Shown one piece after another: positions 1 to 34,767 of a DNA stretch of 34,767 nucleotides. The DNA comes from Bacteroidota bacterium. GTDB lineage: Bacteria > Bacteroidota > Bacteroidia > Bacteroidales > JABHKC01. Below the pieces are notes generated by a model. It searched no databases. It was not told the DNA's origin and was given only the letters and a program-made list of their open reading frames with translations. Position numbers and translations under genes: made by a program. The stretch lies in contig JABHKC010000122.1 of NCBI GenBank assembly GCA_018692315.1, forward strand, positions 1 through 34,767. The letters are read 5' to 3'. Every line of letters starts with the position of its first letter. Positions within the stretch are counted from its first letter, which is position 1.

Positions 1-251
1 AGATAGTAACTTATTGGAAAAAAATATACATGAACTCCATTTTTATTTAAAAAATTAATGTTTTTTATCAAAGCTTGCATTTATCTGTATTACAGAATAT
101 TAACATCATTTTGCTTGTTTTTGTGAATTATGCAGGCTAATTCTTTAATCTTTCTTACAAATTTATGTGATAGCTTAAAATTTCCATTTTTAGATGTAAC
201 AGAAAAAATTCTAATTTTTAAAAGACATTAATAATTTAATCAGAAAACTTA

Positions 252-259
252 TATTTTTG
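252..259 (+). promoter_or_regulatory. Candidate -7 box (TATTTTTG) before the activase gene
   Basis: TATTTTTG fits the Bacteroidota -7 consensus TAnnTTTG. It lies 34 bases before the TTG start at 294, which gives a leader of roughly 28 bases. No good -33 TTTG is visible. The assignment rests on motif and position only. Confidence 0.4.
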
Positions 260-293
260 TAAAGAAAAATTATAGACCTTTTTAATAAATATT

Positions 294-3200
294 TTGAATA
301 CACATTATAAAATTGGTTTGGATATTGGGTCAACTACTGCAAAAATTGCAGTAGTTGATTCTTCGCAAAAGCTGATATTTTCGGAATACAGGCGACATAA
401 CACACAGATATATTACACTTTACACAATCTATTGGAGTCTGCAAAATCCGCCTTGGGCGACTGCGAAGTTCAACCAATATTGACTGGCTCTGCTGGTCTC
501 GGAATTTCTGAAAGAGTAGAAATTCCTTTTGTTCAAGAACTGGTTTCTACTACCGAAATCATTCGAAATAAATTTCCATCAGTAAAGACACTTATCGACA
601 TTGGAGGAGAAGACTCCAAAATGATTTTCTACAACGGAAAAAAAACACCCGATATAAGAATGAATGGAAGTTGTGCTGGTGGAACTGGTGCGTTTATTGA
701 TCAAATGGCTGCATTGTTGAATATCTCGCTTAAAGAACTCAATTCTCTTGCGAATAAGTCTTCCGCACTATATCCGATTGCCTCTCGCTGCGGAGTTTTT
801 GCTAAGACCGATGTTCAAAATTTAGTGAGCCGAAAAATACCGATTCAAGATATTGCAGCCTCAATATTTCATGCAATTGCAATTCAGACCATCAACACAC
901 TTGCACGTGGATTTGATATAAAATCTAAAGTAATATTATCTGGCGGACCTTTTACTTTTATGCCAGAATTGCAAAACGCATTTATTAATGCTCTTAAAAT
1001 CTCAAAATCTGACGTAATTCATACTAATAACACTGAGCTTTTCCCTGCTATAGGAGCTTGCTATTGCAAGGAAGAAAATCCTCCACAACTTAAAATTTCC
1101 AACTTTCAGAAAATCCTAAGTCAGGCTTCAAAAAATGGTATTACCTGCGATCGTTTGTCCCCTCTTTTCGAAAATAAGGAAATATTCAATCAGTGGAAAA
1201 ACAATAATATTAGCTTTGAAATTCCGAAGCAGAGCATTAAAAACTACATCGGCAAAGAATGTTTTATAGGAATAGATTCCGGTTCTACTACTACAAAAAT
1301 TGCAGTTATCGGCAAGAATAATGAGTTGTTATTTCAATATTATAAAAACAATGATGGCAAACCAATTGAAGCAGTAAAAAACGGTTTACTACAATTCAAA
1401 AAAGTATTAGAAAAAAAGAAAAAAGAAATTTTAATAGCTAAAACTGCTGTTACAGGTTACGGCGAAGATTTAATAAAAGCCTCTTTTTCAATTGATTTAA
1501 GTTTGGTCGAAACAATTGCACATTACAATGCTGCAAAGTTTTTTAACAAAAATGTTAGCTTCATACTCGATATCGGTGGACAAGACATGAAAGCTATTTT
1601 TGTAGAAAATAACCTCATAAATAGAATTGAGCTTAACGAATCTTGCTCATCAGGATGTGGTTCGTTCATCGAAACTTTCGGAAAATCTTTGGGCTACTCT
1701 GTTGAAGAATTTTCGCAAATTGCCTGTTCATCGAAAGCACCATGCGATTTAGGCACCAGATGCACCGTTTTTATGAACTCGAAAGTTAAACAAGCTTTGC
1801 GAGAAAATGCCTCAACTAACGATATTGCTGCAGGCCTGTCCATTTCAGTAATAAAAAATGCACTGCATAAAGTGCTTAAAATTAAAGACATTGCAGAACT
1901 CGGCGATAATATTGTAGTTCAAGGCGGAACATTTCGTAATCCATCGGTTCAGAAATCTTTAGAAACTTTAGTAGGGAAAAAGGTAATTTGTTCCGATTTG
2001 CCTGGATTGATGGGAGCTTTCGGGGCTTCACTTTTTGCAAAAAACAATTATTACAAGAAATCAAATAATGGTAGTTTTTCAAGCTTTAAGCTTACTGACA
2101 TGGAAAATTTTGGATTCAACAAAACTCAACAACTTAGATGTAAAGCTTGTGAAAATCAATGTATTGTAACAAAGTTTTATTCCAGCAGTAAAAACATTTA
2201 CTACTCTGGCAATAAATGCGAAAACATATTTTCAAACAAAGGGCAAAAAAATCAAAAAGGCATAAATTTATTTGATTATAAAAATGAATTATTGTTTCAA
2301 CCTGCTGTAAAAAATGAAAATTCAGAAGGAATAAAAATAGGAATACCGAGAGCCTTAAATATATACGAAAATTTTCCTTTTTGGAATTCTCTTTTAAGTA
2401 ATTGTGGGATAGATCTTGTTTTGTCCGAAGTATCAACAAATTCGATTTACGAAAAAGGACTTGGAACAATAATGTCCGATAGCATTTGCTTTCCTGCAAA
2501 ACTTGTTCATGGTCATATTTTTGAACTTATAGAAAAAAAAGTTGACAGGATTTTTTATCCAATGGTTTTTTATGAAAAAAATGAATTTGAAGAGTCCAAT
2601 AATCATTTCAATTGCCCGATTGTAAGTAGTTATGCAGATGTAATTAAAAGCTCTATAAATACTCTCCAGAACCATTCTGTTGAATTTGATGCACTTGAAA
2701 TAAATTTCAATAACGAAAAACTTCTGAAGTCGGCATGTTTTAAATATTTGAGTAAACTGAATATTAAACGTTCTGTTTATAAAAAAGCCTTAGATATAGC
2801 CATTGAAGCACAACAAAAATTCAAGCAAAAAATAAAATCGAAGGCGATAGAGATAATTGAAAAGTCGAAAAAAAACAATCAATTGTTAATTGTTTTGGCT
2901 GGAAGACCTTATCATTCCGATTCGCTTATCAATCATAAAATTCCTGAAATACTTGTAAATCTTGGAGTTAATGTGGTTACAGAAGATTCTGTTCCGCTGA
3001 GCAAAAACAAAACCGTTGAAGATTTGCATATTATTTCTCAATGGAGTTATCCGAACCGAATTTATAATGCAGCACAATGGGTTGCAGAACAAGACGAAAA
3101 TGTTCAGTTTGTGCTTTTTAATTCTTTTGGCTGTGGGCCAGATGCTATAGTAATCGACGAATGCAACGAAATCTTAAAATCGGCAGGCAAAATTCATACT

Positions 3201-4556
3201 TTAATCAGAATTGATGAAATTACAAGCACCGGTTCAGTAAAATTACGTCTTCGTTCCTTAATTGAGTCCTTAAAAATCAGAGGGAAATCAAATTTTGCTC
3301 AAAACCAAAGAATTTCAACTCCCACTTTTGAAGAAAAAGATAAGAGAAGAACAATTATTGGCCCTCTTTTTTCGGATATGTATTCTCCTATTCTGCCAGC
3401 TTTGTTTAAATTGGCAGGATATCAATATGTGAATTTACAAAGCCCGGACAAAACGTCTGTTGAATATGGCCTAAAATATTCTAATAACGAAATTTGTTAT
3501 CCGGCAACCATAGTTGTTGGCGACATAATCAGAGCATTAAATTCAGGAAAATATAAGAGAGATGAACTTGCGGTAACACTTACTCAGACAGGAGGCCAGT
3601 GTAGGGCATCAACATATTTGTCGCTTATAAAAAAGGCAATGGTTACGGCCGGATTTGACGATATTCCGGTAATTTCTATTGGGCTAAACGGAAAAGTGAT
3701 TAATCAGCAATCTGGTTTCAATATCAACTGGAAATTGCTGGTACCTATCACTTTTGTTTCGATACTTTTTTGCGATGCTATTTCGATGATGTATTATTCT
3801 ATGGTTGTAAGAGAAATCGAAAAAGGAAGCTCAAAGAAGCTTAAGCTAAAATATTTAAATTTAATTAATAACTACATTGTTGAAAATGATATTAATGGTG
3901 TTTTTCAACTATTAAAAAGTGCAGTTGACGATTTTAATAATGTAGAAGTCGATGATAAGTTTTATCCAAAAATTGGAATAGTTGGCGAAATTTATGTAAA
4001 ATATAATTCCTTCGGCAATCAATTTATTATAGATTGGTTAATTGAACATGGTGTAGAAGTTATGGTTCCGCCGTTGAACGATTTTCTAACACAGGAATTT
4101 GTCAACGTCAAGGTAAATAAAAAGTTAGGATTGACAGAAGCAAAATTTGGCGATTTCTATATAAACTATTTTGAATTTAAGGCGAATAAATATTTTCGAA
4201 AAATTGATAAAATTTTTAGCAATTATAAGCTATACAGTCCATTTCATAAAATTAGAGAAATGTCGAAAAAAGCAGAAAAAATTCTGAGTCTCGCCAATCA
4301 GTTTGGTGAAGGATGGCTAATTCCTGCCGAAATAGCAACATTTTCTGAGCAAGGCATTAACAACATTGTTAGTGTTCAACCATTTGGATGCATTGCAAAT
4401 CAAGTGGTTTCTAAAGGAATAGAAAAGAAATTAAAAGATAACTACCCGAATTTGAATCTTCTTTTTCTCGATTTCGACGATGGAATTAGCAATGTCAATG
4501 TAATAAATCGTTTGCATTTTCTTGTTAAAAATGTTAAAACTGAAATGCAGGTTTAG
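294..4556 (+). CDS. Giant 2-hydroxyacyl-CoA dehydratase activase (two BadF/HgdC ATPase domains plus HgdB-like C-terminal part)
   Basis: This protein probably couples ATP hydrolysis to low-potential electron transfer towards a radical 2-hydroxyacyl-CoA dehydratase or a related reductase in the cytoplasm. Two ASKHA ATPase domains follow each other: residues about 5-265 (DIGSTTAK at 10-17, IDIGGED near 102, GSCAGGTGAF around C127) and about 323-590 (DSGSTTTK at 328-335, SCSSGCGSF with C451 and C455). A CxxCxxxC cluster follows (C616, C619, C623). The C-terminal half resembles the DUF2229/HgdB-like region, with conserved cysteines C732, C947, C1068, C1103 and C1366 that could bind iron-sulfur clusters. 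The start is TTG: an in-frame TAG lies at 273-275, no ATG occurs between it and 294, and the first ATPase motif begins at residue 10. Fused activases of about 1400 residues are known in anaerobes. No separate HgdA/HgdB genes are nearby, so the substrate is unknown. Confidence 0.9.
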   Translation: MNTHYKIGLDIGSTTAKIAVVDSSQKLIFSEYRRHNTQIYYTLHNLLESAKSALGDCEVQPILTGSAGLGISERVEIPFVQELVSTTEIIRNKFPSVKTLIDIGGEDSKMIFYNGKKTPDIRMNGSCAGGTGAFIDQMAALLNISLKELNSLANKSSALYPIASRCGVFAKTDVQNLVSRKIPIQDIAASIFHAIAIQTINTLARGFDIKSKVILSGGPFTFMPELQNAFINALKISKSDVIHTNNTELFPAIGACYCKEENPPQLKISNFQKILSQASKNGITCDRLSPLFENKEIFNQWKNNNISFEIPKQSIKNYIGKECFIGIDSGSTTTKIAVIGKNNELLFQYYKNNDGKPIEAVKNGLLQFKKVLEKKKKEILIAKTAVTGYGEDLIKASFSIDLSLVETIAHYNAAKFFNKNVSFILDIGGQDMKAIFVENNLINRIELNESCSSGCGSFIETFGKSLGYSVEEFSQIACSSKAPCDLGTRCTVFMNSKVKQALRENASTNDIAAGLSISVIKNALHKVLKIKDIAELGDNIVVQGGTFRNPSVQKSLETLVGKKVICSDLPGLMGAFGASLFAKNNYYKKSNNGSFSSFKLTDMENFGFNKTQQLRCKACENQCIVTKFYSSSKNIYYSGNKCENIFSNKGQKNQKGINLFDYKNELLFQPAVKNENSEGIKIGIPRALNIYENFPFWNSLLSNCGIDLVLSEVSTNSIYEKGLGTIMSDSICFPAKLVHGHIFELIEKKVDRIFYPMVFYEKNEFEESNNHFNCPIVSSYADVIKSSINTLQNHSVEFDALEINFNNEKLLKSACFKYLSKLNIKRSVYKKALDIAIEAQQKFKQKIKSKAIEIIEKSKKNNQLLIVLAGRPYHSDSLINHKIPEILVNLGVNVVTEDSVPLSKNKTVEDLHIISQWSYPNRIYNAAQWVAEQDENVQFVLFNSFGCGPDAIVIDECNEILKSAGKIHTLIRIDEITSTGSVKLRLRSLIESLKIRGKSNFAQNQRISTPTFEEKDKRRTIIGPLFSDMYSPILPALFKLAGYQYVNLQSPDKTSVEYGLKYSNNEICYPATIVVGDIIRALNSGKYKRDELAVTLTQTGGQCRASTYLSLIKKAMVTAGFDDIPVISIGLNGKVINQQSGFNINWKLLVPITFVSILFCDAISMMYYSMVVREIEKGSSKKLKLKYLNLINNYIVENDINGVFQLLKSAVDDFNNVEVDDKFYPKIGIVGEIYVKYNSFGNQFIIDWLIEHGVEVMVPPLNDFLTQEFVNVKVNKKLGLTEAKFGDFYINYFEFKANKYFRKIDKIFSNYKLYSPFHKIREMSKKAEKILSLANQFGEGWLIPAEIATFSEQGINNIVSVQPFGCIANQVVSKGIEKKLKDNYPNLNLLFLDFDDGISNVNVINRLHFLVKNVKTEMQV

Positions 4557-4709
4557 ATGAAAAAGTCTTTTGACAATTTTACTTACTTGCTGTTTTTTAA
4601 CATTTTAGATGACATTTATAAACTTTTTCTTTTTACCTGAAGGCATCACAATTCTAATTTTCGCAAGTATATCTTAAAATAAGAAATTTTTAAATTTAAA
4701 AAATCAATA

Positions 4710-4717
4710 TATCTTTA
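4710..4717 (+). promoter_or_regulatory. Weak candidate -7 box (TATCTTTA)
   Basis: TATCTTTA matches TAnnTTTG except for the last base and lies 29 bases before the ATG at 4746. It would let the 245-residue protein be transcribed separately from the activase. Weak support. Confidence 0.25.
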
Positions 4718-4745
4718 CAAAAATAAATAGAATACTAATAAGAAA

Positions 4746-5483
4746 ATGAATGCAAATATGGAAAATAGACAAGAAATTAACTCAAATGGCTACATAATTA
4801 AAGAAGAATGTTTAGCATCTTATGAAAAAGGCGAGTCTTTCAAAGAAATGGTTTTGGAAGTAAAACAGCCCTATCCAGGCTACTATCTTTCGGATGATTA
4901 TCCTGGTTCTAAAGAGTTTATTCCTTCGTATTTATTTTTCATTATTAAACCTTTCGAGTCGTTTACAGAATTTAATATCATTAGAATTACCCAGAAGATT
5001 AAAAAGACTTTTGAATATGATTTTGATGCCTGTCCTGGTCGGGTCTCACTTTTCAATCTCAACAACTCAGGTATAAGGATAAAAGCAAATGACTATTGCA
5101 AAATCCCCGAATTGATCGAATTATACAAAAAAAATGGTGTAGAGTTTATTAAAAACAAGAAAGTTGATTTGTATTCAAGTATGATAAAAATTAATAAGTT
5201 CTTTTCATTGGTTTACCTTAAAGATGGCGTTTTCAGAGCCAAAGACGATGCATCATTCAGATACATAAAATTGCCTCACGAAATAGAATGGGATTTATTT
5301 TATAAAGTAACAAAAAACATTAAGAATAATTACGATTTTAAGCAGTACGATTACGCTTTAGCAGCAATTCTAGGCAAAGAAGGATATATTGATCTTGTTA
5401 GGATATACTCAGAAGATTATTCGAAAATTGATTTATCTTCCTTAAAAAACAAATATTTTGAAGAAATTGACAAATTAGTTTAG
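4746..5483 (+). CDS. Hypothetical protein, 245 residues
   Basis: I do not recognise this family. The protein has no signal peptide and no clear membrane segment, so it is probably cytoplasmic. It is rich in Lys, Asp, Phe and Tyr. The sequence runs from a short polar N-terminus through a hydrophobic stretch (SYLFFIIKPF, about residue 59) and a CPGRVSLFN segment near residue 97 to a charged C-terminus ending EEIDKLV. A second ATG lies four codons after the first (at 4758) and could be the true start. The gene is 189 bases downstream of the activase on the same strand and converges with the FKBP gene. A link to the activase would rest on neighbourhood alone. The length, the plausible promoter and the absence of a competing reading frame make it a real gene. 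Confidence 0.75.
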   Translation: MNANMENRQEINSNGYIIKEECLASYEKGESFKEMVLEVKQPYPGYYLSDDYPGSKEFIPSYLFFIIKPFESFTEFNIIRITQKIKKTFEYDFDACPGRVSLFNLNNSGIRIKANDYCKIPELIELYKKNGVEFIKNKKVDLYSSMIKINKFFSLVYLKDGVFRAKDDASFRYIKLPHEIEWDLFYKVTKNIKNNYDFKQYDYALAAILGKEGYIDLVRIYSEDYSKIDLSSLKNKYFEEIDKLV

Positions 5484-5603
5484 GATGATTTTAGCCAACT
5501 ATAAATTATGAATTATCTCCTAATAGCTTTAGGGAGAACTCTGAACAATAAATATTTTTGTATGTATTAAATAGTGTCTCTAAGAAAACAGTTCAAAATC
5601 AAT

Positions 5604-6047
5604 TCACTGAAAATCAAGCAATTCTATTTCAAAAATAAGTACTGAATTAGCCGGTATGCTACCTATGGCTTGCGTTCCGTATCCCAATTCAGATGGAATG
5701 AAAAATGTTCCTTCCCCACCCTTTTCCAATAAGGGTATCCCTATTTGCCAACCTAAAATGAGGTTTTGGAGTGGGAAAATGGCAGAATTTCCGGAAGTTT
5801 CATCGAATACAGATCCATCTGTCAAATATCCTTTATAGTTTACTTCTACAGAAGAGGATATATTCGGGCTGCCACCTGTTCCTTCTTTTGTAATTATAAA
5901 ATATATTCCAGAATCGTGAGCTGTAGCATCAATTTCGTTTTCAGTAAGATAACTTTTGATTTTTTGCTCGTCAATTTCCGATTGAGTTTCTTTTTCGCAA
6001 GAAGAAAAAGCCAGAATAAATAGACCTAAATAAAATAGTTTTTTCAT
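5604..6047 (-). CDS. FKBP-type peptidyl-prolyl cis-trans isomerase, lipoprotein
   Basis: This is a single-domain FKBP isomerase that would speed proline isomerisation during folding of envelope proteins. The start is taken as the ATG at 6047, giving 147 residues. From there the protein begins with a lipoprotein signal (MKKLFYLGLFILAFSSC, acylated Cys at 17), whereas the longer open frame reaching to 6302 runs into the divergent peptidase gene and shows no signal sequence in its extension. The FKBP core is clear: VNYKGYLTDGSVFDET, GWQIGIPLLEKG, IPSELGYG and the closing LIFEIELLDF. The EKETQSEIDE stretch after the Cys is strongly acidic. The gene is divergent from the M16 peptidase, with 73 bases between the two starts, and has its own -7 box. 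Confidence 0.92.
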   Translation of the reverse strand: MKKLFYLGLFILAFSSCEKETQSEIDEQKIKSYLTENEIDATAHDSGIYFIITKEGTGGSPNISSSVEVNYKGYLTDGSVFDETSGNSAIFPLQNLILGWQIGIPLLEKGGEGTFFIPSELGYGTQAIGSIPANSVLIFEIELLDFQ

Positions 6048-6066
6048 AATTAAATCTTTTTGTTGG

Positions 6067-6074
6067 CAAATATA
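6067..6074 (-). promoter_or_regulatory. Candidate -7 box (TATATTTG) for the FKBP gene
   Basis: On the minus strand the sequence reads TATATTTG, a full match to TAnnTTTG, 20-27 bases before the ATG at 6047. A TTTG lies upstream at 6100-6097, slightly farther away than the usual spacing. This placement supports the short start chosen for the gene. Confidence 0.5.
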
Positions 6075-6088
6075 AATATTCGCTTTAG

Positions 6089-6096
6089 TAATTTTG
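6089..6096 (+). promoter_or_regulatory. Candidate -7 box (TAATTTTG) for the M16 peptidase
   Basis: TAATTTTG matches TAnnTTTG and sits 25-32 bases before the ATG at 6121. It includes the TTG at 6094 that would otherwise look like the first start of the frame, so that TTG is likely to lie upstream of the transcript. It is back to back with the FKBP promoter. Confidence 0.5.
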
Positions 6097-6120
6097 CAAA
6101 AAATATATAAGCATATAAAA

Positions 6121-7362
6121 ATGATAGATTTTAAAAAACATACACTTGACAATGGACTAAAAGTTATACTGCACAGAGACACATCAACACCCATGCTTGC
6201 TGTGAATGTTCTGTACGATGTAGGTGCAAGAGACGAAAAGCCAGAAAAAACCGGATTTGCACATTTGTTTGAACATTTGATGTTCGGAGGATCGAAAAAC
6301 ATTCCAAACTACGACAAACATGTACAAGATGCAGGAGGTGAAAACAATGCATTCACAAACAATAATTTCACGAATTATTATATAAATCTGCCCAAAACTA
6401 ATCTCGAAACGGCATTATGCTTAGAATCTGACAGAATGCTCGCTTTAGATTTTTCTGAAAAAAGTCTTGAAATTCAACGGAATGTAGTGATTGAAGAATT
6501 CAAACAAAGATATTTAAATCAACCATATGGCGACCTCTGGTTAATGTTACGACCTCTGGCATACAAAACTCATCCGTATCGCTGGGCAACTATTGGGAAA
6601 GAAATTTCGCATATTGAAAATGCAACTTTAGCAGATGTGAAAGAGTTTTTCTATAAATTTTATGCTCCGAATAATGCAATCTTATCGATTGTAGGAAATA
6701 TTGATTTCAATGACACAAAAAAGGCAGTTCAGAAATGGTTTGGAGGCATTCCAAAAAGAAATATCCCAGAAAGAAAAATTCCGAAAGAGCCAGCCCAAAC
6801 CTCGCTTCGTAAACTTGAAGTACAGCGAGATGTTCCTTTCGATGCAATTTACATGGCTTTTCATATGTGTAAGCGTACTGACGAAAAATATTATGCAAGC
6901 GATTTGTTGTCCGATATTTTATCGAACGGAAAATCGTCTCGTTTGTACCAAAAATTAGTGAAAGAACAAAAATTGTTTAGCGAAATAAACGCCTATATTA
7001 CTGGCGACTTAGATGAAGGTTTGTTTATTATCACAGGAAAACTTATTAAAGGTATCGAAATTGAGAAAGGAGAAACAGCAATTTGGGTGGAACTTAAAAA
7101 ACTAAAAACAGAAAGTATTTCTGATTATGAGTTTACTAAAGTGAAAAACAAAGTTGAATCTGCAATAATATTCTCAGAAATATCAATTTTAAATAGAGCC
7201 ATGAGTCTTGCATATTTCGAACTACTTGGCGATGCAGCGGCCGTAAATCTTGAGACAGAAAAATACTCGCAAGTTTCTAAATCTGACATTTCAAATATTG
7301 CAGAAGAAATATTAAATGAATTTAATTGCTCGAAAATTTATTATCGGGCTAAATTATTTTGA
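6121..7362 (+). CDS. M16 family zinc metallopeptidase (pitrilysin/MPP-like)
   Basis: This is a processing-type zinc peptidase, 413 residues from the ATG at 6121. The inverted zinc motif HxxEH is HLFEH at residues 48-52, and the third ligand is probably one of the glutamates in NVVIEE at about 125-126. The protein opens with the usual strand (KKHTLDNGLKVILHRD) and has the GGENNAFTNNNFTNYY segment after the active site, then a second inactive-like M16 domain from about residue 160 (HPYRWATIGKEISHI onwards). It is about the length of a single-chain M16B subunit. No signal peptide is seen, so location is uncertain. In many Bacteroidota such genes come as catalytic and non-catalytic pairs. Here there is only one, because the next gene is unrelated. 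The upstream TTG at 6094 is rejected as start because it lies in a promoter-like box. Confidence 0.93.
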   Translation: MIDFKKHTLDNGLKVILHRDTSTPMLAVNVLYDVGARDEKPEKTGFAHLFEHLMFGGSKNIPNYDKHVQDAGGENNAFTNNNFTNYYINLPKTNLETALCLESDRMLALDFSEKSLEIQRNVVIEEFKQRYLNQPYGDLWLMLRPLAYKTHPYRWATIGKEISHIENATLADVKEFFYKFYAPNNAILSIVGNIDFNDTKKAVQKWFGGIPKRNIPERKIPKEPAQTSLRKLEVQRDVPFDAIYMAFHMCKRTDEKYYASDLLSDILSNGKSSRLYQKLVKEQKLFSEINAYITGDLDEGLFIITGKLIKGIEIEKGETAIWVELKKLKTESISDYEFTKVKNKVESAIIFSEISILNRAMSLAYFELLGDAAAVNLETEKYSQVSKSDISNIAEEILNEFNCSKIYYRAKLF

Positions 7363-7393
7363 AATTAGTGCCTTAAATAAAAAAAAGAATTGC

Positions 7394-7401
7394 TAAATTT
7401 G
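7394..7401 (+). promoter_or_regulatory. Possible -7 box (TAAATTTG)
   Basis: TAAATTTG matches TAnnTTTG but lies more than 100 bases before the ATG at 7507, so a leader of about 100 bases would be needed. It is the only exact match in the gap after the M16 gene. Confidence 0.3.
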
Positions 7402-7506
7402 AACTTAATCTAGAAGATATTATCTAATATAATGTAATGAATTGAATTTCAGCATTTAAGACATAATATTAATTAAAATACAAAATAAAACTTCAAAAAT
7501 ATAGAA

Positions 7507-9054
7507 ATGAAAAAAACTGCAATTTTAATTACGGCACTATCTCTACTACTATCTAGCTGTGCAACAATACTAAACGGCAAATATCAAAAAATAGAAATGT
7601 ACACAGATTATGCAGATGAAGTCCTGATAAATGATGAAAAAGCAATAAAAAAAAATGGGAAATATTTATTTAAGCGTGATTTAAGACCAAAACAAATAAC
7701 AATAAAAACTAAAGATTACAAAGACGAAAATTTTGTGATAATGCAACACAAAAAATCTCCATTACACATTATTTCATGGATACCTTTTGGGATTACTCTT
7801 GTCGTTCCCTTATACGATAGAGGGAATAGGTCTTGGAATTACGATAAAGAAATAGAATACACTTTAAAGAGACACTCAATTAAGAATAAAAAATCAGATT
7901 CAAAAGAAATTAAAATAAATAAAATCAGTGTTGATCTTGAAAAGCAAAACATTAAATATCGAAATTTCAATACTTATAAAGGCTATATTCTAAAAAGAAA
8001 AAATAAAGTTGCGAAATCTAGTGATTCAGAAGAAGAAATAAAAATAGAAAATACTATTTTTTCTATTGTCTTAAACAATCTTTTAAAGGATAAAGGCTAT
8101 ATTGATACAACAAGAATGGTATTTAAAGACAGTTACCTGAACAACTTACTTGTCAATGCGAAAATTACTGAATATACAATTCACCATATTTACAGTCGAT
8201 TCATGAATCCCAGATTTGGAGGTATGGTTTATTTAGACTTATCAATAGATTGGGAAGTCTTGGATTATTATGAAAAACCTATTTATTCTATGACAACCAA
8301 TTCAAGGTCTGGAGAATTCGCAATTCTTGAATACTACTACAAAGATGATGTTGTACAAAATGCTATAAAAGATGTTATGGAGATTAGTTTAATTGAATTC
8401 ATGAACACTGAAAAAGTCAATTTTCTTATGCACGATAGGGAGGAAATTGTAGTAGAAGAATCTTTTGAAGAAATAAATATCCCAAAATCAGACTTGCACG
8501 TGTCTAACTTATCTCAAGCCATAAAATCATCCTTAACAGTAAAGTCTAAAAATGGTTTTGGAAGTGGTTTTATAATCAGTAGCGATGGATATATAATTAC
8601 CAACTATCACGTAGTTTCTGGTTCAACAGACCTGAAAGTTATTTTGAATGACAAGTCAGAACATGAAGTAGAAGTAATAAGGGTGAGTAAAATATATGAC
8701 TTAGCACTGTTAAAAATTGAACCAAATCAATTGATTCCATTCAAAATTAACAAATCTAAAGATATTGAAATAGCATTAGAAGTTTATGCTATTGGGACAC
8801 CAACCGCCGAAGATTTGTCACAAACTCTTTCAAGAGGAATAATTTCTGGAATTAGGGAACCTGAAAATGGTTCAAAGCTAATACAAACAGATGCAAGTAT
8901 TAATAGTGGCAATAGTGGCGGACCATTAGTTAATAAAGATGGATTGGTATTAGGAGTAGTCTCTTCTAAAATTAAAGGATTTAGTATCGAAGGTGTTGCT
9001 TTTGGAATTCCTGCTTATGAAATACTAGATAAACTAAACATAAATATTAAGTAA
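7507..9054 (+). CDS. Lipoprotein with C-terminal trypsin-like (DegP-type) serine protease domain
   Basis: The protein starts with a lipoprotein signal whose Cys is residue 18 (LLLSSC), followed by ATILNG as in many Bacteroidota lipoproteins of the CATIxxG type. Residues about 25-130 resemble a small beta-rich envelope domain with a membrane-like stretch (PLHIISWIPFGITLVVPLY). Residues about 150-310 form a mixed region I cannot name. Residues about 335-515 are a trypsin-like protease of the S1C/HtrA type: GSGFIISSDGYIITNYHV with His368, YDLALLKI with Asp398 and GNSGGPLV with Ser470. All three catalytic residues are present. There is no PDZ domain, unlike classic DegP/DegQ. It would act in the periplasm or at the outer membrane. 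The gene converges with ung. Confidence 0.88.
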   Translation: MKKTAILITALSLLLSSCATILNGKYQKIEMYTDYADEVLINDEKAIKKNGKYLFKRDLRPKQITIKTKDYKDENFVIMQHKKSPLHIISWIPFGITLVVPLYDRGNRSWNYDKEIEYTLKRHSIKNKKSDSKEIKINKISVDLEKQNIKYRNFNTYKGYILKRKNKVAKSSDSEEEIKIENTIFSIVLNNLLKDKGYIDTTRMVFKDSYLNNLLVNAKITEYTIHHIYSRFMNPRFGGMVYLDLSIDWEVLDYYEKPIYSMTTNSRSGEFAILEYYYKDDVVQNAIKDVMEISLIEFMNTEKVNFLMHDREEIVVEESFEEINIPKSDLHVSNLSQAIKSSLTVKSKNGFGSGFIISSDGYIITNYHVVSGSTDLKVILNDKSEHEVEVIRVSKIYDLALLKIEPNQLIPFKINKSKDIEIALEVYAIGTPTAEDLSQTLSRGIISGIREPENGSKLIQTDASINSGNSGGPLVNKDGLVLGVVSSKIKGFSIEGVAFGIPAYEILDKLNINIK

Positions 9055-9147
9055 TCTGTAGGTATAAATAGAACCATGAATAGTTTGCAAAACCGAGCGA
9101 GTTGATGTATAACTTATTCCACAATCGGAATTTCAGGCAATTGTAGC

Positions 9148-9828
9148 TTACAAATTCCAATTAATAGGTTCTAGTCCGTTCTGTTGTAAAATTTGATTAG
9201 TTTGCGAAAAATGTTTGCAACCAAAAAATCCTGCTTTATATGCCGACAATGGCGAAGGATGCCCGGTTTTCAAAATATAATGTTTGTTTGTATCAATCAA
9301 GCTTTCTTTAGATTGAGCATACCTTCCCCAAAGAATAAATACCAAAGTGTTTCTATTCAACGATAGTTTTTGAATTACTGCATCGGTGAAAGTTTCCCAA
9401 CCTTGCTTTTGGTGCGAACCGGCCTGATTTGCCCGAACTGTGAGAGTGGCATTAAGCAACAAAACTCCCTGTTTTGCCCACGATTCAAGATTCCCATGCG
9501 ATGGAATTTCAATTCCCAAATCCGATTTTATTTCTTTAAAAATATTGACAAGAGAAGGAGGTGGAGAAACTCCATGAGGCACCGAAAAACATAATCCATG
9601 AGCCTGCCCTGCACCATGATATGGATCCTGACCTAACAAAACTACTTTTACTTTTTCGAAAGGCAAAAAATTGAAGGCAGCAAAGATTTTTTCGCCTGGA
9701 GGATATACCTTATGTTTTGATTTCTCAGAAACAAGAAACTTCTTTAGCTCAGCGAAATAGCCTTTATTGAACTCTTCTGAAAGGATATTTTTCCAGCTTT
9801 CTTCGATTGTTGGATCAATTTGATTCAT
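9148..9828 (-). CDS. ung: Uracil-DNA glycosylase
   Basis: Removes uracil from DNA to start base-excision repair. The 226-residue protein has the family-1 signature GQDPYHG at 66-72 with catalytic Asp68, the LLLNATLTVR strand near 123-132, WGRYAQ near 167 and the intercalation motif HPSPLSAYKAGFFG starting at His190. The length is normal and the start is an ATG. The gene begins two bases after the stop of the glycosyltransferase gene upstream, so it is probably the last gene of that transcript. The functional link with those genes is not obvious. Confidence 0.97.
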   Translation of the reverse strand: MNQIDPTIEESWKNILSEEFNKGYFAELKKFLVSEKSKHKVYPPGEKIFAAFNFLPFEKVKVVLLGQDPYHGAGQAHGLCFSVPHGVSPPPSLVNIFKEIKSDLGIEIPSHGNLESWAKQGVLLLNATLTVRANQAGSHQKQGWETFTDAVIQKLSLNRNTLVFILWGRYAQSKESLIDTNKHYILKTGHPSPLSAYKAGFFGCKHFSQTNQILQQNGLEPINWNL

Positions 9829-9830
9829 TG

Positions 9831-10577
9831 CTATTTTGTTTTGAAAAGTTCAAACTTTGCCAATCCAATTCGTTGAAAAAAGTACATAAAAGAGGTTTTA
9901 ATAACTCCAAGTCCATAAGTTATACTTCTGCTCAGGTTTATTGAAGAAGCATCGTCGAAATATTTTGTTGGACAAGTAATTTCAGCAATATCGAATCCGG
10001 CATAAAATATTTGTGTAAGCATTTGATTATCAAAAACAAAATCGTCTGAGTTGTTTTCAAAATTAATTTTCTCCAAAACCTCTCGCGAGAAAGCCCGATA
10101 ACCGGTATGATATTCCGATAGTTTTTGTCCAATCAAATAGTTTTGTGAAAGTGTGAGCAATCGGTTGAAAATGTATTTGTAGCGAGGCATACCTCCCTTT
10201 ATTGCACCGCGCCCAAGAATTCTCGATCCAAGAACAACTTTAAACACATCGTTGGCTATCAGGTAGCACATTGAGTGCAAAAGTTTAGGTGTATATTGAT
10301 AATCAGGGTGAACCATCACCACTATATCTGCATCAATTTCCAGAGCTTTTTTGTAGCAAGATTTTTGATTGCCCCCATAACCCTGATTTTTTTTGTGCGA
10401 AACTATATGTTTAATTCCTAATTGCTTAGCTTTTTCAATAGTGTTATCGCTGCTCAAATCGTCCACTAAAATAACATCATCAACAATATCTCTCGGAATT
10501 TCATTATAAGTGATTTCAAGAGTATTTGCAGCATTATATGCCGGCATTACCACTACAATTTTTTTATTGAATATCAT
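9831..10577 (-). CDS. Family 2 glycosyltransferase, polyprenyl-phosphate sugar synthase type (DPM1-like)
   Basis: This is a compact GT-A glycosyltransferase of 248 residues without added membrane segments. The nucleotide-sugar fold is clear: VVVMPAYNAANTL at 8-20, the acidic pair DD at 39-40 in LVDDLSSDNT, KNQGYGGNQK near 63-72 and HPDYQY at 90-95 supplying the metal-binding Asp92. Such short enzymes usually transfer a sugar from a nucleotide donor to a polyprenyl phosphate, as dolichyl-phosphate mannose synthase does. The gene lies 39 bases after the TMTC-like TPR gene and 2 bases before ung. Next to a TMTC-like protein it could make the lipid-linked donor, which is an inference. The sugar cannot be read from the sequence. 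Confidence 0.9.
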   Translation of the reverse strand: MIFNKKIVVVMPAYNAANTLEITYNEIPRDIVDDVILVDDLSSDNTIEKAKQLGIKHIVSHKKNQGYGGNQKSCYKKALEIDADIVVMVHPDYQYTPKLLHSMCYLIANDVFKVVLGSRILGRGAIKGGMPRYKYIFNRLLTLSQNYLIGQKLSEYHTGYRAFSREVLEKINFENNSDDFVFDNQMLTQIFYAGFDIAEITCPTKYFDDASSINLSRSITYGLGVIKTSFMYFFQRIGLAKFELFKTK

Positions 10578-10616
10578 ATTATTAAATATTTACAATTAAC
10601 AATTAAAAGACAGTCC

Positions 10617-12962
10617 TTATTGTCGATATTTTGGATCTAACTGTCCGGCTTTTGTAAAACATTCCTGAGCCTTTTCAGTTTGACCTATTTGACGGTAGTT
10701 TATTCCAAGATTAATATACAATTGAGCATCGTTCGGATCAACTCGTATAGCTTTTTCAAGATATTCGATTGATTTTTGAAAGTTTCCGGCAAAACCGTAA
10801 GCCACTCCAAGATCTTTGTTAGCTTCGCTACTATTTGGTCTTATTTTCACGGCTGCTTCAAGATATTTTATCGAATTCGGAATATCATTTTTCTTTTTTC
10901 CGTAAAGGGAACCCAAATTATAGTTTATTTCGAATAGTTTTGAATTTATTTCCAAAATAGATTTATACGCACCAATACAATAGTCTGTGTCATCGTTTTT
11001 CGACAGGATGTTTATTGCATTTTTGTAAGCAAGGTCGTAATTTGGATTAATTCTCAAAATTTCTTCATAATAAAAAAGAGCCGAGTCGTAATTTTTGTTC
11101 AACTCATAGTGAGCATTCCCGAGAAGAAGAATTGCATTAACATAAGTTGGGTGAATATCAATTGCTTGATTTAAATATTTTATTGCCGGCTCTAACATCT
11201 CTTTACGAGTTTGCTCATATTCAACTTTCAGTTTGGGATTCATATCTTTTGTAATCGGATATTTTTGGGCTTCTTCAGTAAGCTTTCCGCCGGCAGAAGT
11301 TGTGCTTTTTGCACTGCGATACGAAACTTCTACATCGGTAGTAAAAAGAGTTAAATCGTCTTTCCAGGCGCGATTTCGAGTAATAGATTTTATTGAATAT
11401 AAAAGAAAAACAAGCGATAAAAATGCAATCATACTTGTTTTATAAACATTTGGACTTTTAATGATATTCGGAAGTTTTTCGACAAGTAAATAAGCTACAA
11501 TAATAATAAATCCAATTGAAGAGCTATAAACAAATCGTTCATTCATAAACACACCAATAGGAAATAAAATATTTGAAGCAATAGAAAGAGTTGCTATATA
11601 ATACCAAATTCCAAACGAAACAACCTTTTTAGTTTTTAATCCTGAAATGGCAAGATAGCCTAATGCAGCATAAACTAATAGCGAAACAATTGCCCGAAAA
11701 TCTGTCCAATTCAATAGTTTCTGTCCATTTTCAATATAATCGAAAAAGGGTAAATGAAACGGATAATAATCGAAAGTTAGAGGATGTGGAAATATTAAAA
11801 GTTTTAGATATAGCCCAAGTGTATAAATTATTGTTGCATACTTTTCTGCGAAAGTCGAACCCATAAAAGGATTATTCATAAGTTCGGTAACCTCCATATT
11901 TGTAGCACTACTAAGAATCGATTGCCTAATTGAAAAGAAAATAATAGTAGCAATTAGCATGGGAGCTATTGTAATTAAATTCTTCTTTAGTGGAGTTTCA
12001 GTAAAAAAATGTATAGCAAATGGAATTATTGCAAAAAATGTAATAGTATTTTCCTTCGAAAGCAATGCCAGGAGAAACACAATAAAGCTATAAATCAAAA
12101 ACTTAAATTTCTTAGTTTCCAAATAACGAAAGGAAATTAACAATGTTAAAAGAGACAACAACAATGACAAAATCTCATCTCTACCTTTTATGTTTGCAAT
12201 AACCTCAGTATGAATTGGATGTGCAATAAAAAGTATTGTTGCAATAAATGGTATTGATTTAAACCAGTTTTTTTTGTCCAGTGTCGTATTTTGTTTTCCA
12301 ACAAAAAATAAAAGCAGGATAGTATAAAGTACAGCACCAGTTATTGCGTACAATAGGACATTCACAAAATGACTTACAAAAACCAATGTATTGCGGCTAG
12401 TTCGCATTTCTTCAAGATTTTGAGAAATGGCTTTTATTTCCCGCGAATTTAGTTTTTTCGATTTTTCGAGATAAACTTTTTGATATTTGAGACGGGTTTC
12501 ATCGTCTTCAATATTTAGTGTGCCAAAAAGATCTTTTTGCAGAGTTCTGGAGGTGGTTATTAGCTTCTTTTTTGTTCCGTCAAGCTTTCGTTTAATTTTT
12601 TCTTCATCAAGATTTTTAAATGGGCTTCCCAAAATTAACTCGCATTCTATTGCAAAAGTTACCAACGAAAGAGGCCGGTATCTACCGCCTGCAACCAAAT
12701 CTTTTTGTCTGCCAAAAAAACCATGAAACAGTTCGGTTTTCATAATTGCAGGAATTCCATCTATGCCATCTAATGTAAAATCGTTTTGCGTAACAACAAT
12801 TGCATCGTCAAGAACATAATCGTGTGTCAGAGTATTTCCATACAATAAAAAAGTGAAAATCAGGATAATGATATAAACAGGCAAATTTTTAGAAAACTTT
12901 GTATTATCTACCGTTTCTTTATTTTTAAGGATATGCTTTTTGGGCTTATGCTTCTTTTTCAT
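10617..12962 (-). CDS. Multi-pass membrane protein with C-terminal TPR repeats (TMTC-like, GT-C type)
   Basis: Residues about 25-560 are a polytopic membrane domain and about 590-781 carry tandem TPR repeats (for example the AIKYLNQAIDIHPTYVNAI and AIRVDPNDAQLYINLGINY units). The first loop has YVLDDAIVV with the paired Asp of PMT/TMTC-type glycosyltransferases, followed by GRYRPLSLVTF. A later AHPIHTEVIANIKGRDEILS segment is typical of the DUF1736/TMTC group. Eukaryotic TMTC proteins transfer mannose from a lipid-linked donor to secreted proteins, and bacterial homologues are mostly uncharacterised. Oddly, residues about 110-190 form a highly charged, probably helical insertion before the next membrane segment. 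The gene leads a minus-strand group with the DPM1-like transferase and ung. Confidence 0.85.
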   Translation of the reverse strand: MKKKHKPKKHILKNKETVDNTKFSKNLPVYIIILIFTFLLYGNTLTHDYVLDDAIVVTQNDFTLDGIDGIPAIMKTELFHGFFGRQKDLVAGGRYRPLSLVTFAIECELILGSPFKNLDEEKIKRKLDGTKKKLITTSRTLQKDLFGTLNIEDDETRLKYQKVYLEKSKKLNSREIKAISQNLEEMRTSRNTLVFVSHFVNVLLYAITGAVLYTILLLFFVGKQNTTLDKKNWFKSIPFIATILFIAHPIHTEVIANIKGRDEILSLLLSLLTLLISFRYLETKKFKFLIYSFIVFLLALLSKENTITFFAIIPFAIHFFTETPLKKNLITIAPMLIATIIFFSIRQSILSSATNMEVTELMNNPFMGSTFAEKYATIIYTLGLYLKLLIFPHPLTFDYYPFHLPFFDYIENGQKLLNWTDFRAIVSLLVYAALGYLAISGLKTKKVVSFGIWYYIATLSIASNILFPIGVFMNERFVYSSSIGFIIIVAYLLVEKLPNIIKSPNVYKTSMIAFLSLVFLLYSIKSITRNRAWKDDLTLFTTDVEVSYRSAKSTTSAGGKLTEEAQKYPITKDMNPKLKVEYEQTRKEMLEPAIKYLNQAIDIHPTYVNAILLLGNAHYELNKNYDSALFYYEEILRINPNYDLAYKNAINILSKNDDTDYCIGAYKSILEINSKLFEINYNLGSLYGKKKNDIPNSIKYLEAAVKIRPNSSEANKDLGVAYGFAGNFQKSIEYLEKAIRVDPNDAQLYINLGINYRQIGQTEKAQECFTKAGQLDPKYRQ

Positions 12963-12981
12963 TCTGTAAAATTTAAAAAGC

Positions 12982-12989
12982 CAAAAATA
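12982..12989 (-). promoter_or_regulatory. Candidate -7 box (TATTTTTG) for the TPR/glycosyltransferase/ung group
   Basis: The minus strand reads TATTTTTG 20-27 bases before the ATG at 12962, an exact TAnnTTTG match at the expected distance. It is divergent from the moaC promoter. Confidence 0.45.
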
Positions 12990-13081
12990 ATAAAATCAAG
13001 CTATTTACGAAAGCTAATATTCGGAAATATTAAAGCCTGCAAGCAATATTTTGCAATGACTAATTTTCTGCAATTCTTTTG

Positions 13082-13089
13082 TAGTTTTG
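13082..13089 (+). promoter_or_regulatory. Candidate -7 box (TAGTTTTG) for moaC
   Basis: TAGTTTTG matches TAnnTTTG, 23-30 bases before the ATG at 13112, and would serve moaC and the following gene. No -33 TTTG is seen at ideal spacing. Confidence 0.45.
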
Positions 13090-13111
13090 TTAAAAATTTA
13101 AATGAAAATAA

Positions 13112-13558
13112 ATGGGGAATTTAAGTCATACAGATGAGCAAGGCAAAGCTAATATGGTTGATGTTGGAAACAAAATAGATCAAAACAGAACAGCAAGAGC
13201 CGAAGGTTTTATAAGATTAAACAAAGAATGCATTCAGTTGATTAAGGAAAATGAGCTTAAAAAAGGCGATGTATTAACAATTTCGGAAATTGCCGGCATT
13301 CAAGGAGCAAAACAAACAAGTAGCCTTATTCCATTGTGCCACCCGCTACAAATAACAAAAATTGATGTCAAATCTATTTTGAAAGAAAATGGAGTTTTGG
13401 TAAAAAGTTTTGCAAAATGTATTGGCAAAACAGGAATTGAAATGGAAGCACTGACTGCTGTTAATATTGCTTTACTCACGGTTTACGATATGTGTAAAGC
13501 TGTAGATAAAAATATGGTAATTGAAAAAATATCCTTAAAAGAAAAAATCAAAATTTGA
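13112..13558 (+). CDS. moaC: Cyclic pyranopterin monophosphate synthase MoaC
   Basis: Converts the 3',8-cyclo-GTP product of MoaA into cyclic pyranopterin monophosphate in molybdenum cofactor synthesis. The 148-residue protein is of near-normal length. It has the N-terminal MVDVGNK segment, Lys51, the LCHPL motif with His77, GIEMEALTA with Glu110 and Glu112, and YDMCKAVDK with Asp126 and Lys129, all matching the known active site. The ATG at 13112 is 8 bases downstream of another ATG in a different frame. The gene is followed after 37 bases by the MogA/MoaB gene, and moaA, moaD and moaE are not in the window. Confidence 0.96.
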   Translation: MGNLSHTDEQGKANMVDVGNKIDQNRTARAEGFIRLNKECIQLIKENELKKGDVLTISEIAGIQGAKQTSSLIPLCHPLQITKIDVKSILKENGVLVKSFAKCIGKTGIEMEALTAVNIALLTVYDMCKAVDKNMVIEKISLKEKIKI

Positions 13559-13595
13559 TAGCAACTGTTTGAATGTCAATTTTCAAAAATAAATT

Positions 13596-14114
13596 ATGAG
13601 TCATAAAAATATTAAGCAAATTCCCAACTTAGAAATTCTTGTCGTAACTTTATCTGACAGAGCTTATAGCGGCGAGTATGATGACAGGAGTGGGCCAATA
13701 ATACAAAAAACTGTTGAAGAATATTTTGCTGAAAAGAATTGGAAATTTCAAGTTAAAACAAAACTTATTCCTGATTCTGCTGAAAATTTAGAGCTTATAA
13801 TTACTGATGCGAAAAACAAATACAATATAATTTTCACAACCGGAGGAACAGGCATTGGACCACGCGACATAACAGTTGACACAATAAAACCTATGCTGAA
13901 AATGGAGATTCCTGGAATTATGGAACTTATCCGTGTAAAATATGGGCAAAATATTCCTAATGCTATACTTAGCCGAAGTATTGCAGGAATTGTTGGCAAA
14001 TCATTGATTTACACTCTTCCGGGAAGTGTAAAAGCGGTAAAAGAATATATGTATGAAATTAACAAAACCCTTGAACATCTGCTATTTATGCAGTATGGAG
14101 TTGATGTTCATTAA
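13596..14114 (+). CDS. Molybdopterin adenylyltransferase family protein (MogA/MoaB)
   Basis: Binds molybdopterin and probably adenylates it before molybdate insertion. The 172-residue protein has the family motif TTGGTGIGPRD at 81-91, the early strand ILVVTLSDRAYSGEYDDRSG, the SRSIAG segment at 126-131 and the closing LPGSVKAVKEY at 141-151. MogA and MoaB cannot be told apart reliably by eye, so no symbol is given. It sits 37 bases after moaC, and the pair is almost certainly co-transcribed. It converges with the TPR histidine kinase gene. Confidence 0.94.
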   Translation: MSHKNIKQIPNLEILVVTLSDRAYSGEYDDRSGPIIQKTVEEYFAEKNWKFQVKTKLIPDSAENLELIITDAKNKYNIIFTTGGTGIGPRDITVDTIKPMLKMEIPGIMELIRVKYGQNIPNAILSRSIAGIVGKSLIYTLPGSVKAVKEYMYEINKTLEHLLFMQYGVDVH

Positions 14115-14171
14115 TTGTTATAATTCTCTGTGGTTTAGGGAAATACTGGATAGACCTATAATTGGAGGATA

Positions 14172-16973
14172 TCACAATTTTTTAATGTCCTCAATAAATT
14201 CAGGAAAACTATTAAGAGTTATATCCATATTTTCTATATCGAAACTTTCGGCAAAAAGAGCCAGACTTGCTCCATATTCTTCAAGTAGATTTATTGAGTT
14301 TATAGTCCCCATATCTTGGATTTTTTTTGCAAAATCTAAAATTTCATGAATAAAATGATCTTTTTTAATCTCTTCCCATTCCTCAAGAATTTCATTTTCT
14401 AATTGACTAATGATTTCTTGCGAAACTCCGCCCGAACTCCGACTTTCCTGAACTTCCCTGGCTGTTGTTTCTTCTGCTTTCTTTTTGGTAAACTTAATAA
14501 ATTTGCTTGCCTCCTCTAAAATATCATTCATTTGAGCCGGTTTCATAACAAAACCATCAAAACCAATTTTCTTTATTTTTGTTAGATCGCCCTCCATAAC
14601 AGATGCACTTAAGGCTACAACCGGAATGTTTTTAATTTTATCATCGGATTTGATTCTTTTTGTAGCCTCAAAACCATCAAGTACAGGCATTTTCAAATCC
14701 ATAAAAATCAAATCGGGATTTTGTTTTTTGGCAATTTCTATACCGTCAATTGCATTTTCTGCTTGAAAAATCCTCACATTTGTATTTTTGAAAAACTCAT
14801 CAATCAATGTTCGATTGACATCATTTTCGTCCACCACAAGTATTTTTCCTTTTGAAAAACTAACTATATCGAAATTGATTTTTTCTTTTACTCCTTTTCC
14901 GATTTCCTTGCTGGCTATTAAAACATCCTTCAGAACAACTTCAAATTTACTTCCTTTTTTAAGTTCACTTTCAACAGAAATTTCACCATCCATTATGTCC
15001 AACAATCGTTTGGTTATGGTAAGTCCCAATCCTGTTCCTCCAAATTGTTTTACACTCTGCCCGCTTTGTTGGGTAAACGATTTAAAAATATCTTTAAGCT
15101 GATCTTTACGAATTCCAATTCCCGAATCTTGAATTGTAATAATTAGGTCTAATGTTGATTTGTTTTTCTCGCTAAGAATTTTGTTTACTTTAAATTTCAC
15201 GAAGCCCATTTCGGTAAATTTCACCGCATTACCTATCAAGTTGAATAAAACCTGACGCAAACGAGTTTCGTCTAACAAAAGTTTGTTGGGAATATCGGGG
15301 GCAAGATCAACTACAAATTCAAGATTCTTATCCAACATTTTTAAAGCAAACATTTGTTTTATTTCGTTGAAAAGCGAAAAAGGATTCACTGCCTGATATT
15401 CTACCGTCATTTTTCCAGCCTCGATTTTTGAAAGGTCTAAAATGTCGTTTATCAGGGTTACAAGCCCGTTCCCTGCCGATTTTATTGAATCTAAATATGA
15501 GAGTTGTTTTTTATTGGTGATTTGAGTATTCAACAAATCAGTGAAACCAATAATTGCATTCATAGGGGTTCTAATTTCGTGGCTCATGTTGGCCAAAAAT
15601 TGACTTTTAGCATGATTGGCTTTTATGGCTTCTTCTTTAGCTTTTTCTATTTCCAAATTCTTGAGTTTCAAGCCTTTGTTGGCTTTTCGTTTAGAAATAT
15701 ATCTGCTGAAAACTAATACGATTAACAATAAAAGTAAAATTGAGGATAAGATTAATAAATAACCAAAATTTCTCTGAATTTCGTTTTCCTCTGAAAGAAA
15801 TTCTATTTCTTCCTTATTTTTTTTCGCTTCATATTTAGTTTGCATTTCGCTGATTTGTTTTACCTGCTCTACTTTATAAATTGAATCATTCAGCTCTATA
15901 AACTTTTTTTGATATTGGTAGGCTTTTCTATAGTCCTTCATTTTATAACAGATTTCAGCAAAATTTTCAATAGCAACTTTTTCTTCTGCCAATAAGCTTC
16001 CCCTTTCTGCTGATTCTAAGGATAGTTTTTGATATTTAAGGGCGTTTTCGTATTGCTTAATATTTAGATATACTTTTGAAATATTATGATAAACCGTTGA
16101 TAAAAACTTATAATTTTTCGATTTTTTTTGGCTTTTCAAAAATTTGAAGAAATATGTTAGTGCTTTTTGATAATCTTTTACAATTGAATAATGATTGCCA
16201 ATATCGTGAATTATGAAATTTTCTGATTGTCTGTTTTTAGTTTTTTTTGCTATTTCTAATGCTTCTTTTCTCAATTTTAGCGACTTACTATATTCTTTTT
16301 TGAATAAAGCCATATTTGCAGATTCGTTAAGGGAGCTAATCAAAATCGCATTCTCGTTATTAGCTTTTGCTATTCCGACAGATTGCGTAAAATATTTCAA
16401 GGCTTGCTTGTGATTTTTCAAAAATCGAAAACAAAAGCCTAAGTTATTGTAGGCAATTGCTATAATTTTCTGATTGTCAATTTCCTCACCAATTTTTAAT
16501 TGATTAATGAAAATGGACAATGATTGCTCGTAGTCGGCAAAATACCTCATATTAATATTGCCCTTCAAATTTAATATTTCAGCCATTTGCAACTTTGATT
16601 TATTGGCATCATCGTTTTTTGCTTTTTCAGTACGATTTAGTGCATGGCTTAAATAAAATAAGGCAGAATCATAAATTTCTTCTGTATAATAAAACAATCC
16701 TAATTTTAGGTTTTCTTCTCCAATTTTTAAATCATTCCCCATATTTTCAGATAGATCTATTGCATTTTTATGATATGAAACTACCAATTTGTTGTTAGAA
16801 TTTCTGTAGGCAGCATCTGCTAATTTATTTAGGATTTCGATTTTTTCGGTTTCGGAAGCCATTCTCAGTTCAGTTTTCAAGCTATCAACATTTCGACTTT
16901 TTTTTGCAAAAACAGTTGTCTGCTGAAAAACAAAAATTGAAAGGCAAATGATACTATAAAAAATTGCTCGCAT
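14172..16973 (-). CDS. Hybrid histidine kinase with extracytoplasmic TPR sensor and C-terminal receiver
   Basis: A 933-residue signalling protein. It has a signal sequence (residues 1-23), then TPR-like repeats to about residue 380 that would lie in the periplasm. A membrane helix follows at about 408-431 ([19 protein letters not shown]). The cytoplasmic part has a HisKA domain ([19 protein letters not shown], His465), an HATPase domain with N box (LIGNAVKF), DSGIGI and GGTGLGL, and a receiver domain at about 708-825 with Asp759 in [10 protein letters not shown]. The last 80 residues form a helical tail also found in the kinase at 18152-21838. There is no separate response regulator with a DNA-binding domain nearby, so the output is unknown. 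A promoter-like box precedes it, and it begins 49 bases after the phosphatase gene. Confidence 0.95.
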
Positions 16974-16999
16974 TTTTTCTATTTTAAAATATTTTCATG

Positions 17000-17007
17000 C
17001 AAAATTA
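17000..17007 (-). promoter_or_regulatory. Candidate -7 box (TAATTTTG) for the TPR histidine kinase
   Basis: The minus strand reads TAATTTTG 27-34 bases before the ATG at 16973, in the short gap after the phosphatase gene. This suggests the kinase can be transcribed on its own. Confidence 0.45.
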
Positions 17008-17022
17008 TTACATTTCTTAATT

Positions 17023-18015
17023 TTATTTATCTAAAAATTGAAAAAAGAATTCTCGCATGTCTGTTCTATTTCTATGATTTCCACCAACGGCTACCTGAAG
17101 AACATTAATTTCGTTATCGATGAAAGAATTTTCCGAAATTCCAATTGCTGTCAGATATGCTCCATAAACAGCACCTGTATCAATATTTATCGAAATCAAA
17201 TCTTCGAGGGTAGAATTTACTTTGTATCTAAAATACTTACCCTTTTCAATTTTTACCTCATTTTCTGCAAATTGCAATTGAGGATATCCAAACTTTTGAT
17301 AGGGATTCTTTTCTTGTAAATATTTGTCGTTCAGTATGGTTGGAGAATGTCCATTGACTACAATGTATTCACCAATTTTTTTTTCTGCCAATTCTCTTGT
17401 CCAAATCATCGAATTTGCAAGTTCAGTTTTACTTTCTTGCAAAAACTTTTGAAAGTCGGAATAATTCTTAATTTTTAATTGTTGCTCAACATCAAACTTT
17501 CTGTTCAGTCCTGCATGAACAAATGCAAATTTCAAAAAGTTGTTTCTGTAAATTATCTCTTCGGTGTGCGAATATGACAGCTTGTTCAAAAAATCGAAGT
17601 AAATATCTGGGAGACTGAAATCATCGGGTTTGAAATTGTCCGATTTCGAAAATCTAAACATTTTTGGATAGTATAATTTCTTATGAATTGCATCTGGTGG
17701 GTTGAACGAGGCAATTGTTTCACGCATTCCGTTTTTATTGAACAAGTCTTTTAGATACTTATCGAAAAGTTCTGTTTTATTATAGAATTGAAGAAACATA
17801 TCTTCGTGATTTCCAGCCAAAAATACTTTTTCATGTTCTATATTTAATAAATAATCTATTACTTGTTTTGAATTTGGGCCGTGATCGATATAGTCGCCAA
17901 GAAAAATAAATTTACTAATTTTTTTCCCAAAGGTTGACTCCTTCATTTTTATTGCTGAAACGAGCCTCACAAGAGGATCAAGCATTCCATGAATATCTCC
18001 TATTATCCAAATCAT
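17023..18015 (-). CDS. PPP-family metallophosphoesterase (serine/threonine phosphatase-like)
   Basis: A 330-residue calcineurin-like phosphoesterase. All signature blocks are present: GDIHG at 6-10, GDYIDHG at 40-46, GNHED at 68-72, HAGLN near 168 and NGHSP near 220, which together hold the dinuclear metal site. The order and spacing fit the bacterial PPP group that includes protein phosphatases and ApaH-like enzymes. The central part (about 80-160) is longer than in the short PrpA/PrpB type. It has no signal peptide and is probably cytoplasmic. It lies between two hybrid histidine kinases on the same strand, so a role in their signalling is possible but is only an inference. Dinucleotide hydrolysis is an alternative. 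Confidence 0.9.
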   Translation of the reverse strand: MIWIIGDIHGMLDPLVRLVSAIKMKESTFGKKISKFIFLGDYIDHGPNSKQVIDYLLNIEHEKVFLAGNHEDMFLQFYNKTELFDKYLKDLFNKNGMRETIASFNPPDAIHKKLYYPKMFRFSKSDNFKPDDFSLPDIYFDFLNKLSYSHTEEIIYRNNFLKFAFVHAGLNRKFDVEQQLKIKNYSDFQKFLQESKTELANSMIWTRELAEKKIGEYIVVNGHSPTILNDKYLQEKNPYQKFGYPQLQFAENEVKIEKGKYFRYKVNSTLEDLISINIDTGAVYGAYLTAIGISENSFIDNEINVLQVAVGGNHRNRTDMREFFFQFLDK

Positions 18016-18151
18016 ATCAAACTGATGGTATTCTAATTAATATTTTCATTTTCGGATAATTGTTTTTGTATTTAAAACAATGAATCTAAGTAATTTACAA
18101 TAATATTTTACCTTTCAAAAACACAATAATTAATGATTGCTAATTAATCCA

Positions 18152-21100
18152 TTAGCACATCTTCTTGAGTTTTTTAATAATATTTGGAAATTCGTGCAAT
18201 GTTTTATCCAGATTTTCAATGTCGAAACTTTCTGAGTATAAAATTAGTTCGTCTCCATATCTTTCAATTAATTGCATTTTATATTTGCTACCCAAATCTA
18301 TTATCTCTTTGGCGAATTCAATAATGTCGTGAATAAAGTGGTTTTGAACTATCGGTTCCCAGCGTGGCAACAATTCGTCTTCTAATTGTTTTATCAATTC
18401 AGGCAATTGAGCCTTTATCTCATTAGAAATTGTCTCTATTTGCACATTGTTCTTGCTGTAATTGCTATTCTCAGATTTTTTTTCCTTAGTAGAATACTTC
18501 AAGTACTTTACTAATTTGCCATAAATAGATGAAATTTTTATTGGCTTAAACAATACATCGTCGAAACCTACTTCTGACAATTTTGATATTTCGTTTTTCA
18601 AAATAGATGCAGTGAGTGCAATAATCGGAATTGATGCAGTTTTTGGATTTGACTTAATTTTTTCTGTTGCCTTGTATCCGTCCATTACTGGCATTCTGAT
18701 ATCCATTAAAATTAAATCCGGTTTGTAAACAGAAATAAAGTCGATCGCCTGCTGTCCATCTTCGGCTTCAACAATTTTCACATTAGTATTTTCAAAAATT
18801 CCTTTTACTAAATTTCTATTATGTGCAATGTCATCTACTATAAGCATTTTGGCATTGTGAAAATCAATCAATTCATAATCAAAGTAGTCTTCATTTTCAT
18901 TAATATCAATATTCGATTCAATTGAAATATTATAAAAAGTGATAACAAATTTACTTCCCTTGTTTACTTTGCTTTCCATCTGAATGGAGCCGTCCATCAT
19001 CTCAATTAGATTTTTAGTAATAGAAAGTCCTAAGCCAGAGCCTCCAAATTTTTTCGTATTTTGTCCTTCCTGCTGTTTGAACGATTCGTAAATAATGTCT
19101 TTTTGACTTTCTGAAATTCCAATTCCGGTGTCTTCGATTGAGAAAATGAGATCTATAGTATTTTTACTTCTTACTAAGCTTCGCATAGACATTATAATTT
19201 TTCCATCGTTGGTAAATTTTATTGCATTTCCAACTATGTTATATAAAATTTGTCTGAGTCTTACATCGTCAATAATAATTGCCTTTGGAATATTTTTTTC
19301 AATATCTAAAATAAAATCAAGTTTCTTTTCTTCTATTTTTATTGAGAAAGTTTGCTTGATGTCGTTGCAAATATCTATAATATCAACTATTGAAAATTGC
19401 AGTTCGAGTTTTCCGGCTTCAATTTTAGACAAATCAAGAATGTCGTTTATTAGCCTTAAAAGATTTTTACTACTTGAGATGATAGATTCGATATATAACC
19501 TATGTTTTTTATCGGTGATTAATGTACTAAGCAGGTCGGTGAAGCCGATAATGGCATTCATCGGCGTTCGGATTTCGTGACTCATGTTTGCCAGAAATTC
19601 ACTTTTTGCTTTTGTAGCAGCTTCGGCTTGTTCTTTTGCCACTATTAGGTCTTTGTTTATTTTGTTTAGTTTTGAAGTCCTCTCCTTCACCCTACTTTCC
19701 AGTTCTTCGTTCATGCGTTTCAAAGATTCTGAGGCTTCTTTTCGTTGCAGTGCATTAACTATCAATTCGCTAATAAGCTTCAAAAATACTATGTTTTCGT
19801 CTGTCCATTCTCTTTGTATTTTTAGGTTTTCAACACCGAGAAAACCAATAATTTTTTCTTTCAATTTGATAGGTACATTCAACAGAGCCTTTACATTGAA
19901 GTCTCTTAAAGTTTCTTTATCGAAGTTTGCAGCATTTGGCAGCATTTCAATGTCGTTGATAAGAAAAATATGTCCTGACAAAATAATATTGTTTATCCAT
20001 GCAAATTCTTCAACCGCTACATTCGACAATCTTTCTTTCTGCGATTCAACTCCTTTTGAACACCATTCGTGAGTATTTTTCATTTTTTTGGCATCCTTAG
20101 AATATAAAAAGATGTGAGTTCTATCAACTTTAAGAAATCGCCCTATCATTCTTATTGCAAAATTTATTGCAACATCAATTTCTTCGAAAGGCGAGTTGAT
20201 GAAGCTTGTTGAGATTCGGGATATTATCTTCTCAAATTTTGCTTGATTCTTTAATTTATATTCAGCCTTTTTGTATTCTGTTACATCTTCAGAAATTCCT
20301 AATATGAATTTTGGAACACCCTTATCATCAAATAATGGGATTTTTTTTGTGTGTAATATTCTTTTTCCTTTATTTTTTGTTGTTACTTTTTCAAAGGGTA
20401 TATCTTTCAAAGTTCGGCGAGCAATAACCAATTTGTCGTTTCGGAAGAAAAAATCGGCTTCGCTTTTTGGGAAAAAATCGTAGTCGTTTCTGCCAAGCAG
20501 TTCTTCTTTCGAATACCCAAGAAGGTCTTCTCCAGCCTTATTTATGCTTACAAAACGCAAATCTCTGGCATCTTTTATAAAAAGCATATTTGGTAAGTTC
20601 TTTATGATTGTATTTAAGAACTTTTCGCTTTGTCTTAATTCTTCTTCTGCCTTCTTCCTTTCGTTAATATCAATAATTGTATAAGCAAAAAATGCAGGCT
20701 CCGTGTCTTTTCCTTTTACTATACTGCTGTTGAGAAGTACCGGAATTTCCTTTCCTGTAATGTTTTTATATGAAATTTCTCTAATTGGTTGAGTTTCCAG
20801 ATTTATTAAATTATCATTTACTTCTTCAAGTGTAATCAACTGTTCTTTAGACATATATGAAGCAAAATAATTGTTAATGATTTCTTCTATATCAAATCCT
20901 AAAACATCGGCAAAAAATTGATTTATATAAACTATTTTCCCGTTCATATTGGTTATTGCTACCCCATATGTTGCCTTATCTGAAATAGATTTATGGCTGC
21001 TGATTTCACTGAATTTATTCTCAAATTCAATGGCTAATTTATCAACCAGTTCTGATAAGCTTCTAAGTTCGTTTTGTTTTTTCACATTAACTCTTGCCGA

Positions 21101-21838
21101 ATAATCGCCTTTTATAAGGCTTTGAACAGCTTTTGCAATGGAGTGTAAAGACAAGAAATTCCATTTTAAAACAAAATTATTGATAATTACAAAAAGCAAA
21201 AGACAAGAAGCAAAAATAATAATCAACAAATTGCGTGCTTTAAAAATGGTTTCGGAAAATTCCACTACTGATAGAAACAAATATAGTTTTGCATGATTGT
21301 CAGGAATATGAACAATTCTATTGTCGAAATTTGTATTGGTTTCTGGGAGTCGAAGATTTAGCTCTATTTCGTCAGAAAAAAGCAAATACTGCTGATTATT
21401 ATACACTACTAATTCGCCTTCTGAAGAATTGTTTTCTTTAAAAAAAGAAAGTTGATTTTTCAAATTTTCATCAATTGTGTTAAAATATAAAGTATAATTA
21501 GCTGAGAATAAAACAGCCCCAGATATGTATTTGTTAACAATATTTTGAATTGAATCTGTATTAAATTTAGAATTTATAAATCTGGAAATTTCATTAATTG
21601 TGAGGTTTTCGTTATTTGAACAATAAAAACTTTCAATCTCGTATGATATTTTAGATTTAAACATTTCAAAAATTGTTTCACCTGAATTTTGATATGACTT
21701 TTGAATCGATTTTTGAAAAATCCCAAAAACTAAATAAAACGAAATCAAAAGAAATATCAATAGTATTAAGCCGGAAGTATTATTTATTCTATATCGAAAT
21801 CTTTTGAATGAAACTTTTTGCTGTATATCTTTACTCAT
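18152..21838 (-). CDS. Hybrid histidine kinase with HAMP, two PAS, GAF and receiver domains
   Basis: A 1228-residue membrane kinase. Order: first membrane helix at about 22-45, an extracytoplasmic sensor to about 195, a second helix at about 197-222, a HAMP-like linker to about 278, PAS1 at about 285-395, PAS2 at about 403-525 ([17 protein letters not shown], with PAC segment [14 protein letters not shown]), GAF at about 535-695 ([19 protein letters not shown]), a coiled coil, then HisKA with His754 in [19 protein letters not shown]. The HATPase domain follows at about 855-975 ([22 protein letters not shown]), then a receiver at about 997-1115 with Asp1046 in [10 protein letters not shown]. 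The last 80 residues repeat the tail of the kinase at 14172-16973. The PAS and GAF domains suggest several internal signals. No separate DNA-binding partner is encoded nearby. Confidence 0.95.
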
Positions 21839-21952
21839 TGTATATATTATACTTTGATATTTGTTCTATTTTTTTTGCAAATATTTAGTGCACATGAGAA
21901 TATGAATTGAATAGAAATTAAATCCTAAATATTTAAATAATTACTATTTCAT

Positions 21953-22390
21953 CTATTTTCCTTTTTTTTCGATATCAATATTTGCCTTTTTAACTTCTTC
22001 AATTTTCAACTTCCAAGAGAAATTATCGCTTTGTAATTGCTCATTCGTTAGCTCCGAGACCAAACCAATACCAATCATATTAAAAATAAATAACTTAACT
22101 GGTTTTAAATCAATATGATTTACATAATTTTCTTGCACGCATACACCGTCGATATAATACAAAATACTTATTTTAGCATCTACATTATATTCGTTTGTAT
22201 TTTTCATTTTAACATCTAAAATTAGTGGAGAGTTTTTGTTGCAAAATTTAGAATGTTTCCATTTATAATAAACTGTAATACCATCTTTCTCAGAATGTTT
22301 TTCATAACCAAATTGAGCATTTGCCTGAAATGCAAACATTAAAATTAGAATTATGGTAGGAATGAAATATTTCTTTATGATCAAATTCAT
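21953..22390 (-). CDS. Small secreted protein of unknown function
   Basis: The 145-residue protein opens with a clear signal peptide ending in FQANAQ near residue 26, so the mature part is about 120 residues. It contains YKWKHSKFCNKNSPLILDVKM, an Ig- or C2-like run of beta strands with two cysteines (in KFCNK and DGVCV) that could form a disulfide, and a charged lysine-rich C-terminus. I do not recognise the family. The start lies 21 bases after the stop of the 900-residue surface protein gene, so the two are probably co-transcribed and the product may act with it at the surface. Confidence 0.78.
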   Translation of the reverse strand: MNLIIKKYFIPTIILILMFAFQANAQFGYEKHSEKDGITVYYKWKHSKFCNKNSPLILDVKMKNTNEYNVDAKISILYYIDGVCVQENYVNHIDLKPVKLFIFNMIGIGLVSELTNEQLQSDNFSWKLKIEEVKKANIDIEKKGK

Positions 22391-22411
22391 TTTTTTAGGT
22401 TTAATAAATTA

Positions 22412-25114
22412 TCAATTCGCAAGATAAGTAAAAACAACCGAATTTAAAGTTTTTATTTGATAGCCTTCACCAGGAATCATATTGACAATATTATTTATGC
22501 CAAATGAAGGCCAATAAATAAGTCCATTGCCGTTTTTCACAATCACAATTTCGTTCACTATTGGTGCTAACATAGATTCTATTAATGCCTGAGATTGCCG
22601 CAAATATCCAATAAAACTCCAATTTTGCAGGATTGTAATTGGGCTGAGTTCTGGAACCGAAGCATTTCCATAAACAACAAGCGTTTGTGGAGAGTTCATT
22701 TTTATTTGGTAGCCTTCACCTAACACTAAATCTCCAATATTGTTCAATCCGAAAAGTGGCCAATAAACCATTCCGTTTGTATTTTTTACAAGAATAATTT
22801 CAGGAAATAAATAATTCATCACACTATCAATGTTCGATTGAAATGGGTTCATATAAGTTGAAATAATACTCCAACCGGTTTGCATATTTATTACTTGGTT
22901 TTCTGTCAAATAAATTATTATTGAATCACTTGCAGAACAATTATTACTATCTGTAACCATTACTGAAAAATAGTTTGCTCCTGAATTTATCAAAGAACTA
23001 TCTACCAAAATTGTTTGGTTTGTCTGGCCGTTGCTCCATAAATATGAAATAAATCCTGCACCGGCATCAATCGTATAAATTTGTGAAAACCCAATAGTTG
23101 TATCGTTTCCAAGATATGTTACGGGATTTTGAACTAATGAAACATTTATGCTATCTCCCTCAGTATCTTCGCATTCATTTGTAACTGCTACATAATATAA
23201 TCCTAAATTTGAAATTGTTATTTGCTGGGAAGTTTCTCCTGTTGACCAGAAAAAATCGTTTCCGGGATTTCCAGCATTTAGTTCAAAGGTGTTGCCTTCG
23301 CATAAAACAGTATCATTTCCAAGATTAACCAGAGGAACTGGAAATATATCAATCTCAAAAGTATCAGAATCAATACATCCGGAGTATGCAACATCTACAA
23401 AAATGGTCATTGCAAAATCCGGCATAATAGTAACAGCTTGATTTGTAGCACCATCAGACCAAAGAAAAATTGCGCCCGGATTACCGGCATCAAGAAAAAT
23501 ACTGTCTTTTTCACAAACTGTAGTGTCTTCGCCAAGAAAAACTGAAGGAGACGGAAGGGGAGTAATTAGTATAGAATCTGAATCTGAACATCCAAAATTA
23601 TCAACTAAAACGCTGAAAATAGTTGGTGTACCGGGCGATGCAAATATTGTTTGATTAGTATCGCCGTTCGACCATAAAATACTTAATCCAGTGTTTTGCG
23701 CATCAAGAAAAACAGAATCTCCTTCGCATATTGTAGTATCGTTTCCGAGATTTACAATTGGTTGTGGAACTGCATTAATATTCACAATTTCGGTAGCAAA
23801 ACCACATTCATTATTTACAACAATGCTGTACAATCCACTTGTGGTCACTGTAATACTTTGAGTAGTTTCACCGGTTGACCAAAAATAGTTTGAGCCTGGA
23901 TTTCCGGCATCAAGAATTGCTGAACCACCATTACAAAAACTAATATTATTGTTAAAATTTACCGAAGGAGCAGGTGTAACTTGAACATATACAGAATCAA
24001 TAATAAATCCGCAACCATCAGAGATTGTAACATAATACATACCTGAATTTGTAACCAAAATTGAATCAACATATTGGTCGGTTGACCAATAATAGTTTGT
24101 CCCCGTCCCTCCTACAATCAAAATCAAAGAGTCGCCATAACAAATTGTAGTATCTCCAAATAAATTCGAAATGGGCAAATTGGCTATTTCTACTAAAATT
24201 GTATCATAAGATTCGCAGGCTGAAGTGTCTGTTATTGTAATATAATATTCAGTAGTAAATAAGGGACTTACAGAAATTGTTTGAGTAGTCTCGCCTGTTG
24301 ACCACAAATAGCTTGCAGCGAAATTTCCCGCATCTAAAAGCAAAGTATCGGTTTGGCAAATTAAAGTGTCGTTGCCAAGATTTATGGGTTGTGCTGCACA
24401 AGCATTATAATACACAACCAACTTTGGGTGCTTCGTACTATCCGAGTGATCGCTTGATGCAAAAACTAATCTACGATAGTAACTTGCAGTTTGCATTTGC
24501 AATTTGAAACCAAAACCTGTTGTAGGATTATCTATAATATCCTGTATCAAATTCGAAACATCTAAGTTTTCATAATCTTGAGTTAAACTTGTAGATTGAG
24601 GCATTATGACCTGATTTTGGGTAGTAGTAGCCGGCGCTGTATTCCATGTTACTGTTTGCTCGTTCCACGGTTGAATTACTCTTTGAATTAAGGTAGCGTT
24701 TGATCCGCTCGGACTCCAATGGTCGGGTTCGGAAGGAGTTGGAGAAAAATATAATGAAAAGAAAGCACTATCAATAGTCGCTCCAAAAGGAATTGAGCTT
24801 AAATCAAACTCAATTAATTGATGCAAGTGCCCAGATCCACTATTGCCGCTATTCCAAGTCCATTCTGAAATTTGAAAATCTGAACAATTTCCAAAATTGC
24901 TTGTATTAGAAGGCCCAAAAGTTCCGGTTTGAGAAGAAAGATACCAAAGTTTAGCATCTTTTCCATTAGCAGAACTAGGTTGAAGAACCAAAGGAGATTG
25001 CGCTATTGATAGATTTACTATTAAAATATTTGAAATAAAAAAAACAAGTAAACATAATTGACTTATTTTCAGATACCGCACAATATTCAAAAATGCCTCA
25101 GTTCTATTTTTCAT
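22412..25114 (-). CDS. Secreted multi-domain surface protein: DNRLRE domain, seven Ig-like repeats, duplicated C-terminal module
   Basis: A 900-residue exported protein with a signal peptide ending near residue 39 (NLSIAQ). Residues about 45-235 form a DNRLRE-type domain (LIEFDLSSIPFGATIDSAF, WNEQTVTWNTAP, HPKLVVYY). Residues about 245-745 are seven repeats of roughly 75 residues of the LGNDTTIC...LDAGN...YLWSTGETTQTI type, common in Bacteroidota surface and adhesin proteins. The seventh has TTIG where the others have Cys. Residues about 748-900 are two copies of a module with the core VKNxNGxxYWP...GEGYQIK. The protein ends in TYLAN. No usual type IX secretion C-terminal domain is visible. 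It is a close paralogue of the protein at 25223-27880 and probably shares a transcript with the 145-residue protein downstream. A role in adhesion, or in binding a polymer, is inferred. Confidence 0.9.
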   Translation of the reverse strand: MKNRTEAFLNIVRYLKISQLCLLVFFISNILIVNLSIAQSPLVLQPSSANGKDAKLWYLSSQTGTFGPSNTSNFGNCSDFQISEWTWNSGNSGSGHLHQLIEFDLSSIPFGATIDSAFFSLYFSPTPSEPDHWSPSGSNATLIQRVIQPWNEQTVTWNTAPATTTQNQVIMPQSTSLTQDYENLDVSNLIQDIIDNPTTGFGFKLQMQTASYYRRLVFASSDHSDSTKHPKLVVYYNACAAQPINLGNDTLICQTDTLLLDAGNFAASYLWSTGETTQTISVSPLFTTEYYITITDTSACESYDTILVEIANLPISNLFGDTTICYGDSLILIVGGTGTNYYWSTDQYVDSILVTNSGMYYVTISDGCGFIIDSVYVQVTPAPSVNFNNNISFCNGGSAILDAGNPGSNYFWSTGETTQSITVTTSGLYSIVVNNECGFATEIVNINAVPQPIVNLGNDTTICEGDSVFLDAQNTGLSILWSNGDTNQTIFASPGTPTIFSVLVDNFGCSDSDSILITPLPSPSVFLGEDTTVCEKDSIFLDAGNPGAIFLWSDGATNQAVTIMPDFAMTIFVDVAYSGCIDSDTFEIDIFPVPLVNLGNDTVLCEGNTFELNAGNPGNDFFWSTGETSQQITISNLGLYYVAVTNECEDTEGDSINVSLVQNPVTYLGNDTTIGFSQIYTIDAGAGFISYLWSNGQTNQTILVDSSLINSGANYFSVMVTDSNNCSASDSIIIYLTENQVINMQTGWSIISTYMNPFQSNIDSVMNYLFPEIILVKNTNGMVYWPLFGLNNIGDLVLGEGYQIKMNSPQTLVVYGNASVPELSPITILQNWSFIGYLRQSQALIESMLAPIVNEIVIVKNGNGLIYWPSFGINNIVNMIPGEGYQIKTLNSVVFTYLAN

Positions 25115-25135
25115 AATTTGCTGTATTTATTTCTA

Positions 25136-25143
25136 CAAATTTA
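25136..25143 (-). promoter_or_regulatory. Candidate -7 box (TAAATTTG) for the 900-residue surface protein
   Basis: The minus strand reads TAAATTTG 22-29 bases before the ATG at 25114, inside the 108-base gap between the two paralogues. It suggests the second paralogue has its own promoter. Confidence 0.45.
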
Positions 25144-25222
25144 TGAAATATAAAACTCTTTATACCATTTTAACTAAATAAATCTCCAAAAAACAAATAT
25201 ATGTAAGATTAAAACAAACTTT

Positions 25223-27880
25223 CTAATTAGCGGGATAAGTTAAAATAACATTATTCACTAATTTTATTTGATAACCTTCGCCTGGCACCATATTTACAAT
25301 TGCATTTAAATTATACAGAGGCCAATAAACAAATCCGTTTCCGTTTTTAACTAATACAATTTCATTCTCTATTGGAGCTAACATAGTTTCTATAGAAGCC
25401 TGTGTTTGCCTTAAATATCCGATGAAACTCCAACCTTGCGGGAATGTAATTGGAGAAAGTTCTGGTAGCACTGCATTTCCATAAACAATAAGTGTTTGTG
25501 GCGAATTTACTTTAACTTGATAGCCTTCGCCGATTACCATATCTCCAATGCTATTCAAAGCATAAAGAGGCCAATAAGTCATTCCGTAAGAGTTTTTAAC
25601 CAAGATAATTTCTGAAGCCAAATAGTTCATTACGCTGTCGATGTTTGGCTGAAAAGGAACCATATAAGTCGAAATAATATTCCAACCACTTTGCATATTA
25701 ATAGCCTGTTTATCAATCATATAAATAAATATTGAATCGGTACTATAACAATAATTTGTATCGGCAACTAAAACTGAAAAATAATTTGCTCCATAATTTA
25801 ACAATGAGCTATCTAAGGAAATAGTTTGGTTTGTTTCGCCATTGCTCCATAAATATGAAATGTATCCTGTTCCGGCATCTACGGTATAAACTTGCGAAAA
25901 ACAAATAGTTGTATCGTTTCCAAGATTAACTTCAGATTGTTGAGCAAAATTTACAATTATAGTATCGCCGGCAACATCTTCGCACTGATTAGTTGAGTTA
26001 ACTGTATAAAATCCTGAATTTGTGATAATTATTTGCTCGGTGGTTTCGCCTGTTGACCATAAATATTCATTACCTGAATTCCCTGCATCTAATTCAAATA
26101 CATTCCCATCACATAAAACTGTATCGTTTCCCAAATTTATTTGAGATATTGGGAAAATATTTATTTCAAAAGTATCTGTTTCTGTGCAGCCAAAGCTTGA
26201 AACATTTACAAAAACAGTCATAGAAAAATCAGGCATAAAGGTAGCGGTCTGATTTGTCGAACTATCAGACAAAAAAAAAGTTGATTCTGGATTTCCAGCA
26301 TCAAGAAAAATACTGTCTTTTTCACAAACTGTTGTGTCTTCGCCAAGAAAAACTGTTGGTGAAGGTTGTGGCGCAATAAGAATAGAGTCAGTTGCTAAAC
26401 AACCAAAATTATCGATAAGAACACTATAAATAGTAGGTAGATTTGGAATTGCCAGTATAGATTGCGTAGAATCTCCATTTGACCAGAAAAAATTCATCCC
26501 CTGATTTTGTGCATTTAGTAAAACGCTTTCCCCTGCACAGATTATAGTATCATTTCCAAGATTTACATAGGGTGTCGCAATAGATAAAACAGAAACACTA
26601 TCAACAACAATTCCACATTCGTTACTAACAACTAAACTATATACTCCTGAAGAATTAACCTCAATATTTTCAGTTGTTTCACCTGTTGACCATAAATATT
26701 CTGAACCAGGATTGCCAGCCTCAAGGATTACTGAATCGCCAAAACAAATGTTTATTTCATTTGTTAAATATAAGTTTGGTGTTATAATTACATCAACATT
26801 TACAGAATCAGTAATAAAACCACAACCATTTGAAATTGAAACATAATAAATTCCTGAATTAGAAACAGCTATAGAGTCAACATATTCATCAGTGGACCAA
26901 TAGTAGGAAGCATTTGCATCTCCCACAATTAATATTACAGAATCTCCTGAGCAAATCGTTGTGTCTTCAATCAAATTTGAAACCGGAGAACTATTTACCT
27001 CTACCATTATCGAATCGTAGCTTGAGCAAGCATTATCTACCACAGTAACAAAATATTCTGTTGTAAACATAGGATTTACAGTAATTGCCTGAGTTGTTTC
27101 ACCTGTTGACCACAAAAAACTACTTGCTCCAGAATTTCCTGCATCCAATTGCAAAGTGTCTATTCCACAAATTAAGGTATCATCGCCAATATTAACTGTT
27201 GGTGCAAGACAATTGGAATAATAAACCACAAGTTTTGGGTGCACCGATGCGTCTAAATTATCACTTGAAGCAAAAACTAACTTCCTATAAGCACTTGCAA
27301 TTTGCATACTTATTCTAAAGCCAAATCCTTCTGTCGGATTATCAAGCATATCCTGAACCAAAGATGTAACTACAATATTTTCATAGTTTTGAGTAGGGCT
27401 TGTTGATTGTAGTAAAACCACCTGATTTTGCACACTATAATTTGGAGCATTATCCCAGGTAACCACTAATTCATTCCAAGGTTGAATTATCCTTTGAACT
27501 AAACCAGCATTAGAACCTGACAAGTTAAAATGAGTTCCTTGTATTGAGTTTACATCATGATACAGGAATAAAAATGCACTATCGATTGTCGTGCCCAAGG
27601 GAATTGAGGATAGGTTAAATTGAACCAAGCTAGCTATACTTCCTGGGAATCTTCTCCAATTCCATGCAGCTGCGACAAAATCAGTACTATTCCCGTAGTT
27701 TGTAGTATTGGTAGGTCCGAAATTTGCTAAGTTTTGATTACTTAAATACCAAATCGTAGCATCTTTTCCAGCAATAGCATTTGGTTGTAGAGTTAAAACC
27801 GTTTGAGAATTTGCATTCTTACCTATTCCAAAGATGGATAAAACGAAAAAAACTATAATCCAAATTCTCTTTGCTTTCAT
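25223..27880 (-). CDS. Secreted multi-domain surface protein, paralogue of the one at 22412-25114
   Basis: An 885-residue exported protein with a signal peptide ending near NANSQ (residue 26). It has the same plan as its neighbour: a DNRLRE-type domain to about residue 225 (LVQFNLSSIPLGTTIDSAF, WNELVVTWDNAP, HPKLVVYY), seven Ig-like repeats at about 230-727, each with the D-x-I/T-I/V-C start, and two copies of the C-terminal module at about 730-885, ending in TYPAN. All seven repeats here keep the Cys. The fifth repeat is almost identical at DNA level to that of the paralogue, while the N-terminal domains have diverged. It probably arose by tandem duplication. A function in adhesion or matrix binding is inferred from the domain types. 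Confidence 0.9.
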   Translation of the reverse strand: MKAKRIWIIVFFVLSIFGIGKNANSQTVLTLQPNAIAGKDATIWYLSNQNLANFGPTNTTNYGNSTDFVAAAWNWRRFPGSIASLVQFNLSSIPLGTTIDSAFLFLYHDVNSIQGTHFNLSGSNAGLVQRIIQPWNELVVTWDNAPNYSVQNQVVLLQSTSPTQNYENIVVTSLVQDMLDNPTEGFGFRISMQIASAYRKLVFASSDNLDASVHPKLVVYYSNCLAPTVNIGDDTLICGIDTLQLDAGNSGASSFLWSTGETTQAITVNPMFTTEYFVTVVDNACSSYDSIMVEVNSSPVSNLIEDTTICSGDSVILIVGDANASYYWSTDEYVDSIAVSNSGIYYVSISNGCGFITDSVNVDVIITPNLYLTNEINICFGDSVILEAGNPGSEYLWSTGETTENIEVNSSGVYSLVVSNECGIVVDSVSVLSIATPYVNLGNDTIICAGESVLLNAQNQGMNFFWSNGDSTQSILAIPNLPTIYSVLIDNFGCLATDSILIAPQPSPTVFLGEDTTVCEKDSIFLDAGNPESTFFLSDSSTNQTATFMPDFSMTVFVNVSSFGCTETDTFEINIFPISQINLGNDTVLCDGNVFELDAGNSGNEYLWSTGETTEQIIITNSGFYTVNSTNQCEDVAGDTIIVNFAQQSEVNLGNDTTICFSQVYTVDAGTGYISYLWSNGETNQTISLDSSLLNYGANYFSVLVADTNYCYSTDSIFIYMIDKQAINMQSGWNIISTYMVPFQPNIDSVMNYLASEIILVKNSYGMTYWPLYALNSIGDMVIGEGYQVKVNSPQTLIVYGNAVLPELSPITFPQGWSFIGYLRQTQASIETMLAPIENEIVLVKNGNGFVYWPLYNLNAIVNMVPGEGYQIKLVNNVILTYPAN

Positions 27881-28188
27881 AATAAACTTATTATTTATAC
27901 TTCCTTAAATCACTTTTAAAATATAACTATACAATGTTGCATATTAAACTCTGTAATAATTACATTTTTGTAATCTAAGCAAATATATAATAATTATAAT
28001 CAAATACAAATATTTTATGAAACATTTAACTTTTGTACCATTAAATTACTAATTTTAACTTTCAAAAAAAGACACTATATAAAAGCAAACAGCAAAACTT
28101 CATTATGAAACCTCATTTTAAAAAAGATTTACATTTTTTCAGTCATAAAATAATATTTTATAAATAAATACAATTCTAACATATACTT
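27881..28188. other. Divergent intergenic region between the surface protein and ispE
   Basis: This AT-rich gap of about 308 bases separates two divergent genes. Apart from the two -7-like boxes listed separately I see no gene, RNA or convincing hairpin. A 20-codon frame from the ATG at 28105 is too short to support. Confidence 0.6.
27980..27987 (-). promoter_or_regulatory. Candidate -7 box (TATATTTG) for the 885-residue surface protein
   Basis: The minus strand reads TATATTTG, an exact consensus match, about 100 bases before the ATG at 27880, which implies a leader of roughly 90 bases. Confidence 0.35.
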
Positions 28189-28191
28189 TTG
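28184..28191 (+). promoter_or_regulatory. Candidate -7 box (TACTTTTG) for ispE
   Basis: TACTTTTG fits TAnnTTTG and ends 21 bases before the ATG at 28213. It contains the TTG at 28189 that would be the alternative start, which argues for the ATG. Confidence 0.5.
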
Positions 28192-28212
28192 TACAGAATT
28201 AATAAAAATACT

Positions 28213-29046
28213 ATGATTTGTTTCCCAAATGCAAAAATAAATATTGGATTAAATATAATTCATAAAAGAAACGATGGATTCCATAACATTGAATCTGTAT
28301 TTCTTCCAATTCAGCTTTGTGATATTTTAGATTTTGTTGAGATTCAAAAAGATACTAAAAAAAATACCTACCTTGAAATTTCTGGAATTCAAATTGATGG
28401 AGAAAACCAAGACAATCTGATCATGAGAGCTTATAGACTGTTGGCTAATGAATTCAATTTACCCGAATTAGAAATTCATTTACACAAAAAAATTCCTATG
28501 CAAGCTGGTTTGGGCGGGGGATCAGCAGATGCTGCATTTTTGCTAAATTGTTTGAATAGAAAGTATAACTTAGGTTTAAGTTTGGCAAACTTAAAACGTT
28601 ATGCTTCACAAATAGGTGCTGATTGTTCTTTTTTCGTAGAAAATAAAGCGGCTTTTGTTTCCGGAAAAGGTGAGATTCTTGAATCAATTGATATTGATTT
28701 GTCAAAAAATAATATCGTAATAGTTAAAACGAATATAAACGTTTCTACTGCTGAGGCATATGCTGGAGTTATTCCCAACAAGCCAAAATATCCTTTGAAG
28801 GAATTGATAAAATCGCCTATATCAGAATGGAAGAATAAAATTCATAACGATTTTGAAGATGGCATTTTTTCAAGCAACAGTAAATTGAAAGAGATAAAAC
28901 AAAAACTCTATGATTTAGGTGCCGAATATGCTTCAATGTCGGGAAGTGGTTCAGCAATTTATGGCATTTTCGATAAGGAAATTTGCATCCAAAAACAATT
29001 TAAAGATTGTTTCGTTTGGCGAGGTAAAGTAATTTCGAATTACTAA
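28213..29046 (+). CDS. ispE: 4-(cytidine-5'-diphospho)-2-C-methyl-D-erythritol kinase
   Basis: A GHMP kinase of the non-mevalonate isoprenoid pathway, phosphorylating CDP-methylerythritol. The ATG at 28213 gives 277 residues, a normal length. It starts with the family strand CFPNAKINIGLNI and has the ATP-binding loop PMQAGLGGGSADAAF near residues 94-108, IGADCSFF near 135 and the closing MSGSGSAIYGIF near 243. The TTG eight codons upstream is rejected because it lies in a promoter-like box and ahead of the conserved start. It stands alone, converging with the biotin carrier gene. This shows the organism uses the methylerythritol phosphate route. Confidence 0.96.
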   Translation: MICFPNAKINIGLNIIHKRNDGFHNIESVFLPIQLCDILDFVEIQKDTKKNTYLEISGIQIDGENQDNLIMRAYRLLANEFNLPELEIHLHKKIPMQAGLGGGSADAAFLLNCLNRKYNLGLSLANLKRYASQIGADCSFFVENKAAFVSGKGEILESIDIDLSKNNIVIVKTNINVSTAEAYAGVIPNKPKYPLKELIKSPISEWKNKIHNDFEDGIFSSNSKLKEIKQKLYDLGAEYASMSGSGSAIYGIFDKEICIQKQFKDCFVWRGKVISNY

Positions 29047-29111
29047 TTCATACTTAGAAATTAACAATCAGACAATTTTGGACAAAAATATGTTTTGAGA
29101 ACTAAAAGCAA

Positions 29112-29441
29112 TTATTCAAACTCAATAAGAAGTTCGTTTTTAGGAACTGCTTGCCCTTCAGCAACATGAATCTTTTTTATTTTCCCGTTAAATGGAGCCA
29201 ATAGTTTGTTCTGCATTTTCATAGCTTCAATGATAAGAAGTTTGCTGCCTTTCTTGACCTTTTGATCATTCTTAACAAATAATTTCAAAATGGTTCCTGG
29301 AATAAATGCAGCTAATTTTTTCTCATCAGGCTTTTCCCAATTTTTGCGATTCTCGAATTTCTTTGAAAATTGAGTAATATATTTACCCCCATCAATAATA
29401 ATCGATTTATTTTTTGGCTTTATTTCAGTTTCTTTTTCCAT
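29112..29441 (-). CDS. Biotin/lipoyl attachment carrier protein (acyl-CoA carboxylase or decarboxylase biotin subunit)
   Basis: A 109-residue biotin carrier. The C-terminal 70 residues form the biotinyl domain, with the attachment motif EAMKM at 72-76 (Lys75) and the hallmark partner segment LLAPFNGKIKKIHVAEGQAV. The N-terminal 40 residues are charged and serve as a linker. The ATG start at 29441 is 77 bases after the stop of the carboxyltransferase gene, so the two probably work together. It resembles the small gamma subunits of methylmalonyl-CoA or oxaloacetate decarboxylases and short carriers of propionyl-CoA carboxylase. Confidence 0.93.
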   Translation of the reverse strand: MEKETEIKPKNKSIIIDGGKYITQFSKKFENRKNWEKPDEKKLAAFIPGTILKLFVKNDQKVKKGSKLLIIEAMKMQNKLLAPFNGKIKKIHVAEGQAVPKNELLIEFE

Positions 29442-29518
29442 GATTATTTCTGTTCATTATTAAATAATCTTTTCATTACATAAATACAAAATATTGGCAA
29501 TCTTCGTTCCGAAGTTTT

Positions 29519-31063
29519 TTAGAATGGTGGGATTCCATGTTTTTTGTTTGGAATTGGAACTGCTTTATTTACAGAAACTTCTATTGCATGAAGCAAGAAT
29601 TTTCTGGTTTCAACAGGCTCAATAACAGTATCGACATATCCTTTCGCAGCAGCAACATATGGATTTGCAAATTTCTCTTTATATTCTTTAACCTTAAGTT
29701 TTCGCATTTCTTCAGGATTTTCTGCCTCTGAAATTTCTTTTCTGAAAATGATATTTGCTGCTCCTTCAGGTCCCATAACTGCAATTTCAGCAGCCGGCCA
29801 TGCAAAAACAAAATCGGCTCGCAAATGTCTCGAATTCATTGCAATATATCCTCCACCATAAGCTTTTCTGAGAATAACTGAAATCTTTGGAACAGAGGCT
29901 TCACAATAAGCATAAAGTATCTTTGCTCCGTGCCTAATAACTCCTGCATGTTCTTGATCAACGCCCGGCAGATAACCTGGCAAATCGACCAAAGTAACAA
30001 TTGGAATACTAAATGCATTGCAAAATCTGATGAAACGGGCTGCTTTATCAGAAGAATCAACATCAAGAACTCCGGCTAATACCAATGGTTGGTTCGCTAC
30101 AAAGCCAATTGTTTCGCCATCTAATCGGCCAAAACCTATTACTATGTTTTGTGCCCAATCTTTTTGTATTTCGAAAAAATCGGAATCGTCAACCAGAGAT
30201 TTTATTACATCTAATATATCGTATGGTTGCTTTGGATCTGATGGAACAATATTTTCGATTTTGTATTCCCGCAAAGGTTTTTTCGATGGAAATGGTCTGG
30301 CTTTTTGCTTATTATTCCATGGAATAAATTTGATAAGTCTTTTTATTTGATCGAAACATTCACTTTCTGTTTTAGCAAAAAAATGAGCATTTCCTGTAAT
30401 TTGGCTATGTACTTTTGCTCCTCCAAGTTCTTCCATCGAAATTTCTTCACCGAGTACAGTCTTAATTACTTCAGGACCTGTAATGAACATTTTCGATATA
30501 TTTTCAACCACAAAAACAAAATCTGTGAGAGCAGGAGAATATACTGCACCTCCTGCACAAGGACCTAAAATTACTGAAATTTGAGGTATTACACCGGAAG
30601 CCAGAGTATTCCTGAAAAATATCTCACCATAGCCGGCCAAAGAATTTACTCCTTCCTGAACTCTTGCCCCACCCGAATCATTAATTCCAATTAAAGGAAC
30701 ACGCATTTTCATAGCATGATCCATAATTTTTGTAATTTTACGGGCGTGCATCAAGCCTAATGAACCTCCTGCTACTGTAAAATCTTGTGCATAAATACAA
30801 ACAGGCGCTCCATAAATTTTTCCGGTACCAATAATTACTCCGTCGCCATGCAGAGTTTTTTTATCCATATTAAAATCTCTGGCTTCGTGAGCTACAAAAA
30901 GGTCGTATTCGTGAAACGATTCTTTATCGAGAAGTGTTAAAATTCTTGTTCTCGCTGTAAGCTTTCCTAATGCTGCTTGTTTAGCAATAGCTTTTTCTCC
31001 GCCCCCTTGAAATACTTCTTCTTTCCTTTTCTGAAGTTCCCGAATTTTACGTTTAAGTCCCAT
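29519..31063 (-). CDS. Acyl-CoA carboxyltransferase subunit (methylmalonyl-CoA decarboxylase alpha / propionyl-CoA carboxylase beta type)
   Basis: A 514-residue carboxyltransferase of the crotonase fold. It transfers carboxyl between biotin and a short acyl-CoA. The N-terminal half has GKLTARTRILTLLDKESF, LGLMHARKITKIMDHA, the ARVQEGVNSLAGYGEIF motif and GPCAGGAVYSPALTDFV. The C-terminal half has DLPGYLPGVDQEHAGVIRHG, KAYGGGYIAMNSRHL and WPAAEIAVMGPEGAANI, all typical of PccB/MmdA. The protein cannot be assigned to propionyl-CoA carboxylation or methylmalonyl-CoA decarboxylation by sequence alone. The carrier subunit follows. The biotin carboxylase and the sodium-pumping membrane subunit are both absent from the window. 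Confidence 0.95.
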   Translation of the reverse strand: MGLKRKIRELQKRKEEVFQGGGEKAIAKQAALGKLTARTRILTLLDKESFHEYDLFVAHEARDFNMDKKTLHGDGVIIGTGKIYGAPVCIYAQDFTVAGGSLGLMHARKITKIMDHAMKMRVPLIGINDSGGARVQEGVNSLAGYGEIFFRNTLASGVIPQISVILGPCAGGAVYSPALTDFVFVVENISKMFITGPEVIKTVLGEEISMEELGGAKVHSQITGNAHFFAKTESECFDQIKRLIKFIPWNNKQKARPFPSKKPLREYKIENIVPSDPKQPYDILDVIKSLVDDSDFFEIQKDWAQNIVIGFGRLDGETIGFVANQPLVLAGVLDVDSSDKAARFIRFCNAFSIPIVTLVDLPGYLPGVDQEHAGVIRHGAKILYAYCEASVPKISVILRKAYGGGYIAMNSRHLRADFVFAWPAAEIAVMGPEGAANIIFRKEISEAENPEEMRKLKVKEYKEKFANPYVAAAKGYVDTVIEPVETRKFLLHAIEVSVNKAVPIPNKKHGIPPF

Positions 31064-31130
31064 TTTATATATTCTTAGTTATACACAAATATTTATATTT
31101 TTTCTACATTTTCTGAAAAAGAAAAAGCTT

Positions 31131-31138
31131 CAAAAGTA
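31131..31138 (-). promoter_or_regulatory. Candidate -7 box (TACTTTTG) for the carboxyltransferase gene
   Basis: The minus strand reads TACTTTTG about 70 bases before the ATG at 31063, so the leader would be about 60 bases. Match is exact, position only moderately convincing. Confidence 0.35.
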
Positions 31139-31206
31139 TTATTTTTTTTTAAACCAAATTATTTCTTTTTATCATGAAAAAATTAGTCTATTAAATCCTA
31201 ATATTT

Positions 31207-31998
31207 TCATTTTTCAGCACAAACTGTGATGCTTAGAATTTTTGCATCACTATTAAGGTAAATCTCATACTCTTCTAGCGAAAGGTACTGTTTTACAAGT
31301 CCTTCGGGTAATATGTAAAGTTTCTCATCAAGAATTTTTACATTTTTAAATCCCGATTTTTCAATAATATTTAAATAGTCCTGTTTGTTGATTGCACCTG
31401 CGACACAACCGACATATAATGAAGCCGATTTTCTTAACTTATCGGGCAAATTTCCCGAGACTACAATATCAGAGATGCTAAATTTCCCATGCTCTTTCAA
31501 AATCCTGTGAACCTCTGAAAAGGCTTTGTTCTTGTCAGGGACAAGATTCATAACACAATTACTAATCACAATATCAGCAGACTTGTTTTCCACAGGAAGT
31601 TTTTCAATGTCTCCATAACGAAATTCGACATTTTTATATCCAAGCTTTTTGTTATTCTCATTGGCTTTAACTATCATAGCCTCAGTAAAATCAACACCAA
31701 TAACTTTGCCTGTTTCACCAACAAATCTCCTTGCAACAAAAGCATCGTTTCCGGCACCAGAGCCCAAATCAACAACTGTGTCGCCTTTTTTTATGCTGAC
31801 AAATCCGGTTGGAATTCCGCAACCAAGACCATAATCAGCATCTTTTTCGTAACCAGAAATTTCTGAATAATCCTTACTAAAATCAGTACTTCCATCAGGG
31901 AAAATATTATCGGTACCACATCCGCAACAACAGGATTTTTCTGATTGTACTATTTCTGCATATTTTTCTTTTACTGTATCTTTAATTTCTTTCGGCAT
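31207..31998 (-). CDS. arsM: Arsenite S-adenosylmethionine methyltransferase (ArsM-like)
   Basis: A 263-residue Rossmann methyltransferase that most likely methylates As(III). The SAM-binding loop is VVDLGSGAGNDAF at 75-87, with GVDFTEAM at 101-108 and the acidic YGDIEKLP at 128-135. The cysteines match the arsenite-binding triad of the family: Cys60 in YGLGCGIP, Cys148 in ISNCVMNLVP and Cys198 in YVGCVAGAI. A Cys-rich N-terminus (C23, C24, C25, C27) is also common in bacterial ArsM. No arsR, arsB or acr3 lies beside it. A TAnnTTTG box precedes it. It may be an isolated or acquired detoxification gene, since a MITE-like element lies directly upstream. Confidence 0.9.
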   Translation of the reverse strand: MPKEIKDTVKEKYAEIVQSEKSCCCGCGTDNIFPDGSTDFSKDYSEISGYEKDADYGLGCGIPTGFVSIKKGDTVVDLGSGAGNDAFVARRFVGETGKVIGVDFTEAMIVKANENNKKLGYKNVEFRYGDIEKLPVENKSADIVISNCVMNLVPDKNKAFSEVHRILKEHGKFSISDIVVSGNLPDKLRKSASLYVGCVAGAINKQDYLNIIEKSGFKNVKILDEKLYILPEGLVKQYLSLEEYEIYLNSDAKILSITVCAEK

Positions 31999-32052
31999 AA
32001 TATTTTTTTGTTAATCACTTTATTTTGATTATAACTTCAAGCAATAAAAATA

Positions 32053-32060
32053 CAAAGATA
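32053..32060 (-). promoter_or_regulatory. Candidate -7 box (TATCTTTG) for arsM
   Basis: The minus strand reads TATCTTTG 55-62 bases before the ATG at 31998. It lies 22 bases from the left end of the repeat-flanked element, so insertion of that element may have altered upstream control. Confidence 0.4.
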
Positions 32061-32081
32061 CTCAAAACAATTCGTTGGAAA

Positions 32082-32231
32082 AGTTCCAATAATTGAGTCC
32101 ACTCCGAAAAATAAAAAAAACGGAATTAAGTCATCAGATGAATTTGTCAATTAACAAATTAACAGATAGCAAAATACCAGGACTTTGCAAAAATATTCAT
32201 CTGATGACTTTTCGGAGTAGTTCCAATAATT
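32082..32231. mobile_element. MITE-like element or insertion-sequence remnant with terminal inverted repeats and 13-base direct repeats
   Basis: A 13-base direct repeat AGTTCCAATAATT flanks the segment (32082-32094 and 32219-32231). Inside, the left arm ACTCCGAAAA (32101-32110) plus GTCATCAGATGAAT (32130-32143) pairs perfectly with one continuous right arm at 32195-32218, leaving an AT-rich spacer of about 19 bases between the two parts of the left arm. No open frame fits inside. This is what a small non-autonomous element looks like. The family is not recognised, and the left boundary is six bases inside the direct repeat. Confidence 0.6.
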
Positions 32232-32244
32232 TGTATTTATGAAA

Positions 32245-32274
32245 CATCCCGAAAGTTTCGAAACTTTCGGGATG
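32245..32274. terminator. Perfect 30-base palindrome, likely bidirectional terminator
   Basis: CATCCCGAAAGTTTC is followed immediately by its exact reverse complement, so a 15-pair stem can form without a loop in the DNA. On the plus strand it is followed by six T in ATTTTTTAATT. It lies 30 bases after the stop of the beta-propeller protein gene, which reads on the minus strand, so it may end that transcript. Confidence 0.6.
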
Positions 32275-32304
32275 ATTTTTTAATTAGTAATTCGTCATTA
32301 GTAA

Positions 32305-34230
32305 TTAATTCGCCGGATATAGTAAAGTATCCGCTGCCGTCATTTTTATTTGGTAGCCTTCGCCGGGATTCATGTTTCCTATGTTGTTGATGCCATACAA
32401 GGGCCAATAAACCAGGCCATTGCCATTTTTTACAACATATACATTTGAAGAAATATTGGCAAGCATAGTACCAATGTCTCCGGGGTTTTGGCGGAGGTAG
32501 CCATTTATATTCCAGCCTGACTGTAAGTTCAATGGTGTTGTTTCGGGCACAACAGCTATGCCGTTTACTTCAAGGATATTAAAATTGTACATTTTTATAA
32601 TATAACCTTCTCCAATTTGTAAATTACCAATTGTGTTTACATTATATATTGGCCAAAAAGTTTCTCCAATTTCATTTTTCATAAGAACCATATCGGCGGC
32701 TACATCGTCAAAAACTGAATCGCAATCGGGCACATAAGGATCAACATAGCTCGAAATTATTGACCAACCCAGATTTAGATTTACAAAATGTTTGGTGTGG
32801 TCGGGGACGTATTGTGTGGCTTTTAGAAGGAAAACATCAAGATCGCCATTGTAATAAAAATAGCCGGGTGAGGTCAGGCTGTCAAATTGAACAGACATTC
32901 CTATAAATTTGCCTGCAACAAATATCTCAAAATCATTATTAACAGAAATATTTGTGGGATAAACAGTATGTGATGTGCTGAAAGGAGTTATCCATTGTTT
33001 AACACCATCCATACTAAACTTGCAAATAAATGGAGCTAAATCAGGATTATCAACAAATGGGTATATTGTATCTGAAGCAAAGTATATAGTATTAAAACTA
33101 TTTGGTATGTGAAACGAAAAATAAACATTGTCATCTTTATCACAACTAACAACCGGATATCTATAAGCATCAAGCCAACCAACATTATTTGTGTATTTCG
33201 ACCAAAACAAGCTGCCACTTGAGTTAAATTTTGCCAAAAATGAATTATCATTATTAAATCCTGTACCTGAAATAGTTGACCATATTGTATCATTATTTAT
33301 TAAAAATGTTGTACTATTTGATCTTCCACAAAGCAGGATATTGTTTGAACTATCGACCTCTAAATCAAACAAATTGTTCGCATCATCTCCCCCAAAAGGA
33401 ACATTCCAAAGCAGATTTCCATTTGCGTTAAATTTTAATAGATAGGCGGTATAATTACCGCTTGAAGGTAAAATGCTACCACCAACATTAAAAGGCACTA
33501 CACTTCCCCTTTCTATATAGTAGATATTTCCATATTCATCTACCACAAGATCAGTGGGCTCATTATCAACAGAACTGTATATTCTCTTTATCCAAAGCTC
33601 ATTGCCAAGCGAATCGTATTTTGCTATAAAAGCATCTTCGGTTCCTGAATTGCCGATTGTTGTGCCTGCGAAGGTTAGTGAGGGGCTATCGTAATAGCCA
33701 GCAATTATAATACTACCATCCATATCTATTGCTAATTTAGTAGGATAATCGTCACCATATCCTCCAAAATAATACATTCCAATGGGATTGCCGGTAGTAT
33801 CTTGCTTTGCTATAAAAATATCATTTGTTCCAGTAAATGGATTTAAAGTAGTAGATCCATACGAAATAGGCCAATTTGTGTATATATTTAATGTGGAATA
33901 AATGAAATTCTTATGTATTTTGCAATCATATATATTGTTATACAATACATTAGCTATTTCGAAAGCAGAATTATTAGTTCCTGCATTATTATAATTAAAT
34001 AAGTAATTACTGCTTCCAATTAAAATAGTATCCATCGTATGTATAGTGTCTGACAAAGCTGCACCTGGAGAGTTTGTTACTAATTTGCATGAGTTATTGT
34101 CTAAGGTTAATAAAATGGGTTTATCATCATTTTCATTTCCCATTGTTCTAAGCCAGTCATAAGAAGTAATTTGTGAAAAACCAAAAAAATAATAAAAAAT
34201 AAGGGAGAATATTAGTATATGTTTTTTCAT
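32305..34230 (-). CDS. Secreted beta-propeller (SBBP-type) surface protein with duplicated C-terminal module
   Basis: A 641-residue protein from the ATG at 34230, where a signal peptide begins (MKKHILIFSLIFYYFFGFSQ). The longer frame to 34305 adds 25 residues that precede this signal and overlap a hairpin and a promoter-like box. Residues about 120-470 contain repeats of the kind DAFIAKYDSLGNELWIKR...LVVDEYGNIY, typical of SBBP beta-propeller domains. Residues about 480-641 are two copies of the same module found at the end of the 900- and 885-residue proteins: the first has GWSIISSYVDP and GEGYIIKMYN, the second GWNINGYLRQ and GEGYQIKM, and the protein ends in LLYPAN. No usual type IX signal is visible. 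Likely surface-exposed; the ligand is unknown. Confidence 0.9.
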   Translation of the reverse strand: MKKHILIFSLIFYYFFGFSQITSYDWLRTMGNENDDKPILLTLDNNSCKLVTNSPGAALSDTIHTMDTILIGSSNYLFNYNNAGTNNSAFEIANVLYNNIYDCKIHKNFIYSTLNIYTNWPISYGSTTLNPFTGTNDIFIAKQDTTGNPIGMYYFGGYGDDYPTKLAIDMDGSIIIAGYYDSPSLTFAGTTIGNSGTEDAFIAKYDSLGNELWIKRIYSSVDNEPTDLVVDEYGNIYYIERGSVVPFNVGGSILPSSGNYTAYLLKFNANGNLLWNVPFGGDDANNLFDLEVDSSNNILLCGRSNSTTFLINNDTIWSTISGTGFNNDNSFLAKFNSSGSLFWSKYTNNVGWLDAYRYPVVSCDKDDNVYFSFHIPNSFNTIYFASDTIYPFVDNPDLAPFICKFSMDGVKQWITPFSTSHTVYPTNISVNNDFEIFVAGKFIGMSVQFDSLTSPGYFYYNGDLDVFLLKATQYVPDHTKHFVNLNLGWSIISSYVDPYVPDCDSVFDDVAADMVLMKNEIGETFWPIYNVNTIGNLQIGEGYIIKMYNFNILEVNGIAVVPETTPLNLQSGWNINGYLRQNPGDIGTMLANISSNVYVVKNGNGLVYWPLYGINNIGNMNPGEGYQIKMTAADTLLYPAN

Positions 34231-34255
34231 ACTTTTAATATTAAATTTAAAATAA

Positions 34256-34263
34256 CAAAAATA
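34256..34263 (-). promoter_or_regulatory. Candidate -7 box (TATTTTTG) for the beta-propeller protein
   Basis: The minus strand reads TATTTTTG 26-33 bases before the ATG at 34230, and a TTG lies 17 bases farther upstream (34283-34281), close to the expected -33 spacing. That TTG is inside the stem of the hairpin at 34276-34316. Confidence 0.5.
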
Positions 34264-34275
34264 ATAAAATACATA

Positions 34276-34316
34276 TAAGTCAAGGTTTGAAAAGGAAAGA
34301 ATCAAACCTTGACTTA
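34276..34316. repeat. Inverted repeat, 15-base arms, upstream of the beta-propeller gene
   Basis: TAAGTCAAGGTTTGA (34276-34290) and TCAAACCTTGACTTA (34302-34316) are exact reverse complements separated by 11 bases. It overlaps the probable -33 region of the gene at 32305-34230. It could be an operator-like site or a leftover terminator. Confidence 0.6.
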
Positions 34317-34340
34317 AGAAATGGGTCTAATACTTGAAAA

Positions 34341-34370
34341 CTTTCCAAAAGTTTTTGAACTTTTGGAAAG
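34341..34370 (-). terminator. Hairpin after the truncated surface-protein frame
   Basis: CTTTCCAAAAGTT (34341-34353) pairs with AACTTTTGGAAAG (34358-34370) around a four-base loop, and the minus strand continues with TTTTC. It lies 13 bases after the stop of the fragment at 34384-34659 and probably terminated the original gene. Confidence 0.6.
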
Positions 34371-34383
34371 ATGCTGCTAAAAT

Positions 34384-34659
34384 CTAATTCGCCGGATAAA
34401 GCAAAGTATCAGCCGCCAGCATTTTTATTTGGTAGCCTTCGCCCGGGTTCATATTTCCAATATTGTTGATGCCATATATTGGCCAATAGAGTTGACCATT
34501 GCCATTTTTTACAATATATACATTAGATGATATTGTTGTAAGCATACTATCAATTGTCCCGCTGTTTTGTCGAAGGTAGCCAATTATATTCCAATCTTGC
34601 TGCAGAGCAATAGGCGACCACTCAGGAACATCATAGGATTTAAGGCTCAGTTGAGCCAA
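34384..34659 (-). pseudogene. Remnant of a surface protein: a single copy of the C-terminal module
   Basis: The frame encodes about 90 residues that match the last half of the double module of the neighbouring beta-propeller protein (WNIIGYLRQNSG, VKNGNGQLYWPIYGINN, GEGYQIKM, ending LLYPAN), with high similarity also at DNA level. It has no ATG in frame, only a TTG at 34659, no signal peptide and no first module copy. The similarity stops at about 34630-34650, directly before two inverted repeats. I read it as the 3' end of a truncated gene. A small intact protein produced through a frameshift in the nearby run of nine A (plus strand) cannot be fully excluded. Confidence 0.6.
34644..34657. 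repeat. Short inverted repeat GGCTCA-GT-TGAGCC
   Basis: A six-base stem with a two-base centre. The 11 bases GCTCAGTTGAG inside it recur with one change as GCTCAATTGAG at 34727-34737, on the other side of the 17-base hairpin. Confidence 0.5.
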
Positions 34660-34701
34660 AAAAAAATGCGAAAAAGTTGATATTTTTTTCGCATTTTTTT
34701 T
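34659..34701. terminator. Perfect 17-base inverted repeat with A/T flanks, possible bidirectional terminator
   Basis: AAAAAAAATGCGAAAAA (34659-34675) and its exact reverse complement at 34685-34701 are separated by nine bases. Each arm ends in a run of eight A or T, so an RNA hairpin followed by a U tract would form in either direction. It may end a minus-strand gene to the right of the window. Confidence 0.55.
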
Positions 34702-34767
34702 GAAGCTATAATGTATGGATACTTCCGCTCAATTGAGTTTTAAATCATGTTGGGCTAAGCCACTGAA

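Follow-up and report, generated by a model that had tools for sequence, protein, structure and literature searches.

The window analysed here, that is, the whole stretch of 34,767 nucleotides, is contig C122 in the 4.98 Mb assembly (248 contigs) of a Bacteroidota bacterium. At four places, all on the minus strand, it encodes seven copies of a module of about 80 residues (Table 1). These copies had been described in a first-pass annotation made from the letters alone; all of them are indeed present, and their alignment contains 14 invariant columns. In the three complete genes two copies form a tandem pair, and copy B is the C-terminus of the protein, with YLAN as the last residues in gene 1 and YPAN in genes 2 and 3, as that annotation had stated. 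Its remark that different domains stand in front of the pair was also correct: genes 1 and 2 match DNRLRE models (E 1.1e-25 and 3.6e-21) and, weakly, PKD/Ig models, while the front part of gene 3 matches a beta-propeller lipoprotein model (E 8e-18, far below the cut-off of the model). The frame at 34384-34659 holds a single copy of the second type. Because no first copy was found in any frame of the 147 bases between this copy and the contig end, it looks like a remnant. Lone second-type copies that resemble it also occur inside contigs (L051:3501-3725, minus strand; L063:477-638, plus strand), with about 450 bases upstream that lack a first copy.

Table 1. Module-bearing genes and their features in the window.
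Feature	Position	Strand	Basis
Gene 1: signal peptide, DNRLRE/CBM96, Ig-like repeats, terminal module pair	22412..25114	-	
Gene 1, module copy A	22664..22900	-	alignment + profile
Gene 1, module copy B, YLAN end	22415..22648	-	alignment + profile
Gene 1, DNRLRE domain, residues 69-234	24413..24910	-	domain model match
Gene 2: signal peptide, DNRLRE/CBM96, Ig-like repeats, terminal module pair	25223..27880	-	
Gene 2, module copy A	25475..25711	-	alignment + profile
Gene 2, module copy B, YPAN end	25226..25459	-	alignment + profile
Gene 2, DNRLRE domain, residues 57-219	27224..27712	-	domain model match
Gene 3: signal peptide, beta-propeller, terminal module pair	32305..34230	-	
Gene 3, module copy A	32560..32793	-	alignment + profile
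Gene 3, module copy B, YPAN end	32308..32541	-	alignment + profile
Gene 3, part matching SBBP-lipoprotein model	33397..33834	-	domain model match
Lone module copy B near contig end, probably broken-gene remnant	34387..34620	-	

Sortase and PEP-CTERM anchors combine a C-terminal motif with a hydrophobic helix and a basic tail. On reading the sequences, no tail of this type was seen in the three window proteins, which stop at YLAN or YPAN directly behind the predicted folded domain, nor was a lipobox cysteine. A Pfam scan of the 17 window frames, two of which gave no match at all, matched no PorP/SprF-like family and no gene for a GDEIG-like domain plus C-terminal domain (CTD; see below) adjoining the module genes.

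Judged by sequence, the module appears to be an undescribed domain, as first suspected, with no family found in Pfam, NCBIfam, or the PDB sequences searched. The last 160 residues of the window proteins had no Pfam or NCBIfam domain match. Searches with 55 single modules against Pfam and with 22 pairs against NCBIfam returned scattered matches only (best E 0.0064, one module per family, and best E 0.026, at most two pairs per family, respectively), and the models of the type A CTD of the type IX secretion system (T9SS), PF18962 and TIGR04183, were matched in neither. Profile searches of PDB sequences were unconvincing for the single module (best E 0.57) as well as for the pair (best E 0.0094, to a designed propeller). 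Among the titles and abstract openings of the literature searched, no description of the module was recognized.

AlphaFold2 modeled the window pair from 86 alignment rows with a mean pLDDT of 97.8 and a pTM of 0.90, and structure prediction for the second copy alone (122 rows) gave a pLDDT of 93.9 and a pTM of 0.81. The models predict that a single module can fold alone and that the two copies form one compact unit, which answers the question that the first-pass annotation had referred to structure prediction. Each module contains two short helices in the models. CTD structures were absent from the lists of fold matches, which excludes nothing, and Foldseek found no PDB entry at E <= 0.001 (best 0.087 for the pair and 1.5 for the single module). 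In a second structure comparison the best matches were HPr phosphocarriers, too weak to use, for the pair (best Z 4.3; 2hpr, 66 residues, 2.9 A) and for the single module (best Z 4.8; 3le3_A, 69 residues, 2.8 A). Missing PDB fold matches do not show that the fold is novel.

The expectation of many copies per genome was borne out, with at least 150 scored matches to the module profile among 247 candidates in the source genome (weakest listed 2e-21); the seven window copies match their own profile, by construction, at E <= 7e-34. Outside the window 92 regions with such matches were retrieved. Pairing is strict: of 101 unique frames in the source genome, 92 carry exactly two modules, 9 carry one (cut frames or remnants), and none carries more than two. 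The same holds for all 90 frames from other assemblies, obtained from 80 loci, the best 80 of 211, in a scan of genome contigs. At locus L076 two pair-bearing frames (1-1806 and 1810-2997, plus strand) are separated by one stop codon, and the first ends in VLNY instead of YPAN. A lipoprotein consisting of the module pair alone, with a lipobox cysteine, is encoded at L169:2450-3070 (plus strand), adjoining a terminal-pair gene.

When the 15 source-genome frames with one module or without a stop in the retrieved sequence are excluded, 86 frames with two modules and a stop codon remain. The pair is terminal in 41 of them, with 0-6 residues between pair and stop, and internal in 45, where it is followed by 28 residues (2 frames) or by 196-588 residues (43 frames). 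The 90 frames from other assemblies divide into 27 terminal ones (0-11 residues after the pair) and 63 internal ones (60 with 173-234 residues and 3 with a longer tail). Seven of 37 further loci, taken from the best matches of genome searches, have the pair 0-8 residues from the stop. Terminal pairs are present in assemblies labeled Bacteroidales, Flavobacteriales, and Ignavibacteriae, and in one labeled Desulfobulbaceae, a label that is doubtful since the genome has a SprA match (2.9e-288). The first-pass annotation had expected the module almost only at protein ends, which was not borne out, as more sequence lies behind the pair in 45 of 86 frames in its own genome and in 63 of 90 elsewhere. 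Two findings had been named there as speaking against its reading, a match to a named domain and a frequent position inside proteins; the former was not found, and the latter was found in part, at these same frequencies.

A type A CTD (E <= 1e-4) was detected in 25 of the 36 internal-pair proteins scanned, these being the ones below 2000 aa out of 45. The usual internal tail is a GDEIG-like domain followed by the type A CTD. The GDEIG-like domain (about 125 residues; L067:3087-3461, minus strand, and 28 similar stretches) lies between pair and CTD and has 71 matches in the source genome; Pfam scans of three proteins left it unmatched, and it is probably a second undescribed T9SS-linked domain. 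Other tails behind the pair consist of FISUMP (TIGR02145) or FGE-sulfatase (PF03781) domains, which are C-terminal in some CTD-less proteins, but both are named families that do not resemble the module in sequence. In one SprB-repeat protein (L117:405-3464, plus strand, contig C42) a type A CTD match is internal (residues 556-627, 31 bits, cut-off 27) and the pair terminal. The YPAN motif was considered as a terminal recognition tag and ruled out, as it is equally common inside proteins (21 of 45 internal and 19 of 41 terminal pairs); because of this equal frequency it is better seen as the edge of the domain.

A CTD might also be hidden behind the stop codon or supplied in trans. Readthrough or frameshifting into such a CTD was rejected, the stop codons of the 41 terminal genes being mixed (TAA 19, TAG 13, TGA 9), and for 37 of these genes no CTD-like coding was found in the 1.2 kb behind the stop, or in as much of it as the retrieved sequence covered. 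The four downstream CTD-like matches lie in the next frame after the stop (L076), in a separate gene (L137), on the opposite strand (L126), and in a remnant 3' of the stop in a different frame (L098); the terminal ending at L098 is thus a recent CTD loss. The separate gene (L137:2258-3040, minus strand; C98:30542-31324) is a frame of 261 aa directly downstream of a terminal-pair gene and has a signal peptide, a short stretch resembling the module end, a GDEIG-like domain, and a type A CTD. Supply in trans was not retained either, since among the 71 GDEIG matches no second complete GDEIG + CTD protein stands alone. Three propeller paralogs (L137, L066, and L120) share a similar repeat-like sequence, CAGTCCCTGCGGG or a variant of it, after their stop codons.

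Cargo of the T9SS is recognized via known C-terminal domains. The type A CTD is an Ig-like seven-stranded beta-sandwich, and export of its carriers depends on SprA and PorV, while genes for type B proteins usually have a PorP/SprF-like gene nearby. Types A, B, and C (the ChiA-like class) are named in a review (PMC10202324). Like the type A CTD, the pair is found at the very end of signal-peptide proteins, and within this genome the two share cargo families. However, the two have no sequence match, the type A CTD is one domain of about 75-100 residues where the pair consists of two modules of about 80 residues with predicted helices, and both often share a protein, the pair coming first. The type B CTD (PF13585 / TIGR04131) is likewise an alternative C-terminal T9SS domain, found in SprB-repeat frames of the source genome, but has no sequence match to the window proteins, and no PorP/SprF-like neighbor was matched in the window. 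That the window proteins lack the usual type IX domain, as noted at first, agrees with the absence of any match to type A or type B models in all three.

The proteins carrying a terminal pair look like exported cargo. A signal-peptide-like start, called by a simple home-made hydrophobicity rule, is present in 34 of the 35 terminal frames whose 5' end is complete, as had been expected, and in 34 of 39 internal frames. Genome-wide, the cargo of the 41 terminal frames is varied and includes, according to Pfam, two C25 gingipain-type proteases with propeptides, a C10 protease with inhibitor domain, one subtilase, two CotH proteins, one PhoD-like protein, and nine SprB-repeat proteins. For a comparison of endings, the C25, SBBP, and SprB families were picked by family search, independent of the pair (SBBP with 150 of 219 candidates scored, SprB with 150 of 470). 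This gave 72 unique frames, of which 14 were cut by contig ends and 58 were used, next to 4 further matches without a retrieved locus; one match per frame was entered by hand. The CTD-ended frames comprise 16 with type A only, 14 with pair and type A (one of them, C157:3727, assigned on weak module scores of 9.7 and 25.8 bits), and 6 with type B only. Those without a terminal CTD comprise 15 with a terminal pair (including C42 despite its internal CTD-like stretch), 4 with the pair and another tail, and 3 with none, namely C178 and two fragments of a single broken gene, C145. With class rules set after the data were seen, the pair occurs in 19 of the 22 frames that lack a terminal CTD vs. 14 of the 36 that have one (Fisher p = 0.0004; p = 0.00004 without the two C145 pieces), and the contrast is weaker for terminal pairs alone (15 of 22 vs. 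14 of 36, p = 0.057). None of the eight C25 frames lacks both elements at its end: four have type A, two have pair plus type A, and two have a terminal pair. Six SprB-repeat frames finish with a type B CTD, a position taken by the pair in others.

On a tree of 84 pairs from the source genome (40 terminal, 44 not), the type of ending requires 15 changes (bootstrap 13-17), at least four of which are forced by well-supported branches, and shuffled endings require 28 changes on average, with none of 500 shuffles as low as 15. The ending is therefore heritable, yet has been switched repeatedly. For example, the two DNRLRE pairs of the window and two near relatives cluster with three pairs that are followed by GDEIG and CTD (L067-L069; support 100/95). 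Terminal pairs are under purifying selection, with dN/dS of 0.08-0.32 in all 29 terminal-terminal comparisons at an identity of at least 66%. In seven of seven chosen paralog comparisons each module copy is 68-99% alike vs. 27-59% for the cargo part. Synonymous differences are lower in the pair than in the cargo in two of the seven (0.30 vs. 0.64 and 0.29 vs. 0.70; L104/L105 and window 32308-32793/L066), and this drop suggests an exchange of C-terminal segments between paralogs. In the other five, synonymous differences remain at 0.49-0.62 and amino-acid changes are fewer in the pair, so that constraint is the simpler cause.

In a sample of 395 genomes of the phylum, at least 34 carry the module at E <= 1e-6, with no more than 14 candidates scored in each genome. 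SprA (TIGR04189), the T9SS translocon, is found in all 34 of them vs. 270 of the 361 others (p = 0.00015, uncorrected for kinship), and the source genome has it at C149:24242-31555. All 11 further genomes have SprA too, and 8 of these hold a terminal pair; the pair at L173 is internal, and G031 and G040 were looked at for pairs only among best-match loci.

Taken together, we tentatively read the pair as a domain at the C-terminus of T9SS-type cargo that serves surface sorting or attachment and is able to replace the CTD, with a probability that we place just short of even. We infer that the pair mediates export, that terminal-pair proteins are transported across the outer membrane, and that an export or anchoring machine recognizes the pair. 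An ordinary signal peptide would bring the proteins to the periplasm. The pair, recognized by a machine or surface partner that many proteins have in common, would then allow their transport to the cell surface or their retention there. Roughly half of the proteins would use the pair jointly with the GDEIG-like domain and the classical type A CTD behind it; in the other half, including the three complete window genes, the pair would be the last element and stand in for the CTD. The sorting or anchoring signal proposed at first is thus retained in part: the pair's presence in 19 of 22 CTD-less cargo frames favors it, and its often internal position and the lack of terminal specificity of YPAN do not. 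An export signal would moreover be superfluous in about half of the pairs because a CTD follows, and the pairs that precede FISUMP or FGE-sulfatase domains without a CTD count against sorting as well. The same applies to the fact that extracellular non-CTD proteins can use other routes; for one endoglucanase, for example, a vesicle route was suggested (PMC6247017).

A rival reading is that the pair serves in binding (of glycan, matrix, or another protein) or as a stalk and has no export role, the terminal-pair proteins leaving through some unrecognized feature or in vesicles, or staying periplasmic. We regard this as a serious possibility, though one falling well short of even. It agrees with the full type A CTD behind the pair in 25 of 36 scanned internal proteins, with the FISUMP or FGE tails, with the indifference of YPAN to position, and with the lipoprotein that consists of nothing but the pair. 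A binding role would suit this lipoprotein, which is one of the two main doubts about sorting, the other being that half of the pairs sit before a CTD or another domain. The rival reading leaves unexplained why the pair is near-constant in CTD-less frames of the cargo families and why there is always one pair, near the C-terminus. Decay of truncated T9SS proteins that have lost their CTD would account for the L098 remnant and for some 15 changes of ending on the tree. This is nevertheless improbable, given the purifying selection on terminal pairs, the existence of whole terminal clades and of terminal pairs in other lineages, and the fact that all 41 frames stop within 6 residues of the domain edge. 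Terminal-pair proteins could also ride out on a CTD-bearing partner, either an internal-pair protein or a separate GDEIG + CTD protein such as that encoded at C98:30542-31324; as this protein is the only complete free-standing one and none was matched beside the window genes, we consider such a ride quite improbable.

A stronger form of the surface-sorting reading, in which the pair adds another class to the secretion or anchoring signals of the T9SS, has no sequence relation to types A and B, and carries a large hidden share of the surface proteome, is doubtful and in our view rather unlikely. If it were true, surveys of T9SS cargo that use known CTDs only would miss 41 terminal frames in this genome alone. 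If the pair replaces the CTD, dozens of proteases, adhesin-like proteins, and propeller proteins per genome would be surface proteins that annotation leaves unaddressed. If it only binds, the pair would still be a very common extracellular domain for which neither a family model nor a solved relative was found.
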